A stretch of 64,000 bases of DNA from positions 1 to 64,000 of the forward strand of contig SVFM01000014.1 in NCBI GenBank assembly GCA_015056865.1. Reading direction: 5' to 3'. Positions 1 through 64,000 of this stretch are shown here, piece after piece (the stretch's first letter is position 1; every line of letters starts with the position of its first letter). A model generated the notes under the pieces. The model saw only the letters and a list, made by a program, of their open reading frames with translations. It did not search any database and had not been told where the DNA came from. Source of the DNA: Lachnospiraceae bacterium (GTDB lineage: Bacteria; Bacillota; Clostridia; Lachnospirales; Lachnospiraceae). The position numbers were made by a program, and so were the translations under genes.

Positions 1-181
1 TGCCAGAAGAGGAATCTTCTCCATATTCATATGGGCAAGCGATATAAGGAGCGTATCGCCGTTAGACTGGAAACGTTAAAACTATGCACACACTTTACGA
101 AATAGTTGATTTCGCATGAAAGTGGAAGGCTTTCAATTGGGTGGCACGCACCTAAATAAACCAGTGTAATATGCAAATGTG

Positions 182-205
182 AGGGTCTTGCGTAAGCAGG
201 ACCCT
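182..205 (+). terminator. Hairpin with perfect 10-bp stem (one G.U) and GTAA loop followed by TTTT; terminator-like or 3' hairpin of an upstream RNA
   Basis: AGGGTCTTGC-GTAA-GCAGGACCCT read directly, followed by TTTTAC. Confidence 0.5.
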
Positions 206-222
206 TTTACGTAGGAGCACAG

Positions 223-533
223 ATGATTATTACTTCAAAACTTTCAAATGAGGCCTTATTAAAGGCTATATATAAAGCTGCCGCAGAATATTCTAAATTG
301 ATAGGAAATTCGTACCTCATAATAGGCAAAAGATTGATAGCGAAACCTTAACTGCAACTGAATTTTATGATAAATGTGATCAATACAATAAGGGGGAAGG
401 TGAAGGTATCTCAATCACTGATTGTACCCCATCACGAAATCATAATCGCACTACGATTAATGAAAAGTGCTCCTGCTGTGCCGATATGTTACGCATTCAA
501 GATGCAAAATATATGAAAGTAGGACAATACTAA
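223..533 (+). pseudogene. Decayed/frameshifted small gene, possibly a PBECR4-like phage-associated nuclease-domain remnant
   Basis: ATG at 223 gives MIITSKLSNEALLKAIYKAAAEYSKLIGNSYLIIGK then stops; another frame continues TLTATEFYDKCDQYNKGEGEGISITDCTPSRNHNRTTINEKCSCCADMLRIQDAKYMKVGQY*. Family assignment is recollection of motif style only. Confidence 0.35.
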
Positions 534-650
534 TATTGCTGGTAACGAAAAAATATTCTGGTAATTGTTGAGTAATGAGTGATTTGTTTTCTGTTGCACA
601 ATCCGGGAAAAGCATATATAATCAGCATGAACGGAAGTGTGAGGAAACCT

Positions 651-1487
651 ATGAAAAAAGATATTGGACTTTACGAGAAAAAAGTAATATTGGACAAGGA
701 ATTTCCCATAGAGGTGTATTTCAATGAGAAGGAAAATCTGATGAAGCGGGAGAAGGTTTTTCCTTCTCATTGGCATGAGCATATTGAAGTGCACTATGTG
801 ATGAGCGGTGAGATGGAGATCATGTTGGACCATGAGACCTTTTTTGTCAAAGAGGGGGAGCTGGCTGTGGCCAACGGCAATGTGTTGCATGCCGGGTATT
901 GCAGCAGCAATCTAAAAAGTGTGGTGATCATTTTTGCCATGGAGGATCTGGCCAAGGAAGTGGCCGATGAGAACCTTATTTTTTGTAAAATGATCAGCGG
1001 TGATCCGGTGATCCGGGAAATTATACCTGCCATCTATCGAGAGTTTAAAGAAGCAAAGATGGGTTATAGATTGATCTGCAAGGGTGAGGTGTTGCGCCTG
1101 GTTGCACATTTGGCCAGAAATTATGTTGAGGAAGTGTTGTCTGACAAAGAACAGTCGAAGCGTCTGAAACAGTTGGAGAGATTTAATACTGTGCGACAAT
1201 ATATAAGGCTTCATTACACGGAGCCAATCTGCAACCGGGAATTGGCGGAGTTGATCCACCTGAGTGAAGACAGATTTAACCATCTGTTCAAGGAATGTAT
1301 GGGTGTATCGCCGCTCCAATATGTAAATGAGATACGTTTGCAAAAAGCCATGCAGCTTTTGAAGGTGGGCGAGTATTCCACATCAGAGGTGGCAGAAATG
1401 GTGGGGTTTACGGACTATAATCATTTCGGCAGACTGTTTCGCAAAAGTTTTGGCTTTACGCCCTCACAGGTTTCTCGAAACAGTTGA
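651..1487 (+). CDS. AraC family transcriptional regulator with N-terminal cupin domain
   Basis: C-terminal two-HTH AraC signature (ICNRELAELIHLSEDRFNHLFKECMGVSPLQYVNEIRLQKAMQLL...VAEMVGFTDYNHFGRLFRKSFGFTPSQ). Confidence 0.85.
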   Translation: MKKDIGLYEKKVILDKEFPIEVYFNEKENLMKREKVFPSHWHEHIEVHYVMSGEMEIMLDHETFFVKEGELAVANGNVLHAGYCSSNLKSVVIIFAMEDLAKEVADENLIFCKMISGDPVIREIIPAIYREFKEAKMGYRLICKGEVLRLVAHLARNYVEEVLSDKEQSKRLKQLERFNTVRQYIRLHYTEPICNRELAELIHLSEDRFNHLFKECMGVSPLQYVNEIRLQKAMQLLKVGEYSTSEVAEMVGFTDYNHFGRLFRKSFGFTPSQVSRNS

Positions 1488-1603
1488 TAAAACATAAAAA
1501 TATAGCAGAATCGTATGATGGAACAGCAGAGAAAGACTATCTTTTTTTCTGTTGTTTTTTTATAATCTATAGTAGAGTTTTGCATTTTTTTAGGAGGATA
1601 TGT

Positions 1604-3727
1604 ATGCGAAAACATGAAAAAGAATATGAATTCAAAAAGAAGCTTATTGAAGTACATAAAAAGAATTTACGAAATACCAATCTTCTTCCTGATGATAATG
1701 AAATAGAGATAAAGCATGGATTTGCAGTGGATATATCTTCTGCCTATACAGATGTTGTTTTTACTGCTGCAAAAGATTTTGTGGATTATATGTTTATATC
1801 CATGGATATCTCGGTACTTCTTAGTAAGCAAAAGATTTGCTCTGAGTATATAAGGGTTGTCATAAATCCTGATGATGAGACACTTGATACCGCTAAGGGA
1901 TATATGGGTTATAAACTTGATGTGAATGATGAGGGTATCATTATAACTGCGTATGATGAGCGAGGTGCTGCACAGGCTTTATATCGTCTCGAAGATTTCA
2001 TGACAATGAGAAGAGCACCTTATCTCAAAAAGGGTATAGTTCAATCAAGAGCTATGTTTAGTCCCAGAATGATTCAAACTGGCTATGCAGAGGATCAATT
2101 TCCCAATTGGCATCTCAGAGATATAGCGCATGCCGGAATGGATACAATTTTACTTAATGTAAGAAATATAAACAAAACACATAATGGATTTGTAGATTTT
2201 AATGAGATCATTTACCGTGCAGAAAAATATGGTATTGATGTCTATGCATATAGTCATTATAAGAGTCCTTTTCATCCCGATGATGATGGGGCAGAGGCAT
2301 ATTATGAATCAACATACGGTGAATTATTCAGCCACTGTCCTGGGCTTAAGGGAGTGATTTTGGTGGGTGAGTCTGTTGCATTTCCAAGCCATGATCCTCA
2401 TACAAGCGGAAGTACAAGCCGGGTAGGAAAGGACGGGATACCAAGTACTCAAATCCATCCGGGATGGTGGCCGTGCGTAGATTATCCGGATTGGCTCAGA
2501 CTATTAAGAAAAGTTATAGATAAGCATAAGAAAAATGTTGATATAGTATTATGGAGCTACAATTGGGGATGGGCACCTACCGAGGATAGAATTAAGCTTA
2601 TAGAAAATCTTCCAAAGGATGTATCGCTTCTTGTAACGTATGAGATGTGTGAGCCATACGAAGTAAATGGAGTTACGGAGTATTCTTCTGATTATACTCT
2701 TTCACTTTCCGGCCCCGGTAAGTATTTTGTTTCTGAGGCAGAGGCAGCGAAAAAAGCCGGTATCAGACTTTACGCAATGACAAATACAGGCGGACTCACC
2801 TGGGATTTTGGAAGCATTCCGTATGAACCGTTCCCGATGCAATGGCAGAAACGCTATGATTCCCTTTCGCAGTGCAAAGAACAGTACGGCTTGCGCGGTC
2901 TTATGGAATCTCATCACTATGGTTTTTATCCATCGTTTATAAGTGAGCTTGCAAAGTGGAATTTTACAATTACTGATTGCAAAGAAAATGACATACTTTC
3001 AAAAATTTTGGATGGGATTTTTGTACCTCGCGATACGCTTAAGCTTAAGGAAGCATTAAGCTTATGGAGTGATGCAATTACTTTTTATGATGCAACAAAT
3101 CCTGACCAATACGGACCATTTAGAATAGGCCCTTCGTATCCTCTTATTTTCATGAGAAAAATTGCGCCTATTGTTGCTGACTATGCTGAGGCAAAGAGTG
3201 GAAATCTTGTGCCAACTTATGACCCCTTTACATGGTATGAAAAGGGACTTAGCTCAATACCGCAAATAACCATACATAGTGAACTCAAGCGTCTTGGTGA
3301 AATGGAGACTTTGATGCAAAAGGGTATTGAACTTATGGAAGAGATTGAGGATAGAAGCGATGAACTTGAAGAACTTTTGGATTTGGGCAGATACATAAGA
3401 TTAAGCGTTATAACTGCTATAAACTGCAAAAAATTCCTTCTTGCCAAAACAAATCTTAACAGTTCTCAGTCTGCCAAACAGATGCTTGATGCACTTAATG
3501 AGATGGAGAAAATAGCTTTCGATGAAATAGAAAACGCCAAGAAAGCATTGCCTCTTGTTCAGACGAATTCTCGACTTGGATGGGAGCCATCTATGGAGTA
3601 CCTTGGAGGAGAGAGACATATAAACTGGAAAATCCGACAGGTTGAATTTATGATTGAGGTTGAAATTGGTGATTTCAAAAAGGGATTAAAACACAATAGA
3701 AATTTTACGAGGGAGGAATTATTTTGA
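1604..3727 (+). CDS. Glycoside hydrolase-like protein (GH20-type N-terminal and TIM-barrel features), uncharacterised
   Basis: ORF with RBS AGGAGG before ATG 1604; DERGAAQALYRLEDFM resembles a GH20/GH67-type N-terminal domain, followed by a TIM-barrel-like region. ORF track start 1484 looks too far upstream. Confidence 0.6.
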   Translation: MRKHEKEYEFKKKLIEVHKKNLRNTNLLPDDNEIEIKHGFAVDISSAYTDVVFTAAKDFVDYMFISMDISVLLSKQKICSEYIRVVINPDDETLDTAKGYMGYKLDVNDEGIIITAYDERGAAQALYRLEDFMTMRRAPYLKKGIVQSRAMFSPRMIQTGYAEDQFPNWHLRDIAHAGMDTILLNVRNINKTHNGFVDFNEIIYRAEKYGIDVYAYSHYKSPFHPDDDGAEAYYESTYGELFSHCPGLKGVILVGESVAFPSHDPHTSGSTSRVGKDGIPSTQIHPGWWPCVDYPDWLRLLRKVIDKHKKNVDIVLWSYNWGWAPTEDRIKLIENLPKDVSLLVTYEMCEPYEVNGVTEYSSDYTLSLSGPGKYFVSEAEAAKKAGIRLYAMTNTGGLTWDFGSIPYEPFPMQWQKRYDSLSQCKEQYGLRGLMESHHYGFYPSFISELAKWNFTITDCKENDILSKILDGIFVPRDTLKLKEALSLWSDAITFYDATNPDQYGPFRIGPSYPLIFMRKIAPIVADYAEAKSGNLVPTYDPFTWYEKGLSSIPQITIHSELKRLGEMETLMQKGIELMEEIEDRSDELEELLDLGRYIRLSVITAINCKKFLLAKTNLNSSQSAKQMLDALNEMEKIAFDEIENAKKALPLVQTNSRLGWEPSMEYLGGERHINWKIRQVEFMIEVEIGDFKKGLKHNRNFTREELF

Positions 3728-5268
3728 AAAACTGGTTTAATGATGCAGTTGTTTATGAGATTTATCCCCAGTCATTTCATGATACAAATGGTGACGGTAT
3801 CGGTGATTTACAGGGAATCATACAAAAGCTTGATTACATTAAGGATATGGGATTCACAGCAATATGGCTGAATCCTATCAATGAAAGTTCTTTCAGGGAT
3901 GCAGGATATGATGTAACCGATTTTTACAATGTTGCTTCAAGGTACGGAACAAATGAGGATTACAGAATGTTGTGCAGTGAGGCTCATGCACGTGGAATGA
4001 AGGTTATGTTTGACCTTGTTGCCGGTCATACATCAATAGACCATCCGTGGTTTATAGAGTCCTCAAAGGCAGAGAAAAATGAATATACAAACCGCTATAT
4101 ATGGACAACCGCTTCCTTTGATGAGGGTGAGGGAATTGCATCGCTTGGAGAAAGAGATGCAAAATGTATCAATAACTTTTTCTGGAGTCAGCCTGCACTT
4201 AACTACGGTTATGCACACCCAAACCCCAATTATCCGTGGGAGCTTCCTGTAACGCACCCCGATTGTGTAGCTATGAAAGAAGAACTAAAAAAAATAATAG
4301 ATTTCTGGATAGATTTGGGAACAGATGCTTTTCGTGTTGATATGGCGGCATCACTTATAAAGGGCGATACAGATGGAACGGCAATGCAGAAATTCTGGCA
4401 CGAAATAAGAGAACATATACAGAGAAGAAACCCGGATGTTCTTCTTGTAGCAGAATGGGGTTATCCCAGTGACGCTATAAACTCGGGCTTCCATCTTGAT
4501 TTTCTTCTTCATTCAGGACCGAGTGCATATCGTTCTCTGTTCCGTTATGAAAAGGGACGAAATACTACATCGGAACTTGTGGGGCACAGTTATTTTAACA
4601 CTGAGGGCAAGGGTAACATAAATGAGTATCTTGACCGATTTTTGTATGATTTGGATCATGCAAAAGGCAAGGGATATATAGGTCATATTACGGGTAATCA
4701 CGATATGCAGAGACTTGCTTACAAACGCACAACTGAGGAAGTAAAAGTATGTATGGCATTTCTCTTTACCATGCCGGGTGTTCCGTTTGTGTATTACGGT
4801 GACGAAATAGGTATGGATTACATAGAGGGACTTCCATCAAAAGAGGGCGGGTATATCCGTACGGGTTCAAGAACCCCGATGCAGTGGAACGACAGGAAAA
4901 ACCATGGCTTTTCCGATAGTGACACACCATATCTGCCTACTGATAGCAGAGAGGGTGCACCAACTGTAGAAAGTCAGGTAAATGACGAAAATTCTCTTCT
5001 TGAGTTTACAAGGAAGCTTATAGCTCTTCACAGGGAAAACGAAGCCTTGTATGCAGAGGCGGATTTTAATATTCTGATGCCGGGATACCCATTTGTGTAC
5101 GAAAGAATGGCAAACGGTAAAAAGCTTTTTATAGCACTTAATCCGTCAGGATACCGACACTATTATGATGCACCAAAGCTTGGTAAAATTCTTTTAAGTC
5201 AGAATATAGAGCAGAACGGAGACCAAATCATAATGAACGGCATAAGTTTTGTTATAGCTGAAGAATAA
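3724..5268 (+). CDS. GH13 alpha-amylase family protein (alpha-glucosidase/oligo-1,6-glucosidase-like)
   Basis: VVYEIYPQSFHDTNGDGIGDLQGI, DAFRVDMA, AEWGY, GHITGNHD; classic GH13 motifs. TTG start overlaps the upstream stop. Confidence 0.85.
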   Translation: MKNWFNDAVVYEIYPQSFHDTNGDGIGDLQGIIQKLDYIKDMGFTAIWLNPINESSFRDAGYDVTDFYNVASRYGTNEDYRMLCSEAHARGMKVMFDLVAGHTSIDHPWFIESSKAEKNEYTNRYIWTTASFDEGEGIASLGERDAKCINNFFWSQPALNYGYAHPNPNYPWELPVTHPDCVAMKEELKKIIDFWIDLGTDAFRVDMAASLIKGDTDGTAMQKFWHEIREHIQRRNPDVLLVAEWGYPSDAINSGFHLDFLLHSGPSAYRSLFRYEKGRNTTSELVGHSYFNTEGKGNINEYLDRFLYDLDHAKGKGYIGHITGNHDMQRLAYKRTTEEVKVCMAFLFTMPGVPFVYYGDEIGMDYIEGLPSKEGGYIRTGSRTPMQWNDRKNHGFSDSDTPYLPTDSREGAPTVESQVNDENSLLEFTRKLIALHRENEALYAEADFNILMPGYPFVYERMANGKKLFIALNPSGYRHYYDAPKLGKILLSQNIEQNGDQIIMNGISFVIAEE

Positions 5269-5297
5269 TCAGGTATTTAGGCACAATACAATAAAAC

Positions 5298-6020
5298 TCA
5301 AACTTTTTGAGGAATATATTGATCAATGGTATTGGTGATCAGATCTTTTACAAGCAAGGCAATTTCCTGGGTGTTCAGGTCCTTGTAATCGTCGTATAGG
5401 AGCGGTTCCAGAAAATGCACCTGTGTACGCACCTTTCGCAGAGAATTGATGGCAAAGGGCTTGTAGGAATCAATCAGGGCCACAGGGACAATGGGACACC
5501 GGGATTTGGTGGCACACTTAAAGGAGCCGGGCAGAAAGTCCTGCACATGATTGTGATTGTTTGTGTATCCACCTTCAGGAAAAATAATATATCGGCGACC
5601 ATCCTTGACTTCTTTGATAATGTTTAGGATGGTCTTTAGTTGAGACTCCATGTTGGTCTTGTCCAGGCGGCTGCCTTTGACAAGATTGATAAAATCGTTT
5701 ACCAGAGGCTCTCTGGAGGTCTTTTCATCGATCAGCACAGTACAGGGATTGTGGTGGGCGTCCATAATGCCGACTGTATCGTATTTGCCCTGATGGTTAG
5801 CGTACATGATATAACCACCTGAGTCAGGCAGATTCTCAGTGCCGTAAACATCTGTGTGGATAAAACCGATACGTTTCATCAGATAAAGCATCCGTCTGGC
5901 TAATTTGTACCGATCATATTCATCGTAATTTTCGCTGTGCTTTTCTATATAAGCAGCCTTTCCAAAATAAAACAGAATAAAAGGCAGAGCCACAATGCAG
6001 ATATAGACAAGTCTTAACAT
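5298..6020 (-). CDS. 1-acyl-sn-glycerol-3-phosphate acyltransferase (PlsC-like)
   Basis: YANHQGKYDTVGIM (NHxxxxD) and FPEGGYTNN motifs. Confidence 0.8.
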   Translation of the reverse strand: MLRLVYICIVALPFILFYFGKAAYIEKHSENYDEYDRYKLARRMLYLMKRIGFIHTDVYGTENLPDSGGYIMYANHQGKYDTVGIMDAHHNPCTVLIDEKTSREPLVNDFINLVKGSRLDKTNMESQLKTILNIIKEVKDGRRYIIFPEGGYTNNHNHVQDFLPGSFKCATKSRCPIVPVALIDSYKPFAINSLRKVRTQVHFLEPLLYDDYKDLNTQEIALLVKDLITNTIDQYIPQKV

Positions 6021-6034
6021 GAATGAGTTCCTTC

Positions 6035-7498
6035 CTATTGTGTCTTTGGTTCGCAGGTAAGGTCACACAGTAATCTCTTGAAGATCTTTCGATCAATGGG
6101 AGATAACAGTACTGTGGAGTGCACCTGGCTTCCCTTTAATTTTGGCAATTGTTTTAAGGCCAGCGCAGAACTTTCGTTTTCTGCGGCTGTGGCGGAAAGG
6201 GCGATCAATACTTCGTCCGTATGCAGCCGGGGATTTTTGCTTCCCAAATATTCCGTCTTTAATGTCTGGATAGGGGCAATGGCGCTGGGAGAAAGGACAG
6301 GCAGATCATGGGGGATGTCCGCCAATTCTTTGAGCGCATTGACCAAAGCGGCAGCGCTGGCGCCAAGTAGGTCACCGGTTTTGCCGGTGCAAATGGTGCC
6401 GTTAGGCAACTCGATGGCCACTGCAGGACGTCCGCCGGTTTTCTCTGATTTTTGGAGAGCGGCAGGTACCACCAGCCTGTCCGTTACGGAAAGGTTTTCC
6501 TGGCTCATCAGCCGCTGGATCTTGCCCACCTCCTCCGAGGTACGGGTACCGTTGGCCAGGCCATCGATGGCCTGATAATATCTGCGGATGATCTCCTGTC
6601 TGGATGCTTCCCGGCATATTGCATCATCTATAATGCAGTTTCCGGCCATATTGACACCCATGTCAGTAGGGGATGCGTAGGGATTTTTGCCAAAGATCTT
6701 GATAAACATGGCATTTAAGACAGGGAAGATCTCCACATCCCGGTTATAGTTGACAGTAGTGACACCATATTCCTTCAAATGGAAGGGGTCTATCATATTA
6801 ATATCATTTAAATCTGCGGTGGCAGCTTCATAAGCCAGGTTGACCGGATGATCCAAGGGCAGATTCCATATGGGGAATGTTTCGTATTTGGCATATCCGG
6901 CGCAGATGCCGTGCTTGTGCTCGTGGTAAAGCTGGGACAGGCAGGTGCTCATCTTGCCACTGCCGGGGCCCGGGGCGGTTACCACAACCAAGGGTCTGGT
7001 AGTTTCTATATAGTCATTTTTGCCGTATCCTTCTTCGCTGACAATATAGGGCACATTGGTGGGGTAGCCGGGGATCACATAGTGGTGGTATACCCGGATG
7101 CCGATCTGCTCCAAACGTTTCTGGAAATGAGTTAAACTGTGCTGGTCTGCATATTTCGTAAGCACAACACTACTTACATAAAGGCCACGGGAACGGAAGG
7201 CATCAATGAGACGGAACACATCATTGTCATAAGTGATACCAAGATCTTCCCGGATTTTATTCTTTTCAATATCATCTGCGCTGACTACCATGATGATCTC
7301 TGCCTGGTCTGCCAGCTGCATCAGCATCTGCAGTTTGCTGTCCGGAGCAAAGCCGGGCAAAACTCTGGAGGCATGCAGATCGTCAAAAAGCTTTCCGCCG
7401 AATTCCAGATAAAGCTTATTGTCAAACTTTTGTATGCGCTCCATAATGTGTTGAGACTGCATTTTTAAATATTTTTCGTTATCGAAACCTGTACGCAT
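6035..7498 (-). CDS. DUF1846 domain-containing protein
   Basis: MRTGFDNEKYLKMQSQHIMERIQKFDNKLYLEFGGKLFDDLHASRVLPGF is characteristic of DUF1846 proteins. Confidence 0.85.
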   Translation of the reverse strand: MRTGFDNEKYLKMQSQHIMERIQKFDNKLYLEFGGKLFDDLHASRVLPGFAPDSKLQMLMQLADQAEIIMVVSADDIEKNKIREDLGITYDNDVFRLIDAFRSRGLYVSSVVLTKYADQHSLTHFQKRLEQIGIRVYHHYVIPGYPTNVPYIVSEEGYGKNDYIETTRPLVVVTAPGPGSGKMSTCLSQLYHEHKHGICAGYAKYETFPIWNLPLDHPVNLAYEAATADLNDINMIDPFHLKEYGVTTVNYNRDVEIFPVLNAMFIKIFGKNPYASPTDMGVNMAGNCIIDDAICREASRQEIIRRYYQAIDGLANGTRTSEEVGKIQRLMSQENLSVTDRLVVPAALQKSEKTGGRPAVAIELPNGTICTGKTGDLLGASAAALVNALKELADIPHDLPVLSPSAIAPIQTLKTEYLGSKNPRLHTDEVLIALSATAAENESSALALKQLPKLKGSQVHSTVLLSPIDRKIFKRLLCDLTCEPKTQ

Positions 7499-7667
7499 GT
7501 GCCACTTACCTCTATTGTATATATATCATACCTTTTATATATACCAAATTTTTAAGGAAAAATAAACTGTTTCTGCATATTTTTTTTAAGATTTTCATTG
7601 GTATTGAACTGGTATAGGTAAATGGAGTATAATAGTATCTAAGTTGTGTGACAGACGGAGGGAAGTT

Positions 7668-9065
7668 ATGTTACCGGAGCAGTTTTTGGAAAGAATGAAG
7701 AGGATGCTGGGAGATGAGTACCCGGCATTTTTGCAGAGTTTTGAGGAGGAGCCTTATCGGGCTTTGCGCGTCAATACGGGCAAGGTCAGTGTGGAGGAGT
7801 TTTTGAAAAAGAGTCCTTTTTCCTTGCACCCTGTACCTTGGACAGAGAATGGGTTTTATTATGAACAGGATGCCGGGCCGGGAAAACATCCTTTCCATGA
7901 AGCAGGGGCATATTATATTCAGGAACCCTCTGCCATGGCACCGGTCTCTTTTTTGGATGCACGGCCCGGAGAGCGGATCCTGGATCTGTGTGCGGCTCCC
8001 GGAGGTAAGACCACCCAGATCGCGGATGCCATGGGTGGGGAAGGAATCCTGATCAGTAATGAGATCCATCCTGCAAGGGCTGCCATTTTGTCGGAGAATG
8101 TGGAACGAATGGGTATCAGGGGATGTATTGTGACAAATGAGACGCCGGAGCGGTTGACAACGGTATTTCCGAGTTGGTTTGACAAGATCCTGGTGGATGC
8201 CCCCTGTTCCGGAGAGGGGATGTTTCGCAAGAACCCGGAAGCATGTCAGGAATGGAGCCTTGAAAATGTTAAATTATGTGCCACACGGCAGGATCAGGTG
8301 CTGAATCAGGCTGCGGCCATGTTAAGAAGTGGGGGAAGGCTGGTTTATTCTACTTGTACCTTTGCTCCTGAGGAAGATGAAGGGACCGTCAGCCGCTTTC
8401 TGCAAACGCATCCGGAGTTTGAAATTGTGGAAGTGGAAGCTCCCGCCGGATTTGAGGGTGGCAGGCCGGATTGGACCTGTCAGCCTGCAGAAGGGTTAGA
8501 AAAGACCCTTCGGTTGATGCCCCATAAAGTCCGGGGAGAAGGGCATTATGTGGCAGTGCTGCAAAAAGCAGGTGCATCCATGCAGGATAGAGAGAACAGA
8601 ATCAGAAAAAATAAAAAGCAGGCGGATAAGAACTCGCCACAAAAAGAATATAGGGAATTTTTTGAGTTTGCCAAAGAATTTTTGCAGGTGCAGCAGTGGG
8701 AAGGGACCTGGGTTCGTTTTGGGGATCATCTTTATCTGGGGCCTGAGGACATGCCTTCTTTGCAGGGGCTGAAAGTGCTGCGCCCAGGACTTCATCTGGG
8801 GATTTTAAAAAAAGGACGATTTGAACCTTCCCACGCCTTTGCTCTGGCGCTGAGGCCGGAAGAAGCAAAAAGTTATCTGGATCTGCAGCCCCAGGGAGAT
8901 GCTGTAGGAAGGTATCTGTCAGGTCAAACCTTGATCATGGACGACAGTGAAGTTTTGGCAAAGGGCTGGTGCCTGATCTGTGTGGGGAGTTTGAGCCTGG
9001 GCTGGGGAAAACTGACAGGGGATGTGATGAAAAATCATTATCCAAAGGGACTGAGAAAGGGGTAG
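7668..9065 (+). CDS. rsmF: RsmB/RsmF-type rRNA (cytosine-C5) methyltransferase
   Basis: LDLCAAPGGKTTQIA, DAPCSGEGMFRK, YSTCTFAPEEDE motifs; RBS before ATG 7668. Confidence 0.85.
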   Translation: MLPEQFLERMKRMLGDEYPAFLQSFEEEPYRALRVNTGKVSVEEFLKKSPFSLHPVPWTENGFYYEQDAGPGKHPFHEAGAYYIQEPSAMAPVSFLDARPGERILDLCAAPGGKTTQIADAMGGEGILISNEIHPARAAILSENVERMGIRGCIVTNETPERLTTVFPSWFDKILVDAPCSGEGMFRKNPEACQEWSLENVKLCATRQDQVLNQAAAMLRSGGRLVYSTCTFAPEEDEGTVSRFLQTHPEFEIVEVEAPAGFEGGRPDWTCQPAEGLEKTLRLMPHKVRGEGHYVAVLQKAGASMQDRENRIRKNKKQADKNSPQKEYREFFEFAKEFLQVQQWEGTWVRFGDHLYLGPEDMPSLQGLKVLRPGLHLGILKKGRFEPSHAFALALRPEEAKSYLDLQPQGDAVGRYLSGQTLIMDDSEVLAKGWCLICVGSLSLGWGKLTGDVMKNHYPKGLRKG

Positions 9066-9123
9066 TGAATATTTCCCGTGAAAGGTCAGATACTATTCGA
9101 AAAAAGAAAGCGAGTGGTAGAAG

Positions 9124-10152
9124 ATGAGTCAATTGGGAAAACAGAGCATCCAGCTGGACAAGCCGGTGTATATTAACGGGAGCGCATCCGTCGTAGGTAC
9201 AAAAGAAGGAGAAGGGCCTCTGGGACTTCTCTTTGATATGGTTGGCGAGGATGACATGTTCGGCTGCCAGTCCTGGGAGGAGGCAGAGAGCAGTCTGCAA
9301 AAGGATGCGGTGTATCTGGCGCTTCAAAAGGCAGGCAAGAAACCGGAGGACATGCGTTATATATTTGCCGGTGACTTACTTGGTCAATCCATAGCAACTT
9401 CCTTTGGGCTCATGAATTATCAGATACCGTTGTTAGGGGTGTATGGTGCTTGTTCCACTTGCGGAGAGTCTCTGACTTTGGGAAGCATGGCCGTTGCAGG
9501 CGGCTTTGCGGATCGGGTGGTATGTGTGACTTCCAGCCATTTTGCCAGTGCGGAAAAGGAGTTTCGTTTCCCTTTGGCATATGGAAATCAAAGGCCCCTG
9601 TCTGCGTCATGGACTGTAACCGGCAGCGGCGCTTTTGTGTTGGGGGCACAAAAAGAAGAAACCACCAGAGCCCGTATCACCGGTTTTACAGTGGGGAAAA
9701 TTGTGGACTATGGTTTGAAAGATTCGATGAACATGGGAGCCTGTATGGCACCGGCTGCGGCGGCTACCATTGCACAGAATCTGGAAGATTTTGGATATGA
9801 GCCGGAGGAATATGACAAGATCATTACCGGGGATCTGGGCAGTGTGGGGCAGAAAGTCATGCTGGATCTGTTGCGCGAAAAGGGATATGATATTGCAGAC
9901 AGGCATATGGATTGTGGGATAGAGATTTACGATGCAGAAAGTCAGGATACCCATGCAGGTGGTTCCGGCTGCGGCTGCAGTGCGGTGACACTGTCCGCCT
10001 ATATATTGAAGCAATTGGAGGAAGGCAATTGGAAAAAGGTACTTTTTGTACCCACCGGTGCACTGCTGAGCAAAACCAGTTATAATGAAGGACAAAGTGT
10101 TCCGGGAATTGCACACGGACTTATTCTTGAAATCCCAGATGAGTTGGGGTAA
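9124..10152 (+). CDS. spoVAD: Stage V sporulation protein AD
   Basis: Thiolase-like SpoVAD sequence (VYINGSASVVGTKEGEGPLG...FGLMNYQIPLLGVYGACSTCGESL). Confidence 0.9.
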   Translation: MSQLGKQSIQLDKPVYINGSASVVGTKEGEGPLGLLFDMVGEDDMFGCQSWEEAESSLQKDAVYLALQKAGKKPEDMRYIFAGDLLGQSIATSFGLMNYQIPLLGVYGACSTCGESLTLGSMAVAGGFADRVVCVTSSHFASAEKEFRFPLAYGNQRPLSASWTVTGSGAFVLGAQKEETTRARITGFTVGKIVDYGLKDSMNMGACMAPAAAATIAQNLEDFGYEPEEYDKIITGDLGSVGQKVMLDLLREKGYDIADRHMDCGIEIYDAESQDTHAGGSGCGCSAVTLSAYILKQLEEGNWKKVLFVPTGALLSKTSYNEGQSVPGIAHGLILEIPDELG

Positions 10153-10196
10153 AATAAAAATGTTATGTAACCAAGGCCAAAGAAGATGGGGGAGTT

Positions 10197-11087
10197 ATGA
10201 GCTTTAAGGAGATTACACTGGCAGACAGAAAGTGGATGGAGCCGCTTTTGAAGGCTTCGGATTTCAGAGGCTGCGACTATACTTTTGCCAATTTGTTCCT
10301 GTGGAAGGAGCAGTATCGGGAGATGGTATGTGAGTATAGCGGGATGCTCTGTGCCAGGTGCCAGGAACCGGGTACCGGAGAATATGTATATATGTATCCC
10401 GCCGGGAAAGGCGACCTGAAGGCCAGTGTGGAATTTATGCTGCAGGATGCGGCTTCCAGAGGGGACAAGCTGTATCTGCGGGGATTTACGCCAGGGGAGG
10501 GAAGGCTACTGGAGGAATTGTTTCCGGGGCGCTTTTTGATCGAGAGCCATCGGGAGGAGTGGGATTATATCTACAGTGTAGAAAACCTGACCAGTCTGGC
10601 GGGTAAAAAATACCATGGAAAACGCAATCATATTTCCCGATTTTTGGATACCGGTGATTGGAGTTATGAGCCCCTTACCCGGGAAAATATGGAGGCTTGC
10701 CGCAGAATGTCCGACATGTGGTATGAAGAGCATGTGAATGCCGGAAACACGGCTGTGCAGCGTGACCGGGATATTGTGGAGAACGCATTTGAGTATTTTG
10801 AAGAGTTGGGCTTGACCGGAGGGGTGTTGTATCAGTTCGGGCAGGTGGTGGCCTTTACCATCGGGGAGCCGTTGAATTCTGATACCTATGTGGTGCATGT
10901 GGAAAAAGCCTTTGCGGATGTGCAGGGGGCCTACCCCATGATCAATCAGGAGTATGTGACGCGGGAAATGCAGGAGTACCAATATGTAAACCGGGAGGAG
11001 GATGATGGTATCGAAGGCCTGCGTAGGGCTAAGGAGTCCTACTATCCGGTGATGATGGTGGAAAAATGTGTGGCGATAGAGAAATAG
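10197..11087 (+). CDS. DUF2156 domain-containing protein (GNAT-fold, phosphatidylglycerol lysyltransferase C-terminal-like)
   Basis: Sequence style ITLADRKWMEPLLKASDFRGCDYTFANLFLWKEQY... GKKYHGKRNHISRF. Confidence 0.75.
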   Translation: MSFKEITLADRKWMEPLLKASDFRGCDYTFANLFLWKEQYREMVCEYSGMLCARCQEPGTGEYVYMYPAGKGDLKASVEFMLQDAASRGDKLYLRGFTPGEGRLLEELFPGRFLIESHREEWDYIYSVENLTSLAGKKYHGKRNHISRFLDTGDWSYEPLTRENMEACRRMSDMWYEEHVNAGNTAVQRDRDIVENAFEYFEELGLTGGVLYQFGQVVAFTIGEPLNSDTYVVHVEKAFADVQGAYPMINQEYVTREMQEYQYVNREEDDGIEGLRRAKESYYPVMMVEKCVAIEK

Positions 11088-11914
11088 TGACGAATATTCG
11101 CGAAATCCTGCCTATTTGGCAGGCCTGCTTTGGAGACAGTGAGGAAGAGATTCGGCAGTTTTTGAAAATACTGGGAGAGGATGTCCGGACGTATGTGTAT
11201 CGGGAACAGGGCACGGCGGTCAGTATGGTGACTTTGATTCCTGCTACGCTTTACGGAAAGGGACAGGTATGGAAGGCCGCATATCTATATGCGGTAGGAA
11301 CCCTTCCCGCATACCGGGGAAAAGGGTATTCCAGCCGGTTACTGGGACAGATCATCCGGGATCTGCAAGCCCAGGAGATTTTGCCTTTTCTGGTGCCGTC
11401 AAAGAAAGATCTGGTGCCCTTTTACGAGAGACTTGGCCTAAGTCGCAGAGGCACCGCGTATGTATTTCAAGGACTGGCATTGCCCTGTGAAGCGTCTTAC
11501 ATTCAGGGCGGGTATCATGATAAGGCGAGTTTAAAGGAGATTTCCTGTGAAGAATATATTGGTCTTCGCGCCAAATATGTACGACAGCCGGGAGACTGCA
11601 GGCTGGTGGACAGCGGACTGCGGTATGCCCTTTTGTTATGGCAGCAGGAGGGGGGCAAGATCGGTGTGTTTACCCGAAAAGATCGGCAGATAGGCGTTTT
11701 GTATAAGCAGGTGGGTCAGGAATTGTTGTTACAGGAGATGATCAGCCTTGGGGAAAGGATGGCAGTGGCATCGGAGGAAGAATTGGCCGGGCAGATGGCC
11801 GGCTTTTTGGGGGCCAAAAAGGTGCAGCTGCACAGTTGTCACCTTGTCATGGCAGCCTGTGAGGAAACCACAGATCTGCCGGAGAAAATTTTCTTTCGGC
11901 AGGCACTGGATTAG
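11066..11914 (+). CDS. GNAT family N-acetyltransferase (Eis-like architecture)
   Basis: AYLYAVGTLPAYRGKGYSSRLLGQII acetyl-CoA binding motif. Confidence 0.75.
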   Translation: MCGDREIVTNIREILPIWQACFGDSEEEIRQFLKILGEDVRTYVYREQGTAVSMVTLIPATLYGKGQVWKAAYLYAVGTLPAYRGKGYSSRLLGQIIRDLQAQEILPFLVPSKKDLVPFYERLGLSRRGTAYVFQGLALPCEASYIQGGYHDKASLKEISCEEYIGLRAKYVRQPGDCRLVDSGLRYALLLWQQEGGKIGVFTRKDRQIGVLYKQVGQELLLQEMISLGERMAVASEEELAGQMAGFLGAKKVQLHSCHLVMAACEETTDLPEKIFFRQALD

Positions 11915-11934
11915 AAAAGGGAGTGGATACATAG

Positions 11935-12165
11935 ATGCGTATCATGGAATTTAAGATGGAGCGTCAGGGCCTTTTGCAGGAAGGACAAAAGGTTACCGTT
12001 ACGGAGGGCATTTTGCCCAGCAATTATTATTATACGATAGACCCGTCTCTGGCTATGTCGGGGAATATACCCTTTCGGGAAAGGATGCTGGCACGGGAGG
12101 GTGTTGTGACCCGGATTGAGCAGAGAGAGAGAGGTTTCTATGTGACAGCGGAGTTCGAAGAATAA
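11935..12165 (+). CDS. Small hypothetical protein (76 aa)
   Basis: ORF in operon orientation with RBS-like sequence upstream; no recognised domain. Confidence 0.6.
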   Translation: MRIMEFKMERQGLLQEGQKVTVTEGILPSNYYYTIDPSLAMSGNIPFRERMLAREGVVTRIEQRERGFYVTAEFEE

Positions 12166-12179
12166 ATTTTTATCGGACA

Positions 12180-12397
12180 GAGCGTGCAGGCCTACCTCCG
12201 GGCGCAGAGGCTTTTGGAGCGGGGGATCCGTCTCAATGACGGACCCTTGAAAAACGCCGGCGCTTAATGAGTTCAGGTGCAGTACTGCACCACGAGTTTA
12301 GCGTCCCCTGCGTTCTTTCACGGAGCGAGAGCGTGTCCGAATGAGACGGATCCCCCGCTCCAAAATCCTCTGCGCCCGGAGGTAGGCCTGCACGCTC
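12180..12397 (+). repeat. Dispersed palindromic element, copy A
   Basis: Outer arms 12180-12235 and 12342-12397 are complementary over 56 nt with one mismatch; inner core shared with copies B and C; central perfect palindrome GGTGCAGTACTGCACC (12276-12291). Confidence 0.9.
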
Positions 12398-12446
12398 TTT
12401 TCGGTAAAAATAATTCAAATAGATGGTATAACAGGAGGAAAACAGT

Positions 12447-12824
12447 ATGATCAAGAAAATTTCTACAGACAAGGCGCCCGCAGCCATTGGGCCTTACTCA
12501 CAGGCAATTCAGGCAGGAGATTTCCTGTTTGCATCGGGACAGATCCCCATCAATCCTGCCACAGGAATGATAGAGGGTGAAACGATCACAGAGCAGGCGG
12601 AACTTGTCATGAAGAATATCGGCGGTTTGCTTGAGGCAGCAGGAGCAGATTATGGGAAGGTGGTAAAGACAAGCTGTTTCCTGGCAGATATGGAGGACTT
12701 TGGTGCCTTCAATGAGGTGTATGCCAGATACTTCACGGAAAAACCGGCAAGAAGTTGCGTGGCGGTTAAGACGCTGCCCAAAAATGTTTTGTGTGAAGTA
12801 GAGGTGACTGCATATCTGGGATAA
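12447..12824 (+). CDS. ridA: RidA family protein (reactive intermediate/imine deaminase)
   Basis: APAAIGPYSQAIQAGDFLFASGQIPINPATG and CEVEVTAYL. Confidence 0.92.
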   Translation: MIKKISTDKAPAAIGPYSQAIQAGDFLFASGQIPINPATGMIEGETITEQAELVMKNIGGLLEAAGADYGKVVKTSCFLADMEDFGAFNEVYARYFTEKPARSCVAVKTLPKNVLCEVEVTAYLG

Positions 12825-12838
12825 GGCGGACTTACAGC

Positions 12839-13351
12839 ATGAAAAATATTGTATTGATCGGTATGCCCGGTGCAGGGAAAAGTACGGTAGGCGTGGTACT
12901 GGCCAAGCGCTTGGGCTACCGTTTTATTGATTCGGATCTGCTCATTCAGGAACAATACGGCAAGTTGCTTCCGGAATTGATTGAGGAGAACGGTGTGGAA
13001 GGTTTCTGGGAGATTGAAAATCATGTGAATACCGGGATTAAAACTGACAGAAGTGTCATAGCCACGGGCGGAAGTGCCGTATATGGGGCCGGGGCTATGG
13101 AGCATCTGGGGAAAACAGGTGTAATTGTATATCTGGAATTGTCTTACAATGAGATAGCAGAACGGCTGGGAGATCTGACTGCCAGGGGCGTGACTTTGCG
13201 AGAAGGGCAGTCATTGGAAGATCTGTATGCAGAGCGGGCGCCTTTGTATCAGAAGTATGCCCATGTGACAATTCCCTGCGATGGGAAAATGCTTCGTCAG
13301 GTTGTAATGGACATTATTGAGAAAACAGGAGCAGAAAAAGGAGATATTTGA
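12839..13351 (+). CDS. aroK: Shikimate kinase
   Basis: IVLIGMPGAGKSTVGVVLAKRLGYRFIDSD (Walker A) and VIATGGSAV. Confidence 0.85.
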   Translation: MKNIVLIGMPGAGKSTVGVVLAKRLGYRFIDSDLLIQEQYGKLLPELIEENGVEGFWEIENHVNTGIKTDRSVIATGGSAVYGAGAMEHLGKTGVIVYLELSYNEIAERLGDLTARGVTLREGQSLEDLYAERAPLYQKYAHVTIPCDGKMLRQVVMDIIEKTGAEKGDI

Positions 13352-13352
13352 T

Positions 13353-14270
13353 ATGAGTAAAAGAACCATCGGAAGCAGTTTTCTGCTGTTTCTGGCAGCC
13401 AGTATCTGGGGTATGGCTTTTGTATCTCAGAGTAAGGGCATGGAATTTATGGGCCCCTTTACGTTTAATGGTGTCAGAAGTTTGATCGGTGCCCTTACTT
13501 TGGTCATATATCTGGCTGTGATGTGTCTGCTGGGCAGGAAAAAGTTGCGGCAGATAAATTGGAAAAAAACCATACAGGCGGGGCTGTGGTGTGGACTTTT
13601 GCTGACGGTGGCCACCACCTTGCAGCAGTATGGCATTCAATATACCACGGTGGGTAAGGCCGGATTTATTACCACGCTCTATATTATTTTTGTACCCGTA
13701 GCCCGGGTCTTTTTTGGAAAGAAAGTGAAAGCTGTTGTGTGGCTGTGTGCCGCCATGGCAGCGGTTGGCATGTACCTTTTGTGCATGACCGAAAGCCTGA
13801 GCCTGGGCCTTGGGGATAGCCTGGTATTTTTATGTGCCATTGTTTTTGCGGCCCATATTATGGTGATCGATTATTTTGCAGACCAGACGGATGGGGTGAT
13901 CGTTTCCTGTATTCAATTCGGAGTTTGCGGGGTGTTGTGCAGCTTCTGCGCGCTTTTGTTTGAACAGCCTACGACAGCCCAGATCCTGCCGGGAATGGGC
14001 GCGTTATTGTATGCGGGCGTGTTGTCCTGTGGGGTGGCTTATACCCTGCAGATCATTGGTCAAAAGCATGTAAATCCAACCATAGCAGCTCCTATCTTAA
14101 GCCTGGAATCTGTGGTGGCAACAGTGGCAGGCTGGGTAGCAGGCCGGATCGGGCTTTTGCAGACAGACCAGAGCATGAGCCCTAAGCAGGTAGCCGGCTG
14201 CGCAATCGTGTTTGCAGCAGTCATCCTGGTCCAGATACCATGGAAAACCAGAGGAAATTCCTATACATAA
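13353..14270 (+). CDS. DMT family transporter (EamA)
   Basis: Multi-TM EamA-type protein; ATG 13353 preferred over track start 13317. Confidence 0.85.
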   Translation: MSKRTIGSSFLLFLAASIWGMAFVSQSKGMEFMGPFTFNGVRSLIGALTLVIYLAVMCLLGRKKLRQINWKKTIQAGLWCGLLLTVATTLQQYGIQYTTVGKAGFITTLYIIFVPVARVFFGKKVKAVVWLCAAMAAVGMYLLCMTESLSLGLGDSLVFLCAIVFAAHIMVIDYFADQTDGVIVSCIQFGVCGVLCSFCALLFEQPTTAQILPGMGALLYAGVLSCGVAYTLQIIGQKHVNPTIAAPILSLESVVATVAGWVAGRIGLLQTDQSMSPKQVAGCAIVFAAVILVQIPWKTRGNSYT

Positions 14271-14295
14271 AATCAAAGCAATATGGAAATATTAG

Positions 14296-14527
14296 CAGGT
14301 AGATTATCTGATATCAATCAGGAGTGATCTGTTTGTGTCTCCCTACAGAGGATAGGGTACAATTACGGACCCTTGAAAGACGTTGGCGCTTGGCGAGGTC
14401 AGCCTTCGGCCCGAGCCTAGCGTCCACTACGTTCTTTCACGGAGCGAAAGCGGGTCCGTCACTGTACCACATCCTCTGCAGGCGGGGATGAATGGACCAT
14501 TCCTGACTGATATTAGATAACTACCTG
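14296..14527 (+). repeat. Dispersed palindromic element, copy B
   Basis: Outer arms CAGGTAGATTATCTGATATCAATCAGGAGT (14296-14325) versus reverse complement of ATTCCTGACTGATATTAGATAACTACCTG; inner core GGACCCTTGAAAGACGTTGGCGCTT...AGCGTCCACTACGTTCTTTCACGGAGCGAAAGCGGGTCCG. Confidence 0.85.
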
Positions 14528-14554
14528 TTATTTTTATGTGAAAGGAAGACTATG

Positions 14555-14911
14555 ATGGATTATATCAATGCATTCTGGGTGGGAGGCCTGATTTGTGCAC
14601 TGGCACAGATTTTAATGGAGAAAACCAAAATGATGCCGGGAAGGATCATGGTAACATTGGTTGTATTGGGAAGTATTATCAGCTTTTTGGGATGGTATGA
14701 ACCTTTTGCGGATTTCGCCGGCGCCGGTGCATCCGTGCCTTTGCTTGGCTTCGGGAATATTCTTATGAAGGGTGTCAAAGAGGCGGTGGATGAGTCTGGG
14801 GTGATCGGTCTTTTTCAGGGTGGCTTTAAAGCCGGGGCAGTGGGCAGCAGTGCGGCCTTAATATTTGGATTGCTTGCCGGACTTATTTTTAAACCTAAAA
14901 TGAAGAAATAA
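14555..14911 (+). CDS. spoVAE: Stage V sporulation protein AE
   Basis: SpoVAE-like membrane protein (INAFWVGGLICALAQILMEKTKMMPGRIMVTLVVLG...). Confidence 0.85.
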   Translation: MDYINAFWVGGLICALAQILMEKTKMMPGRIMVTLVVLGSIISFLGWYEPFADFAGAGASVPLLGFGNILMKGVKEAVDESGVIGLFQGGFKAGAVGSSAALIFGLLAGLIFKPKMKK

Positions 14912-15006
14912 TTAATATTAATAAATCTTTGTAATATTTCCCCTTTTTTTGACAAAATATGATATAATTATTGGCGTATAATTTTGTGTTCAGACGGAGT
15001 GGAAAT

Positions 15007-17073
15007 ATGAAACGTAATTTTGCGTTGTTTGTGGGTATATATGTTTATATGGAACTGGTTTATCATCTGGCATCCTTTGGAGCACAGCCCTTTAATCCCG
15101 TGCTTGCGCTGCCGGTGATCCTTATGATGGCAGCCATACAGACGGCTCTGGTAGGCTTTTGCAGGAAGAAGGGGAACCTTATCATACTCTGGTGCCTTCT
15201 GTCGGTAAACTTTTTGATCTATGCTGTCCAGTTGGTTTATCTGAGTATTTTTAAGCAACCGCTTTTGACGGCAGCCATGGTAAATGCGGGACAGGATGCT
15301 CTGACCAATTATTGGCGAGAAACACTCAATGCAATTTGGTCCAATACAGGATACCTGATTTTGCTTGCCCTGCCTTTGGTGGGAGTAGGCTTACTTTTGC
15401 GTTTTAAGATATTGGTTATGAAAAGCCACAGAGGAAAAGAACGTCTTGCAGTCCTGGGGGTTTTTCTGGGTGGGGTATTGACTACCGTATTACTTTTGGT
15501 TACGGGATTTCATGCAAAGTGGGAGTGGTACGAGGAATATCAGGAATTTTACGATCCTTCCATGGTTATTGAGCGGTTTGGGGTATTGGCCTCCGTGCAG
15601 CGTGATGCGCTGAAAGATGCACTGCCACCTATGGATTCGGCTTTGGATGCCTGGAGTGAGCAGAGCGATCCGGTAGAGGAAAGCCAGATACCCGGCAGTA
15701 CGCCGTCCAGTGAAGAAGTACCTTCCAGCCAGGTTCCGTCTTCCAGCGAGGAGGTGCCTTCCAGTGAAGTGCCGCCGGAGGATATCATTGATACATCACC
15801 TAATGTGATGCCTATCGATTTTGAAAAGTTGATGGAGCTTGCGGAGACCAAGGATCTGCAGAAATTGGTTAACTTTATGAAGGGTATGGAACCTACCAAT
15901 AAGAATGAATATACGGGTATGTTTGAGGGATATAATTTGATCTACCTGACGGCGGAGGGACTCTCCACAGCTGCGATCCACCCGGAGCTCACCCCTACTT
16001 TATATAAATTGACACACTCCGGTTTTGTGGTGGAGGATTATTATGTTCCCTTGTGGCAGACCAGCACCAGTGACGGCGAGTATGTGAATCTGACCGGTCT
16101 GATCCCGGATCAGCAGTTCAGCATGCGCCGTAGTGCGGTCAATGAACAACCTTTCTCACTGGCGGCTTATTTTGCGGCAGAAGGGGCAAAGAGTTATGGC
16201 TATCACAACAATACTTTGGAGTATTACGATAGACATGTCAGCCATCCCAATATGGGATACGATTTCAAGGCTAGTAAGACCAAGACCCTGCCTTTGGAGG
16301 AGTGGGGAGATATGATCTTCCCCATGGAGAACGCAGACAGCTGGCCGGCATCCGATTTGGATATGATGAAGGCTACCATACCGGAATACATAGATGATGA
16401 TCGGTTCCATGTGTATTACATGACTGTGTCCGGACATATGAATTATAATTTTACAGGGAATCGTATGGCCAGGAAGCATAAAGAAGAGGTGGCGGAGCTA
16501 CCTTATTCTGAGGAGGGAAAGGCTTATATTGCATGCAATATGGAGCTGGACAGAGCATTGGAGTACCTTATAGAGGAACTGGATAAGGCCGGTAAGCTGG
16601 AAAATACGGTTATTGCACTCAGTGCGGATCATTATCCTTATGATATGGATATGAAGAACTATGAAGAATTGGTGGGTATGCCTTTGGATGGTACCTTGGA
16701 TCTTTACAGAAATAGTCTGATCTTATGGAATTCCGAGATGGAGACGGTGGAGATTGAGAAGACCTGCAGTGCGGAAGATCTGCTTCCCACGCTTTTAAAT
16801 CTGTTTGGGTTTGAATATGATTCCAGACTTTATGCGGGTAAGGATATGCTGTCAGACAGTCCGTCTCTGGTGATCTTCTCTAACAGAAGTTTTATTACGG
16901 ATACCATGGAGTACGATAGAAAGACGAAGACCATAACATCCCTGACGGATGAGCCGGTGGATGAAGCGTACTATGAAGAAATCAGCCAGCAGGTAAAAGG
17001 GATTTATGAATATTCAGCAGGGATTCTGAATCACAATTTTTATAAATATGTGAAGCAGGCGTTGGTGGAATAA
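15007..17073 (+). CDS. LTA synthase family protein (membrane-anchored sulfatase-fold)
   Basis: N-terminal TM segments, Ser/Glu/Pro linker, then NLIYLTAEGLSTAAIHPELTPTLYKL and ALSADHYPYD. Confidence 0.8.
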   Translation: MKRNFALFVGIYVYMELVYHLASFGAQPFNPVLALPVILMMAAIQTALVGFCRKKGNLIILWCLLSVNFLIYAVQLVYLSIFKQPLLTAAMVNAGQDALTNYWRETLNAIWSNTGYLILLALPLVGVGLLLRFKILVMKSHRGKERLAVLGVFLGGVLTTVLLLVTGFHAKWEWYEEYQEFYDPSMVIERFGVLASVQRDALKDALPPMDSALDAWSEQSDPVEESQIPGSTPSSEEVPSSQVPSSSEEVPSSEVPPEDIIDTSPNVMPIDFEKLMELAETKDLQKLVNFMKGMEPTNKNEYTGMFEGYNLIYLTAEGLSTAAIHPELTPTLYKLTHSGFVVEDYYVPLWQTSTSDGEYVNLTGLIPDQQFSMRRSAVNEQPFSLAAYFAAEGAKSYGYHNNTLEYYDRHVSHPNMGYDFKASKTKTLPLEEWGDMIFPMENADSWPASDLDMMKATIPEYIDDDRFHVYYMTVSGHMNYNFTGNRMARKHKEEVAELPYSEEGKAYIACNMELDRALEYLIEELDKAGKLENTVIALSADHYPYDMDMKNYEELVGMPLDGTLDLYRNSLILWNSEMETVEIEKTCSAEDLLPTLLNLFGFEYDSRLYAGKDMLSDSPSLVIFSNRSFITDTMEYDRKTKTITSLTDEPVDEAYYEEISQQVKGIYEYSAGILNHNFYKYVKQALVE

Positions 17074-17085
17074 GCAATGTTTCAT

Positions 17086-17598
17086 TTAGGAGTTGCCCAG
17101 GGACTTACAGGCGACTCCTTTTTGATTGAGATATTTCATCAAGGCATTATCCCATAGGCGATCAGGTTCCTTGTCCATGATAAAGGTGTTGAAGGCAGTG
17201 CCGGTGGTAAGGAGAGTCTTTTCGCCATCGTACCTGATGGTTAGGACCAGGGCTTTGATCTGTTCCGGTGTAACAGCGGTATTGCCGCCGGAAAGGATGG
17301 GTATAATATATTGAGGCTTTAAATGAAGCACCAGTTTAAGGCCCAGGGGTGTGTGCTTTCCTTTGATCAGGTCAAAGATCAGTCCCCGCATACTATTCCA
17401 GGTGACAAAGTCCTGGGTGCCGGTAGGGCGCTGCTCAGGTGCTTCTTCACCGTAAAACTCCGGGTGCTGCAGTCCTTCAATGTGATAGGTGCAGGCCGCC
17501 ATGATGGTTGCCTCCTCCAGCAAAAAGATATCAAAAACATCGGTGGTCAGTAGCTGGCTCATAAATTGTTTCATGGAAGTGATCTGTAATGCAAGCAT
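17086..17598 (-). CDS. DUF5721 family protein
   Basis: Sequence style MLALQITSMKQFMSQLLTTDVFDIFLLEEATI; recalled family. Confidence 0.6.
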   Translation of the reverse strand: MLALQITSMKQFMSQLLTTDVFDIFLLEEATIMAACTYHIEGLQHPEFYGEEAPEQRPTGTQDFVTWNSMRGLIFDLIKGKHTPLGLKLVLHLKPQYIIPILSGGNTAVTPEQIKALVLTIRYDGEKTLLTTGTAFNTFIMDKEPDRLWDNALMKYLNQKGVACKSLGNS

Positions 17599-17754
17599 AA
17601 GTTATCTCCTATCAGTTTCTCTTTGTTTAGTATAGTACATTTGGACAAAAAAGTAAAAGATTTCCTTTACAGGTTGCAGGGAATATGTTACTATCATAAA
17701 TGGTTTGAAAAACTACATACAAAGGTTTTCAATAGATATAGTCAGGGGAAGAGT

Positions 17755-18591
17755 ATGAGTTATAAGATTGTAGTAGACAGCTGTTGTGAATTACCTGCAG
17801 AATATGAAAAGGATTCCAGATTTGAGAGAGTGCCTTTGGGACTGGAAGTGGGGGAGTATCAGATTCTGGATGATGATGATTTTAATCAGGCGGAATTTTT
17901 GACTAAGGTTGCCGCTTATCCCAAAGCACCGAAGTCCTCCTGTCCCTCTCCGGAGAGATATATGAATGCCTATCACGTCGACGCGGAGGATATTTATGTG
18001 GTAACATTGTCCTCTCATTTAAGCGGCAGTTACCAGAGCGCACAGTTGGGGAAATCTCTCTACGTTGAGAATTTTGGTGAAAAAAATATTCATGTTGTGG
18101 ATTCTGAGTCTGCCAGTTGCGGAGAGACCCAGATAGCCATGAAAATTATGGAACTGGCAGATAACGGTATGAAATTTGCGGAAGTGGTAGAGCAGATAGA
18201 GAAGTTTCGAGATGAGATGAACACCTATTTTGTGTTGGACAATCTGGAAACGCTGCGCAAAAACGGCAGACTTTCCAGTGTGAAGGCTGTGGTAGTGTCT
18301 ACCCTCAATATTAAGCCTGTTATGGGGGCTGATAAGGGTACCATTATCCAGAGGGGCCAGGGGATTGGCATTAAGAAAGCTTTGGCTAAGATGACCGATT
18401 TGATCGCGGCAGAGCTTAAGGAAGGGGAAAAGAAGATTATTCGGATCGCTCATTGTAATTGTCTGCAGCGGGCGCTGGTGGTAAAAGAGATGTTATTGCA
18501 AAAGACGAATTGTAAGAACGTGGAAATTACGGATACCGCCGGTATCAGCAGTATGTACGCCAATGATGGCGGTGTGATCGTGGCTGTATAA
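17755..18591 (+). CDS. DegV family (fatty-acid-binding) protein
   Basis: YKIVVDSCCELPAEY... VVTLSSHLSGSYQSA. Confidence 0.9.
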   Translation: MSYKIVVDSCCELPAEYEKDSRFERVPLGLEVGEYQILDDDDFNQAEFLTKVAAYPKAPKSSCPSPERYMNAYHVDAEDIYVVTLSSHLSGSYQSAQLGKSLYVENFGEKNIHVVDSESASCGETQIAMKIMELADNGMKFAEVVEQIEKFRDEMNTYFVLDNLETLRKNGRLSSVKAVVVSTLNIKPVMGADKGTIIQRGQGIGIKKALAKMTDLIAAELKEGEKKIIRIAHCNCLQRALVVKEMLLQKTNCKNVEITDTAGISSMYANDGGVIVAV

Positions 18592-18593
18592 AT

Positions 18594-18636
18594 GGAGAGT
18601 CGCCTGTGTTTTGTACGCAGACGACTCCTTTTTTAC
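18594..18636. terminator. Hairpin terminator between convergent genes
   Basis: GGAGAGTCGCCTGTG..CGCAGACGACTCC followed by TTTTTT. Confidence 0.7.
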
Positions 18637-18893
18637 ATGGTGTAAACATAGAGCAGTAAAAGCATGGCTACCTGCAAAATAAGAATTCCGGGCATTCCAT
18701 AGACAAAACGTGGCTTTCGAGTTTTGTGTCGAAAAGTATACATACCCAGAATGGAACCAATGCTTCCACCAATTAGTGCAACAGCAAAGAGAGCTGCTTC
18801 CGGTATCCGGAAGGCTCCCTTTGTTGCTCTGCGTTTGTCAATGCCCATTATGGCAAATCCCAAGAGGTTTACCAATAATAATAAAACCGTCAT
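18633..18893 (-). CDS. DUF1294 domain-containing membrane protein
   Basis: NLLGFAIMGIDKRRATKGAFRIPEAALFAVALIGGSIGSILGMYTFRHKTRKPRF. Confidence 0.85.
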   Translation of the reverse strand: MTVLLLLVNLLGFAIMGIDKRRATKGAFRIPEAALFAVALIGGSIGSILGMYTFRHKTRKPRFVYGMPGILILQVAMLLLLYVYTM

Positions 18894-18894
18894 T

Positions 18895-20115
18895 TTAGTT
18901 CTTTCCGTTTGCTTCCTGCATCTTCATAGCACGAACCTTCAAAGACAGACCAAACAGATTGATAAAGCCCTCTGCATCATGGTGGTCATACAGATCGCCT
19001 GTCTTGAAAGAAGCGATGGACTCGTTGTACAGAGAGTAAGGTGAAGAGGTGCCGGCTTTAATAATATTTCCTTTGTAAAGCTTGAATTTTACTTCGCCGG
19101 TTACATATTCCTGCGTTTTCTCAATAAAGGCCTGTACTGCTTCACGCAGAGGAGTGAACCATTTTCCTTCATAAACAATGTCAGCCAAACGGTTGCCCAT
19201 CTCTTTTTTCATGGTGTAGGTATCACGGTCCAGGATCAGTTCCTCCAGCTGCTGGTGAGCCTCCATCAGAATGGTTCCGCCGGGGGTCTCATATACGCCG
19301 CGGGATTTCATGCCTACTACACGGTTTTCTACGATATCAACGATACCAATACCGTGCTTGCCGCCCAGAACGTTCAGCTCACGAACGATATCGGAATACT
19401 TCATGGTCTTGCCGTTTAAGGAGGTAGGGATACCCTGTTCAAAGGTCATGGTCACATATTCGCCTTCATCGGGAGCCCTCTCAGGTGTGGTGGAAAGTAC
19501 CAGCAGGTGATCATAGTTGGGCTCGTTTGCAGGATCTTCCAGTTCCAGACCCTCATGGCTGATGTGCCACAGGTTGCGGTCGCGGCTGTAAGAAGAGTCT
19601 GCAGAGAAGGGCAGGTCAATACCGTGAGCCTTGCAGTATTCGATCTCGGATTCACGGGAATCCATGTTCCACTTGTCATGTCTCCAGGGAGCAATGATCT
19701 TCAGATCGGGAGCCAGAGCCTTGATACCCAGCTCAAAACGGATCTGGTCGTTGCCCTTGCCGGTAGCGCCGTGGCAGATTGCAGTAGCATCTTCCTTGCG
19801 GGCGATCTCCACCAGCTTCTTGGCGATCAGAGGTCTTGCCATAGATGTGCCAAGCAGATATTTATTCTCGTATACAGCGCAAGCCTGTACACAGGGAGCT
19901 ATGTACTCATCGCAGAACTCGTCCACAACGTCCAGAATGTATAATTTCTCAGCACCGCAGAATTTGGCGCGCTCTTCCAGACCGTCCAGTTCTTCTCCCT
20001 GTCCGCAGTTAATGCAGACACAGATTACTTCGTAGTCAAAATTTTCTTTCAGCCAAGGGATGATAGCGGTAGTATCCAGACCGCCGGAGTAGGCCAATAT
20101 GACTTTTTCTTTCAT
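18895..20115 (-). CDS. argG: Argininosuccinate synthase
   Basis: [24 protein letters not shown]; full-length ArgG. Confidence 0.95.
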
Positions 20116-20202
20116 GATGATGATCCTCCATGTATTGTGATATAAATTTTTTTCTGTGAACACTATACAACATTTTTTTGCAAAATGCAATTAAAAAGAA
20201 AA

Positions 20203-20243
20203 AGCCTTTTAGTTCCCATGTTGTTCTTGGAAACTAAAAGGCA
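20203..20243 (-). terminator. Terminator of the upstream (minus-strand) alcohol dehydrogenase gene
   Basis: GCCTTTTAGTT...AACTAAAAGGC hairpin; on minus strand followed by CTTTTTCTTTTT. Confidence 0.7.
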
Positions 20244-20269
20244 TATTTTATGTCCGATTTTAGGTGGAA

Positions 20270-21487
20270 TTAGAAATCAACCTCAGTATCGTAGTAGCAG
20301 CACTTCAGCAGTTTCTCCATCTCTTCCTGGCTGGGCTGGCGAGGGTTGGAGCCTGTGCAGGCATCTGCAATGGCGTTCTTAGCAATCTCAGGCAGTCTTG
20401 CCAGGAATACATCCTCAGGAACAAAGCCCTGCTCGGTGGGATAGCTGTCAGCGCCGTAGTTCTTAATGCACTGAGGAATGTTCAGGGCATCGTTCATCTT
20501 GCGCAGATATGCGATCAAGTTTGCCACCTTCTCTTCGGTAGTCTGGCCGCCAAGACCCATGTGATCTGCGATGGCACCGTAGCGCTTTGCAGCGGTCTCG
20601 TCCTTAGCGTTGTAAGCGATAACCTTGGGCAGGTACATAGCGTTGGCTGCGCCGTGGATGATGTGTGCGCCGTGATCTTCGAAGATAGCACCGGTCTTGT
20701 GAGCCATGGAATGAACAATACCCAAAAGGGCATTGGAGAATGCCATACCGGCCATGCACTGTGCATTGTGCATCTTTGCACGTTTATCCATGTCACCGTT
20801 GTAGGAATCAACCAGATCTTCCTGAATCATCTTGATTGCATGCAGAGCAAGAGGATCGGTGTAATCACAATTTGCGGTGGAAACATATGCCTCAACTGCA
20901 TGAGTCATAGCGTCCATACCGGTGTGAGCAACCAGCTTTTTAGGCATGGTCTCGGCCAGATCGGGATCCACGATGGCAACATCGGGAGTGATCTCAAAGT
21001 CAGCCAGAGGGTACTTGATACCTTTCTCATAGTCGGTGATAACGGAGAAAGCAGTTACCTCGGTAGCAGTTCCGGATGTGGAAGGGATTGCGCAGAAGTG
21101 TGCTTTCTGACGAAGCTTAGGCAGGCCGAATACTTTGCACATATCCTCAAAAGTAGTCTCAGGATACTCGTACTTGATCCACATAGCCTTTGCAGCATCG
21201 ATAGGTGAGCCGCCGCCCATAGCAACGATCCAGTCAGGCTGGAATTTGAGCATGGCCTCAGCGCCTCTCATAACTGTGTCAACAGAAGGGTCGGGCTCGA
21301 TGCCTTCGAACACTTCCACTTCCATGCCGGCTTCCTTCAGATATTCAATTGCTCTATCCAGAAAACCGAATTTCTTCATGGAACCACCGCCAACGCAGAT
21401 CATTGCGCGGGTACCTTTTAAATCCTTCAGTACAGCCAAAGAACCTTTACCATGGTACAGGTCTCTGGGCAGGGTAAAACGTGCCAT
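20270..21487 (-). CDS. Iron-containing alcohol dehydrogenase
   Basis: MGGGSPIDAAKAMW, AIPSTSGTATEVTAFSVITD, GIVHSMAHKTGA motifs. Confidence 0.9.
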   Translation of the reverse strand: MARFTLPRDLYHGKGSLAVLKDLKGTRAMICVGGGSMKKFGFLDRAIEYLKEAGMEVEVFEGIEPDPSVDTVMRGAEAMLKFQPDWIVAMGGGSPIDAAKAMWIKYEYPETTFEDMCKVFGLPKLRQKAHFCAIPSTSGTATEVTAFSVITDYEKGIKYPLADFEITPDVAIVDPDLAETMPKKLVAHTGMDAMTHAVEAYVSTANCDYTDPLALHAIKMIQEDLVDSYNGDMDKRAKMHNAQCMAGMAFSNALLGIVHSMAHKTGAIFEDHGAHIIHGAANAMYLPKVIAYNAKDETAAKRYGAIADHMGLGGQTTEEKVANLIAYLRKMNDALNIPQCIKNYGADSYPTEQGFVPEDVFLARLPEIAKNAIADACTGSNPRQPSQEEMEKLLKCCYYDTEVDF

Positions 21488-21621
21488 ATGATTATCCTCC
21501 TATCATATAATGTGTAGTATTTTGTCCGTTCGTCCGGACGACATCCATGAGGGAATACCTCAAACTTTGTTAATTATATATCAATTTCCATGAGAATGCA
21601 ATAGTAATATATAAAAACTGT

Positions 21622-21817
21622 GAAATAAGAGACTGGGGGTTAGGACACAGGAGGCACGCCTCATTCGGACACGCTTTCGCTCCGTGAAAGGATGTAATGG
21701 ACGCTAAATTCGAGGCAAAATGTCTACATTTTGCCTGACCTCATTAAGCGCCAACGCCTTTCAAGGGTCCTTCATTGAGGCGTGCCTCCTGTGCCCTACC
21801 CCCCGGCCTCCTATTTC
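21622..21817 (-). repeat. Dispersed palindromic element, copy C (core reversed relative to A/B)
   Basis: Arms TAGGACACAGGAGGCACGCCTCA versus reverse complement of TGAGGCGTGCCTCCTGTGCCCTA; core on minus strand GGACCCTTGAAAGGCGTTGGCGCTTAATGAG...AGCGTCCATTACATCCTTTCACGGAGCGAAAGCGTGTCCG. Confidence 0.9.
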
Positions 21818-21895
21818 TTAAATTTTTATGATACATATCAAAAGGAGAGCAGCTGTGATATAATGGAGAAAAGTTTCAAGAGTGAAGGATGAGGT

Positions 21896-23230
21896 ATGTT
21901 TATGAATTACACAGGAAGTGAATTGTTGGCTTTTTTCTTTATTTACGCCTTTCTGGGGTGGGTCATTGAGATTATTTATGCGGCAGTGCATCAAAAGAAG
22001 TTTGCGAACAGGGGATTTTTAAATGCGCCCCTGTGCCCTGTATACGGCGGCAGCATGATTTTTTTGCTGGTGTTCTTTGACTCTTTGCGGGATAATTTTT
22101 TCTTTTTGTTTTTGGGATGTATTGTTGTAACCACTCTGTCCGAGTGGGTTACAGGTGTGCTCATGGAAAAGCTGCTGGGGCGCAAATGGTGGGATTATTC
22201 CGATTATAAATACAATGTGGGAGGATATGTGTGTCTGAATTTCTCTCTGATATGGGGTGTGGCGGCGGTAACAGCCGTGAAATTGATCCATCCGGGGATA
22301 ATATGGTTGGTAGATCATATGCCCAAGGTGGTGCTAAACATCTTGCTTTTGGTGTTGACCATTCTTTTGATCTGTGATTTTATTGTTTCTTTGGGTGTTG
22401 TGTTAAAGATCAAGATGTCCGGAAAACGGATGCAAAAAGTGGCAGCAGCCATGGAAGGATTTTCCGGTAAAGTGGGACAGGCTATTACTACTTTGATTCA
22501 AAAGCGGATCATGAAAGCGTTTCCTCATTTGGAGAAATCCCAGCCTTTACAGGCAATAGCAGAAGTGGAGCATGAGGTAAGTAAAAAGGTTTTTGCCCGG
22601 GGTTGTGGTTTTCATAAGCTGGTCTGGCTGTTTATGATCGGTTCTTTTCTGGGAGATATGACGGAAACGATCTTCTGCAGACTTACGATGGGGTATTGGA
22701 TGAGTCGAAGCAGTGTGGTGTACGGACGTTTCAGTATTGTGTGGGGCCTTGGTATTGTGCTCTTGACCTTGCTTTTGCACCGGTATAAAGACCGGAGTGA
22801 CAGGTACATTTTTGTGTTTGGTACGGTCATCGGTGGAGCATATGAGTATGCATGCAGTGTGTTTACGGAGCTGGCGTTTGGGACGGTGTTTTGGGATTAC
22901 AGTGGAATTCCTTTCAATCTGGGTGGCAGGATCAATCTGCTCTATTGTTTCTTCTGGGGGATTGCGGCTCTGGTGTGGCTGAAGCTTTGTTATCCTTTTT
23001 TATCCCGCCTGATTGAGAAAATACCCATCAAGTTGGGAACAGTGTTGTCCTGGATATTTGTAGTGTTCATGACTGTCAATCTGATCATCTCAGCTGCTGC
23101 ACTGGACAGGTACAGTGCCCGTGCAGCGGGGCAGGAACCGGAGAATAGCTTGGAGCAACTATTGGATGAGAGGTTTGGGGATGAGCGAATGGAAAGGATC
23201 TATCCCAAGGCTAAAATGACGGGAAATTGA
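21896..23230 (+). CDS. Putative ABC-transporter type IV family membrane protein (PF06541-like), internally duplicated
   Basis: Two homologous halves each with ...WDYS...N-GG--NL...WG-AA---K pattern. Confidence 0.7.
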   Translation: MFMNYTGSELLAFFFIYAFLGWVIEIIYAAVHQKKFANRGFLNAPLCPVYGGSMIFLLVFFDSLRDNFFFLFLGCIVVTTLSEWVTGVLMEKLLGRKWWDYSDYKYNVGGYVCLNFSLIWGVAAVTAVKLIHPGIIWLVDHMPKVVLNILLLVLTILLICDFIVSLGVVLKIKMSGKRMQKVAAAMEGFSGKVGQAITTLIQKRIMKAFPHLEKSQPLQAIAEVEHEVSKKVFARGCGFHKLVWLFMIGSFLGDMTETIFCRLTMGYWMSRSSVVYGRFSIVWGLGIVLLTLLLHRYKDRSDRYIFVFGTVIGGAYEYACSVFTELAFGTVFWDYSGIPFNLGGRINLLYCFFWGIAALVWLKLCYPFLSRLIEKIPIKLGTVLSWIFVVFMTVNLIISAAALDRYSARAAGQEPENSLEQLLDERFGDERMERIYPKAKMTGN

Positions 23231-23248
23231 TGGTTATATACGCACGGA

Positions 23249-23264
23249 TTGCATAAATATGCAA
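23249..23264. promoter_or_regulatory. Candidate ArgR (ARG) box
   Basis: Perfect inverted repeat TTGCATA-AA-TATGCAA upstream of GNAT-argJBD. Confidence 0.45.
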
Positions 23265-23401
23265 AATGTGAGATTTATACGATGGAAATATGAATAAAAA
23301 AACATGATGAAAAACAATAAGTGAATAAAAATAAAAAAATAGTGGACATTTTTGAAAAACGTGGTAAGATGATATACGAAAGTATTAAGCGGAGGTCAAA
23401 A

Positions 23402-23860
23402 ATGGAAGAAAATTTTACGATCCGGGCCATGGTGCCGGAGGATTACGATAAGGTATATACTCTTTGGAAAACGATCAAGGGTTTTGGCATCCGCAGCGTG
23501 GATGATTCCAGAGAGGGCGTGGAGCGGTTTTTGGTGCGCAATCCGGGCTGCAGTGTGGTTGCAGAAAAAGAGGGACAGATCGTGGGCAGTATCCTCTGTG
23601 GGCATGACGGCAGACACGGCAGTCTTTATCATGTGTGTGTGAAGGAGGATTACCGCCGCAGCGGAATCGGCAAAAGCATGGTGGTCCATTGTATGGAGCG
23701 GCTGAAGGAGGAGAAGATCAATAAGGTCTGCCTCATCGCCTTTACCAGAAATGATGTGGGAAATGCCTTTTGGAAGACCATAGGATGGAATCGGAGAGAA
23801 GACCTGAATTATTATGATTTTATTTTAAACGAAGAAAATATAACTGCGTTTATGCAATAA
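23402..23860 (+). CDS. GNAT family N-acetyltransferase
   Basis: YHVCVKEDYRRSGIGKSMVVHCMERL; start ATG 23402 with RBS GGAGG. Confidence 0.85.
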   Translation: MEENFTIRAMVPEDYDKVYTLWKTIKGFGIRSVDDSREGVERFLVRNPGCSVVAEKEGQIVGSILCGHDGRHGSLYHVCVKEDYRRSGIGKSMVVHCMERLKEEKINKVCLIAFTRNDVGNAFWKTIGWNRREDLNYYDFILNEENITAFMQ

Positions 23861-23877
23861 GGAAGGAGTACATAAAA

Positions 23878-25101
23878 ATGGAGATTATTACAGGTGGCGT
23901 GACAGCGGCCCAGGGGTTTGAGGCGGCAGCTGTGGAGGCAGGGATTAAATATCAGAACAGAAAGGATATGGCGCTGGTTTACAGCCAGGTGCCTTGTCAG
24001 GCGGCCGGCACTTTTACTAGCAATCAGGTAAAGGCAGCGCCGGTGCTATGGGATAAGAAGCTGGTGGAGAAGGCGCCTTTTGTACAGGCGGTAGTGATCA
24101 ATTCCGGCATTGCCAATGCCTGCACCGGACAGGAGGGCTTGGATTGCTGTGAAAAGACGGCGGCTGCGGCAGGAAAGGTGCTGGGGATTCCTACAGATGC
24201 AGTGCTGGTGGCATCTACAGGCGTCATCGGCAGACAGATTCCTGTGGACAAGATCACGGCGGGCGTGGAGAAGTTGGCAGCCTGCAAGGAGGGTTCTGCC
24301 CAGGCAGGTACGCTGGCAGCCAAGGCAATTATGACCACCGACACCGTACACAAGGAAGTGGCAGTTACTTTTACCGCAGGGGGGAAGAAGGTAACCATCG
24401 GCGGTATGTGTAAGGGGTCCGGTATGATCCATCCCAACATGTGTACCATGCTGGCGTTCATGACTACGGATCTGGCCATCTCCAAGGAGCTGATGACCAA
24501 GGCAGTGAAAGAGAGCATAGACGATACTTTCAACATGATCTCTGTGGATGGAGATACTTCCACCAACGATACTTACTTGCTGCTGGCCAATGGTCTGGCG
24601 GGCAATCCGGAGATCACCTGTGAGAATGAAGATTATCAGGCCTTTCAGGAGGCTTTGCAGTATGTAAATACCACTTTGGCCAAAATGATGGCCGGGGACG
24701 GAGAGGGGGCTACAGCTCTTGTGGAGACGAAGGTGGTGGGAGCTGCCACCAAGCAGGATGCTAAGCTACTCAGCAAATCCGTGATCTGTTCCAGCCTGAC
24801 CAAGGCAGCAATCTTCGGGCATGATGCCAACTGGGGAAGAATCCTCTGTGCGCTGGGATATTCCGGGGCAAAGTTTGATCCGGAGAAGGTGGAACTTTAT
24901 TTTGAGAGTAAGGCCGGTAAGATCCAGCTTTATGGAGACGGGAAGGGTACCGACTACAGTGAAGAAGAAGCTACCAGGATTCTTTCGGAGAAGGAAGTGA
25001 CCATACTGGTCAATATGAACGCCGGAGACTGCGAGGCTACTGCCTGGGGTTGCGACCTGAGTTATGATTATGTAAAGATCAACGCGGATTACCGCAGCTA
25101 A
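23878..25101 (+). CDS. argJ: Bifunctional glutamate N-acetyltransferase/amino-acid acetyltransferase
   Basis: [41 protein letters not shown] (ATMLxFxxTDA-type self-cleavage region). Confidence 0.93.
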
Positions 25102-25124
25102 TACGAGGAAGAGAGGATAAAATC

Positions 25125-26015
25125 ATGCAGGGGAAACAGATGGATGAGGTATTAAAGAAGGCAGAGGTGCTTATTGAAGCCCTTCCTTACATACAACACT
25201 TTAACCGGAAGATTATTGTTGTGAAATACGGTGGCAGTGCTATGAGCAATGCGCAGCTGCAGAAGAATGTGATCAAGGATGTGACTCTTTTAAAGCTGGT
25301 TGGATTTAAACCCATTATTGTGCACGGCGGCGGTAAGGAGATCAGCAACTGGGTCAAGAAGGTAGGCAAAGAGTCCCAGTTTGTGAACGGTTTGCGCGTA
25401 ACGGATGCAGAGACCATGGAGATCGCAGAGATGGTACTCAATAAAGTGAACAAGAATCTGGTATCCATGGTGCAGGAACTGGGTGTAAAAGCTGTTGGTG
25501 TCAGTGGCAAGGACGGCGGCCTTTTGCAGGTGGAAAAGAAATATGCGGACGGTCAGGATATCGGCTTTGTGGGAGAGATCACCAAGGTGGATCCCAAGGT
25601 GCTCTATGACCTTTTGGAGAAGGACTTTTTACCGATTGTAGCACCCATCGGCCTGGATGATGCTTTCCAGACCTACAACATCAATGCAGATGATGCAGCC
25701 TGTGCGGTGGCAAAGGCTGTTGGTGCTGAGAAACTGGCCTTCCTGACGGATATTGAGGGACTGTACAGAGACATCAATGATAAAGCTTCCTTTATTTCCA
25801 GACTGACCGCATCCCAGGCCCAGGAACTGGTAAGTGGCGGTTACATCGGCGGCGGCATGCTGCCCAAGCTGAGCAACTGCATCAACGCCATCCGGGGCGG
25901 TGTAAACAGAGTGCACATTCTGGACGGCCGGATCCCTCATTGTCTGTTGCTTGAAATATTTACCAATGAAGGAATCGGTACCGCCATGATCTCTGATGAG
26001 GAAGGAGTAGTGTAG
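25125..26015 (+). CDS. argB: Acetylglutamate kinase
   Basis: [31 protein letters not shown]. Confidence 0.95.
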
Positions 26016-26016
26016 T

Positions 26017-27198
26017 ATGATGCAGGCATATATTGAAGAAGCCGAAAAGGCCCTTCTTCACACCTATAACCGCTATCAGGTGGTACTGGACAAAGGAGAA
26101 GGTGTCTATCTGTATGATATTGAAGGCAAGAAATATCTGGACTTTGTTTCCGGTATCGCAGTCTTTGCCTTGGGCTACAAGAATCAGGCTTACAATGACG
26201 CATTGAAGGAGCAGATTGACAAAGTAATTCACACTTCCAACTATTATTATAACGTGCCTACCATAGAGGCGGCAAAGAAGTTAAAGAAGGTATCCGGTAT
26301 GGATCGGGTATTTTTCACCAACTCCGGTGCGGAGGCCATTGAGGGTGCCATCAAGGCGGCCAGAAAATATGCATATTTAAAGGACGGCAGCACGGACCAT
26401 GAGATCATTGCCATGAACCATTCCTTCCACGGCAGGACCATGGGTGCTTTGTCTGTGACCGGCAATCCTAAGTACAGGGAAGCCTTTGAGCCGGGCATCG
26501 GCAATATCAGGTTCGCCGATATGAATGATTTTGACAGTGTGCTGGCCTGTGTAAATGACAAGACCTGTGCCATCTTGTTTGAGACAGTGCAGGGTGAAGG
26601 CGGTATCTATCCTGCAACCCAGGAGTTTTTGGAAAAGGTACGGGCTCTCTGTGATGAGAAAGATATTCTTTTGATCCTGGATGAGATCCAGTGCGGCATG
26701 GGTCGTACCGGCTATATGTATGCTTGGCAGAAGTACGGTGTGAAGCCTGACATTATGACCACGGCCAAGGCACTTGGCTGCGGTGTTCCGGTGGGTGCCT
26801 TTTTGATGACGGAGAAGGTAGGAGCGCATTCTCTGGTAGCAGGGGATCACGGTACCACTTACGGCGGGAATCCTCTGGCAGGTGCGGCCATCAACAAAGT
26901 GCTTGATTTATTTGAGGAGAATCATATAATAGAACATGTGAGAGAAGTGGCGCCATATCTGGAGCAGAAGCTGGATGAACTGGCTGCAAAACATGATTAC
27001 ATTCAGACCAGAAGGGGAGCGGGGCTGATGCAGGGATTGGTCTGCAAGGGGCCGGTTTCTGAGATCATTAACCGGGCACTGGAAAAGGGGCTGATCCTGA
27101 TCAACGCGGGAACAAATATCATTCGTTTTGTACCGCCGCTTGTGATCACTAGGGAAAATATTGATGATATGGTGGCGATTCTGGATACTTGCTTCTAG
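26017..27198 (+). CDS. argD: Acetylornithine transaminase
   Basis: NSGAEAIEGAIKAARKY, DEIQCGMGRTG, TTAKALGCGVPVGA (PLP lysine). Confidence 0.93.
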   Translation: MMQAYIEEAEKALLHTYNRYQVVLDKGEGVYLYDIEGKKYLDFVSGIAVFALGYKNQAYNDALKEQIDKVIHTSNYYYNVPTIEAAKKLKKVSGMDRVFFTNSGAEAIEGAIKAARKYAYLKDGSTDHEIIAMNHSFHGRTMGALSVTGNPKYREAFEPGIGNIRFADMNDFDSVLACVNDKTCAILFETVQGEGGIYPATQEFLEKVRALCDEKDILLILDEIQCGMGRTGYMYAWQKYGVKPDIMTTAKALGCGVPVGAFLMTEKVGAHSLVAGDHGTTYGGNPLAGAAINKVLDLFEENHIIEHVREVAPYLEQKLDELAAKHDYIQTRRGAGLMQGLVCKGPVSEIINRALEKGLILINAGTNIIRFVPPLVITRENIDDMVAILDTCF

Positions 27199-27222
27199 AA
27201 GCGGCATCGGGAATGGGAGGAC

Positions 27223-28608
27223 TTGGTGGGGCTGAAAACAAGGCTTTTATCAGTAGGAATGATTGCCTGTCTGTTGGCGGGAACGTGTTATGTGGGACTT
27301 AGCGGAATGGAGATGCGGCAGGAGCCGGAGGAAATACAGGAAGCTGCGCCGGATAAGGAGACCATATATTTTTGGTATTCTGACAGCAGTATGACAGATT
27401 ATCTGAATAGTGCGGCTGTAACTTTTGGTCAAGAGAATGATGTGAGAGTGATTCCTAAGCTGGTATCCGACAGTGCATATCTGGAGGAGATCCATCGGGC
27501 GTCTTTGGAGGATAAGCAGGTGCCGGATGTGTATATGCTGAGCAATGATTCCCTCGGAAAGGCTTATCTGGCGGGATTGGCATCCAGAATTCAGGATACG
27601 CAGGGGCTTTGTACCACGGAAAATTTTCCCCAGACCGCCCTTTCGGCAGTGACTTACCGGGATAAGTTGGTTGCCTATCCTTATTACTATGAGACCAGCG
27701 CCCTTTTGTATAATAAGACTTATTTGGAGGAATGGACGGCTGCCCAGTTGACTGCCCAGAAGGAGCAGGAGGGTGAGCAGGAACCTGGGACAGAGGGAAA
27801 CGATGGGGATGATGGAGATGAGCGGCTGGAGATTACCCAGCAGCAGATTGAAGCCGGCATCCCTGTGAATATGGATGAACTTTTAGCCTTTGCAGACAAT
27901 TATGACGCACCTGAAAATGTAGAGGCGGTTCTGAAGTGGGATGTGTCAGACATTTTTTACAACTACTATTTTGTGGGAGAATATATGAATGTCGGCGGTG
28001 AGGCCGGCGATGATGTAAAAAGCATTGACATCTATAATGATGAGGCCAAAAGGTGCTTGGAGATTTATCAGGCTTTGAACCAATTTTTCTCCATTGATGC
28101 AGATGCAGTTGATTATGAAACTGTGCTGCAGGAATTCATAGAAGGCAAGTTGGTTTTCACGGTTGTGACGCCGGATGCAGTGGAGGTGTTGGAGCAGGCC
28201 AAGGAGGAGGGCACTTTTGCTTATGAGTATGGTGTTGCAACTATGCCTATGCCCAGCGCAGAGTTAAGGGGACGGTCCCTGTCAGTGACAAGCAGTGTGG
28301 TGATCAACGGCTATTCCGATCACAAAGAGTTGGCCAATGAATTTGCCGCTTTTCTGACCGAAGACTACCTGGATAACTTGTATGAAAGAACAGGCAAGCT
28401 GTCAGCCAACCTTTCAGCCAATACAGACAAGGAACACCTGATGACCTTTATGGAAGAATACAAGAACTCCATATCTCTGCCGAAGATGATCGAGACCAGC
28501 AATTTCTGGATTCATCTGGAAGTAGCGTTTGCGCGGATATGGGCCGGTGAGGATGTGGAAACTCAGCTACAGGCTCTGTCAGCTCAGATATTATCGCAGG
28601 TAGAATAA
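27223..28608 (+). CDS. Extracellular solute-binding protein (ABC sugar-type)
   Basis: N-terminal signal-like segment; periplasmic-binding-protein type 1 style (YFWYSDSSMTDYLNSAAVTFGQENDVRVIPK; YYYETSALLYNK). Confidence 0.75.
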   Translation: MVGLKTRLLSVGMIACLLAGTCYVGLSGMEMRQEPEEIQEAAPDKETIYFWYSDSSMTDYLNSAAVTFGQENDVRVIPKLVSDSAYLEEIHRASLEDKQVPDVYMLSNDSLGKAYLAGLASRIQDTQGLCTTENFPQTALSAVTYRDKLVAYPYYYETSALLYNKTYLEEWTAAQLTAQKEQEGEQEPGTEGNDGDDGDERLEITQQQIEAGIPVNMDELLAFADNYDAPENVEAVLKWDVSDIFYNYYFVGEYMNVGGEAGDDVKSIDIYNDEAKRCLEIYQALNQFFSIDADAVDYETVLQEFIEGKLVFTVVTPDAVEVLEQAKEEGTFAYEYGVATMPMPSAELRGRSLSVTSSVVINGYSDHKELANEFAAFLTEDYLDNLYERTGKLSANLSANTDKEHLMTFMEEYKNSISLPKMIETSNFWIHLEVAFARIWAGEDVETQLQALSAQILSQVE

Positions 28609-28649
28609 TTTATAGAATAATAAACCAATCATGTGGGTAAACTAATTTC

Positions 28650-28846
28650 AGATGTGTACGCCCCGGGTGATTTCGAAGGCCAAAGGACTGGGTGCAGGGC
28701 CAAAGGAAGGCACTTGATTTTTCAAGCATTTATGCGCAGAAAAATCTTAGTACCGCTGCGTTTTTCACGGAGTGAGAACGTGCCTGAGCCGCTCCCTTTT
28801 GCCCCGCGCCTTTGTCTTATGACTTATGAAAACACCCCGAGTGCGA
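28650..28846 (+). repeat. Diverged copy D of the dispersed palindromic element
   Basis: Core CCGCTGCGTTTTTCACGGAGTGAGAACGTGCC aligns with CCCTGCGTTCTTTCACGGAGCGAGAGCGTGTCC of copy A; flanking arms partly complementary. Ends approximate. Confidence 0.6.
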
Positions 28847-28868
28847 GGACATCGGAAAGGAGACCTAC

Positions 28869-29300
28869 ATGATTGGTTTTTTTATTGCACTGCTTTCCGG
28901 TGCGCTAATGAGTATTCAGGGAGTGTTTAACACCCAGGTGACCAAGGCGTCCAGTATCTGGGTGGCAAATGCTTTTGTGCAGTTTACGGCCCTTTTATTT
29001 TGTCTTGCAGTCTGGGTTTTTACGGATCGGAGTTCGTTAACTGCAGTAGTCAAGACGGAACCTAAATATATGCTGCTGGGAGGATGTATCGGAGCTCTGA
29101 TCACATATACGGTGATCAAAAGCATGGAGAATCTGGGACCTGCCAGAGCGGTGATGTTGATTGTGGTAGCGCAGCTGTTGGTGGCCTATATCATTGAATT
29201 GTTTGGGTGGTTCGGAGTAGAAAAGCAACCCTTGGAGATCCGTAAAATTTTGGGTATGGCACTGGCCATTGTGGGGATAGTTATTTTTAAATGGAAATAG
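28869..29300 (+). CDS. DMT family transporter (YdcZ/PF04657-like)
   Basis: Short 4-TM protein, MIGFFIALLSGALMSIQGVFNTQVTK. Confidence 0.8.
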   Translation: MIGFFIALLSGALMSIQGVFNTQVTKASSIWVANAFVQFTALLFCLAVWVFTDRSSLTAVVKTEPKYMLLGGCIGALITYTVIKSMENLGPARAVMLIVVAQLLVAYIIELFGWFGVEKQPLEIRKILGMALAIVGIVIFKWK

Positions 29301-29397
29301 AAATACGCTTGTAAAATAAAAGCATTTGTCATACAATAAAAGCAGACGGCATAGAGAGGCGCTCCTTGACTTGGGGAAAGAGGAAAGGAGTTATGCG

Positions 29398-29976
29398 ATG
29401 AAGGAAAAGAATAAAAGAAACCTATTGCCGGCAGTGCTGTGTGCAATGCTTTTTTTGTCTGCCTGCGGGCAGGAACAGATCACCTTGGAGCAGGTGCTGG
29501 CAGAGCAGGCAGGACAAAATCCAACGGTTCAAGTGCAGGAAAAGAGCAGCATTTGGGTACATATATGCGGTGCAGTTCGGTATCCCGGGATTTATGAGAT
29601 GGAAGCGGGCAGCAGGATTTATGATGTGATTCAGGCGGCCGGAGGTTTTACGGAGGATGCAGATACCGGATTTCATAATTTGGCCCAGATGGTAACAGAT
29701 GAGATGCAAGTATTAATACCAACCCTGGAGGAAGCAAAAGAGCAAGGAAGTTTGCGGACAGAGATTACAGAGCAAAGTGGACGGATCAATATTAATACAG
29801 CTTCTGCCCAGCAGCTGCAGAAACTACCCGGCATCGGAGAGAGCAAGGCACTTGATATTATTGCCTACCGGGAAAAGTATGGCGGATTTGAGGATATCCG
29901 TCAGATCATGGAAGTAAGCGGTATTAAGAACGCAGTGTTTGAAAAGATAGAACCATTGATCACAGTGGGAAAGTAA
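29398..29976 (+). CDS. comEA: ComEA family helix-hairpin-helix protein with SLBB domain and lipoprotein signal
   Basis: Lipobox LSAC; IWVHICGAVRYPGIYEMEAGSRIYDVIQAAGGF; RININTASAQQLQKLPGIGESKALDIIAYREKYGGF. Confidence 0.85.
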   Translation: MKEKNKRNLLPAVLCAMLFLSACGQEQITLEQVLAEQAGQNPTVQVQEKSSIWVHICGAVRYPGIYEMEAGSRIYDVIQAAGGFTEDADTGFHNLAQMVTDEMQVLIPTLEEAKEQGSLRTEITEQSGRININTASAQQLQKLPGIGESKALDIIAYREKYGGFEDIRQIMEVSGIKNAVFEKIEPLITVGK

Positions 29977-30006
29977 ATAGCATCTGTAGAGTACAGGAGG
30001 AAGTGT

Positions 30007-30696
30007 ATGAGTAAGAAAGTCTTGGTTGTGGATGATGAAAAGTTGATCGTTAAGGGGATCAAATTCAGTTTAGAGCAGGATGGTATGGAAGTGGATGTAG
30101 CATATGATGGGGAAGAAGCCTTGGAATATGCGGCAAACAATGAGTACGATATCATTCTTTTGGACATCATGTTGCCCAAACTGAGCGGCATGGAAGTGTG
30201 CCAGCAGATCAGAGAATATTCCAATGTTCCCATTATCATGCTAACTGCAAAAGGGGATGATATGGATAAGATACTGGGACTGGAATACGGTGCAGATGAT
30301 TATATCACCAAACCTTTTAACATATTGGAAGTCAAGGCAAGAATGAAGGCAATTTTGCGGCGTCTGGAGCCCAAAAAGGAAGAAAGTAAGGCAAGGATCA
30401 TTGAGAGTGGAGATATGCAGGTAGACTGTGAGAGCAGACGCGTATACATCCAGGGAAAAGAGATCCGGCTTACAGCCAAAGAATTCGAGGTGTTGGAGCT
30501 TCTGATCCAGAATCCTAATAAAGTGTACAGTCGGGAAAGTTTGTTGAATCTGGTGTGGGGAGCAGATTACCCCGGTGATGTGCGTACAGTGGATGTACAT
30601 ATCAGAAGGCTAAGGGAGAAAGTCGAGAAAAATCCCGGTGAGCCCAGATATGTCCACACTAAGTGGGGTATAGGTTACTATTTTTGTGTTGAGTAG
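30007..30696 (+). CDS. OmpR/PhoB-family response regulator
   Basis: VLVVDDEKLIVKG, DIILLDIMLPKLSG, winged-helix C-terminus. Confidence 0.92.
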   Translation: MSKKVLVVDDEKLIVKGIKFSLEQDGMEVDVAYDGEEALEYAANNEYDIILLDIMLPKLSGMEVCQQIREYSNVPIIMLTAKGDDMDKILGLEYGADDYITKPFNILEVKARMKAILRRLEPKKEESKARIIESGDMQVDCESRRVYIQGKEIRLTAKEFEVLELLIQNPNKVYSRESLLNLVWGADYPGDVRTVDVHIRRLREKVEKNPGEPRYVHTKWGIGYYFCVE

Positions 30697-30708
30697 GGAC
30701 TAAGGCAG

Positions 30709-32181
30709 ATGGAACAAAAGTGGAAGGAATGGCTTGGAAAAATTAAATTCGTGCGCAGCTTACGGGTGCGTATCTTTTTCATTATCTTGGTGTCAGGTAT
30801 TGCTTCCAGTCTGCTGATGGGCTATGCTGTGCTGCGAAATTATGAGGAACGCGCTGTTTCACTTCGCACAGCAGTGGTACAGAATCAACTATTAATTTTG
30901 GCAAATCACTTGATTCATTATGATTATCTGCAGAGCAATACTTCTGAGACCATCAATGCAGAATTGGAGATGCTTTCCAATCTCTATGATGGAAGGGTGC
31001 TCATTATCGGCGGAGATTTCAAGGTAGTACGAGATACCTACGGTGTCAGCGATGGAAAGATCATGGTTTCCGAGGAAGTGATCCGCTGTTTCCAGGGAGA
31101 AAGTCTGTCCAAGTATTATCCGGAATTAGGCTATATACAGATTACAACTCCCATTAAGGAGACGGTCAAAGTAACCACCAATTCCGGGGAGAAAGAAACG
31201 GTTGTAGTGCGCGGTGCTATGCTCACCAGCATATCCAACGAAAATATTGCGGCCATCAAGGATGTGATGAAACACAATGTTTTTATCATGGAAGTGGTGC
31301 TGACCTTTGGTATTTTTGCCATCGCTATTGCCATGTCCAAGGCTATGACCAGGCCCTTTGAGAGAGTTACAGAGGCGATCAGCGCCGTAAAAGCCGGATA
31401 TACCAATGAAAATATTTCCGTGTCTGACTACACTGAGACCATACATATTGTGGATGCGTTCAACCAGTTGCTCAGCCGCATGCGTGTGCTGGATGAGAGC
31501 CGTCAGGAGTTTGTATCCAATGTGTCCCATGAATTAAAGACCCCATTGACGTCTATGAAAGTGTTGGCAGATTCTTTGTTAACCCAGCCCGAAGCCCCGG
31601 CAGAATTGTATAAGGAGTTTTTGGAGGACATAGCGGCGGAGATTGACAGAGAAAACCGGATCATCAATGATCTGCTGGCCCTTGTAAAAATGGACAAGAC
31701 GGCGGCTGAGCTGAATATTACCTCTGTCAATATGAATGAATTACTGGAACTGATCCTGAAGCGTCTCAGGCCCATTGCCCGAAAGCGAGATGTGGAGATT
31801 GTATTTGAGAGTATCCGGCCGGTTATGGCGGAGGTGGATGAGGTAAAGATTACTTTAGCCATAACCAATCTGGTGGAAAATGCAATCAAGTATAACAATG
31901 AGCATGGCTGGGTAAAGGTAATATTGGATGCGGATCATCAGGAGGTTCTGATAGAGGTTACCGATTCCGGTATCGGAATTCCGGAAGAAGCGCTGGCGCA
32001 TATCTATGAACGTTTTTACCGGGTCGATAAGTCTCATTCCAGAGAGATTGGAGGAACCGGTCTGGGGCTTTCCATTACCAGAAATGTGGTGCTGATGCAT
32101 CGAGGTACGATCTCTGTCAGCAGTACAATGGGCGAGGGCACTTGTTTTAAAGTGGCAATTCCTTTGAATTATATTGTCTGA
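30709..32181 (+). CDS. HAMP-domain sensor histidine kinase
   Basis: Two TM segments, VSNVSHELKTPLTSMK H-box, NLVENAIKYN N-box, GTGLGLSI. Confidence 0.92.
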   Translation: MEQKWKEWLGKIKFVRSLRVRIFFIILVSGIASSLLMGYAVLRNYEERAVSLRTAVVQNQLLILANHLIHYDYLQSNTSETINAELEMLSNLYDGRVLIIGGDFKVVRDTYGVSDGKIMVSEEVIRCFQGESLSKYYPELGYIQITTPIKETVKVTTNSGEKETVVVRGAMLTSISNENIAAIKDVMKHNVFIMEVVLTFGIFAIAIAMSKAMTRPFERVTEAISAVKAGYTNENISVSDYTETIHIVDAFNQLLSRMRVLDESRQEFVSNVSHELKTPLTSMKVLADSLLTQPEAPAELYKEFLEDIAAEIDRENRIINDLLALVKMDKTAAELNITSVNMNELLELILKRLRPIARKRDVEIVFESIRPVMAEVDEVKITLAITNLVENAIKYNNEHGWVKVILDADHQEVLIEVTDSGIGIPEEALAHIYERFYRVDKSHSREIGGTGLGLSITRNVVLMHRGTISVSSTMGEGTCFKVAIPLNYIV

Positions 32182-32203
32182 ATACTATGCGAAAGGAAAA
32201 AGT

Positions 32204-33133
32204 ATGAGAAAAGCAGTCAGCCTGTTTTTGATCAACTGCATAATATGGTGTCTGGCAGCCTGTGGACATTCGCAGAATTCCATGGGTGCGGGGGAAGTTG
32301 GCCTGTATTATCTGAGTACTTCCCAGACGAAATTGGAAATGCATGAGTATGTGCTACAGAGCAGAAATCTGGAGGAACAGGTGCAGGAGGTGCTGGTGCA
32401 GCTTTCCACAGTGCCGGATAAATTGGAATATGTGGCACCTTTTTCTCTTGGCATATCGGTGCTCTCTCACAAGGTGCAGGAGGGAAAGCTTCTGCTTGAT
32501 CTGAGTGAGAGTTATAAAAGTTTGAAGCCAACCACGGAAGTGCTGGTCCGTGCGGCTATCGTGCGAAGTTTTACCCAGTTGAAGGGAATCGATCAGGTAT
32601 CTGTCACCATCGCAGGTGAGTCTCTCCATGACAGTCTGGGTAATGTGGTGGGAAGCATGTCGGCAGATATGTTCATTGATAATCCGCTGAATACCACAAA
32701 CAATTATGAAAAGATGCGTCTAAAATTGTATTATGCAAACGAAGCAGGTGATGAACTGGTTGGAGTATACAAGACTTTGTATCACAATAGCAATGTGCCT
32801 GTGGAGCGACTGATTGTAGAAGAGATTTTGTCAGGGCCCGGAGCGGGATTTTCGGAAGTATACCCAACCCTGAATTCGGATACCAAGGTACTGAATATTA
32901 CTGTGAAGGACGGAATCTGCTATGTGAATCTGGACAAGGCATTTTTGACACAGGTTCACAGTGTTTCAGCAGACGTGGCAATTTATTCCATTGTCAATTC
33001 CCTGGTAGAGACTAAAAATGTCAGTAAGGTGCAGATCCTGATAGAGGGCAACACCAATCTGACGTATCGAGAAACTTATAGCCTGAAAACAGTGTTTGAG
33101 CGGAATCTGGATATTATTTCAGATGACAATTAG
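32204..33133 (+). CDS. GerMN domain-containing lipoprotein
   Basis: Lipobox LAAC; two GerMN-like repeats (GKLLLDLSESYKS; GICYVNLDKAFLT). Confidence 0.82.
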   Translation: MRKAVSLFLINCIIWCLAACGHSQNSMGAGEVGLYYLSTSQTKLEMHEYVLQSRNLEEQVQEVLVQLSTVPDKLEYVAPFSLGISVLSHKVQEGKLLLDLSESYKSLKPTTEVLVRAAIVRSFTQLKGIDQVSVTIAGESLHDSLGNVVGSMSADMFIDNPLNTTNNYEKMRLKLYYANEAGDELVGVYKTLYHNSNVPVERLIVEEILSGPGAGFSEVYPTLNSDTKVLNITVKDGICYVNLDKAFLTQVHSVSADVAIYSIVNSLVETKNVSKVQILIEGNTNLTYRETYSLKTVFERNLDIISDDN

Positions 33134-33165
33134 CAGGAAATGAGAGGTGCACGATCAAAAACAGT

Positions 33166-35427
33166 ATGAGGTTGAATATAAGGCGGCCGCTTTTTGCGGT
33201 CTGCTTGCTCCTGGCGGGGATGTTGGCAGTGTATACCCTGCTTTTACCACCAAATCTGCCTTCTTATGAGGAGTGGAATGGCAGGGAGGTGGTGGCAACA
33301 GGGGATGTGAGCCGCAAAGAGTATCGAACGTCTTATGGCGAGAAGAAGGTTTATCTGTATTTATCAAATTGTTCTGTAATTTTCACACCGGAGCGTTCTC
33401 CGGACTATCCTGAGATAAAACTGAAGAAAATAATGGTGCTCCTGGAGCAGGGACAAATAGAGCCTGCTGTGGGAGGTACGGTTTGTCTGCGCGGAAAACT
33501 GGAAAGTTTTGAAAAGGCTGCAAATCCGGGAGAATTTGACAGCCATCTCTATTATGGAACCTTAGGCATTTCTATGGGCCTGAAAGAGGGAAGGGTTTTG
33601 TGGGAGAGCGAAGAACACAGTATCCTAGGGGAGGCACTGTGGCAGCTTAGATGTGCGGCTTCAAATAAGCTGGATGCCATTTTGTGTGAACAGGACGCTT
33701 CTGTGATGAAAACCATGTTGCTGGGAGATAAGGAGACCCTGGACAATGAATTGAAGGAAATCTTTCAAAGTTCAGGCATTGCACATATTCTGGCGGTTTC
33801 AGGGCTGCACATTTCTCTGATCGGTCTGGGTGTTTATAAACTTCTGCGCAGGCTGCATCTTCCGGTTGTTGCCTGTGCCCCACTTTGCATTTTGGTGATA
33901 TTAGGATATGGAATCCTTACGGGAGCAGGGGTGTCATCCATTCGAGCTGTGGGAATGTTTATACTCCGTATGCTGGCAGAGGCCCTGGGCAGAACTTATG
34001 ATCTGCAGACTGCTCTGGGTTTGCTTTTGCTACTGATGGCAGCTGGGCAACCACTCTATTTTTATCAAAGCGGTTTTTTGCTTTCTTTTGCTTCTTTGTT
34101 GGGTATCGGTTGTCTATTTCCAGCGTTGGAGAGGGGGAGAAGAGAGAAACCAAGATATAGGCAAGGGGCGGCGCGCAGATGGCACAACCTTCTACAACAT
34201 ATCCGAAAAAGTCTGTGGGCAGGCCTTTCGGTTACTTTGGCAACCATGCCCATACAGTTGTGGTATTATTATGAAATACCCATGTACAGCGTGTTGATAA
34301 ACCTGTTGGTGATTCCGCTAATGACAGTGCTTATGTACTGTGGCGCAGGTCTACTGCTGATTCCCGGTGGAATATGGTCTTTGACCGGAGCATCTGTTGT
34401 ACATGCTATTCTTAACTTTTACCAAGGGCTGGCCCAGGTGAGCGGAGATCTTCCGGGGAGCCGGCAGATCCTTGGCAGGCCGCAGGTGTGGCAAGTGATA
34501 GTGTATATTGGATTGTTGGCAGCCATTGTATTGTTGCAAAAGAAAGTGGGACGGTGCTGGCGGCTGGGGCTAGTGGCGGCAGCAGTGCTGCTACTTACTG
34601 TGAGAGTTGGAGGCGGTTTTCAGGTCACATTTTTGGATGTGGGCCAGGGAGACTGTATTTGTGTGGAATTGGAGAACGGTGCCAACTATCTGATAGATGC
34701 AGGCAGCAGTTCCAAGGGGAATGTGGGAAAATATCAGATTGCTCCTTTTTTGAAGCACCAGGGAATTACATATTTGGATGGAATTTTTATTACTCATCCG
34801 GACGAAGATCATTGCAACGGTCTGGCCGGACTGCTGGAGGCAGGGTATGCCGGGCGGACCAGGAGATTGATCCTGCCGGATGTGGCCGATCAGGTGCAGG
34901 AGAAAGGCTATTTAGAGATTCTGTCTCTGGCGGCGGACTATGAAATTCCGGTATCTTATCTGTCTGCCGGTATGCGGTGGCAGGAGGGGGATGCTGAATT
35001 TGTCTGCCTGCACCCGCCGGAAGGTTATACGGGTGCCGATACCAATGCCTGTTCCACAGTGCTGTATGTGAAACAGGAGGCGTTTTCCATGTTACTGACC
35101 GGTGATGTGGAGGATGAGGGGGAAAGCCTTTTGACGGCACAGCTAAAAGAGCAGGGCATCAGGGATGTTACGGTGTTGAAGGTGGCTCACCATGGATCAA
35201 AATATTCTACCACTGATAGTTTTCTGAATGTATTGGATCCACAGATAGCAGTGATCTCCTGTGGGAAAGGCAATTCTTACGGGCATCCCCACAATGAGAC
35301 CTTGGCTAGGCTTAGTGGGGAAGGCGCGGTGATATTGGCCACACCGGACTATGGAGCGATCACGATCAAGGCAGGAGAAAAGATAAAGGTGTATAGATAT
35401 AGATCTTTGTTGGAAGAAAGTAAGTAA
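33166..35427 (+). CDS. comEC: DNA internalization-related competence protein ComEC/Rec2
   Basis: HILAVSGLHISLIGLGVYKLLRR and C-terminal MBL domain FLDVGQGDCICVELENG...THPDEDHCNGL. Confidence 0.92.
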   Translation: MRLNIRRPLFAVCLLLAGMLAVYTLLLPPNLPSYEEWNGREVVATGDVSRKEYRTSYGEKKVYLYLSNCSVIFTPERSPDYPEIKLKKIMVLLEQGQIEPAVGGTVCLRGKLESFEKAANPGEFDSHLYYGTLGISMGLKEGRVLWESEEHSILGEALWQLRCAASNKLDAILCEQDASVMKTMLLGDKETLDNELKEIFQSSGIAHILAVSGLHISLIGLGVYKLLRRLHLPVVACAPLCILVILGYGILTGAGVSSIRAVGMFILRMLAEALGRTYDLQTALGLLLLLMAAGQPLYFYQSGFLLSFASLLGIGCLFPALERGRREKPRYRQGAARRWHNLLQHIRKSLWAGLSVTLATMPIQLWYYYEIPMYSVLINLLVIPLMTVLMYCGAGLLLIPGGIWSLTGASVVHAILNFYQGLAQVSGDLPGSRQILGRPQVWQVIVYIGLLAAIVLLQKKVGRCWRLGLVAAAVLLLTVRVGGGFQVTFLDVGQGDCICVELENGANYLIDAGSSSKGNVGKYQIAPFLKHQGITYLDGIFITHPDEDHCNGLAGLLEAGYAGRTRRLILPDVADQVQEKGYLEILSLAADYEIPVSYLSAGMRWQEGDAEFVCLHPPEGYTGADTNACSTVLYVKQEAFSMLLTGDVEDEGESLLTAQLKEQGIRDVTVLKVAHHGSKYSTTDSFLNVLDPQIAVISCGKGNSYGHPHNETLARLSGEGAVILATPDYGAITIKAGEKIKVYRYRSLLEESK

Positions 35428-35432
35428 GAATA

Positions 35433-35461
35433 GGCCGCCTGATCGTTGGGGGGATCAGGCG
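35433..35461. terminator. Terminator hairpin between convergent comEC and alpha-mannosidase genes
   Basis: CCGCCTGATC-GTTGGGGG-GATCAGGCGG. Confidence 0.65.
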
Positions 35462-35472
35462 GACATTTGGAA

Positions 35473-37851
35473 TTAGAGATCAATGGTCTGTAGTTCGTAC
35501 TGTTTAAAATCAAGACTTATCTTTTTGCCTAGAGGAACCAATGTTATTTCTCCATGATTTTCATGGTCAGCGGCATTATAGAGAGTCATACGGAAACCGT
35601 CTTTGTGCTTTCTGATGGAGGATAAAAGAATCTCCGGATGATCTATGGTTACCACGCTGCCTCCCATTTGTCCCTCACCGGAGGGGAAGAAGCTGAGCGC
35701 CTGGGGAACCTCATTGTAAATCTGGGCCTGTCTGGCAGGATTTTTTTCTGTGGTGATACGGAAGGAAAATTGTCTTTCTCCCATATCCATATGCTCCAAA
35801 AATCTGTCGTGAGGTGCGATCTGCCGTTCCTCTATGGGATGAGCGGAGTACACCGGTGTGCGAAGCAGGGAAAGCTTGATGGTGTTTCCGGTAAAGCTTC
35901 CGCCATAGATGCCGCGGTTGATCACATACAGGGCATCCTGGGATTCCTTGATTCCGCACCACTTGTGGTAAACGGCTTCTCTTTCATCATCGTACAGCGG
36001 TTCAGCGCCAAAGGCGGTCTCGCCATAAGGAGTACCGGCAAGCTTTGTATCTATCTTATATTTGAGCATCCGATTGGGCTCATTGGAGTAGAGCGTAATA
36101 TCCACATCCAGATAGGTTCCCGTTTTGGGTATGGTGTATTGCACAACAGCGGTGGAGCGATTGTAGGAGAAAAAGGCCTGGATTTTCAGTCGTACGTCTC
36201 CTTGCTCCACCACCCGGACATTGGGTGTTTTTTCCTCAGGATATCCGATGAATTGATTTGCTTCAGTATCGCTCATCAGCTGGAAGGAGCCCTCATAATC
36301 CCGGAAGGAATCAACCCTCATTCCCCAAGGATCCTCATTGTCCTTGTAGACTTCCAAAACGCCGCTGTTCTGGATGTAGGATCTTCCGTCTACCTCATAC
36401 AGATCAATCAGGCCGGTCTTTCTACTGATGCGTACTTTCATCCTGTCATTGGTCACAGTGATGTAATCATCCTCGTATACAAATACGGAAAGGGTGTCTT
36501 TTTTTACGGTGGTCAGTTTGCAATCAAATCTGCTGATGGAGGAGGGAGCAAGCTTTCCTGTAAAGCTTACCTTTTCTATCCAATCCAGATTGAAGGTGGC
36601 GTTTGGCTTTTCATTCTGGGTTGGCAAAGGATTGCCGGTTGCATCATAGACTACAGCCAGGGTCCGCTCATCTTCATTCCAGTTTTGATTTTGGAGCATA
36701 AATCCAATTTCAAACTCTCCCTCAATTTCATAGGGATGAGGATTGAAGATCAGTACAGGGATCTCTCCATCCTTGGCCTTAGGCTGGCCTTCACAAAGCT
36801 TGAAAAAAGCCTTGTTATACCACTCGTCGGCAATTTCCTCGCCATAGCTTAGGGTGCGCAGGCAGTCTGTTTCCACCGGCTTTATGGAAGTGCCCGGCAG
36901 AATATCATGAAATTGACAAAAGGCAAGGGCCTTTTTGGCTTTGAGCAGGCTGTCTTCCTCGAAGGAAAAATCGGTGGTCATTTGAGCGTAGCTCATAATC
37001 TTTTCCGTGAGAAGCAGTTTGTTTTCCAGACGTCTGTTTGCCTGTTTGATCTGCACCATGGAGGTATAACAGCCAACCATGCAGGGAATCAGGGATTCCT
37101 TGCGTACCGGCAGGTCACTTTTGTCCACTTCGGCCATGTAGGCATCTGCAGATGAGTGAAGGATCTGTGTCTCCGAGGAGGCCATAAAGTCGTTGATCGC
37201 CTCCAGATCGATCCTGGAAGGGCCACCGCCATGGTTGCCTACACCCCACAGGCATAAACCCACTTCTTTATTCTGGGTGGTTTTTATATACTCTTTTATC
37301 TTTTCCAGGGCATGGCCTTTCAGGGAGCCGTAGGAAAACTTCATGCCGTGCGCCAGGATCTGGCTGCCATCATAGCCCTCCCAGATAAAGTCTCCCTTAA
37401 AGAGGAAGGGGCGCATAAACAGATAGCCCTCATATCCGGATTTTTTTAGGATCTGGACCAATCCTCTGGAGTGGCCAAAGGGGTCAAAATTGATGGCGGT
37501 AGTGGGAATGACTCCAAATTTTTCCTTAAAGTACTCATGACCAAGTCTGATCTGCTCCATCAGGCTTTCACCGGATGTTATAACACAGTCTGGCTGCAAA
37601 TACCAGCCTCCCATGATAACCCATTTTTTCTCCTTCACCAGCTTTTGGATGCGCCTAAAAAGCTGGGGTTCGTATTCTTCCACCCATTCATAGATGAGTG
37701 CCTCGTTGTGATTAAAAACAAATCCGTCATAGGTTTCGCAAAATTCAGCGGCAACCCGGAAGGTGGAAATTGCTTCTGCCAGGCCTTCATTCCGGCGCCA
37801 CAGCCACACCGGGTCTAAATGTGCATTACAAAGCAAATGTAATTTTTTCAT
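35473..37851 (-). CDS. Alpha-mannosidase, GH38 family
   Basis: LHLLCNAHLDPVWLWRRNEGLAEAISTFRVAAEFCE; NFDPFGHSRGLVQILKKSGYEGYLFMRP. Confidence 0.88.
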   Translation of the reverse strand: MKKLHLLCNAHLDPVWLWRRNEGLAEAISTFRVAAEFCETYDGFVFNHNEALIYEWVEEYEPQLFRRIQKLVKEKKWVIMGGWYLQPDCVITSGESLMEQIRLGHEYFKEKFGVIPTTAINFDPFGHSRGLVQILKKSGYEGYLFMRPFLFKGDFIWEGYDGSQILAHGMKFSYGSLKGHALEKIKEYIKTTQNKEVGLCLWGVGNHGGGPSRIDLEAINDFMASSETQILHSSADAYMAEVDKSDLPVRKESLIPCMVGCYTSMVQIKQANRRLENKLLLTEKIMSYAQMTTDFSFEEDSLLKAKKALAFCQFHDILPGTSIKPVETDCLRTLSYGEEIADEWYNKAFFKLCEGQPKAKDGEIPVLIFNPHPYEIEGEFEIGFMLQNQNWNEDERTLAVVYDATGNPLPTQNEKPNATFNLDWIEKVSFTGKLAPSSISRFDCKLTTVKKDTLSVFVYEDDYITVTNDRMKVRISRKTGLIDLYEVDGRSYIQNSGVLEVYKDNEDPWGMRVDSFRDYEGSFQLMSDTEANQFIGYPEEKTPNVRVVEQGDVRLKIQAFFSYNRSTAVVQYTIPKTGTYLDVDITLYSNEPNRMLKYKIDTKLAGTPYGETAFGAEPLYDDEREAVYHKWCGIKESQDALYVINRGIYGGSFTGNTIKLSLLRTPVYSAHPIEERQIAPHDRFLEHMDMGERQFSFRITTEKNPARQAQIYNEVPQALSFFPSGEGQMGGSVVTIDHPEILLSSIRKHKDGFRMTLYNAADHENHGEITLVPLGKKISLDFKQYELQTIDL

Positions 37852-37964
37852 GTTGTTTTACCTCATTCCATAAATTTTTTGCAGGTCTCTTTCAGTTTAC
37901 GTGAAAAAATATTGCGCATCCACCTTTATTGTGATACGATTTTTATACTATAGTGATGTGAGGT

Positions 37965-38831
37965 GTGGAAATGCTATCTTATCCGCGAATATCAGAGGCT
38001 TTGGGAGTAGATGGGGATGCAGGCTGTCTTTATCGCTACGTGTATGGGGCAGAGGATATTTTTAATCCGCACAGACACGAGTTTTATGAGATTTTCTTGA
38101 CTATATCGGGTACGGTTACCCATTTTATCAATGGTATTGTGCAGAAATTACCGGAGGGGAGTTTGGTGTTTATTCGGCCGGATGACGTGCATGGGTATTT
38201 GTATGAGACGCCGGAGAGTAAAAAGACTTCTTATGTGAATCTGACTTTCAGTGCAGAGACTGCAGAAGGACTGTTTCAGTTTCTATCTGACAGTTTCCCT
38301 TCTAAAGAATTACTCTCCTGTGATATGCCGCCGACGGTTACTCTAAGCGGAATTAAGAAGGAGCAATTGCTGGCCCGGATCAGCAGACTGAACCTGGCCA
38401 ACTGGCAGGATAAAACTGCCTTGAAGCTCCATGTGCGGGCGATCCTTGCGGATATTTTTGTGCAATTCTTTTACGCTTTACCGGATCAGGAGCAGAAGGA
38501 TATGCCTGTCTGGCTTTCAGCACTGCTTGCAGAGATGGAGCAGCCGGATAATTTTATAGCAGGAATGGATCGGATGATAGCCCTGTGCGACAAGAGCCGG
38601 GAGCACTTGGCCCGCTGTCTGAAAAAATATTGTGGGGTTACTACGGCGGAGTATATCAATGAGCTGAGGATCAATTATGCCTCTAATCTATTGCTCCGTA
38701 CCAATGCACCTATCTTGGAAATCTGTTTTGCCTGCGGATTCCAGAGCGCCAGTTATTTTTACAAAGTTTTTGAACGCAAGTACGGTGTTTCCCCCAGCGA
38801 ATTCAAAAGACAACATAAACATACGATGTGA
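37965..38831 (+). CDS. AraC family transcriptional regulator with cupin domain
   Basis: YGAEDIFNPHRHEFYEIFLTISG; C-terminal AraC HTH (ACGFQSASYFYKVFERKYGVSPSEFKRQ). Confidence 0.88.
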   Translation: MEMLSYPRISEALGVDGDAGCLYRYVYGAEDIFNPHRHEFYEIFLTISGTVTHFINGIVQKLPEGSLVFIRPDDVHGYLYETPESKKTSYVNLTFSAETAEGLFQFLSDSFPSKELLSCDMPPTVTLSGIKKEQLLARISRLNLANWQDKTALKLHVRAILADIFVQFFYALPDQEQKDMPVWLSALLAEMEQPDNFIAGMDRMIALCDKSREHLARCLKKYCGVTTAEYINELRINYASNLLLRTNAPILEICFACGFQSASYFYKVFERKYGVSPSEFKRQHKHTM

Positions 38832-38848
38832 GTGTTAAGGAGAGGATT

Positions 38849-39826
38849 ATGCAGCGTATCAATGAAGATATAAAAGGTGGAAATTTCAGACAAATATATC
38901 TGCTTTACGGCGAAGAAGCCTATTTGCGTAGACAGTATAAAGAGAAACTGCAGAAGGCCATGAGTGAGGAAGGGGATACCATGAACTCACACTATTTCGA
39001 AGGTAAGGATGTGAATGTGGGAGAGATCATTGATCTGGCTGAGACCTTGCCCTTTTTTGCGGATCGCCGGGTGATCGTGATCGAGAACAGTGGGTTGTTT
39101 AAGTCCGGCGGGGAGAAGATGGCAGAATATCTGACCCAGCCTGCGGAGACAGTATTTTTTGTTTTTGTGGAGAGCGAGATCGACAAGCGCAGCAAGTTAT
39201 TTAAAACAGTGCAGGCAAAGGGCAGTGCTGTGGAATTTGGCATGCAGGATGAAACCACACTGAAACGCTGGATCGGTGGCATTTTAAAGCGCGAAAACAA
39301 GCAGATCACTGAGAACACTGCTACGTATTTGATCTCGAAAACAGGGACCGATATGGAAAATATTCGGGGAGAACTGGAAAAACTCATCTGTTATTGCCTA
39401 GATCGGGATGTGGTGACAGCAGAGGATGTGGATGCCATCTGCACTAACCGGATCTCCAATCAGATTTTTGAGATGGTAGGAGCCATTGCAGAGAAGAAGC
39501 AAAAAAAGGCCTTGGACCTGTATTATGATCTGTTGGCACTGAAAGAGCCGCCCATGCGAATTCTGTTTTTGATCGCAAGACAGTGTAATACCTTGCTGCA
39601 GGTGAAGGAATTAAAGAGCAAGGGATTTGACAATAAAGCAATCGGTGAAAAGGTAGGGTTACCTACTTTTGTAGCGGGCAAGTATGTCTCCCAGGCCGCA
39701 AGATTTCAGGCGCAGGAACTGAAGGAAGCTGTAAATAAGTGCGTGGAGGCGGAAGAAGCGGTGAAGACCGGCCGTATGAATGATGTGATGAGTGTAGAGG
39801 TGCTGATCCTGTCAGTGTTATCATGA
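38849..39826 (+). CDS. holA: DNA polymerase III subunit delta
   Basis: IYLLYGEEAYLRRQYKEKL...TLPFFADRRVIVIENSGLF; located downstream of comEC region as is common. Confidence 0.88.
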   Translation: MQRINEDIKGGNFRQIYLLYGEEAYLRRQYKEKLQKAMSEEGDTMNSHYFEGKDVNVGEIIDLAETLPFFADRRVIVIENSGLFKSGGEKMAEYLTQPAETVFFVFVESEIDKRSKLFKTVQAKGSAVEFGMQDETTLKRWIGGILKRENKQITENTATYLISKTGTDMENIRGELEKLICYCLDRDVVTAEDVDAICTNRISNQIFEMVGAIAEKKQKKALDLYYDLLALKEPPMRILFLIARQCNTLLQVKELKSKGFDNKAIGEKVGLPTFVAGKYVSQAARFQAQELKEAVNKCVEAEEAVKTGRMNDVMSVEVLILSVLS

Positions 39827-39845
39827 GGAAAAGCCAATGCAAAAA

Positions 39846-39873
39846 GGAGTAGAATTCTCGCGAATTCTACTCC
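39846..39873. terminator. Perfect 12-bp stem bidirectional terminator
   Basis: GGAGTAGAATTC-TCGC-GAATTCTACTCC flanked by AAAAA and ATTATTTTTA. Confidence 0.8.
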
Positions 39874-39900
39874 AATTATTTTTACTTGAAACCTGTGCGA

Positions 39901-40977
39901 TTACTGGATCTTAGCAGCCATTTCCTGGCTTTCTTCAGGAGAAAGAATGCCGGTGGTAATGTGGAAGGTGATGGATTCTCCACTCTGCAGGTATTTTTCC
40001 AGACCGTGCTCTTTGCAGTAGAGGTAACCCATGTGCTGAGCGGTTGCGGGCAGTACCATACCCATGGCATCTTCATCTTCTGTTCTGGCAATCCATCTGA
40101 CACCGAAGGGAAGCTCTTCGGGACGATGCTTCACATAGCATGCATAGCCATCCGGCATGAGCTGCATGGTGTGTGCATCGCCGTTTGCATCTGCATCGTA
40201 TTTACAGGTGAAGACGATTTCCGGTGCGTAAGACTGGGTCTCTTTATCTACAACATTCATGATAGAAGGATCCTGGTCCAGTTTGTCTAAGTAATCATTG
40301 GTTTTCTTTGCAAGCTGCGCAGGATAGTTATCCGGCACCTCGTGGTGCGCGGTGATATTCTCGGGTTTGGCAGTGTAGATCAGTCTGGAGCCGTCCACGG
40401 GACGATAGTTGATGTGGCAAAGGTAGAAGTACTCCAGAGGCATATCTTTACGGTTGTTGATGGTCATGGTCATCTCGATGGTGGAAGCATCCTCGTACAG
40501 TCTGCATTCCGGAATGAACTCGTAGTTGTGCTCAAAGGCACGCATATATCTGTAGACACCGCTTAAGGCAATGTATTTGCCCTTCTCATCTTCGCCGTTT
40601 AATACATAAACCTCAGAGTATTCTCCGATGGGAAGCTCACCGTGAGGGGTATGGGTATCAGCAGCTGTGGGATTGCCCATAGCGGTAAGACCGCAGTGCA
40701 TCAGGAAACAACCATAGCTTTCGCCGTAGAAGTCCTTGCATTTTAAGGGTTCTTTATAAATGGACTTCATTTTCATGTCATGTCCTAAAAACTCCATCTC
40801 CCAGATCATCTGTCCCATAAAAGGAAGCAGGGTAACGTATCCCTTGCTGTTTTGCAGGGTTACAGCCTCAATACCTGTGGAATATTTGAATGTGGCAGCG
40901 GAAAGTGTTGCATTTTCAATAATGGTTTTCTTTGCTTCTGAAAACTGCGGTTGGTATAAATTTACCTTAACGACCAT
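39901..40977 (-). CDS. DUF4432/aldose-1-epimerase-like family protein
   Basis: FMGQMIWEMEFLGHDMKMKS...YGCFLMHCGLTAMGNP; start ATG at 40977 with RBS. Confidence 0.65.
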   Translation of the reverse strand: MVVKVNLYQPQFSEAKKTIIENATLSAATFKYSTGIEAVTLQNSKGYVTLLPFMGQMIWEMEFLGHDMKMKSIYKEPLKCKDFYGESYGCFLMHCGLTAMGNPTAADTHTPHGELPIGEYSEVYVLNGEDEKGKYIALSGVYRYMRAFEHNYEFIPECRLYEDASTIEMTMTINNRKDMPLEYFYLCHINYRPVDGSRLIYTAKPENITAHHEVPDNYPAQLAKKTNDYLDKLDQDPSIMNVVDKETQSYAPEIVFTCKYDADANGDAHTMQLMPDGYACYVKHRPEELPFGVRWIARTEDEDAMGMVLPATAQHMGYLYCKEHGLEKYLQSGESITFHITTGILSPEESQEMAAKIQ

Positions 40978-41094
40978 GTTTTCGTCCTCCTGTTTTGATT
41001 TATCTCTTGGCGGTGAAACAACTGATAGAATCACCCTTGTAATAAGTATAAGCCCCGAAAGAGGCTTGTGCAAGCATATTTTGAGAAGTTTTTG

Positions 41095-41123
41095 TTGACA
41101 TCAAACTGTACTACATTTATAAT
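41095..41123 (+). promoter_or_regulatory. Consensus sigma-A promoter TTGACA-N17-TATAAT
   Basis: Perfect -35 (41095-41100) and -10 (41118-41123), spacer 17 nt. Confidence 0.85.
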
Positions 41124-41133
41124 ACAGTTAAGT

Positions 41134-41151
41134 GTATTACTAATATAATAC
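41134..41151. promoter_or_regulatory. Candidate operator of the GntR/YtrA regulator
   Basis: GTATTA-N6-TAATAC perfect inverted repeat between promoter and gene. Confidence 0.5.
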
Positions 41152-41180
41152 GGTTTGGCGTACATAGAAGAGAGGAAGAT

Positions 41181-41555
41181 ATGATTTCATTTGAAGATTT
41201 TTTGATGGAGGATGACAGTCCGATTTATCTGCAGATCATTCGGTATATCAAGAGAGGGATTGCAGCCGGAAACATCCGGCATCAGGAGGAGCTTCCCTCC
41301 AGGCGGGTGCTTTCCGCATTTTTGGGTGTCAATCCCAACACCATACAAAAAGCCTACCGGGTGTTGGAGGAGGAAGGTCTGATCAGCTCTCACAGCGGTG
41401 CTAAGAGCTGCATAGAGTTGGATGAAGCCAAAGCCCGAAAGGTCAGGCGGCAGCTGCTGGAAGGTGATACCGGAGACTGGATCAGATCCATGAAACAGAT
41501 GGGGGTATCACGCCAGGAAGCCATTGGTATGATGGAGCAGATGTGGGATTTGTGA
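41181..41555 (+). CDS. GntR family transcriptional regulator, YtrA subfamily
   Basis: DDSPIYLQIIRYIKRGIAAGNIRHQEELPSRRVLSAFLGVNPNTIQKAYRVLEEEGLI; short C-terminus. Confidence 0.92.
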   Translation: MISFEDFLMEDDSPIYLQIIRYIKRGIAAGNIRHQEELPSRRVLSAFLGVNPNTIQKAYRVLEEEGLISSHSGAKSCIELDEAKARKVRRQLLEGDTGDWIRSMKQMGVSRQEAIGMMEQMWDL

Positions 41556-41584
41556 TCCCAGGCATCAAGGGAAAGGAGTCCATA

Positions 41585-42325
41585 ATGAATAGAGCAAAAG
41601 GGAAATTATCAGTGCTTGGTTTACTGGTAAGAATATCAATTTATAAAGTGTTGACTGTGTTAGTCATTATGTCAATGGTGCAGGTGGCACTGTTTGCACG
41701 AGTATTACAAAGTACTGATGGGCAGCAGAAACTGTTTGAAAGCATGATCAGGGATAGTTATCTGTCTGTGATTTCACGGGTAGCCTTCTTGGCGCTGTGT
41801 TTGATATTGGTCTGGACGGACAGTGATAGAAGGGGATGTAAATCCAGCTATTTGCTAAAAAGGCTTTGTGTCAGCAGGCCGGGAATGTTTGCCCTCAGAA
41901 GTATTTATTATCTGGGATGTTTTGTGATTTTTGGAGCGGTACAGATCGGACTGGTGATCGGGATGTTCTTTTTGTACAGAAGAGGGCAGACGCCCGAGAC
42001 TCTTTCTCCTCAGGCTTTGTTTTTGGCCTTTTACCGCAATGATTTTTTGCATAGTCTGTTGCCCTTGGAGGAGACGGTCAGATGGATCAGAAATGGCTTT
42101 TTGCTGGTGTGCAGCAGTATGCAGATTGCTTGGTTTCAAACAGCACTGCATCCGGCAGGCAAGTGGATACCTGTGCTTTGGATATTGTATGTTGTAATGA
42201 CATTTCCTCAGGGGATTGGCAGTTTGGGAATGGATATTTTTACCATGGTGACAGCTGGTGTTTGTGTGGCTTTTATTTTGACAGAGGTGTTTGACTTGTG
42301 GGGGAGGGATCAACATGGAGCTTAA
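41585..42325 (+). CDS. Hydrophobic membrane protein, likely ABC exporter permease-like subunit
   Basis: Multiple TM segments, position in GntR/ABC operon. Confidence 0.55.
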   Translation: MNRAKGKLSVLGLLVRISIYKVLTVLVIMSMVQVALFARVLQSTDGQQKLFESMIRDSYLSVISRVAFLALCLILVWTDSDRRGCKSSYLLKRLCVSRPGMFALRSIYYLGCFVIFGAVQIGLVIGMFFLYRRGQTPETLSPQALFLAFYRNDFLHSLLPLEETVRWIRNGFLLVCSSMQIAWFQTALHPAGKWIPVLWILYVVMTFPQGIGSLGMDIFTMVTAGVCVAFILTEVFDLWGRDQHGA

Positions 42326-42821
42326 AGATAGGATCCATAGGTGGTTGGCATATGAGCCACCGGGCTATGCCAGTCGGAGAGAATTTAACTTACTTTGGGT
42401 ATGGTTTGGAATCAGTGTATTGTATAGCTTTCAATTTTTCTTAAGACTGCTTAGTGAATATAACGGATTGTTTGTGTACGTCTATCAAATGGGGTATACG
42501 AAGCTGGTTATGCGGGAGGATGCAGTGATGCCGCCTTTCGGAGAGGTGCTGGGCAGTGGAGCGTCTGGATTTGCCATAGGAATGTGGATAACGGTGTGCT
42601 TTATTGGATACCGGTACTTATATCATTTTCGAGGCAGCAAGAGCATCTATCTGATGCGCCGGATGAAAAAGAGAAGTCTGCTGTGGAAAAATTGTCTATT
42701 AGTTCCTTTGGGAGAGGCTGCAGGGTTTGCTGTGACAGGAATCCTTTTGAGATTGTTATACACGGGCATTTATCTGTTGGTTACACCGGGAAAGTGTCTG
42801 ACATCGGTATGGTGGCGTTAA
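42315..42821 (+). CDS. Hydrophobic membrane protein, likely second ABC exporter membrane subunit
   Basis: TM segments, overlaps the preceding gene by a few nt. Confidence 0.5.
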   Translation: MELKDRIHRWLAYEPPGYASRREFNLLWVWFGISVLYSFQFFLRLLSEYNGLFVYVYQMGYTKLVMREDAVMPPFGEVLGSGASGFAIGMWITVCFIGYRYLYHFRGSKSIYLMRRMKKRSLLWKNCLLVPLGEAAGFAVTGILLRLLYTGIYLLVTPGKCLTSVWWR

Positions 42822-42836
42822 AGAAAGGAGAAGGGG

Positions 42837-43586
42837 ATGTTAAAGATATACGACGTGAGCAAATTTTATAGAGGTCAACTGCGGACAACGGATGCGTTGA
42901 CCGGGGTCAGCCTGGAGCTGCCAAGGGGAGAGATCGTAGGAATATTTGGAGAGAATGGAGCCGGAAAAACTACGTTGCTGAAATGTATACTGGGGTATTT
43001 GAACTATCAGGGGCAGATCACTCTGGACGGGCAGCCTATCACCAGAAAAAACATAGAAAAAATTTCTTTTGCAACCTGTGAACATTCCTTTTTCCCGGGA
43101 CTTACGGCCAAGGGGCACAGGGAGTTTTACAAAATGCATTTTGAAGGATTTCGAGAAAAACGTTTTGACGCATTGATGGAGTTTTTTGACCTGCCGGATC
43201 ATAAGCCTCTTCGAGCTTTTTCCACCGGCCAGAAGAATCAATTCGAGGTGATTCAGGCCCTTTGTCAAGGAGCGGATTATATTCTGATGGATGAGCCTTT
43301 TGCAGGGAATGACTTGTTTAACAGAGAGGATTTTTATAAGGTGCTTCTGGGGATATTGGAGCCTCAGGAGACAGTGTTGATCGCTACCCATCTCATTGAG
43401 GAGGTAGAGCATCTGATCAGCAGAGCGGTACTTATCCGACGGGGAAAAGTGGTTGGAGATGTGCAGACAGAAGATCTGGAGGAAGAGGGAAGAACTTTGG
43501 TGGATTATGTAAAGGAAACCTACCATTACAGACGGGACCGGGTGAGCAGTGCTTTGGAAAAGTTGACCGGCCAGGAAGAGAGGTGA
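42837..43586 (+). CDS. ABC transporter ATP-binding protein
   Basis: GIFGENGAGKTTLLKCILGY Walker A; AFSTGQKNQFEVIQAL signature; YILMDEPFAGND Walker B. Confidence 0.92.
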   Translation: MLKIYDVSKFYRGQLRTTDALTGVSLELPRGEIVGIFGENGAGKTTLLKCILGYLNYQGQITLDGQPITRKNIEKISFATCEHSFFPGLTAKGHREFYKMHFEGFREKRFDALMEFFDLPDHKPLRAFSTGQKNQFEVIQALCQGADYILMDEPFAGNDLFNREDFYKVLLGILEPQETVLIATHLIEEVEHLISRAVLIRRGKVVGDVQTEDLEEEGRTLVDYVKETYHYRRDRVSSALEKLTGQEER

Positions 43587-43593
43587 ACAGCCC

Positions 43594-44958
43594 ATGAAGA
43601 AGGCCTTGATTTTGTGCATTATTCTGGTGATTTTGTCGGGAACTTTGGTGGTGTCAGCGGCCGGACTGGTTGACAAGGAAAAAGAGAGCATAGTGATTAC
43701 CCAGCAAACTCTGCGGGGGGACCAGCAGGCAGCAGAAGGATGGCAGCTGGAGACAGTGAGTCATTGCGGATATAAACTGAATTGGACGACTACCTTTGCT
43801 GCTGATGATACAGGTGCAGCGACTACGGTGTTTTGTTTTAAGCCTGAGGGAGAGTTCACACGGCCGGTTGACCGGAAGGACGAAGTCACTTTGTATACAG
43901 AGACCGGATTTGGCGTCGGCGGGAACGTTAACTTGAGCGGTGTGGCGCACAGTGATGTATTCAGAGAGATAGCACAGCGCACTTCGGCAGGGGAGACAAG
44001 GACAGAACAAATTTCTCTGGAAGACTATTATACCTATTACCCTCTTACCCTGACCCTGGACGGAAAATATATTCTGGACATAAGAGCTTTTGATGAGGTT
44101 GAGGAGAGTAAGGCGTTGCAGGACGTGATACAGATCCCAGTGCATTCTCAGGAAAAGCTGGAAATGTCGGTCAGCAAGAATAAGGACGGTCAGATCGTAT
44201 CTATCGAATGTAATTCTGTGGATGGGTGGATGGAGACCAATACCCATGGCGTGTTTCCAGAAGAAGGCTGCTACTTTGTGTGTACTCCGACCTATTGGGA
44301 CGGAGAGGCCACAACTCACATTGCAGGCGCCCAAAATGCTATTTACTATATGCCTATCCGTTTGACGCAAAGCAGGGAGATGGTGGGCTTTGACCAGATC
44401 TTTAAGGTGTATGAACTGCAGGAGGATTGTATTGCAGTGGATATGCAGATGGACCAGGCGGGCAATCTGCTGTTGCTTACCAAAGAAAATGACCTGTTGG
44501 TACTGAATGTATATGAACCTTTGGAACAAGAGGGTGAACTGAAAAAGCTTCATACAACGGAACTTATTCCCATGGAGGAAGACTATTATGACCGAATGAC
44601 AATGACTCAGGGCAGTACATTGATCACCTTGAGTAGCGGTGCCTTTTGTCTGCTGACATCCCAAGGGAAGGGGGATTATGAAGTTACACTGCGTGGGAAG
44701 TTAGATCCGGACGGGGAATTGTGCAAGCATTTGCTGGAATACGAAACCTTTGCTTATGATGGAAAGCGTCTTGCAATAGCCTCTTATGAAGCTGGGGGAT
44801 TGCCTGATAACAGCATTTATCTGGCTGTTTACGGGGAGAAGGGACTGGAGTACGTAGGTTTTTACCATCATAGTGGAGATCTGAGCAGCAGTGGATCGGA
44901 TTGGTATCTGCTCATGGGCTATCGAAACAAAGAAAATTTGAAGTTGTGGAAGGAATAA
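43594..44958 (+). CDS. Secreted/exported protein of unknown function linked to ABC exporter
   Basis: Signal peptide MKKALILCIILVILSGTLVVSAAG; no recognised domain. Confidence 0.55.
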   Translation: MKKALILCIILVILSGTLVVSAAGLVDKEKESIVITQQTLRGDQQAAEGWQLETVSHCGYKLNWTTTFAADDTGAATTVFCFKPEGEFTRPVDRKDEVTLYTETGFGVGGNVNLSGVAHSDVFREIAQRTSAGETRTEQISLEDYYTYYPLTLTLDGKYILDIRAFDEVEESKALQDVIQIPVHSQEKLEMSVSKNKDGQIVSIECNSVDGWMETNTHGVFPEEGCYFVCTPTYWDGEATTHIAGAQNAIYYMPIRLTQSREMVGFDQIFKVYELQEDCIAVDMQMDQAGNLLLLTKENDLLVLNVYEPLEQEGELKKLHTTELIPMEEDYYDRMTMTQGSTLITLSSGAFCLLTSQGKGDYEVTLRGKLDPDGELCKHLLEYETFAYDGKRLAIASYEAGGLPDNSIYLAVYGEKGLEYVGFYHHSGDLSSSGSDWYLLMGYRNKENLKLWKE

Positions 44959-44964
44959 TTGAGA

Positions 44965-45027
44965 GGCTGGCGCCTTGGAATAAAAGCGGGCCTCTGGCGC
45001 CCCAGCTTTTATTCCAAAGCGCCGGCC
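44965..45027. terminator. Long bidirectional hairpin between convergent genes
   Basis: GGCTGGCGCCTTGGAATAAAAGC ... GCTTTTATTCCAAAGCGCCGGCC, 23-nt arms with few mismatches. Confidence 0.7.
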
Positions 45028-45029
45028 GC

Positions 45030-45911
45030 TTAATGTTTTATCAGTTTAAAATTACCGTAGGTCTCATTTACACTCTCGCAGAAAGAGAAGGTGTTGTCGT
45101 ACTTGTCGATGATGTTCTTAAAATCTACAATCTGATGTTTATTTACCACGCACAATAAAACGGTTTTAGAGGAGTTGGTGTAGGCGCCCTGAGCTTCTAT
45201 TTTTGTGGCACCGTGCTTTAAAATATGAGTCAAGTCTTCCGAAATCTGGTTTGGGTGTGTGGTGATCACTGTGAATTTATAGGCAGTTTTTGCACCTTGG
45301 ATAATGTAGTTTCCTACAAAATTGGACACAAAGCAATAGGTAATACAAAGGGCCACCGGCTTATAGTCCAGAAAGCCCTGATCTGAGTACACTAACAGGG
45401 ATACGCCTGCGATGATGGCATTGAGGATAAAGGTAACCATGAAAAAATTGGTATTTGGCCGTATTTTGTTGATGTATTTTGAGACCAGTTCCATTCCGCC
45501 GCTGGCAGAATGGTATTTCAGGCAGATGCCACTGACAAAGCCACTGATGACCCCGCTTATAATGGCAGGAAATATGGTGTCATGTCCCTGGGCATCGTAC
45601 TTTAGCTGCTCCAGCCCCATCTGTTGCAGAAGAAGGTAGGAAAAAGAATAAATCAAAGTAAATATCAGGGATTTTACCGCATATTTTTTCTCTACAAGAA
45701 AGTAGGCCAGGACACAGAGCGGAATGTTGATGAGGATCGACATATAGCTGATACTGAATCCGGTTTTGTATTGTATCATGGTGGCGATACCGTTCAGGCC
45801 TGCCGGTGCAAAATTGTTAACCACAATAAAAATGTGATAGTTGAAGGCCAATAGTAAAGCCATTAAAATAATGATTATGTAGGAAAAAGCGCCTTTTGAT
45901 AATTTTTTCAT
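45030..45911 (-). CDS. YitT family membrane protein (DUF161/DUF2179)
   Basis: FNYHIFIVVNNFAPAGLNGIATMIQYKTGFSISYMSILINIPL; C-terminal DUF2179. Confidence 0.85.
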   Translation of the reverse strand: MKKLSKGAFSYIIIILMALLLAFNYHIFIVVNNFAPAGLNGIATMIQYKTGFSISYMSILINIPLCVLAYFLVEKKYAVKSLIFTLIYSFSYLLLQQMGLEQLKYDAQGHDTIFPAIISGVISGFVSGICLKYHSASGGMELVSKYINKIRPNTNFFMVTFILNAIIAGVSLLVYSDQGFLDYKPVALCITYCFVSNFVGNYIIQGAKTAYKFTVITTHPNQISEDLTHILKHGATKIEAQGAYTNSSKTVLLCVVNKHQIVDFKNIIDKYDNTFSFCESVNETYGNFKLIKH

Positions 45912-45943
45912 GTTGTCCTCTTAAGCAGTATTAGTATTTGTAG

Positions 45944-45987
45944 TATTTACAGGAACAGTATAGTATACTAAAATGGATTTGAAAAAC
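45944..45987 (-). promoter_or_regulatory. Shared promoter element, copy 1
   Basis: TATTTACAGGAACAGTATA-N16-TTGAAAAAC, identical halves and spacing to copy 2 at 48233. Confidence 0.8.
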
Positions 45988-46035
45988 AAATGTTTTTAAT
46001 ACATATCATCAGAAATAATGATAAGGGAGAAGAGG

Positions 46036-46929
46036 ATGGACATACGAAGTATCAGGACATTTGTGAAGGTGGCAGAACTGAAAAGCTTCACGAAGGCAGC
46101 CGAAAAAATGAATTATGTGCAATCTACGGTGACGATGCAGATACAGCAGTTGGAGAAAGAATTGGGATACCCACTTTTTGACAGGATAGGCAAACGGATT
46201 TCCTTAACCTCTCTGGGGCAGGAATTTTTGATATATGCTTATGAAATATTGAATGTGGTGGAGCGGGCCGAGAATGTTGGCAGGAATACAGAAAATATCC
46301 GGGGAACCTTGCGGGTAGGGGTGACGGAATCTTTGATGTTTGGCGTATTGCTGGAACTATTGCCTACGTTTAAGGAAAAGTTCAGGTATCTGGACTTAAG
46401 TCTGAAAACGGGGCATATGACGGAGTTGTTGGAGGAATTGAAGCAGAATCGGCTGGATATGGTTTATGTTTCTGCAAGCCTTAACACAGATCCGGACCTT
46501 TGCTGTTATTATACCCATAAGGAGCACATGGTATTTTTGTGTGGGCCAGGTCACAGCTTGGCCACCCAAAGAAACATTCCTTTACAGGATTTGTTAAGCT
46601 ATGAGTTTTTGGTAACGGAGCGAGAAGGGATTTGTTATGGAAGATTGCGCGAATTGGTAGCCCGGTACAATGCTGTACTCAAGGCTTCCGTGGAGTTGGA
46701 TAGTGTATTTGTGATCACGGAGTTGGTAAAGAGAGGTATGGGACTTGCTTTTTTGCCGGAATATGCGGTTCAAAGGCAGCTGGAGGAAGGCACATTGGTA
46801 AAGCCGGATGTAAATATCGAACCTCAGACCTATTACAGTCAGATCCTTTGTCATAAAAGCAGGTGGATCTCTCCGTTTATGGATGGGTTGATTCGGATGA
46901 TAAAAGAGGTGCGGCCGGAAGAAGAGTGA
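46036..46929 (+). CDS. LysR family transcriptional regulator
   Basis: MDIRSIRTFVKVAELKSFTKAAEKMNYVQSTVTMQIQQLEKELGYPLFDRIGKRISLTSLGQEFL. Confidence 0.92.
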   Translation: MDIRSIRTFVKVAELKSFTKAAEKMNYVQSTVTMQIQQLEKELGYPLFDRIGKRISLTSLGQEFLIYAYEILNVVERAENVGRNTENIRGTLRVGVTESLMFGVLLELLPTFKEKFRYLDLSLKTGHMTELLEELKQNRLDMVYVSASLNTDPDLCCYYTHKEHMVFLCGPGHSLATQRNIPLQDLLSYEFLVTEREGICYGRLRELVARYNAVLKASVELDSVFVITELVKRGMGLAFLPEYAVQRQLEEGTLVKPDVNIEPQTYYSQILCHKSRWISPFMDGLIRMIKEVRPEEE

Positions 46930-46938
46930 TAGGCAAAT

Positions 46939-46972
46939 AAAAAGGGCTCCCACAAGGGGATGCCCTTTTTCA
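46939..46972. terminator. Terminator hairpin
   Basis: AAAAAGGGCTCCC-ACAA-GGGGATGCCCTTTTT between convergent genes. Confidence 0.75.
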
Positions 46973-46973
46973 A

Positions 46974-48212
46974 TTAGCGATCATACACACCTTCATTTAA
47001 GTAGAGCAAAAGTTCCTCTTTGCTCATATCATTAATGCCAAGGTAGGTAAGATTATATCTGCTCTCAGCAAAGAAACTCTTCTTGTGCATGGCACCTGCC
47101 AGAGTGATCATGGAGTCGATGATAGGGGTGGGTACACCATACTGTACGCCAAGATCGTGATAAATCTTACAGCCAATAGGAACATCCTCCGTCATGTAGC
47201 GGTGGTGGATCGTGTTGGGACCGGTGTTGCCTTCGTTGGAGGGCTGGTCAAGAGGGAATACTACATTGTCATTGCCATTTTCATCCAGGCCCATGTACTC
47301 TTGTGTTAATACGCTACGGCGAGAGAAGAACATTTCATATTTGTACTCAGGACAGCCTACGCCGATGGCTTTTGCCAAGGCAATTTCTTCATTGTAGAAC
47401 TGATACTGCACTTCGCAGATGGAAGGGCAAAGTCCGTGAGAGTACATGGAATAGGTGGTTCTGTCATGACCGCAGAAGATCACGCCCCAGTTTTCCATGG
47501 TGGATACGCCCAGCACGGTTGCAGGTACGTGGATTACCGGGTTGACGTTAGCGAAGTCCACATCCAATACAGTGTTTGCTTTGGCAGGGCCGTCTCCCAG
47601 TGTCACGGCATCCATGCAGGGAAGATATTTGGAGGACTCCAGGAAGGCATCCGTATCGGTCATGGGCAGTGCAGCGCCTCTGAGTGTGATGGCTCTGTAT
47701 TTAGCTCCCACGTGAGGGAACTGGAATTTGCCGATACTTTCAATGCGGGTACCGTAGGGAGCAGAAGACCAGCCTCCTACAATGACCTTTTTGGTGCATC
47801 CCATTTCCCGCATTAGGCGGCGCAGCAGGAGACAGGCAAAGTTATCTGTAAAAATATGAATGACTTGTCCATCCTCCAGATAAGGGATCAGTGCTCGGAA
47901 AGTGGGTTCGTGTCCCCAGGAACCCATGGCAATAATGATCTGGCCGGCGCCTTTTACGGCAGCGGCGATGTCAGTGGTCACAAGATCCAGAAATGCCCGG
48001 CCGGAACGCTCAAAGCAATATTTGTTGCGCTGTACGCCGTCCAATAAAATCCCCGTCTTGTCCAGATCCTTCAGAGATGCAGCGGCAAAAGGCATGGCAT
48101 CCCACAGTCTGACTTCTTTTCCTGCAAGTTTGATATCTGCAGCGCAGGTCTTACCTACAGCCCCACCACCCAGAACAGCGATGGGCATATCTTTTAAATA
48201 TTCCATACTCAT
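46974..48212 (-). CDS. NAD/NADP octopine/nopaline dehydrogenase family protein
   Basis: MPIAVLGGGAVGKTCAADIKLAGKEVRLWD Rossmann motif; overall opine dehydrogenase layout. Confidence 0.8.
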   Translation of the reverse strand: MSMEYLKDMPIAVLGGGAVGKTCAADIKLAGKEVRLWDAMPFAAASLKDLDKTGILLDGVQRNKYCFERSGRAFLDLVTTDIAAAVKGAGQIIIAMGSWGHEPTFRALIPYLEDGQVIHIFTDNFACLLLRRLMREMGCTKKVIVGGWSSAPYGTRIESIGKFQFPHVGAKYRAITLRGAALPMTDTDAFLESSKYLPCMDAVTLGDGPAKANTVLDVDFANVNPVIHVPATVLGVSTMENWGVIFCGHDRTTYSMYSHGLCPSICEVQYQFYNEEIALAKAIGVGCPEYKYEMFFSRRSVLTQEYMGLDENGNDNVVFPLDQPSNEGNTGPNTIHHRYMTEDVPIGCKIYHDLGVQYGVPTPIIDSMITLAGAMHKKSFFAESRYNLTYLGINDMSKEELLLYLNEGVYDR

Positions 48213-48232
48213 AACAAAAGCTCCTTTTTTTA

Positions 48233-48276
48233 TATTTACAGGAACAGTATAAGGTATGGGAATGATGTTGAAAAAC
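48233..48276 (-). promoter_or_regulatory. Shared promoter element, copy 2
   Basis: TATTTACAGGAACAGTATA-N16-TTGAAAAAC upstream of opine dehydrogenase-like gene. Confidence 0.8.
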
Positions 48277-48318
48277 GATTATTTTCAATTGCTGTTATCG
48301 AAATAAACGATAACTGAA

Positions 48319-49566
48319 TTATTTACGAAGCAATTGCTTTGGTGCATACAGATGTCTGGGCACACCGTTTACCATGATGGGTTGTAACTCGCCTTGAATC
48401 AGGGGAGTGACGTAGGTCATGAATTCTTTTGTCACATCAGCATTGGCTTCATCGATCCATTCCAGAGGAACGCATTGCTCGCCGTTGGCGATCTGGTGGA
48501 TATCCTTTAGTGCTGTTTCGCAGCGGTAAGGAGAATCGGATATTCTCTGGAAGGTCACCATTTGACCGGTCTGGCCGTCCAAAGCGGCTTTTGCTGCAGC
48601 ACTTCCGGCCAGGAAAGCTTCCTGGATATCTGTCAGGGAGGCCAGATGGGAACCTGCTCTCTGAAGAATATTCAGCTCCATAGCCCGGGATTTGCAGCCC
48701 AGCTGGGCGGTCAGATAGTTTGCTAGATAAGTGGCAGTGCCGGTCAGCTGTTTATGGCCAAATACGTCCACATAATCAATATCAGCTCCCAATTCGCATA
48801 CATAGCGGCCGTCTGCCACACGGATGCCCTCGGAAACAGCAACCACGATGGTGGATTTGATGGCAAGGAGTTGGCTGATTTTGGCCTTAAAGTCTTCAAT
48901 ATCAAAAATGCTTTCCGGCAGATAGATCAGGTCGGGACCTTCACAATCCTCGCCCCGGCAAAGGGCAGTGGCACCTGTGAGCCAGCCGGCATTGCGGCCC
49001 ATGATCTCCACCACTGTAACGGAACCCTTGGCGGGGGCCTGACAGATGGTGTCCCGGAGGATTTCCTTCATGGATACAGCAATATATTTGGCAGCACTTC
49101 CAAAACCCGGTGTATGGTCAGTCAAAGGCAGATCATTGTCTACGGTCTTGGGACAGCCGATAAACTTGGTGGGATGACCGATCACGGCGGCATAATCAGA
49201 CAGCTTCTGGATGGTGTCCATGGAATCATTGCCGCCGATGTAGATAAAAGCACCAATATCTAACCGGTCCAGAATAGCAAATATTTTGTCATACACAGCA
49301 GAATCTTTTTTGAAATCCGGTAATTTATATCGGCAGGAGCCTAAAAAGGAGGCGGGGGTGCGTTTTAATAATTCCTCGTCAAGCTGACAGCGGATATGCT
49401 CTGATAAATCGATATATTGTTCTTCCAGCAGTCCCTGTATGCCGCGGAGCATACCGTAGACTTTGGAAACGCCCATGTCAACAGCACAGCGATATACACC
49501 GGCAAGACTGGCATTGATGGCAGCTGTGGGGCCGCCGGATTGTCCTACAATCACGTTATTTCTCAT
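48319..49566 (-). CDS. 6-phosphofructokinase, probably PPi-dependent type
   Basis: VGQSGGPTAAINASLAG; GGNDSMDT and PKTVDNDL residues fit PPi-type enzymes. Confidence 0.85.
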   Translation of the reverse strand: MRNNVIVGQSGGPTAAINASLAGVYRCAVDMGVSKVYGMLRGIQGLLEEQYIDLSEHIRCQLDEELLKRTPASFLGSCRYKLPDFKKDSAVYDKIFAILDRLDIGAFIYIGGNDSMDTIQKLSDYAAVIGHPTKFIGCPKTVDNDLPLTDHTPGFGSAAKYIAVSMKEILRDTICQAPAKGSVTVVEIMGRNAGWLTGATALCRGEDCEGPDLIYLPESIFDIEDFKAKISQLLAIKSTIVVAVSEGIRVADGRYVCELGADIDYVDVFGHKQLTGTATYLANYLTAQLGCKSRAMELNILQRAGSHLASLTDIQEAFLAGSAAAKAALDGQTGQMVTFQRISDSPYRCETALKDIHQIANGEQCVPLEWIDEANADVTKEFMTYVTPLIQGELQPIMVNGVPRHLYAPKQLLRK

Positions 49567-49698
49567 AAAAAACCTCCTGATTCAGAAATTCTTGTATGTT
49601 TATTTTAATATATTTTGCCAAAGTTTGCCACTATTATTTAGGAGGGTGAAAATGAATTGCGCGGGTCGGAGGATTACCGGGCCCGCGCAGCAAGTGTT

Positions 49699-50868
49699 CT
49701 AATTTGCTTTTTTGATGACCTTCCGCTCAATAATGATCACAGAGATGACCGACACCAGAGCATAGGTCAGGAACATGGAAGAGTAGCCAAAGTGTTCTGT
49801 GATAAATCCAAATACCAAGGAACCGACAGCGGCGCCGAAATAGTTGAAAAAGTCCATGATACCGCTGACAGAGGCCTGATTACCTGTCGCTGCAAACTGC
49901 AGGGGAAAGGCGGAGAGAAACACCCCATTGATAATGGAAACAGCAGCGTAGATCAGGCTTAAAGCAATCATTGCTACGATGGGTGGTACCTTAATCAGCA
50001 GGAGGAGAGCTGCAACAATACATACAAGGAAACCGTGGGAGGCGATTTTGTACTCCCTTTCTTTGTAAAACCGACAGATGAAAGGGTAAGCCATGCGGCC
50101 TGCCAGCCCTACCACCGGGATCAGCAGGATAAAGTAGGCTGATGCCTCCAGGTCAATGTTGTACTGGGCCATAAAGAACAAGGTCATCCACAGACTGATG
50201 TTGTCCTTGATCATGCCATGGAACAGGGTGGGAAGGGCCACTGAGTGAATTCTTTTATCTTTGACCAGTTCCTTCATAGGTAGGTGATTGCTCTGTACCG
50301 GCTTGCATTTTACCCGGCTTACGGTAAGAAGTACCGCCAGGCAGAATACCAGCAGGATGGCGCCGGGTACAATGAATGCGAAAGAAAGCCCCAAACTGCC
50401 AATAATACCTGTACATACCAGGATGGCCAAAATATTACCTGCAGCCACAGAGGAGATCATGTAGGACATCATTTTCTTGGCTTTTTCATATTCGTAAATT
50501 TCCGACACTGTTCTGGTAAGGGAACTCCACAGCATAGACTGGGCATAGGCGTTGGAACCCCACAATAGCAAAATTCCGATAAAGGGGGGCAGGAAACCAA
50601 TCAATAAATTGCTGGCACCTGCGATCAAAAGTCCCAGGGACATCATGATCCAGGGAGAGACACGGTCTCCTATGTATCCATTGACCACACGGCCCAAGGC
50701 GTAGACCACGAAGAAGACACTTCCGATCATACCTACCTGCTCCTGGGTCAGAACGAAACTTTCCTTCAGGCCGGGAGAGGCCATGGAGAAGTTCAGTCTG
50801 CCAATGTAGATGGAGGTGTAGGCCAGATAGCAGACCAGAAAGATCAAGTTACTTTTTGTACGTTTCAT
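49699..50868 (-). CDS. MFS transporter
   Basis: 12-TM protein, MGLLIAGASN and GRVVNGYIGDR motif A. Confidence 0.85.
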   Translation of the reverse strand: MKRTKSNLIFLVCYLAYTSIYIGRLNFSMASPGLKESFVLTQEQVGMIGSVFFVVYALGRVVNGYIGDRVSPWIMMSLGLLIAGASNLLIGFLPPFIGILLLWGSNAYAQSMLWSSLTRTVSEIYEYEKAKKMMSYMISSVAAGNILAILVCTGIIGSLGLSFAFIVPGAILLVFCLAVLLTVSRVKCKPVQSNHLPMKELVKDKRIHSVALPTLFHGMIKDNISLWMTLFFMAQYNIDLEASAYFILLIPVVGLAGRMAYPFICRFYKEREYKIASHGFLVCIVAALLLLIKVPPIVAMIALSLIYAAVSIINGVFLSAFPLQFAATGNQASVSGIMDFFNYFGAAVGSLVFGFITEHFGYSSMFLTYALVSVISVIIIERKVIKKAN

Positions 50869-51008
50869 GATGAATGCTCCTTTTAAATGTATTAAACTCT
50901 GTATAGATGCTCGAAATAAAGTTTCGGAAAAATAATTTTGATTGAAACAATGATACAATAGCACTTACAAAGTGTTTTGTCAACAGAAGTAAGGAGATTT
51001 GACAATAA

Positions 51009-51043
51009 AAATCCCGGATGACAGCGGTATGAGCTGTATCCGG
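51009..51043 (-). terminator. Terminator of the RpiR-type regulator gene
   Basis: On minus strand AACCCGGATACAGC...GCTGTCATCCGGGATTTTTATTG. Confidence 0.75.
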
Positions 51044-51060
51044 GTTGTGCGCATATGGAT

Positions 51061-51912
51061 TTAATATCTTGTGGTATCCACCAGCCGATGTGTCTCGCGG
51101 GCCCGCTCCATTGCCTTTTCAAAATTGGATGCGGACATGGCGATCGACAGCACGTCAATGATGCTGAAGTGAGCGATCCTGGCAGAGGTGGCTTCCACGG
51201 GATAATCGATTTCATCTGAATAGATTTCAATGGAATAGTCGGAATGTTTTGTGATCTCACTGTTGGAAAAGCTGGTAATGCAAACGGTTTTTGCCCCTTT
51301 TTTGGCAGCCAACTGCAATGCTTCAATGGTGGACACGGTCCGGCCGCTGTGCGAGATGCCTACTGCCACGTCCCCCGGATGGATATTCAGAGTGGAGATC
51401 TTCATGGTGGGCACGTCGGTTATGCAAAGAGCGGTCTTACCAATTTGTAGGATACGATATTGAAGTTCTCTGGCAATGCTTGCAGATGTGCCTACCGCAT
51501 AGACATATATTACGTCCGCATTCAGCAATAGATTCACTGTCTGCTGCAGAACCTGACGGTCCATTTTTTCAGCTGTATCATGCAGGGTCTTTACATTGGC
51601 AGCAAAAAGCTTATCCATAATTGTTCCTGCATCATCGTCCGGATCGATGTAGGGTGTATAGTTCAATTTCTTGTTTTTTGCCAATTCTCCTGCCAGGCAG
51701 ATCTTCAACTCCGAGTAACCGGAAAATCCCAGGGTCTTGCAACATCTTATAATGGCAGACTTTGCAACACCTGCATTTGCGGCAAAAGTAGCAATAGGCA
51801 TGTGAATCACTGCTGCGCTGTTTTGTAAAATATAATCTGCCACCGTCGTTTCAGCGTCGGTCAGGGAAGTGTAATTGTTTTTGATGGAGAGCAGACATGC
51901 TTTTTGTGCCAT
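51061..51912 (-). CDS. MurR/RpiR family transcriptional regulator
   Basis: N-terminal HTH_6 plus SIS domain (GTSASIARELQYRILQIGK; GISHSGRTVSTIEALQLAAKKGAKTVCITS). Confidence 0.92.
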   Translation of the reverse strand: MAQKACLLSIKNNYTSLTDAETTVADYILQNSAAVIHMPIATFAANAGVAKSAIIRCCKTLGFSGYSELKICLAGELAKNKKLNYTPYIDPDDDAGTIMDKLFAANVKTLHDTAEKMDRQVLQQTVNLLLNADVIYVYAVGTSASIARELQYRILQIGKTALCITDVPTMKISTLNIHPGDVAVGISHSGRTVSTIEALQLAAKKGAKTVCITSFSNSEITKHSDYSIEIYSDEIDYPVEATSARIAHFSIIDVLSIAMSASNFEKAMERARETHRLVDTTRY

Positions 51913-52025
51913 GTGAAATACTCCTTACTTGACTTTCTCATATCACTGTTTTAATATGGGGATGAACTTTACTGAGAATATCATGTTTTGCAATATTTTG
52001 TCAAGTTATGGGGGATAATAAGGTG

Positions 52026-52876
52026 ATGAGATTATCAATGGAAAGCTACGAACTGTACAAGCGATTTGGGGATGAGAAGGCTATTCTCATGCTCAAAGAG
52101 GCAGGATTTGATTGCATAGATTACTCCTTTTTCTGGTTGGAGGATCAGGATCCGGCTCTGGGAGAAAATTACATTGCTCATGCCAAGGAGGTTAGACGGC
52201 TTCTGGAGGAAAACGGTATGACCTGTAATCAGGCCCATGCGCCTTTTGATATGACATATGATGATCAGTTGGATTTGACCAACAAAGAATATGTGAAGGT
52301 GGTTCGTGCCATAGAGGCGGCTGCCATCATGGGAGCAAAGAATATTATTGTGCATGCCATTAAGACACCTAAGCCGGAATATTTTTTTGAACGCAATCTG
52401 CTTTATTATAAAAGTTTGGAACCCTACTGCCGGAAGTTTGGTATTTGTGTAGCAATAGAGAATCTATTTCATTTTGATCAAAAAAGAGATTACTGTCTTG
52501 GGGTGCTGCATACGCCACAGCTGTTGCGTGAACTGATAGAGGCGCTGGATTCCCCTTGGTTTGTGGTATGTATTGATGTGGGTCATGCAGCGCTGACCGG
52601 ATATGAGCCGGAGGATATGATCCTTTCTTTGGATAAGGACATATTAAAGGCACTTCACATCCATGACAATGATTACAGAAGGGATGATCACAGACTGCCT
52701 TACACCGGAAGTTTCTGTTGGAATAATATCATGTCAGCACTAAAAAAATAGAGTACAGTGGAGATTTTACCTTGGAGCTTCCCCAATATCTAAAGAAATT
52801 TGATGACGATTTTATGCAGGAAGCTCTGAATTTTGCGGCTAAGGTTGGCAGATATTTGATTGGAAAGATTTCTTAA
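52026..52876 (+). pseudogene. Sugar phosphate isomerase/epimerase (TIM barrel), C-terminus displaced by an A7 frameshift
   Basis: Frame ends ..NNIMSALKK* at 52751; the -1 frame continues IEYSGDFTLELPQYLKKFDDDFMQEALNFAAKVGRYLIGKIS* to 52876. Confidence 0.75.
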
Positions 52877-52891
52877 AAAGGGTGTACGACT

Positions 52892-55603
52892 ATGGGGGCT
52901 ATCAAAAGGATAAGTGTGGGACTACTCGCTCATGTAGATGCGGGCAAGACCACGCTGTCAGAGGCATTGCTCTATGAAAGCGGTGCGATTCGCAAATTGG
53001 GCAGAGTGGATGATCGGAATGCTTTTTTAGATACTTTTGAAGTGGAAAGAAGCAGAGGAATCACTGTGTTTTCCAAACAGGCGGTGTTTTCTTTTGGGCA
53101 GCTGCAGCTTACCCTTCTGGATACGCCGGGACACGTGGATTTTTCCTCGGAGATGGAACGGACTTTGCAGGTGCTGGATTATGCCATATTGGTGGTGAGC
53201 GGATCAGAGGGGATACAGGGACATACCCGGACCTTGTGGAAATTGTTGCAACGGTATGAAATCCCTGTTTTTGTTTTTATTAATAAGATGGACCAGCCGG
53301 GGACAGATCGTGATAGCCTGCTATGTAAACTTCGAGAAGAATTGTCGGAGGCATGTATTGATTTTTCCGGGGTAACTGAAGATGAAAATTTTGCAGAAGA
53401 GATTGCTATGTGCGCCGAGGAGGCGCTGGAGCAGTTTCTGGAGCAGGGACTGGTGGAAGAAGAACTGGTATGCAGAATGATAAAGAACAGGCAGGTATTT
53501 CCCTGCTTTTTTGGAAGCGCCTTGCGAATGGAAGGCATAGATGTTTTTCTTCAGAAGATGGAGCGGTACATGGTGGCTCCGGTTTATGGTAAGGAGTTTG
53601 GCGCCAGGGTATTTAAGATTGCAAAGGATGCCCAGGGAAATCGACTTACTTATCTGAAGGTTGTGGGCGGAGTTTTGCGCAATCGTGATGTATTAAAGGG
53701 AACTTTTGTGAATGCAGCGGGAGAGTCCGAAAAGTGGGAGGAAAAGGTTAATCAGATTCGTATCTATTCGGGTGAAAAATATGAGGCGGCAGGAGAAGCG
53801 GCGGCAGGAACGGTTTGTGCAGTGACAGGGTTGAGCAAGACCAGACCCGGGGAGGGACTTGGGACCCAAAAGGCACAGCTGCCGCCCCTTTTAGAGCCAG
53901 TGCTAAGCTATTGCATGAAATTGCCTGAGGGGTGTGATGCTTCTGTGATGCTTCGTAGACTAAGGGAGTTGGAAGAGGAAGATCCCCAACTGCAGATTGC
54001 CTGGAAAGAGGAATTACAGGAGATCCATGCCAAGGTCATGGGGCAGGTGCAGTTGGAGATCCTGCAGGGAATGATCCTGGAGCGCTATGGGGTGGAAGTA
54101 ACCTTTGGAGACGGAGCGATCATTTATAAGGAGACGATCGCAGATATGGTGGAGGGTGTAGGACATTTTGAACCTCTGAGACACTATGCAGAAGTGCATC
54201 TGATCCTGGAGCCAGGAGAACGGGGCAGTGGACTTCAGTTTGAGACAGCGGTAAGCGAGGATGAACTTAGCAGGAACTGGCAGAGGTTGATTCTGACCCA
54301 TTTGGAGGAGCGGTCCCACAAGGGCGTGTTGACCGGATCAGTCATTACGGACATGAAGATCACATTGGCTGCCGGAAAGGCTCATCTGAAGCATACAGAA
54401 GGCGGAGATTTCCGGCAGGCTACCTATCGGGCAGTACGTCAGGGATTGATGCAGGCATCCGGCGTGTTGTTGGAGCCATATTATGGATTCCGTCTGGAAT
54501 TGCCGGAACGCTATATTGGAAAAGCCATGACAGATGTGGAGCGTATGTATGGGAAGTGTGAGTTGCAGGACACCGCTGGTGGCATGGGATTGATAACCGG
54601 CCGGGCTCCGGTACAGACGATGCAGAATTATCAGAAAGAAGTGGCTGCATATACCGGAGGAGAAGGACATCTTTTTTGTGAACTTGTGGGATATGATTCC
54701 TGCCATAATGCACAGGAAGTGATAGAACAGATCGGCTATGACAGCCAGAGTGATCTGCGTAATACAGGTGATTCCGTGTTTTGTGCTCACGGTGCCGGGT
54801 TTGTGGTGCCCTGGTATGAGGTGCCGGAATATATGCATTTGGAATCCAGACTGGGGATGGCCGGGAGCAGATGGGCAGGATATGTGCAGGAGGATGGCCC
54901 CTCAGGTGGTCAAGGAGAAAGAGATGGAAATGCACCGGTTCGCGCCGCGGTAAGAGGAGGCGGCCAGGAAAGATGGCTGGGCACTGAGGAGATTGATGCC
55001 ATTTTGGCCAAGACTTACAACGCCAATCGCAGAGAAAGTGACAGAGGCAATCGGTGGGCAAAACATAAGCCGGATAAGCCACAGCCCAGCCCTACAGTCC
55101 GCACATACAAACCTGCAGAGAAAAAACCACAGTATTTGCTGGTGGATGGCTATAATATTATTTTTGCATGGGAGGATTTGAAAGAACTGGCTCAGACCAC
55201 CATAGATGGTGCCCGAGGTAAGCTTTTGGATGTGCTATGCAACTATCAGGGAATGAAGAAGTGTGAAGTGATCGTGGTGTTTGATGCCTACCGGGTACAG
55301 GGACACCGGACGGAGGTGCTGGATTATCACAACATTCATGTGGTGTATACCAAGGAGGCAGAAACTGCAGATCAGTACATTGAAAAATTTGCCCATGAAA
55401 ACAGCAAGCGCTACGATGTGACGGTGGCCACCTCAGATGGTTTGGAGCAAATCATTATTATGGGACAAGGATGTCAGCTGCTCTCTGCCAGGGATCTGCA
55501 ACAGGAGATAAGCCGCCAGGAAGATATGCTGCGGCAGGACTACCTGAAAAAACAGCCTAAGGCCAGAAATCTGCTGGGAGAGAGTATGAAGTTTCTTCCG
55601 TGA
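52892..55603 (+). CDS. TetM/EF-G-like ribosomal GTPase fused to C-terminal NYN (YacP/Rae1-like) domain
   Basis: GTPase motifs AHVDAGKTT, RGITV, DTPGHVDF, NKMD; C-terminal YLLVDGYNIIFAW, VVFDAYR, EAETADQYIE, VATSDG. Confidence 0.88.
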   Translation: MGAIKRISVGLLAHVDAGKTTLSEALLYESGAIRKLGRVDDRNAFLDTFEVERSRGITVFSKQAVFSFGQLQLTLLDTPGHVDFSSEMERTLQVLDYAILVVSGSEGIQGHTRTLWKLLQRYEIPVFVFINKMDQPGTDRDSLLCKLREELSEACIDFSGVTEDENFAEEIAMCAEEALEQFLEQGLVEEELVCRMIKNRQVFPCFFGSALRMEGIDVFLQKMERYMVAPVYGKEFGARVFKIAKDAQGNRLTYLKVVGGVLRNRDVLKGTFVNAAGESEKWEEKVNQIRIYSGEKYEAAGEAAAGTVCAVTGLSKTRPGEGLGTQKAQLPPLLEPVLSYCMKLPEGCDASVMLRRLRELEEEDPQLQIAWKEELQEIHAKVMGQVQLEILQGMILERYGVEVTFGDGAIIYKETIADMVEGVGHFEPLRHYAEVHLILEPGERGSGLQFETAVSEDELSRNWQRLILTHLEERSHKGVLTGSVITDMKITLAAGKAHLKHTEGGDFRQATYRAVRQGLMQASGVLLEPYYGFRLELPERYIGKAMTDVERMYGKCELQDTAGGMGLITGRAPVQTMQNYQKEVAAYTGGEGHLFCELVGYDSCHNAQEVIEQIGYDSQSDLRNTGDSVFCAHGAGFVVPWYEVPEYMHLESRLGMAGSRWAGYVQEDGPSGGQGERDGNAPVRAAVRGGGQERWLGTEEIDAILAKTYNANRRESDRGNRWAKHKPDKPQPSPTVRTYKPAEKKPQYLLVDGYNIIFAWEDLKELAQTTIDGARGKLLDVLCNYQGMKKCEVIVVFDAYRVQGHRTEVLDYHNIHVVYTKEAETADQYIEKFAHENSKRYDVTVATSDGLEQIIIMGQGCQLLSARDLQQEISRQEDMLRQDYLKKQPKARNLLGESMKFLP

Positions 55604-55608
55604 TCTTA

Positions 55609-57048
55609 TTAATGCTTCTTCCAACAAGCCGGTGAGAGAAGTACCAACAGCGGGAACAATTCCAATCTTCCGGCAAGCATATTAAATGATAAAATAATTT
55701 TTGAAAATTCGGAAAAAAATGCATAATTACCAGTAGGACCAACCAGTTCCAAGCCGGGCCCTATATTGTTTATGGTAGCTGCCACAGCGGTAAAATTGGT
55801 GGTAAAATCATATCCGTCAATGCTGATCAGCAGAACAGACAGCAGCATGAGGATCAGGTAGACCACCATAAATACATTGGTGGAACGAATGGTTTCATGT
55901 CCTACGGCATGTCCGTCCATGCGAACCTTGCTCACCTGTTGGGGATGTGCAATGCTTGCCAGCTCTTTGCGTATGGTGCGAACCAGGATCATGATGCGAG
56001 ACACCTTGATACCACCGCCTGTACTGCCTGCACAGGCACCGATAAACATTAAAAGTACCAGGCAGGTTTTGGAGAGTTGCGGCCATAAATTAAAATCAGT
56101 GCTGGCGAAACCCGTGGTGGTAATAATGGAACCAATCTGAAAGAAGGTATGTCGCAGTCCTTCCCCGGCTGTAGGGAACAGGTGGCGTATGTTGAAAAAG
56201 ATGATGCATCCGGCCGCTGCGATGATGCCCAGATACCATCTGACTTCTTCAAAGGTAAATGCCTGTTTCCACTTGCGGCGCAGCAGAAGAAAATACATGC
56301 CATAATTAATGCCGCTGAGGATCATAAATATGGTTACAATATTCTGTATAGCAGGTGAATAACCTGCTATACTGTCATTTTTGACACCAAAGCCGCCGGT
56401 TCCGGTGGTGCCAAAGCTGGTGCAGAAGGCCTCGAAAACAGGCATATCAAAAAGAACAAGTAACAAAACTTCTACCAGAGTCAGCACAATGTATATTCCG
56501 TACAAAATAGTGGAGGTGTCTCTCAGTCTGGGCACCAGTTTGTCCACAGAAGGCCCCGGACTTTCTGCCTTCATCAGTGTCATGGTGGAGCCTCCCAGCA
56601 GGGGAGTAATAGCCATGATAAAGACAAAGACACCCATACCGCCGATCCAGTGTGTGAAACTGCGCCAGAACAGATTGGTGCGGGAAAGAGCTTCCACGTT
56701 TGACAATATACTGGCACCTGTGGTGGTAAAACCGGAGACCGTTTCAAAAAAGGCATCTACATAGGAGGGGATATCTCCTGTCAGCACAAAGGGGAGAGCT
56801 CCGAAAAGACTCATAATGATCCAGCTTAAGGCCACGATCAAAAACCCCTCTTTCGTATAAAGAGAGCGGTTAGATGGTTTGCGGCAGGACAGCAGAAGGC
56901 CAACCAAAAGGCAGGCAACTGCTACGCAGAAATAGGTTATACAATCTTTTTCATGATATAAAATTCCTACCAATGCAGGCAAACATAAAAATGCGGCTTC
57001 AAATTTGAGCACCCATCCAATGATATAGCGGACAATGGAATAATTCAT
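55609..57048 (-). CDS. trkH: TrkH family potassium uptake protein
   Basis: TVSGFTTTGASIL, FGTTGTGGFG, GSIITTTGFASTD filter-like motifs, GACAGSTGGGIKVSR. Confidence 0.92.
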   Translation of the reverse strand: MNYSIVRYIIGWVLKFEAAFLCLPALVGILYHEKDCITYFCVAVACLLVGLLLSCRKPSNRSLYTKEGFLIVALSWIIMSLFGALPFVLTGDIPSYVDAFFETVSGFTTTGASILSNVEALSRTNLFWRSFTHWIGGMGVFVFIMAITPLLGGSTMTLMKAESPGPSVDKLVPRLRDTSTILYGIYIVLTLVEVLLLVLFDMPVFEAFCTSFGTTGTGGFGVKNDSIAGYSPAIQNIVTIFMILSGINYGMYFLLLRRKWKQAFTFEEVRWYLGIIAAAGCIIFFNIRHLFPTAGEGLRHTFFQIGSIITTTGFASTDFNLWPQLSKTCLVLLMFIGACAGSTGGGIKVSRIMILVRTIRKELASIAHPQQVSKVRMDGHAVGHETIRSTNVFMVVYLILMLLSVLLISIDGYDFTTNFTAVAATINNIGPGLELVGPTGNYAFFSEFSKIILSFNMLAGRLELFPLLVLLSPACWKKH

Positions 57049-57056
57049 AACAAAAT

Positions 57057-58415
57057 CTACCTCTCCAGTATCTGTACTATGTTATTGATCTTATAATCTT
57101 TCAGAATGACTACAACAGTATCACCGGGAAGGATACTATCTTGACCGCTGGGAATGATGACTTGTCCATCTCTGTAAATACAGCAGATCAAAGTGTTTTT
57201 GCGGATATGAAGTTGCTGCAAAGGAATGCCGGTAACAGGAGAGTCATCTTTGATAAAGAATTCCAGAGCCTCGGCCCGGCCCTCTGCCAATTTATAGAAA
57301 TTTTCCACATCGCTTCCCACGGAGCCTGCTGTGGAGCGGACAAATTTTGTAATATAATCGGCAGAGATCAGTCTGGGGTAGATGATACTGTCCAGCGCCA
57401 GTTTATCTAAAATCCCGGAAAAATTGACACGGTTGACTTTTGTAATGATCTTTGCCGGCGAACGATCCTTACAGAACATGGATAAAAGAATATTTTCTTC
57501 ATCGATATTGGTAAGGGAAATGATTGCTTCGGAATTATCAATTCCTTCCTGAAGCAACAGGGCCTCGTCGGTGGCATCACCGTGTATAATGGTTGCTTTG
57601 GGCAGCAGATCACACAGCTGTTCGCAGCGATTTTGCTGTTGCTCAATAATTTTTACATGCAACCCCCTTTTTAGCAGAAGTCTTGCCAGATAGTAGGATG
57701 TTTTGCCCCCACCCAGGATCATAATGTTTTTGATCCGGGAAGAAGAAATGGACAATTGTTTAAAATACGTGTTTACTTTGGCATGTTCTGCTACCACACC
57801 AAGAATGTCTCCGGCCTGAATCCGGAATTCGCCGTTAGGGATGGTAACTTCCTTGCCCCTGGTAACCAGACATACCAACATCTGGCTCTTTAAATTGATG
57901 CGGATCTCTTGGAGGGAGCGGCCCACCAGAACAGAATCCGGATCCACTTTAAAGTGAACCAGATTAATATGCCCTCTGGCAAAAGAATCAATCTTCTGTG
58001 CAAAAGGGAAACGGATGATCTGAGATATTTCCTGTGCTGCAGCAGCTTCGGGATTCAGCACCATGGCAAGACCAAATTCGTTTTTCAGATACTCTACTTC
58101 GTTATGATATATGGGATTTCTGACTCTGGCAATGGTCTTGCAGTTGCCGGTCTTTTTGGCAATCATGCAGCAGAGCAGATTGTGTTCATCAGAACCTGTC
58201 ACTGCGATCAAGAGATCAGCTCCGGCGATATCTGCCTCCTTTAAGGTTTCAAAGCTGACACCATTTCCAACAAGACCGATCACGTCAAATGCACCGGTTA
58301 CAGCGGTTACTTTTTCTGCAATTTCATCTATGGCTACGATCTCGTGGCCTTCAGCGGACAACTGTTCCACCAGGGTGTAACCTACTTTTCCACAGCCTAC
58401 AATGATTATTTTCAT
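57057..58415 (-). CDS. trkA: Trk system potassium transporter TrkA
   Basis: Two RCK repeats: MKIIIVGCGKVGYTLVEQL; IMILGGGKTSYYLARLL. Confidence 0.92.
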   Translation of the reverse strand: MKIIIVGCGKVGYTLVEQLSAEGHEIVAIDEIAEKVTAVTGAFDVIGLVGNGVSFETLKEADIAGADLLIAVTGSDEHNLLCCMIAKKTGNCKTIARVRNPIYHNEVEYLKNEFGLAMVLNPEAAAAQEISQIIRFPFAQKIDSFARGHINLVHFKVDPDSVLVGRSLQEIRINLKSQMLVCLVTRGKEVTIPNGEFRIQAGDILGVVAEHAKVNTYFKQLSISSSRIKNIMILGGGKTSYYLARLLLKRGLHVKIIEQQQNRCEQLCDLLPKATIIHGDATDEALLLQEGIDNSEAIISLTNIDEENILLSMFCKDRSPAKIITKVNRVNFSGILDKLALDSIIYPRLISADYITKFVRSTAGSVGSDVENFYKLAEGRAEALEFFIKDDSPVTGIPLQQLHIRKNTLICCIYRDGQVIIPSGQDSILPGDTVVVILKDYKINNIVQILER

Positions 58416-58591
58416 GACAAAACCTCGTTCCCAGTATTGAAAAATCTTTTTATACTGCTTATTATAGCATACAATTTAGAAAAATGGTAGCTTGCCGGGG
58501 GATGTTTGGCAAATATTTTGTCGTTGACAATCCTGGCGACGGGTGGCAGAATTGTACTTAATAAATGTTACAAGTAAACAGAGGAGAAGGT

Positions 58592-59320
58592 ATGATTGAT
58601 CACAATTCTTCAGTGCCGCTGTACGTACAGCTGGAGCAGGCACTGTCCAGGGCTATTTACGAGGGGGAGTACAGGGCAGGAGACAAGCTGCCTTCGGAGA
58701 ATGAACTTTGCCAGAAATTTCAGGTCAGCCGTATTACTGTGCGTCAGGCCTTAAACCTCCTGACTCAGAAGGATCTGGTTTTTTCCGCCCATGGGAAGGG
58801 GACTTTTGTGAAGGTGCCGGACATAGGCCAGGAGCTTGACAAGATCGTCAGTTTCCGGCAGGTGCTGCAGCAGAAAGGACTGAAAGGCCAAACCAAAGTA
58901 CAATCCTTCTGTCAGGAGGTCTCTGACAGTTTGGCCAGACAGCATCTGGGTGCTCAGGTATGTAGTTTGAATCTGATCGGCTTTGCATTCCGCATGCCGG
59001 TGGTGTACTATCAATCCTTTTTCCGCCCCCAACTTGGCCAGCAGATGCTGACTTTAGCCAGAGAGGCGGAGAGTGTAGGTAACGCTTTTTCTACCTATGA
59101 TTTTTATGCACGGCTGGGGATCGGAGTGGCAAGGATCGATCAGACTGTCCGCGCGGTTAATGCGGACCAGAATCTGGCCAGACTTCTGGAATTGCCCAGA
59201 GGTCAGGCACTAATGGTTTTGGAATCCCTTTATATAGGGGAGGATGGTGAGGTGCTGGAATATAAGCTTGGCCATTACCATTCGGATATTTACTCCTTCC
59301 GTATCCATAGAAGAGTATAA
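58592..59320 (+). CDS. GntR family transcriptional regulator with UTRA domain
   Basis: VPLYVQLEQALSRAIYEGEYRAGDKLPSENELCQKFQVSRITVRQALNLL. Confidence 0.92.
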   Translation: MIDHNSSVPLYVQLEQALSRAIYEGEYRAGDKLPSENELCQKFQVSRITVRQALNLLTQKDLVFSAHGKGTFVKVPDIGQELDKIVSFRQVLQQKGLKGQTKVQSFCQEVSDSLARQHLGAQVCSLNLIGFAFRMPVVYYQSFFRPQLGQQMLTLAREAESVGNAFSTYDFYARLGIGVARIDQTVRAVNADQNLARLLELPRGQALMVLESLYIGEDGEVLEYKLGHYHSDIYSFRIHRRV

Positions 59321-59340
59321 AGCAGTGCCCAGAAAATCTC

Positions 59341-59398
59341 TTGACATAAGATACCATGAGTGGTATTCTTTTATTACAACTTGTAATAACAAGTTATA
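59341..59398 (+). promoter_or_regulatory. Promoter and candidate GntR operators of the AtuA operon
   Basis: TTGACA-N17-TATTCT; ATACCA-TGAG-TGGTAT inside the spacer/-10; AACTTG-N6-CAAGTT immediately downstream. Confidence 0.65.
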
Positions 59399-59423
59399 AT
59401 AACATAAAACAAGGAGGATTAAT

Positions 59424-60794
59424 ATGGCAAAGGATACTTTACGAATCATTTCCCCCAATGGACACTTGGGTTTTGCGCCCACCAAGGAGGGAAGCTTTTA
59501 CATCGGTGCGGCCACCAGGCCGGACTACTATTGTTGTGACTCAGGCAGTGATGACATCGGCCCCGTGCCTCTTGGTATGGACAAATGTGCCAGCCATCCT
59601 GACTGGCAGTATCATGATTTGGAACTGATGCTGTTAGCGTCCAGAGAGCAGGGAGTGCCTATGATCATCGGCTCCGCAGGAGATACGGGTACCAACAGCC
59701 GTGTGGATATGTATGTGGATATGATCCGAGATATGGCGAAGAAACACAACCTGAAGAAGTTTAAACTGGCATATTTTTATTCGGAGGTTGATAAAGAATA
59801 TCTGCGGAAAAAGATGATGTCAGGGGAGAAGATTGAGGGTCTGGATGGACGTGACAATCTGACCATTGAGGAGCTGGATGCCACTACTCGTATCGTGGCA
59901 GTGGCTGGTGTACATCCATTTGTGAAAGCACTGGAAATGGGAGCGGACGTGATCATTGGCGGTCGTACCAGCGATGCTTGTGTGTTTGCAGCCGCCGCTA
60001 TATATGAAGGATTTCCGGAAAATATCGCCTACTATACTGGCAAGGTGCTGGAATGCGCATCTTTTTGCTGCGAGCCCTATGGTGCCAAAGAGTCAGTTAT
60101 CGGAACGATCACCAAGGATGATGTGAAAGTTACCGCTATGGCACCCTTCCAGCGATGTACCATCGCTTCTGTGGCAGGTCATGCTATGTATGAGCGTACC
60201 AATCCTTATTATGAGTATGTGGCAGGGGGCTGCTTAGATATGAGCGAGTGTAAGTATGAGCAGTATGACGAGAAGACCTGCCGTATCACCAATCCGAAGT
60301 TTATTCCCATCGAGGGTCGCGTGAAGGTAAAACTGGAGGGATCTGGTTTTGTTGGCAAGCGTTACATGGGCCTGGCAGGTATCAGGGATCCCTATACGAT
60401 CAAGCACATTGATGAGGTGATCGAATGGGCCAGATCCCAGGTGGCGGAGCGACATCCGGATGCCAAGTATGAGCTGAGCTATCGTATCTTTGGCAAGAAC
60501 GGTGTTATGGGCGATCTGGAACCTGTCAAGGAGACCAAGTCCCATGAACTTTTGGTAGTGGTTGAAGGTGTTGCGCAGGATGAGAAGTTAGCGGAGGAAG
60601 TGACTCTGATCGGTATGCGCCAGATTTTCTACGCTCGTTTGCCGGAAGTAAAGGGTACTGCCGGTACGGCTGCTTTCATTCTGGATGAGGTGACTAAGAT
60701 TTCAGATGCCTATACATGGACCATGGATCACACGGTGGAAGTAGATGATCCGCTGGAACTGTTCCCTATCTCTATGATCGAACTGGGCGAATAA
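59424..60794 (+). CDS. Acyclic terpene utilization AtuA family protein (DUF1446)
   Basis: GSAGDTGTNSRVDMYVDMIRDMAKKH; ADVIIGGRTSDACVFAAAAIYEGF. Confidence 0.85.
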   Translation: MAKDTLRIISPNGHLGFAPTKEGSFYIGAATRPDYYCCDSGSDDIGPVPLGMDKCASHPDWQYHDLELMLLASREQGVPMIIGSAGDTGTNSRVDMYVDMIRDMAKKHNLKKFKLAYFYSEVDKEYLRKKMMSGEKIEGLDGRDNLTIEELDATTRIVAVAGVHPFVKALEMGADVIIGGRTSDACVFAAAAIYEGFPENIAYYTGKVLECASFCCEPYGAKESVIGTITKDDVKVTAMAPFQRCTIASVAGHAMYERTNPYYEYVAGGCLDMSECKYEQYDEKTCRITNPKFIPIEGRVKVKLEGSGFVGKRYMGLAGIRDPYTIKHIDEVIEWARSQVAERHPDAKYELSYRIFGKNGVMGDLEPVKETKSHELLVVVEGVAQDEKLAEEVTLIGMRQIFYARLPEVKGTAGTAAFILDEVTKISDAYTWTMDHTVEVDDPLELFPISMIELGE

Positions 60795-60807
60795 GGAGGA
60801 AGCTATC

Positions 60808-61131
60808 ATGAAGACGATGAAACTGGTTGAACTGGCCAAGACAATCCGCAGCAAAAATGCGGGAACGGACCGTATTACATTTGATATTATTTTCCGGGAT
60901 CCGGAAAACTATGAATTGGTAAAAAAGAGCGGTGTACTGAATCCGAAGTTCATCGCTGAACTGTATGGGATTCCGGAGAGCCGCATCGCAGCCTTTGTGG
61001 AGTTTGACCCCGGATATGCCATCAAGTTTACCATTAATCGACAGAAACCATCGGGCTCCTTTGGAGAGGGAGATGTGTTTGGCTGTCAGCAATATCCACC
61101 TTTACTGGACATTGAAATTCCTGTAGAGTAA
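60808..61131 (+). CDS. DUF4387 domain-containing protein
   Basis: LAKTIRSKNAGTDRITFDIIFRDPENYELVKKSGVL, adjacent to AtuA-family gene. Confidence 0.85.
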   Translation: MKTMKLVELAKTIRSKNAGTDRITFDIIFRDPENYELVKKSGVLNPKFIAELYGIPESRIAAFVEFDPGYAIKFTINRQKPSGSFGEGDVFGCQQYPPLLDIEIPVE

Positions 61132-61163
61132 GATAGAAGTAATATAATTTGGAGGAAATCGGA

Positions 61164-62558
61164 ATGATCACACTGGGTATGTTTCACATGATCGGTATCG
61201 TGCTTACGTTGCTTCTGATTGCGGGAGTGGGTGTCTGGTCTGGCAGAAAGGTAAAAAGTGCTGGTGATTTCGCCATAGGCGGTGGCAGGTCCACCGCCTT
61301 TATGGTGGCCGGCGCGATCATCGGGACATTAGTGGGAGGCTCCACTACTGTTGCAACCTCTCAGCTGGCCTTTACACACGGCTTTTCTGCTCTGTGGTTT
61401 AGCTTGGGGGCGGGGATTGGTTGCCTTTTGCAGGCACTTTTCTTTGTGCGGCCTATGCGGCGCAGCGGACAGCTGACATTGCAGCAGATGATTCAGTGTG
61501 AGTATGGCCCTAGAGCCGGATTTTTCTCCTCGGTACTTGGCATGGCCGGAATATTTCTCAATATTGTGGCCCAGCTCCTTTCGGCTATGGCTTTGCTCTC
61601 GGCGGTGCTACCCATGCCAAAGATGGCTTGTGCTTTGCTGGTGGCGGTGCTTATGGTGTGCTATGTAATATTTGGAGGAATGAAGGGCGCCAGTGCCATC
61701 GGGGTGATCAAGACGATTTTGCTCTACGCCTGTTCGATCCTTTGTGTGGGCATCGTGTTTGCTCAGTGTGGAAGTTTTGGCTCCCTTTTTGCAGCACTTC
61801 CGAGGGGGGAGTCTTTTGGGCTGTTTGCGCGGGGAATCGGCGTGGATGGAGGAGCTGCCCTTTCTCTGATGTTGGGGGTCCTTTCCACACAGACCTACGC
61901 TCAGAGTGTTCTTTCAGCCAAAAGTGATCGGTCTGCAGTGCGGGGCGCTTTGGTCAGCGCTGTGTTGGTGCCGCCTATCGGTCTTGGTGCTGTTCTGATT
62001 GGCCTGTATATGCGTACTGCCTTTCCAACCATGGAGGCTGCTCAAAGCTTTCCACAATTTTTGTTGCTTTATCTACCAGACTTTTGGGCAGGGGTATTTC
62101 TGGCAGTGTTGCTGATCGCTATTGTTGGTTGCGGTGCAGGTTTGACCCTGGGTATCAGCAGTATTATCACTAACAATCTGTATGTTCGCATTTCGCCCCG
62201 GGCAGATGAAAGGAGAAAATTGTTGGTGAACCGTGTATCTGTGGCAACGGTACTTTTGGTAGCGGTAATCTTTACTGCCGGAGATCTACAGTCCGTTATT
62301 CTAAATTGGAGTTTTATGTCCATGGGACTGCGAGGAGCAGTGGTGTTTTTGCCTCTATGCGGGGCACTGTTTTTGCCCGGGAGGATACCTTCGCAGTTTG
62401 CAATTGCTTCTATTATCGTGGGGCCGATTTGTGTACTGCTTGGGGAACTGTTTTTGCAGTTGCCCTTTGATTCGCTGTTTCTGGGAATGTTTGCAAACTG
62501 TGCGATGATGCTGGCTGGGTATATGGTGAGACGCACAAAAAAAGCTTGCATACATTAA
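61164..62558 (+). CDS. Sodium:solute symporter family protein
   Basis: GVWSGRKVKSAGDFAIGGGRSTAFMVAGAIIGTLVGGSTTVATSQLAFTHG. Confidence 0.88.
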   Translation: MITLGMFHMIGIVLTLLLIAGVGVWSGRKVKSAGDFAIGGGRSTAFMVAGAIIGTLVGGSTTVATSQLAFTHGFSALWFSLGAGIGCLLQALFFVRPMRRSGQLTLQQMIQCEYGPRAGFFSSVLGMAGIFLNIVAQLLSAMALLSAVLPMPKMACALLVAVLMVCYVIFGGMKGASAIGVIKTILLYACSILCVGIVFAQCGSFGSLFAALPRGESFGLFARGIGVDGGAALSLMLGVLSTQTYAQSVLSAKSDRSAVRGALVSAVLVPPIGLGAVLIGLYMRTAFPTMEAAQSFPQFLLLYLPDFWAGVFLAVLLIAIVGCGAGLTLGISSIITNNLYVRISPRADERRKLLVNRVSVATVLLVAVIFTAGDLQSVILNWSFMSMGLRGAVVFLPLCGALFLPGRIPSQFAIASIIVGPICVLLGELFLQLPFDSLFLGMFANCAMMLAGYMVRRTKKACIH

Positions 62559-62596
62559 CGTTTTTGTGATATGATATATTCGTAGAATTCCTCTGC

Positions 62597-63166
62597 ATGA
62601 CAGAGGGGAATATGAAACACAAAAATATTTTACAAGGGCTTACAATTAAACATAATTTTATGTTTGGTGCCGTGATGTGCGATGAAAATAATTGTCGCCG
62701 CCTGCTTGAAATGATCCTTCGGTTTCCAATAGATAGAGTGGAGATCAGCAAGGAAAAGACGATTGTCTATCATCCGGAGTATAAGGGCGTTCGGCTGGAT
62801 ATTTACGCGAAAGATGCAAACAATACCCGTTACAATGTGGAAATGCAGTCTGTGCAGCAAAGATACACACGTGATTTTGGCGATCCTTATGTGCAGATGC
62901 TGCAAAAGTCCGTGCAGTCCGTTAAGGAAAACAGAGATTGGGAGGAACGCTTTATGATCTTGCGTGAGATGCTTAGGGAGGAACGAGCAGAAGGAAGAGT
63001 AGAAGGAAGAGCAGAAGCCATAGTTGAGCTACTCACTGAGCTGGGATCGGTTTCTAACGCATTATTGGAAAAGATTAGGAATGAATCCAACCCGGAGCTA
63101 CTCACAAAATGGCTCAAGCTTGCGGCCAGAGTGCATTCTGTGGAACAATTCGAAGAAAACATGTAG
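62597..63166 (+). CDS. Rpn family/PD-(D/E)XK nuclease transposase-family protein with apparent internal deletion
   Basis: GLTIKHNFMFGAVM, RLDIYAKDANNTRYNVEMQ, then directly FGDPYVQMLQKSVQSVKENRDWEERFMILREMLREERAEGRVEGRAE. Confidence 0.75.
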   Translation: MTEGNMKHKNILQGLTIKHNFMFGAVMCDENNCRRLLEMILRFPIDRVEISKEKTIVYHPEYKGVRLDIYAKDANNTRYNVEMQSVQQRYTRDFGDPYVQMLQKSVQSVKENRDWEERFMILREMLREERAEGRVEGRAEAIVELLTELGSVSNALLEKIRNESNPELLTKWLKLAARVHSVEQFEENM

Positions 63167-63245
63167 TTATCTGAATATTGTCTATGTCATCATGCCGATT
63201 CAGGCAAATAAATCAAGAAAGCTGCAGAGGAATTCTATTTGTGTT

Positions 63246-63755
63246 TCAATTGTTATTCCTATAAAAGAAGGAGGAAAGGTGCCTCTTTGTAAAGTGTGCA
63301 CACAGTCCGGTAAACAAACCTGTGAGCAATCCGCTGATCAACAAAATAGGGAGATAGAATAGGACATGAGGGGTACCGGTAACAAGCCAGGCCGCCAGAA
63401 TCTGTCCGATGTTGTGAGTGCATCCGCCGGTCATGCCTGTAAGATAGGTAAAGTGTCCCCGTAGCAGTTTTTTTACACCCCACATGCAGAGAAAGCACAG
63501 GATGCCGCCGGAAAGGCTGTAGATCAGGGTCATTGCTTGGCCGGCAAATAAGCAAGACAGCAAAATCCGGGCCAGTAGGGCATAGAAGGTTTCCGTGGGG
63601 GAAAAGTATTGTAACAGGATCAAGGTGATGATATTTGCAAGGCCCAGTTTGATTCCCGGAATGGGAGCCAGGGGAGGCAGAGCAGATTCCACAAGAGAAA
63701 GGACTAAAGCCATAGCGGTAAAAAGTGCCAGAAGTACAGTTTTTTTATGTTTCAT
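63246..63755 (-). CDS. Gx transporter family protein (heptaprenyl diphosphate synthase component I-like)
   Basis: LVESALPPLAPIPGIKLGLANIITLILL. Confidence 0.85.
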   Translation of the reverse strand: MKHKKTVLLALFTAMALVLSLVESALPPLAPIPGIKLGLANIITLILLQYFSPTETFYALLARILLSCLFAGQAMTLIYSLSGGILCFLCMWGVKKLLRGHFTYLTGMTGGCTHNIGQILAAWLVTGTPHVLFYLPILLISGLLTGLFTGLCAHFTKRHLSSFFYRNNN

Positions 63756-63878
63756 GATATGCGCTCTCACATTGTCGCCAAGCGACATTTTTTGCTTGTT
63801 TTTAGGGGTACTTTGTCATATAATTATTACATACATTTTTGCGAAAAACAAGGTCGATTATTGTAAGGATAATGTAGG

Positions 63879-64000
63879 ATGGCGGGGATAGAATACAAAG
63901 GGAGTCTGGAAAAAACAGTTATATTGATAGGTCTGTGTTTGTGCCTTTGCGGGTGCGGACAGGAAGCAAAGCTTTCCAATGTGGAGACCGGTATGGAAGC
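63879..64000 (+). CDS. Lipoprotein N-terminus, truncated by window edge
   Basis: MAGIEYKGSLEKTVILIGLCLCLCGCGQEAKLSNVETGMEA... with lipobox-like LCGC. Confidence 0.6.
   Translation, partial: MAGIEYKGSLEKTVILIGLCLCLCGCGQEAKLSNVETGME

Follow-up and report, generated by a model that had tools for sequence, protein, structure and literature searches.

Copies of the element in the window

The window, a stretch of 64,000 nucleotides from the genome of a Lachnospiraceae bacterium (G000), contained three strong copies of a palindromic element, A, B and C, and a degenerate copy, D. All of them were intergenic, as an earlier note on this DNA had stated, and they adjoined genes for RidA, shikimate kinase, EamA, SpoVAEB, Fe-ADH, a solute-binding protein and a YdcZ exporter. 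Copy A, a type 1 element on the plus strand, spanned positions 12166..12411, and its 100-nt conserved core (12241..12340) was flanked by a left arm (12166..12235) and a right arm (12342..12411), which were specific to the locus and formed an inverted repeat. The arms were 70 nt each and 94% complementary, and the 56-nt arms with one mismatch described in the earlier note fell within them. Folded as single-stranded DNA, copy A reached -108 kcal/mol (z = -18), and none of 200 shuffled sequences folded as well. Copy B, also type 1 and on the plus strand, occupied about 14293..14530 with partly decayed arms and a core at 14367..14459. Copy C (type 1, about 21611..21829, core at 21665..21770) had arms that were 82% complementary and lay on the minus strand, in agreement with the inversion reported earlier.

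A covariance model, R1, was built from 32 cores and recovered copies B, C and D. The cores of A, B and C scored 89.4, 92.3 and 87.3 bits, respectively, and the consensus that the earlier note gave for these three close copies was retained unchanged. The fourth copy that it listed was a weak relative: the core of copy D (28697..28787, plus strand, degenerate and type-2-like) scored 45.6 bits (E 1.3e-10) versus 87-92 for the others, and its arms, with approximate outer limits at 28619..28868, were decayed. Across the whole genome, BLAST showed 33 core matches (that of copy A and 32 further ones), the 19-mer at the 3' end of the core occurred 29 times versus 0 for the reversed control, and R1 detected about 59 copies, few of them with decayed cores. 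These results confirmed that the palindromic repeats are real and beyond chance. A different inverted repeat, with 33-nt arms (85% complementary) and an 11-nt loop, was located at 44958-45034 of the window and did not belong to the R1 family.

Architecture of the core

From the outside inwards, the element consisted of a locus-specific outer arm, an arm of about 20-50 bp, P1, and then P2 and P3. The core formed a three-way junction of P1, P2 and the small GNRA hairpin P3, enclosed by the long complementary arms. P1 paired RGAC with GTCY. The coaxial P2 began with CCTTGAAA.../...TTTCACGG, followed by the covarying segment ACGYYRG/CYRNNACGT, and continued through CACTTRGC/GCYTAGTG with a T.T mismatch into a variable apical stem. 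P3 (GC-GNRA-GC) was located on the 3' side of the junction, and its loop was GNRA in 96 of the 99 copies. Two subtypes were found in G000. Among 47 loci of other genomes, standard pairs filled 93% of the pair cells, versus 30-46% in slid controls. Covariation over these loci was strong, with a score of 0.466 versus 0.155 for shuffled alignments (reached in 0 of 500), and 23 of the 26 core pairs varied on both sides, which extended the tracking of inner pairs between copies seen in the window.

Many Lachnospiraceae also carried the apical hairpin CACTTRGC-GAGGT-N5-CGA-GCYTAGTG by itself (L141, L144, L172, L191, L197, L200 and others), frequently as a tandem pair of hairpins next to a TATAAT box; L141 was a 101-bp tandem array. 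These lone hairpins may form a repeat family of their own or represent a protein-binding motif that is shared.

Distribution in the Lachnospiraceae

Searches of related genomes yielded many further copies. R1 matched 24 of 61 relatives and, in a sample of 200 genomes from across the Lachnospiraceae, 78 (77 of 199 genera), and no match was found in 24 other families of the order. Copy number reached about 67 per genome. The relatives were mostly draft genomes, and some contigs of G151 had R1 matches 8-31 bp from a contig end; near-identical recent copies coincided with assembly breaks, and the copy numbers of draft genomes are therefore probably too low. The named records in a pattern scan were almost all Lachnospiraceae (Acetatifactor, Butyrivibrio, Roseburia, Dorea, Eisenbergiella and others), and about half of the scanned loci matched R1. 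The sole non-Firmicute title, Dongia deserti (L182), did not match R1 and is probably a chance match. No match to the core was found on plasmids or phages. Rfam, searched in both gathering and E-value mode, returned no family, in keeping with the earlier statement that this is not a named Rfam family, and no element of such a kind was found for Lachnospiraceae in the literature searched.

Two further arrangements were observed. Divergent pairs about 200-350 bp apart were common in G017 and G027 (loci L090-L098). Composite elements of about 480-500 bp (L298-L304 in G006 and L447-L452 in G115) combined an R1 hairpin with a second long hairpin; their ends were inverted (TAAATTGAAAGTTAGT... and TAAACTGTAG...), several copies were near-identical, and no obvious gene was seen in them.

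Insertion as a unit and target sites

The earlier note proposed comparing empty with occupied orthologous sites, and empty sites were readily found. The element was absent from all 28 of the orthologous RidA upstream regions examined in the genus at the site of copy A, and the position of copy B in the relative G081 measured 65 nt instead of 276 nt. In the sister species pair G073/G034, all five of the G073 copies examined were missing from G034, and neither arm was present at the empty sites. The arms and the core were thus missing together, and the element inserts as a unit. Presence and copy number varied even between close relatives.

The ends of the element were resolved in G032 as CAATGTCATTTAG...CTAAATGACATTG, about 186 bp. 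Direct repeats of 8-11 bp were present at both ends of copies L377, L381 and L108, and direct repeats of at least 8 at matched distance were found in 17% of cases versus 1% in controls; two more target duplications (L415 and L419) were read by eye. Each of these five duplications coincided with the loop of a host intrinsic terminator, also assigned by eye, as in AAAAGGGC-[GACGCAAGT]-GGCCCTTTTT and AAAATCGGTCA-[CACCGGTG]-TGACCGATTTT, in which the bracketed part is the repeat. A host inverted repeat flanked 12 of 25 G032 copies versus 7% in controls. In at least this one relative, the element therefore inserts into the apex of intrinsic-terminator hairpins with a target duplication of 8-11 bp. 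Target duplications in G000 showed no excess over the control, and the pairing signal there weakened gradually with distance from the core and was nil by about 80 nt, as expected of older insertions.

Concerted change of the arms and inversion of the core

The arms differed between copies yet stayed complementary within each copy. In G017, the arms were bounded by a conserved foot (CAGCCG / CGGCGTGAC) on one side and the conserved core on the other and are therefore internal to the element. At least two Watson-Crick pair types occurred in 20 of the 24 arm columns, and about 500 letter pairs included 11 G.T, 16 A.C and 9 other non-pairs; when arms were swapped between copies, Watson-Crick pairing fell from 89% to 65%. 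Pairs of copies showed the same pattern, with cores 96.5% and arms 56% identical in L111/L117, and cores 98.6% and arms 57.5% identical in L106/L108. In the young G151 family, L444 and L446 differed at 1 of 91 core bases and at 11 arm positions where both sides had changed, with transversions at five of them. Other G151 pairs, such as L437/L438 with an unchanged core, differed by arm changes that were not compensated, which fits decay after insertion.

Orthologous sites in G031 and G084 revealed several outcomes: the arms had compensated changes in L067/L280, the core was inverted between shared arms in L288/L285, and the arms were kept in L312/L276. The core can thus occur inverted between conserved arms. 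A possible further inversion was seen between L432 (G081) and L026 (G000), but the arms of these two were unrelated and L432 may be an independent insertion.

Template switching is known to homogenise the arms of inverted repeats and to invert spacers (PMC8604942, PMC8794818), and the element shared with those cases the paired multi-base arm changes and the spacer inversion. The published cases concern short inverted repeats that lie mainly within genes or RNA genes, whereas the element formed a dispersed family with arms of 40-70 bp. We infer that template switching between the arms best explains both the concerted arms and the core inversion. Two other sources of the arms were rejected as general explanations. 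A pre-existing terminator loop could not be the only source of all arms, since the empty G034 sites lacked both arms and the G017 arms varied within the stretch from conserved foot to conserved core; a terminator origin applied solely to the outermost host stems of G032. Inverted duplication of the host flank was seen at only one of five sites (L287, 19 of 21 matches).

In a variant of the mobile-element account, the element would be a self-templating hairpin transposon: one arm would be synthesised on the other at replication or insertion, so that arm sequence could vary freely as the structure is passed on, and a putative enzyme would read the core and insert into hairpin apices such as terminators. 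We consider this variant conceivable but doubtful. Changes in the core were far rarer than changes in the arms, so the core is constrained, and the constraint may come from transposition, a cellular role or conversion between copies. A domesticated chromosomal role at the DNA level, for example in protein binding or as a nucleoid site, with purifying selection acting on the core locus by locus and mobility long past, would agree with this difference in rates, with the scarcity of decayed cores in G000 and with the three G031/G084 sites, whose cores were 83-94% identical while some arms turned over. However, the variable presence and copy number among close relatives and the inconsistent gene context argue against it, and conversion between cores could yield the same pattern; such a role appears unlikely.

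Pairing at the level of DNA or RNA

The earlier note had offered three roles for the element: a structured RNA, a processing or terminator element, or a fold-back (MITE-like) mobile element. The last of these was favoured by the empty orthologous sites, the target duplications in a relative and the dispersal of copies in every orientation, and the first two were not supported. Mechanical ORF calls placed 17 copies in ++, 11 in --, 10 in -+ and 10 in +- gene contexts, so there was no orientation bias relative to genes; by the same calls, 10 of 49 copies lay between divergent genes, and the copies had no consistent place downstream of genes. A one-way terminator or cis-regulator was rejected for the lack of orientation bias. 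Terminators were linked to the element in another way, since in G032 they were its insertion target rather than its role.

A functional structured RNA, with either a regulatory or a processed transcript, that multiplied and whose pairing was kept by selection on the transcript would account for the strong covariation and for the GNRA tetraloop of P3. The covariation is, however, shared with a DNA-level explanation, and loops of the GNRA type can be stable in single-stranded DNA as well. Counted without a positive control from known RNAs of these genomes, the non-Watson-Crick pairs comprised 119 G.T versus 99 A.C in the arms and 12 G.U versus 12 A.C and 12 versus 14 in P2, with no G.U excess on either strand, and the four P1 pairs alone leaned to G.U (15 versus 3). 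Because G.T and A.C intermediates were equally rare, the pairing seems to be maintained in the DNA itself, and along most of the element neither strand shows signs of selection as RNA. The occurrence in every gene context and both orientations and the empty sites in close relatives also spoke against a transcript-level role. The element behaves as mobile DNA rather than as a cis-acting RNA, and a functional structured RNA is quite improbable.

Candidate enzymes and related systems

Neither of two candidate transposases tracked copy number. The Y1 (HUH) transposase was not found in three copy-rich genomes, G005, G012 and G017 (73-87% complete), although G000 carried a single intact IS200-like Y1 gene (G000:C4:7531-7887, L349). 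The IS4-type DDE_Tnp_1 was not found in G073 (99% complete), G012 or G005, and no autonomous parent with the G032 ends was found in G032 (85% complete). IS231-type elements of the IS4 family target palindromic GGG-N5-CCC sites and generate duplications of 10-12 bp. The element resembled them in its symmetric palindromic target and in a duplication centred on the dyad; an IS4/IS231-derived MITE was nevertheless rejected, as DDE_Tnp_1 was not found in G073, G012 or G005.

Target duplications are not expected for the single-stranded mechanism of Y1/HUH enzymes. REP-like elements moved as single-stranded DNA by a RAYT-type transposase would be palindromic and intergenic, with conserved feet, a hairpin core and frequent head-to-head pairs, all seen here alongside the Y1 gene of G000, yet this origin is highly improbable given the 8-11 bp duplications, the three copy-rich but incomplete genomes in which Y1 was not found, and units of 190-250 bp, 5-10 times longer than the 20-40 bp of REPs (PMC3733652). 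REP/BIME palindromes do share the compensatory stem variation (PMC3733652), and some feet of the element read GCGTC or GCGTG, where REPs carry a GTAG or CGTC tag, but size and structure differed.

Bacterial MITEs such as QMITE2 and Chunjie (reviewed in PMC10969869) were closer. Like them, the element was short, non-coding, intergenic, multi-copy (about 59 copies in G000) and bounded by inverted repeats, with mobility evident from empty orthologous sites and target duplications in young copies, as in the five G032 copies. Unlike them, it had hypervariable yet self-complementary arms, a conserved three-way-junction core and, in G032, a terminator-apex target, and no parental insertion sequence with its ends was found in that incomplete genome.

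Discussion

Taken together, the element is probably a non-autonomous, MITE-like mobile DNA of about 190-250 bp, a single long imperfect palindrome whose arms are kept matched by template switching. A transposase acting in trans would cut palindromic targets symmetrically and would recognise the ends of the element, the hairpin core or both. Template switching within the palindrome during replication would then copy one arm from the other, which would maintain the match between the arms even as their sequence drifts and would sometimes flip the core. The outermost, locus-specific arm may in part consist of the stem of a host terminator or of host flank copied in inverted orientation. Three points stand against this account: the mobilising enzyme was not found among the Y1 and DDE_Tnp_1 candidates, target duplications were clear only in G032, and the core is far better conserved than the arms, which under pure mobile-element decay would need activity, selection or conversion.

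The element was previously unlisted, and it is present in about 40% of the sampled genomes of the Lachnospiraceae, a family of gut bacteria that ranks among the best studied. The arms record, naturally and on a large scale, how palindromes change in concert: the changes are paired, include transversions and show no G.U preference, and intermediates changed on a single side are few. They also caution that covariation alone is no proof of a functional RNA. The element lends itself to tests of template switching and of insertion into terminator hairpins.

Follow-up and report, generated by a model that had tools for sequence, protein, structure and literature searches.

Rae1 (YacP, PF05991) of Bacillus subtilis attacks mRNA within the ribosomal A site (PMC6613710, PMC12320835, PMC10100781), and both experimental mRNA targets and cleavage in the A site are documented for it (PMC6613710, PMC10632193, PMC12320835). 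In its free form it is a protein of about 170 aa whose gene lies between rlmB and sigH. A joined form was recorded by Atkinson et al. (2015; PMC4342817), who described Tet proteins of ten Clostridiales species with an extra YacP-like NYN RNase domain; a resistance mechanism was speculated on for these fusions, with no experiments. A sequence-only reading of the locus described below had named prior functional characterisation of the fusion as an objection. The architecture had indeed been published on the basis of sequence (PMC4342817), but no functional study of it was found in the literature searched; an earlier mention elsewhere is possible. The protein studied here is a member of this group, with the same architecture. 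Whereas the fusions were presented in 2015 as Tet proteins with a possible role in resistance, they are described here as a non-Tet clade which is widespread in Clostridia and takes the place of free Rae1.

The window, i.e. the whole 64,000-nucleotide stretch of a Lachnospiraceae contig that was analysed, contains an uninterrupted ORF on the plus strand which runs from an ATG at 52892 to a stop at 55603 and encodes 903 aa. The reading frame, the Pfam matches (each above its gathering score) and the same architecture in relatives identify it as a complete gene for a translational GTPase fused to an NYN/YacP nuclease. Chance joining or an assembly artefact was excluded by hundreds of relatives with identical architecture. 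All parts listed in the following are on the plus strand. The GTP_EFTU G domain occupies residues 1-227 (52892..53572; PF00009, match 7-227, 168 bits) and contains the motifs AHVDAGKTT (13-21), RGIT (55-58), DTPGH (77-81), NKMD (131-134) and GSAL (208-211), which are essentially invariant among 57 full-length fusions (the window protein and 56 proteins from public genome records). EF-G domains II and III (residues 236-406; 53597..54109) were matched by PF22042 (EF-G_D2, 236-320) and PF14492 (EFG_III, 335-406), domain IV (409-523; 54116..54460) by PF03764 (EFG_IV) and by alignment to TetM, TetO and EF-G, and domain V (525-607; 54464..54712) by PF00679 (EFG_C). Domain IV is the part that enters the A site in EF-G and Tet proteins. 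Its tip loop, AHLKHTEGGDFR (residues 497-508; 54380..54415), was delimited by conservation and alignment; nearly all of its positions are invariant in the 57 fusions, and His498 and Lys500 fully so. A C-terminal extension, SVFCxHGAGFxVxW...YMH (608-649; 54713..54838), was recognised by comparison with orthologues and in the predicted structure, where it forms a hairpin and a helix; it is common to most orthologues lacking the NYN domain, whose chains stop there.

The nuclease domain (residues 748-898; 55133..55585) matches NYN_YacP (PF05991) at residues 749-898 with 174 bits against a cut-off of 24.6 (E 2.9e-51, profile positions 1-152 of 166). Its VDGYN, VFDAY, ETAD and ATSD segments align with B. 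subtilis Rae1 (5MQ8, E 5.5e-25), and the acidic residues D752, D798, D827 and D849 are invariant in 57/57 full-length fusions. In the AlphaFold2 model the GTPase part and the NYN domain are both predicted confidently, with very low confidence for the region of about 657-745 between them. The best 50 matches in a fold search with the full model were EF-G-type structures only, and therefore prediction and search were repeated with the NYN domain by itself. It then matched the two Rae1 crystal structures with Z 19.7 and 17.4 (best match 5MQ9: rmsd 2.0 Å over 135 residues), the next matches being 5'-exonucleases with far lower Z scores of 8-9. The sequence-only reading, which had assigned the N-terminal part to complete translational GTPase motifs and the C-terminal ~150 aa to a YacP/Rae1-like domain with putative acidic residues, was thus borne out on each of these points; loss of the NYN fold or of the catalytic acids, which would have spoken against it, was looked for, and both are present. 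The fusion shares with Rae1 of B. subtilis (5MQ8, 5MQ9) the fold, about 40% identity in the core, the catalytic acids and the position of sole YacP-family protein of the cell. Unlike free Rae1, it is placed behind a translational GTPase, at another locus, and lacks the EKxRR tail.

GTPase and nuclease are separated by a linker of about 90 aa (residues 650-745; 54839..55126), predicted to be disordered (mostly pLDDT < 50). Measured from the conserved Trp to DGYN, its length is 80-129 residues in 75 fusions. It harbours a short conserved helix, EEIDxI..T..AN (698-712; 54983..55027), which is common to the fusions and absent from NYN-less orthologues. This helix may be a ribosome contact or a self-contact.

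As to the kind of GTPase, membership in the EF-G/EF2 family follows from the complete G1-G5 motifs, domains I-V and the fold matches of the full model to EF-G structures. With EF-G the fusion shares these domains and a His at the tip of domain IV; it differs in that identity is about 24% and that EF-G genes are separate in the genome. On the EF-G profile it scores 285 against a cut-off of 659, compared with 1119 for the housekeeping EF-G encoded at G000:C25. Besides the fusion, the genome (G000) encodes two EF-G-sized GTPases, of 709 aa (C25) and 718 aa (C11). Tet(M), Tet(O) and Tet(W) resemble the fusion in domain order, fold and roughly 30% identity, but have the tip motif YSPVSTP, which is absent here, and the fusion remains under all curated cut-offs and on a separate branch. 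Its best NCBIfam match is tet_protect (NF012153) with 427 bits against a cut-off of 775, and the TetM/W model (NF033148) yields 288 against 1100; a true Tet protein of a relative exceeds both cut-offs with 832 and 1246. In the alignments AHLKHTEGGDFR stands in place of Tet YYSPVSTPADFR, with Lys500 at the position of TetM Pro509 and His498 at that of the EF-G tip His. In TetM, Pro509-Val510 displaces the drug (PMC8161019). Given the missed Tet cut-offs, the tip residues and the separate clade, the sequence data indicate a translational GTPase subfamily distinct from true Tet proteins, and a tetracycline-resistance label is unsupported. Membership among the Tet resistance genes was accordingly rejected (scores below the cut-offs, tip motif absent, separate and well-supported branch), and resistance to tetracycline by way of the fusion appears unlikely. 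Of the earlier description as a "Tet(M)/EF-G-like GTPase", the assignment to the EF-G/EF2 family with domains I-V can be kept; the Tet part cannot, as the protein misses all Tet cut-offs and falls into its own clade.

The phyletic survey that the sequence-only reading had proposed was run and revealed the fusion to be widespread in Clostridia. In a sample of the order, classes being assigned from the reading frame around each PF05991 match, 226/245 genomes encode a YacP domain and 19/245 have none. The free form only was found in 124 genomes and the fused form only in 94; two carry the fusion and a remnant, two carry both (G126 and G108, the fusion of the latter being truncated by a contig end), and one is unlisted. 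Three further matches lie in frames of 300-700 aa and are cut or broken fusions, which brings the fusion-only total to about 97. A sample of the class, overlapping with that of the order by a few genomes, contains a YacP domain in 104/156 genomes (fused in 56 genomes of 20 families, free in 47 genomes of 21 families, broken in one) and none in 52/156; no genome among the 156 has two YacP matches above the cut-off. In the Desulfitobacteriaceae sample all or nearly all of the 28 positives are fusions (one frame, of just 297 aa, may have been truncated by a contig end), and 12/40 genomes are without a YacP domain. A free copy was absent from 16/16 named genomes found via the fusion, including Clostridium punense, Desulfosporosinus acididurans and Fusibacter sp. 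3D3. In the genome of the window the fusion holds the sole PF05991 match, and within its family the fusion is near-universal (66/72 genomes). About half of the sampled Clostridia that possess a Rae1 nuclease thus carry the GTPase-joined form, and fusion and free Rae1 almost never occur together in one genome; as the genomes share ancestry, these counts are not independent. Mutual exclusion could partly reflect the sufficiency of one copy. Since 19/245, 52/156 and 12/40 genomes have no YacP domain at all, the function is dispensable.

The slot between rlmB and sigH was inspected for traces of rae1. At free-Rae1 loci, rae1 adjoins sigH in 20/23 cases, usually with rlmB on the opposite flank. In the cysS-mrnC-rlmB-sigH cluster of the window's own genome, sigH follows rlmB after 22 bp and the slot is without rae1. 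rlmB was found near sigH in 25/30 fusion-bearing genomes. In 20 of these 25 the two matches are 11-262 bp apart with nothing recognisable between them, and one has a longer gap, also without rae1. In G126 and G108 an intact rae1 is still present in the slot beside a fusion elsewhere in the genome; G044 retains a broken rae1 that contains a stop and whose two pieces are out of frame with each other, G017 about 28 codons, and G001 a 49-residue fragment directly before sigH. The two states even occur in a single genus, with cysS-mrnC-rlmB-rae1-sigH in G135 and a fusion together with a 37-bp rlmB-sigH gap in G130. Read from these gene remains, the three fragments and two intact copies represent a replacement caught in stages. 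A second weak match in G415 was rejected as a rae1 remnant, having neither rlmB nor sigH beside it. Three genomes of one genus of the window's family (G157, G082 and G204; loci L021, L022 and L024) encode free Rae1 and an NYN-less GTPase, their rae1 having no rlmB or sigH flank within 1.5 kb; rae1 may have moved in them, or their lineage may never have acquired the fusion.

NYN-less orthologues of the GTPase, of ~650 aa and with 38-48% identity over domains I-V, are encoded in ~20/80 free-Rae1 genomes. Those of the same order have an HTEGGDFR or HTSGGDFR loop and mostly share the C-terminal extension, most stopping just past SVFCxxGxxFxVxW...H; unlike the fusion they have neither linker nor nuclease, and they co-occur with free rae1. 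In a quick maximum-likelihood tree, which included a single bona fide Tet, the 29 fused GTPases group together as a single clade (SH-aLRT 100), with the NYN-less protein of G050 as sister and within the NYN-less group; EF-G, the Tet in question (of the Tet(M/W) class) and weaker Tet-like proteins branch outside these fused and NYN-less proteins. As the fused GTPases form one clade inside their NYN-less orthologues, the tree points to one fusion event. In a tree of the NYN domain, short and with weak support in places, the free Rae1 and the fused NYN domain of G108 are widely separated, as are those of G126, and the fused group takes in the fusion-derived domains from the Desulfosporosinus, Clostridium and Fusibacter genomes. 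That each genome built the fusion from a rae1 of its own is unsupported, as free Rae1 and fused NYN domain are far apart in the genus with both copies. It is likely that a ready-made fusion was transferred into hosts with a rae1 of their own, which then decayed.

A further difference concerns the C-terminus. In a simple pattern count the EKxRR tail was present in 21/25 free Rae1 proteins and in 6/97 fusions, i.e. lost in 91/97; in the window protein, too, it is absent, the tail consisting of residues 899-903 (55586..55600). EKxRR is a conserved feature of free Rae1 that lies outside the family definition. By alignment its last Arg corresponds to residue 166 of B. subtilis Rae1, in which R166P is a loss-of-function substitution (PMC6613710). 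Loss of the motif fits a scenario in which the GTPase took on the ribosome docking once done by the nuclease tail; C-terminal drift is another possible cause.

The surroundings of the fusion gene offered no conserved operon partner: when ORFs around 80 fusions were clustered, no true neighbour recurred in more than seven loci, larger clusters being judged antisense or out-of-frame ORFs within the fusion gene itself. A scan for promoters and terminators at the gene gave nothing of note. Just upstream lies an ORF for a TIM-barrel isomerase-like protein (52008-52879, plus strand; PF01261) that ends at a TAG directly after CTA AAA AAA (A7 run, 52742-52748). A -1 shift at this run would append about 42 residues (IEYSGDFTLELPQYLKKFDDDFMQEALNFAAKVGRYLIGKIS). 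Since paralogues in the genome have longer open frames (285-313 aa vs 261 here), the short frame reflects slippage, a recent frameshift or an error in sequencing. In family searches, several fusion matches, of G219, G056, G097, G307 and other genomes, contained TAA, TGA or TAG inside the match; these may be true interruptions or simply reflect matches that extend beyond the end of the gene.

Domain composition, catalytic acids, GTPase motifs, single origin and replacement of free rae1 can be regarded as established at the level of sequence. Because the free gene is decayed or gone, the joined protein very probably does the job of Rae1. The explanation we consider the most probable is that the fusion is the bacterium's Rae1, an endoribonuclease which would cut mRNA on paused ribosomes while tethered to an EF-G/Tet-type GTPase. 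EF-G-type factors place domain IV in the A site; as domain IV and Rae1 share this site, they must act sequentially or at different places. In the proposed mechanism the GTPase, loaded with GTP, would dock at the factor site of a ribosome with an open A site, where domain IV would probe the A site and, upon GTP hydrolysis, withdraw. The nuclease on its flexible linker of ~90 residues would then enter the A site, or reach the mRNA entry channel, and cut. Docking on the ribosome, which free Rae1 manages by itself, would thereby fall to the GTPase. A linker of 80-129 residues permits such a hand-over from domain IV to the nuclease. The order in which the two act in the A site is a guess, and in the main alternative mRNA may be cut at the entry channel with the GTPase still in place. 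The matching GTPase is missing from most of the free-Rae1 genomes that were tested; Rae1 can thus in general do without it. More tentatively, many Clostridia might have swapped free Rae1 for a self-delivering, GTP-gated mRNA-cleaving factor, in which the GTPase finds paused ribosomes and hands the mRNA to the tethered nuclease, while the older NYN-less GTPase would work with free Rae1 in trans. The sequence-only reading had suggested a ribosome rescue or mRNA-cleavage system; ribosome-directed mRNA cleavage is the best explanation, but nothing speaks specifically for rescue, and the comparative evidence more directly favours a Rae1 substitute, i.e. translation-dependent mRNA decay.

Other explanations have to be weighed against the Rae1 substitute. 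The chain might combine two independent activities, a GTPase with its own task on the ribosome (EF-G-like remodelling, anti-stalling) and an ordinary Rae1, the fusion setting only their ratio and place with no hand-over. The NYN-less GTPase alone in ~20/80 free-Rae1 genomes, the occurrence of free Rae1 without the GTPase and the loose coupling implied by a long disordered linker are in keeping with this proposal, but loss of EKxRR in the fusions suggests a nuclease that has ceased to dock by itself, and the linker helix and the joined state have been kept across the whole clade; we consider it unlikely. It is somewhat more doubtful still that the tethered NYN domain, in a position comparable to that of SmrB but with an unrelated fold, cuts mRNA not in the A site but at the entry channel or in between ribosomes that have collided. 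While the GTPase is bound, the A site is filled by domain IV, and the linker is long enough to reach elsewhere; however, Rae1, the only characterised homologue, cuts in the A site, and no collision-sensing part was seen in the fusion.

An rRNA or tRNA maturation nuclease which uses the GTPase to locate ribosomal particles, in line with an older NYN/YacP prediction cited in PMC4342817, would agree with the position of free rae1 next to rlmB and mrnC, which serve to modify and mature rRNA. It is rendered very unlikely by the experimental mRNA targets and A-site cleavage of B. subtilis Rae1 (PMC6613710, PMC10632193, PMC12320835) and by the location of the fusion outside the rlmB/mrnC neighbourhood. 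Most improbable is a variant resistance mechanism in which a tetracycline ribosomal protection protein has gained an RNase (PMC4342817): tet_protect is the best NCBIfam match at 427 bits, and Tet(M)/Tet(O) have the same fold and domain order, but the scores (427 vs 775, 288 vs 1100) contrast with the 1246 reached by a relative's true Tet, and Lys and His occupy the place of TetM Pro509-Val510. Moreover, the fusion's presence in 66/72 genomes makes it near-universal in the family, and in some genomes separate Tet-sized genes with 31-36% identity coexist with it.

New in this work are the evidence of Rae1 substitution, the wide spread in Clostridia, the single origin, the likely transfers and the separation from Tet. 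Such proteins occur in many gut bacteria, for which the resistance label is probably wrong; reading them as Rae1 fusions gives a function to gut-bacterial proteins whose best-scoring models are those for tetracycline resistance. A natural fusion that replaces Rae1 also names a partner for the nuclease, a translational GTPase, and with it a directly testable route of delivery.
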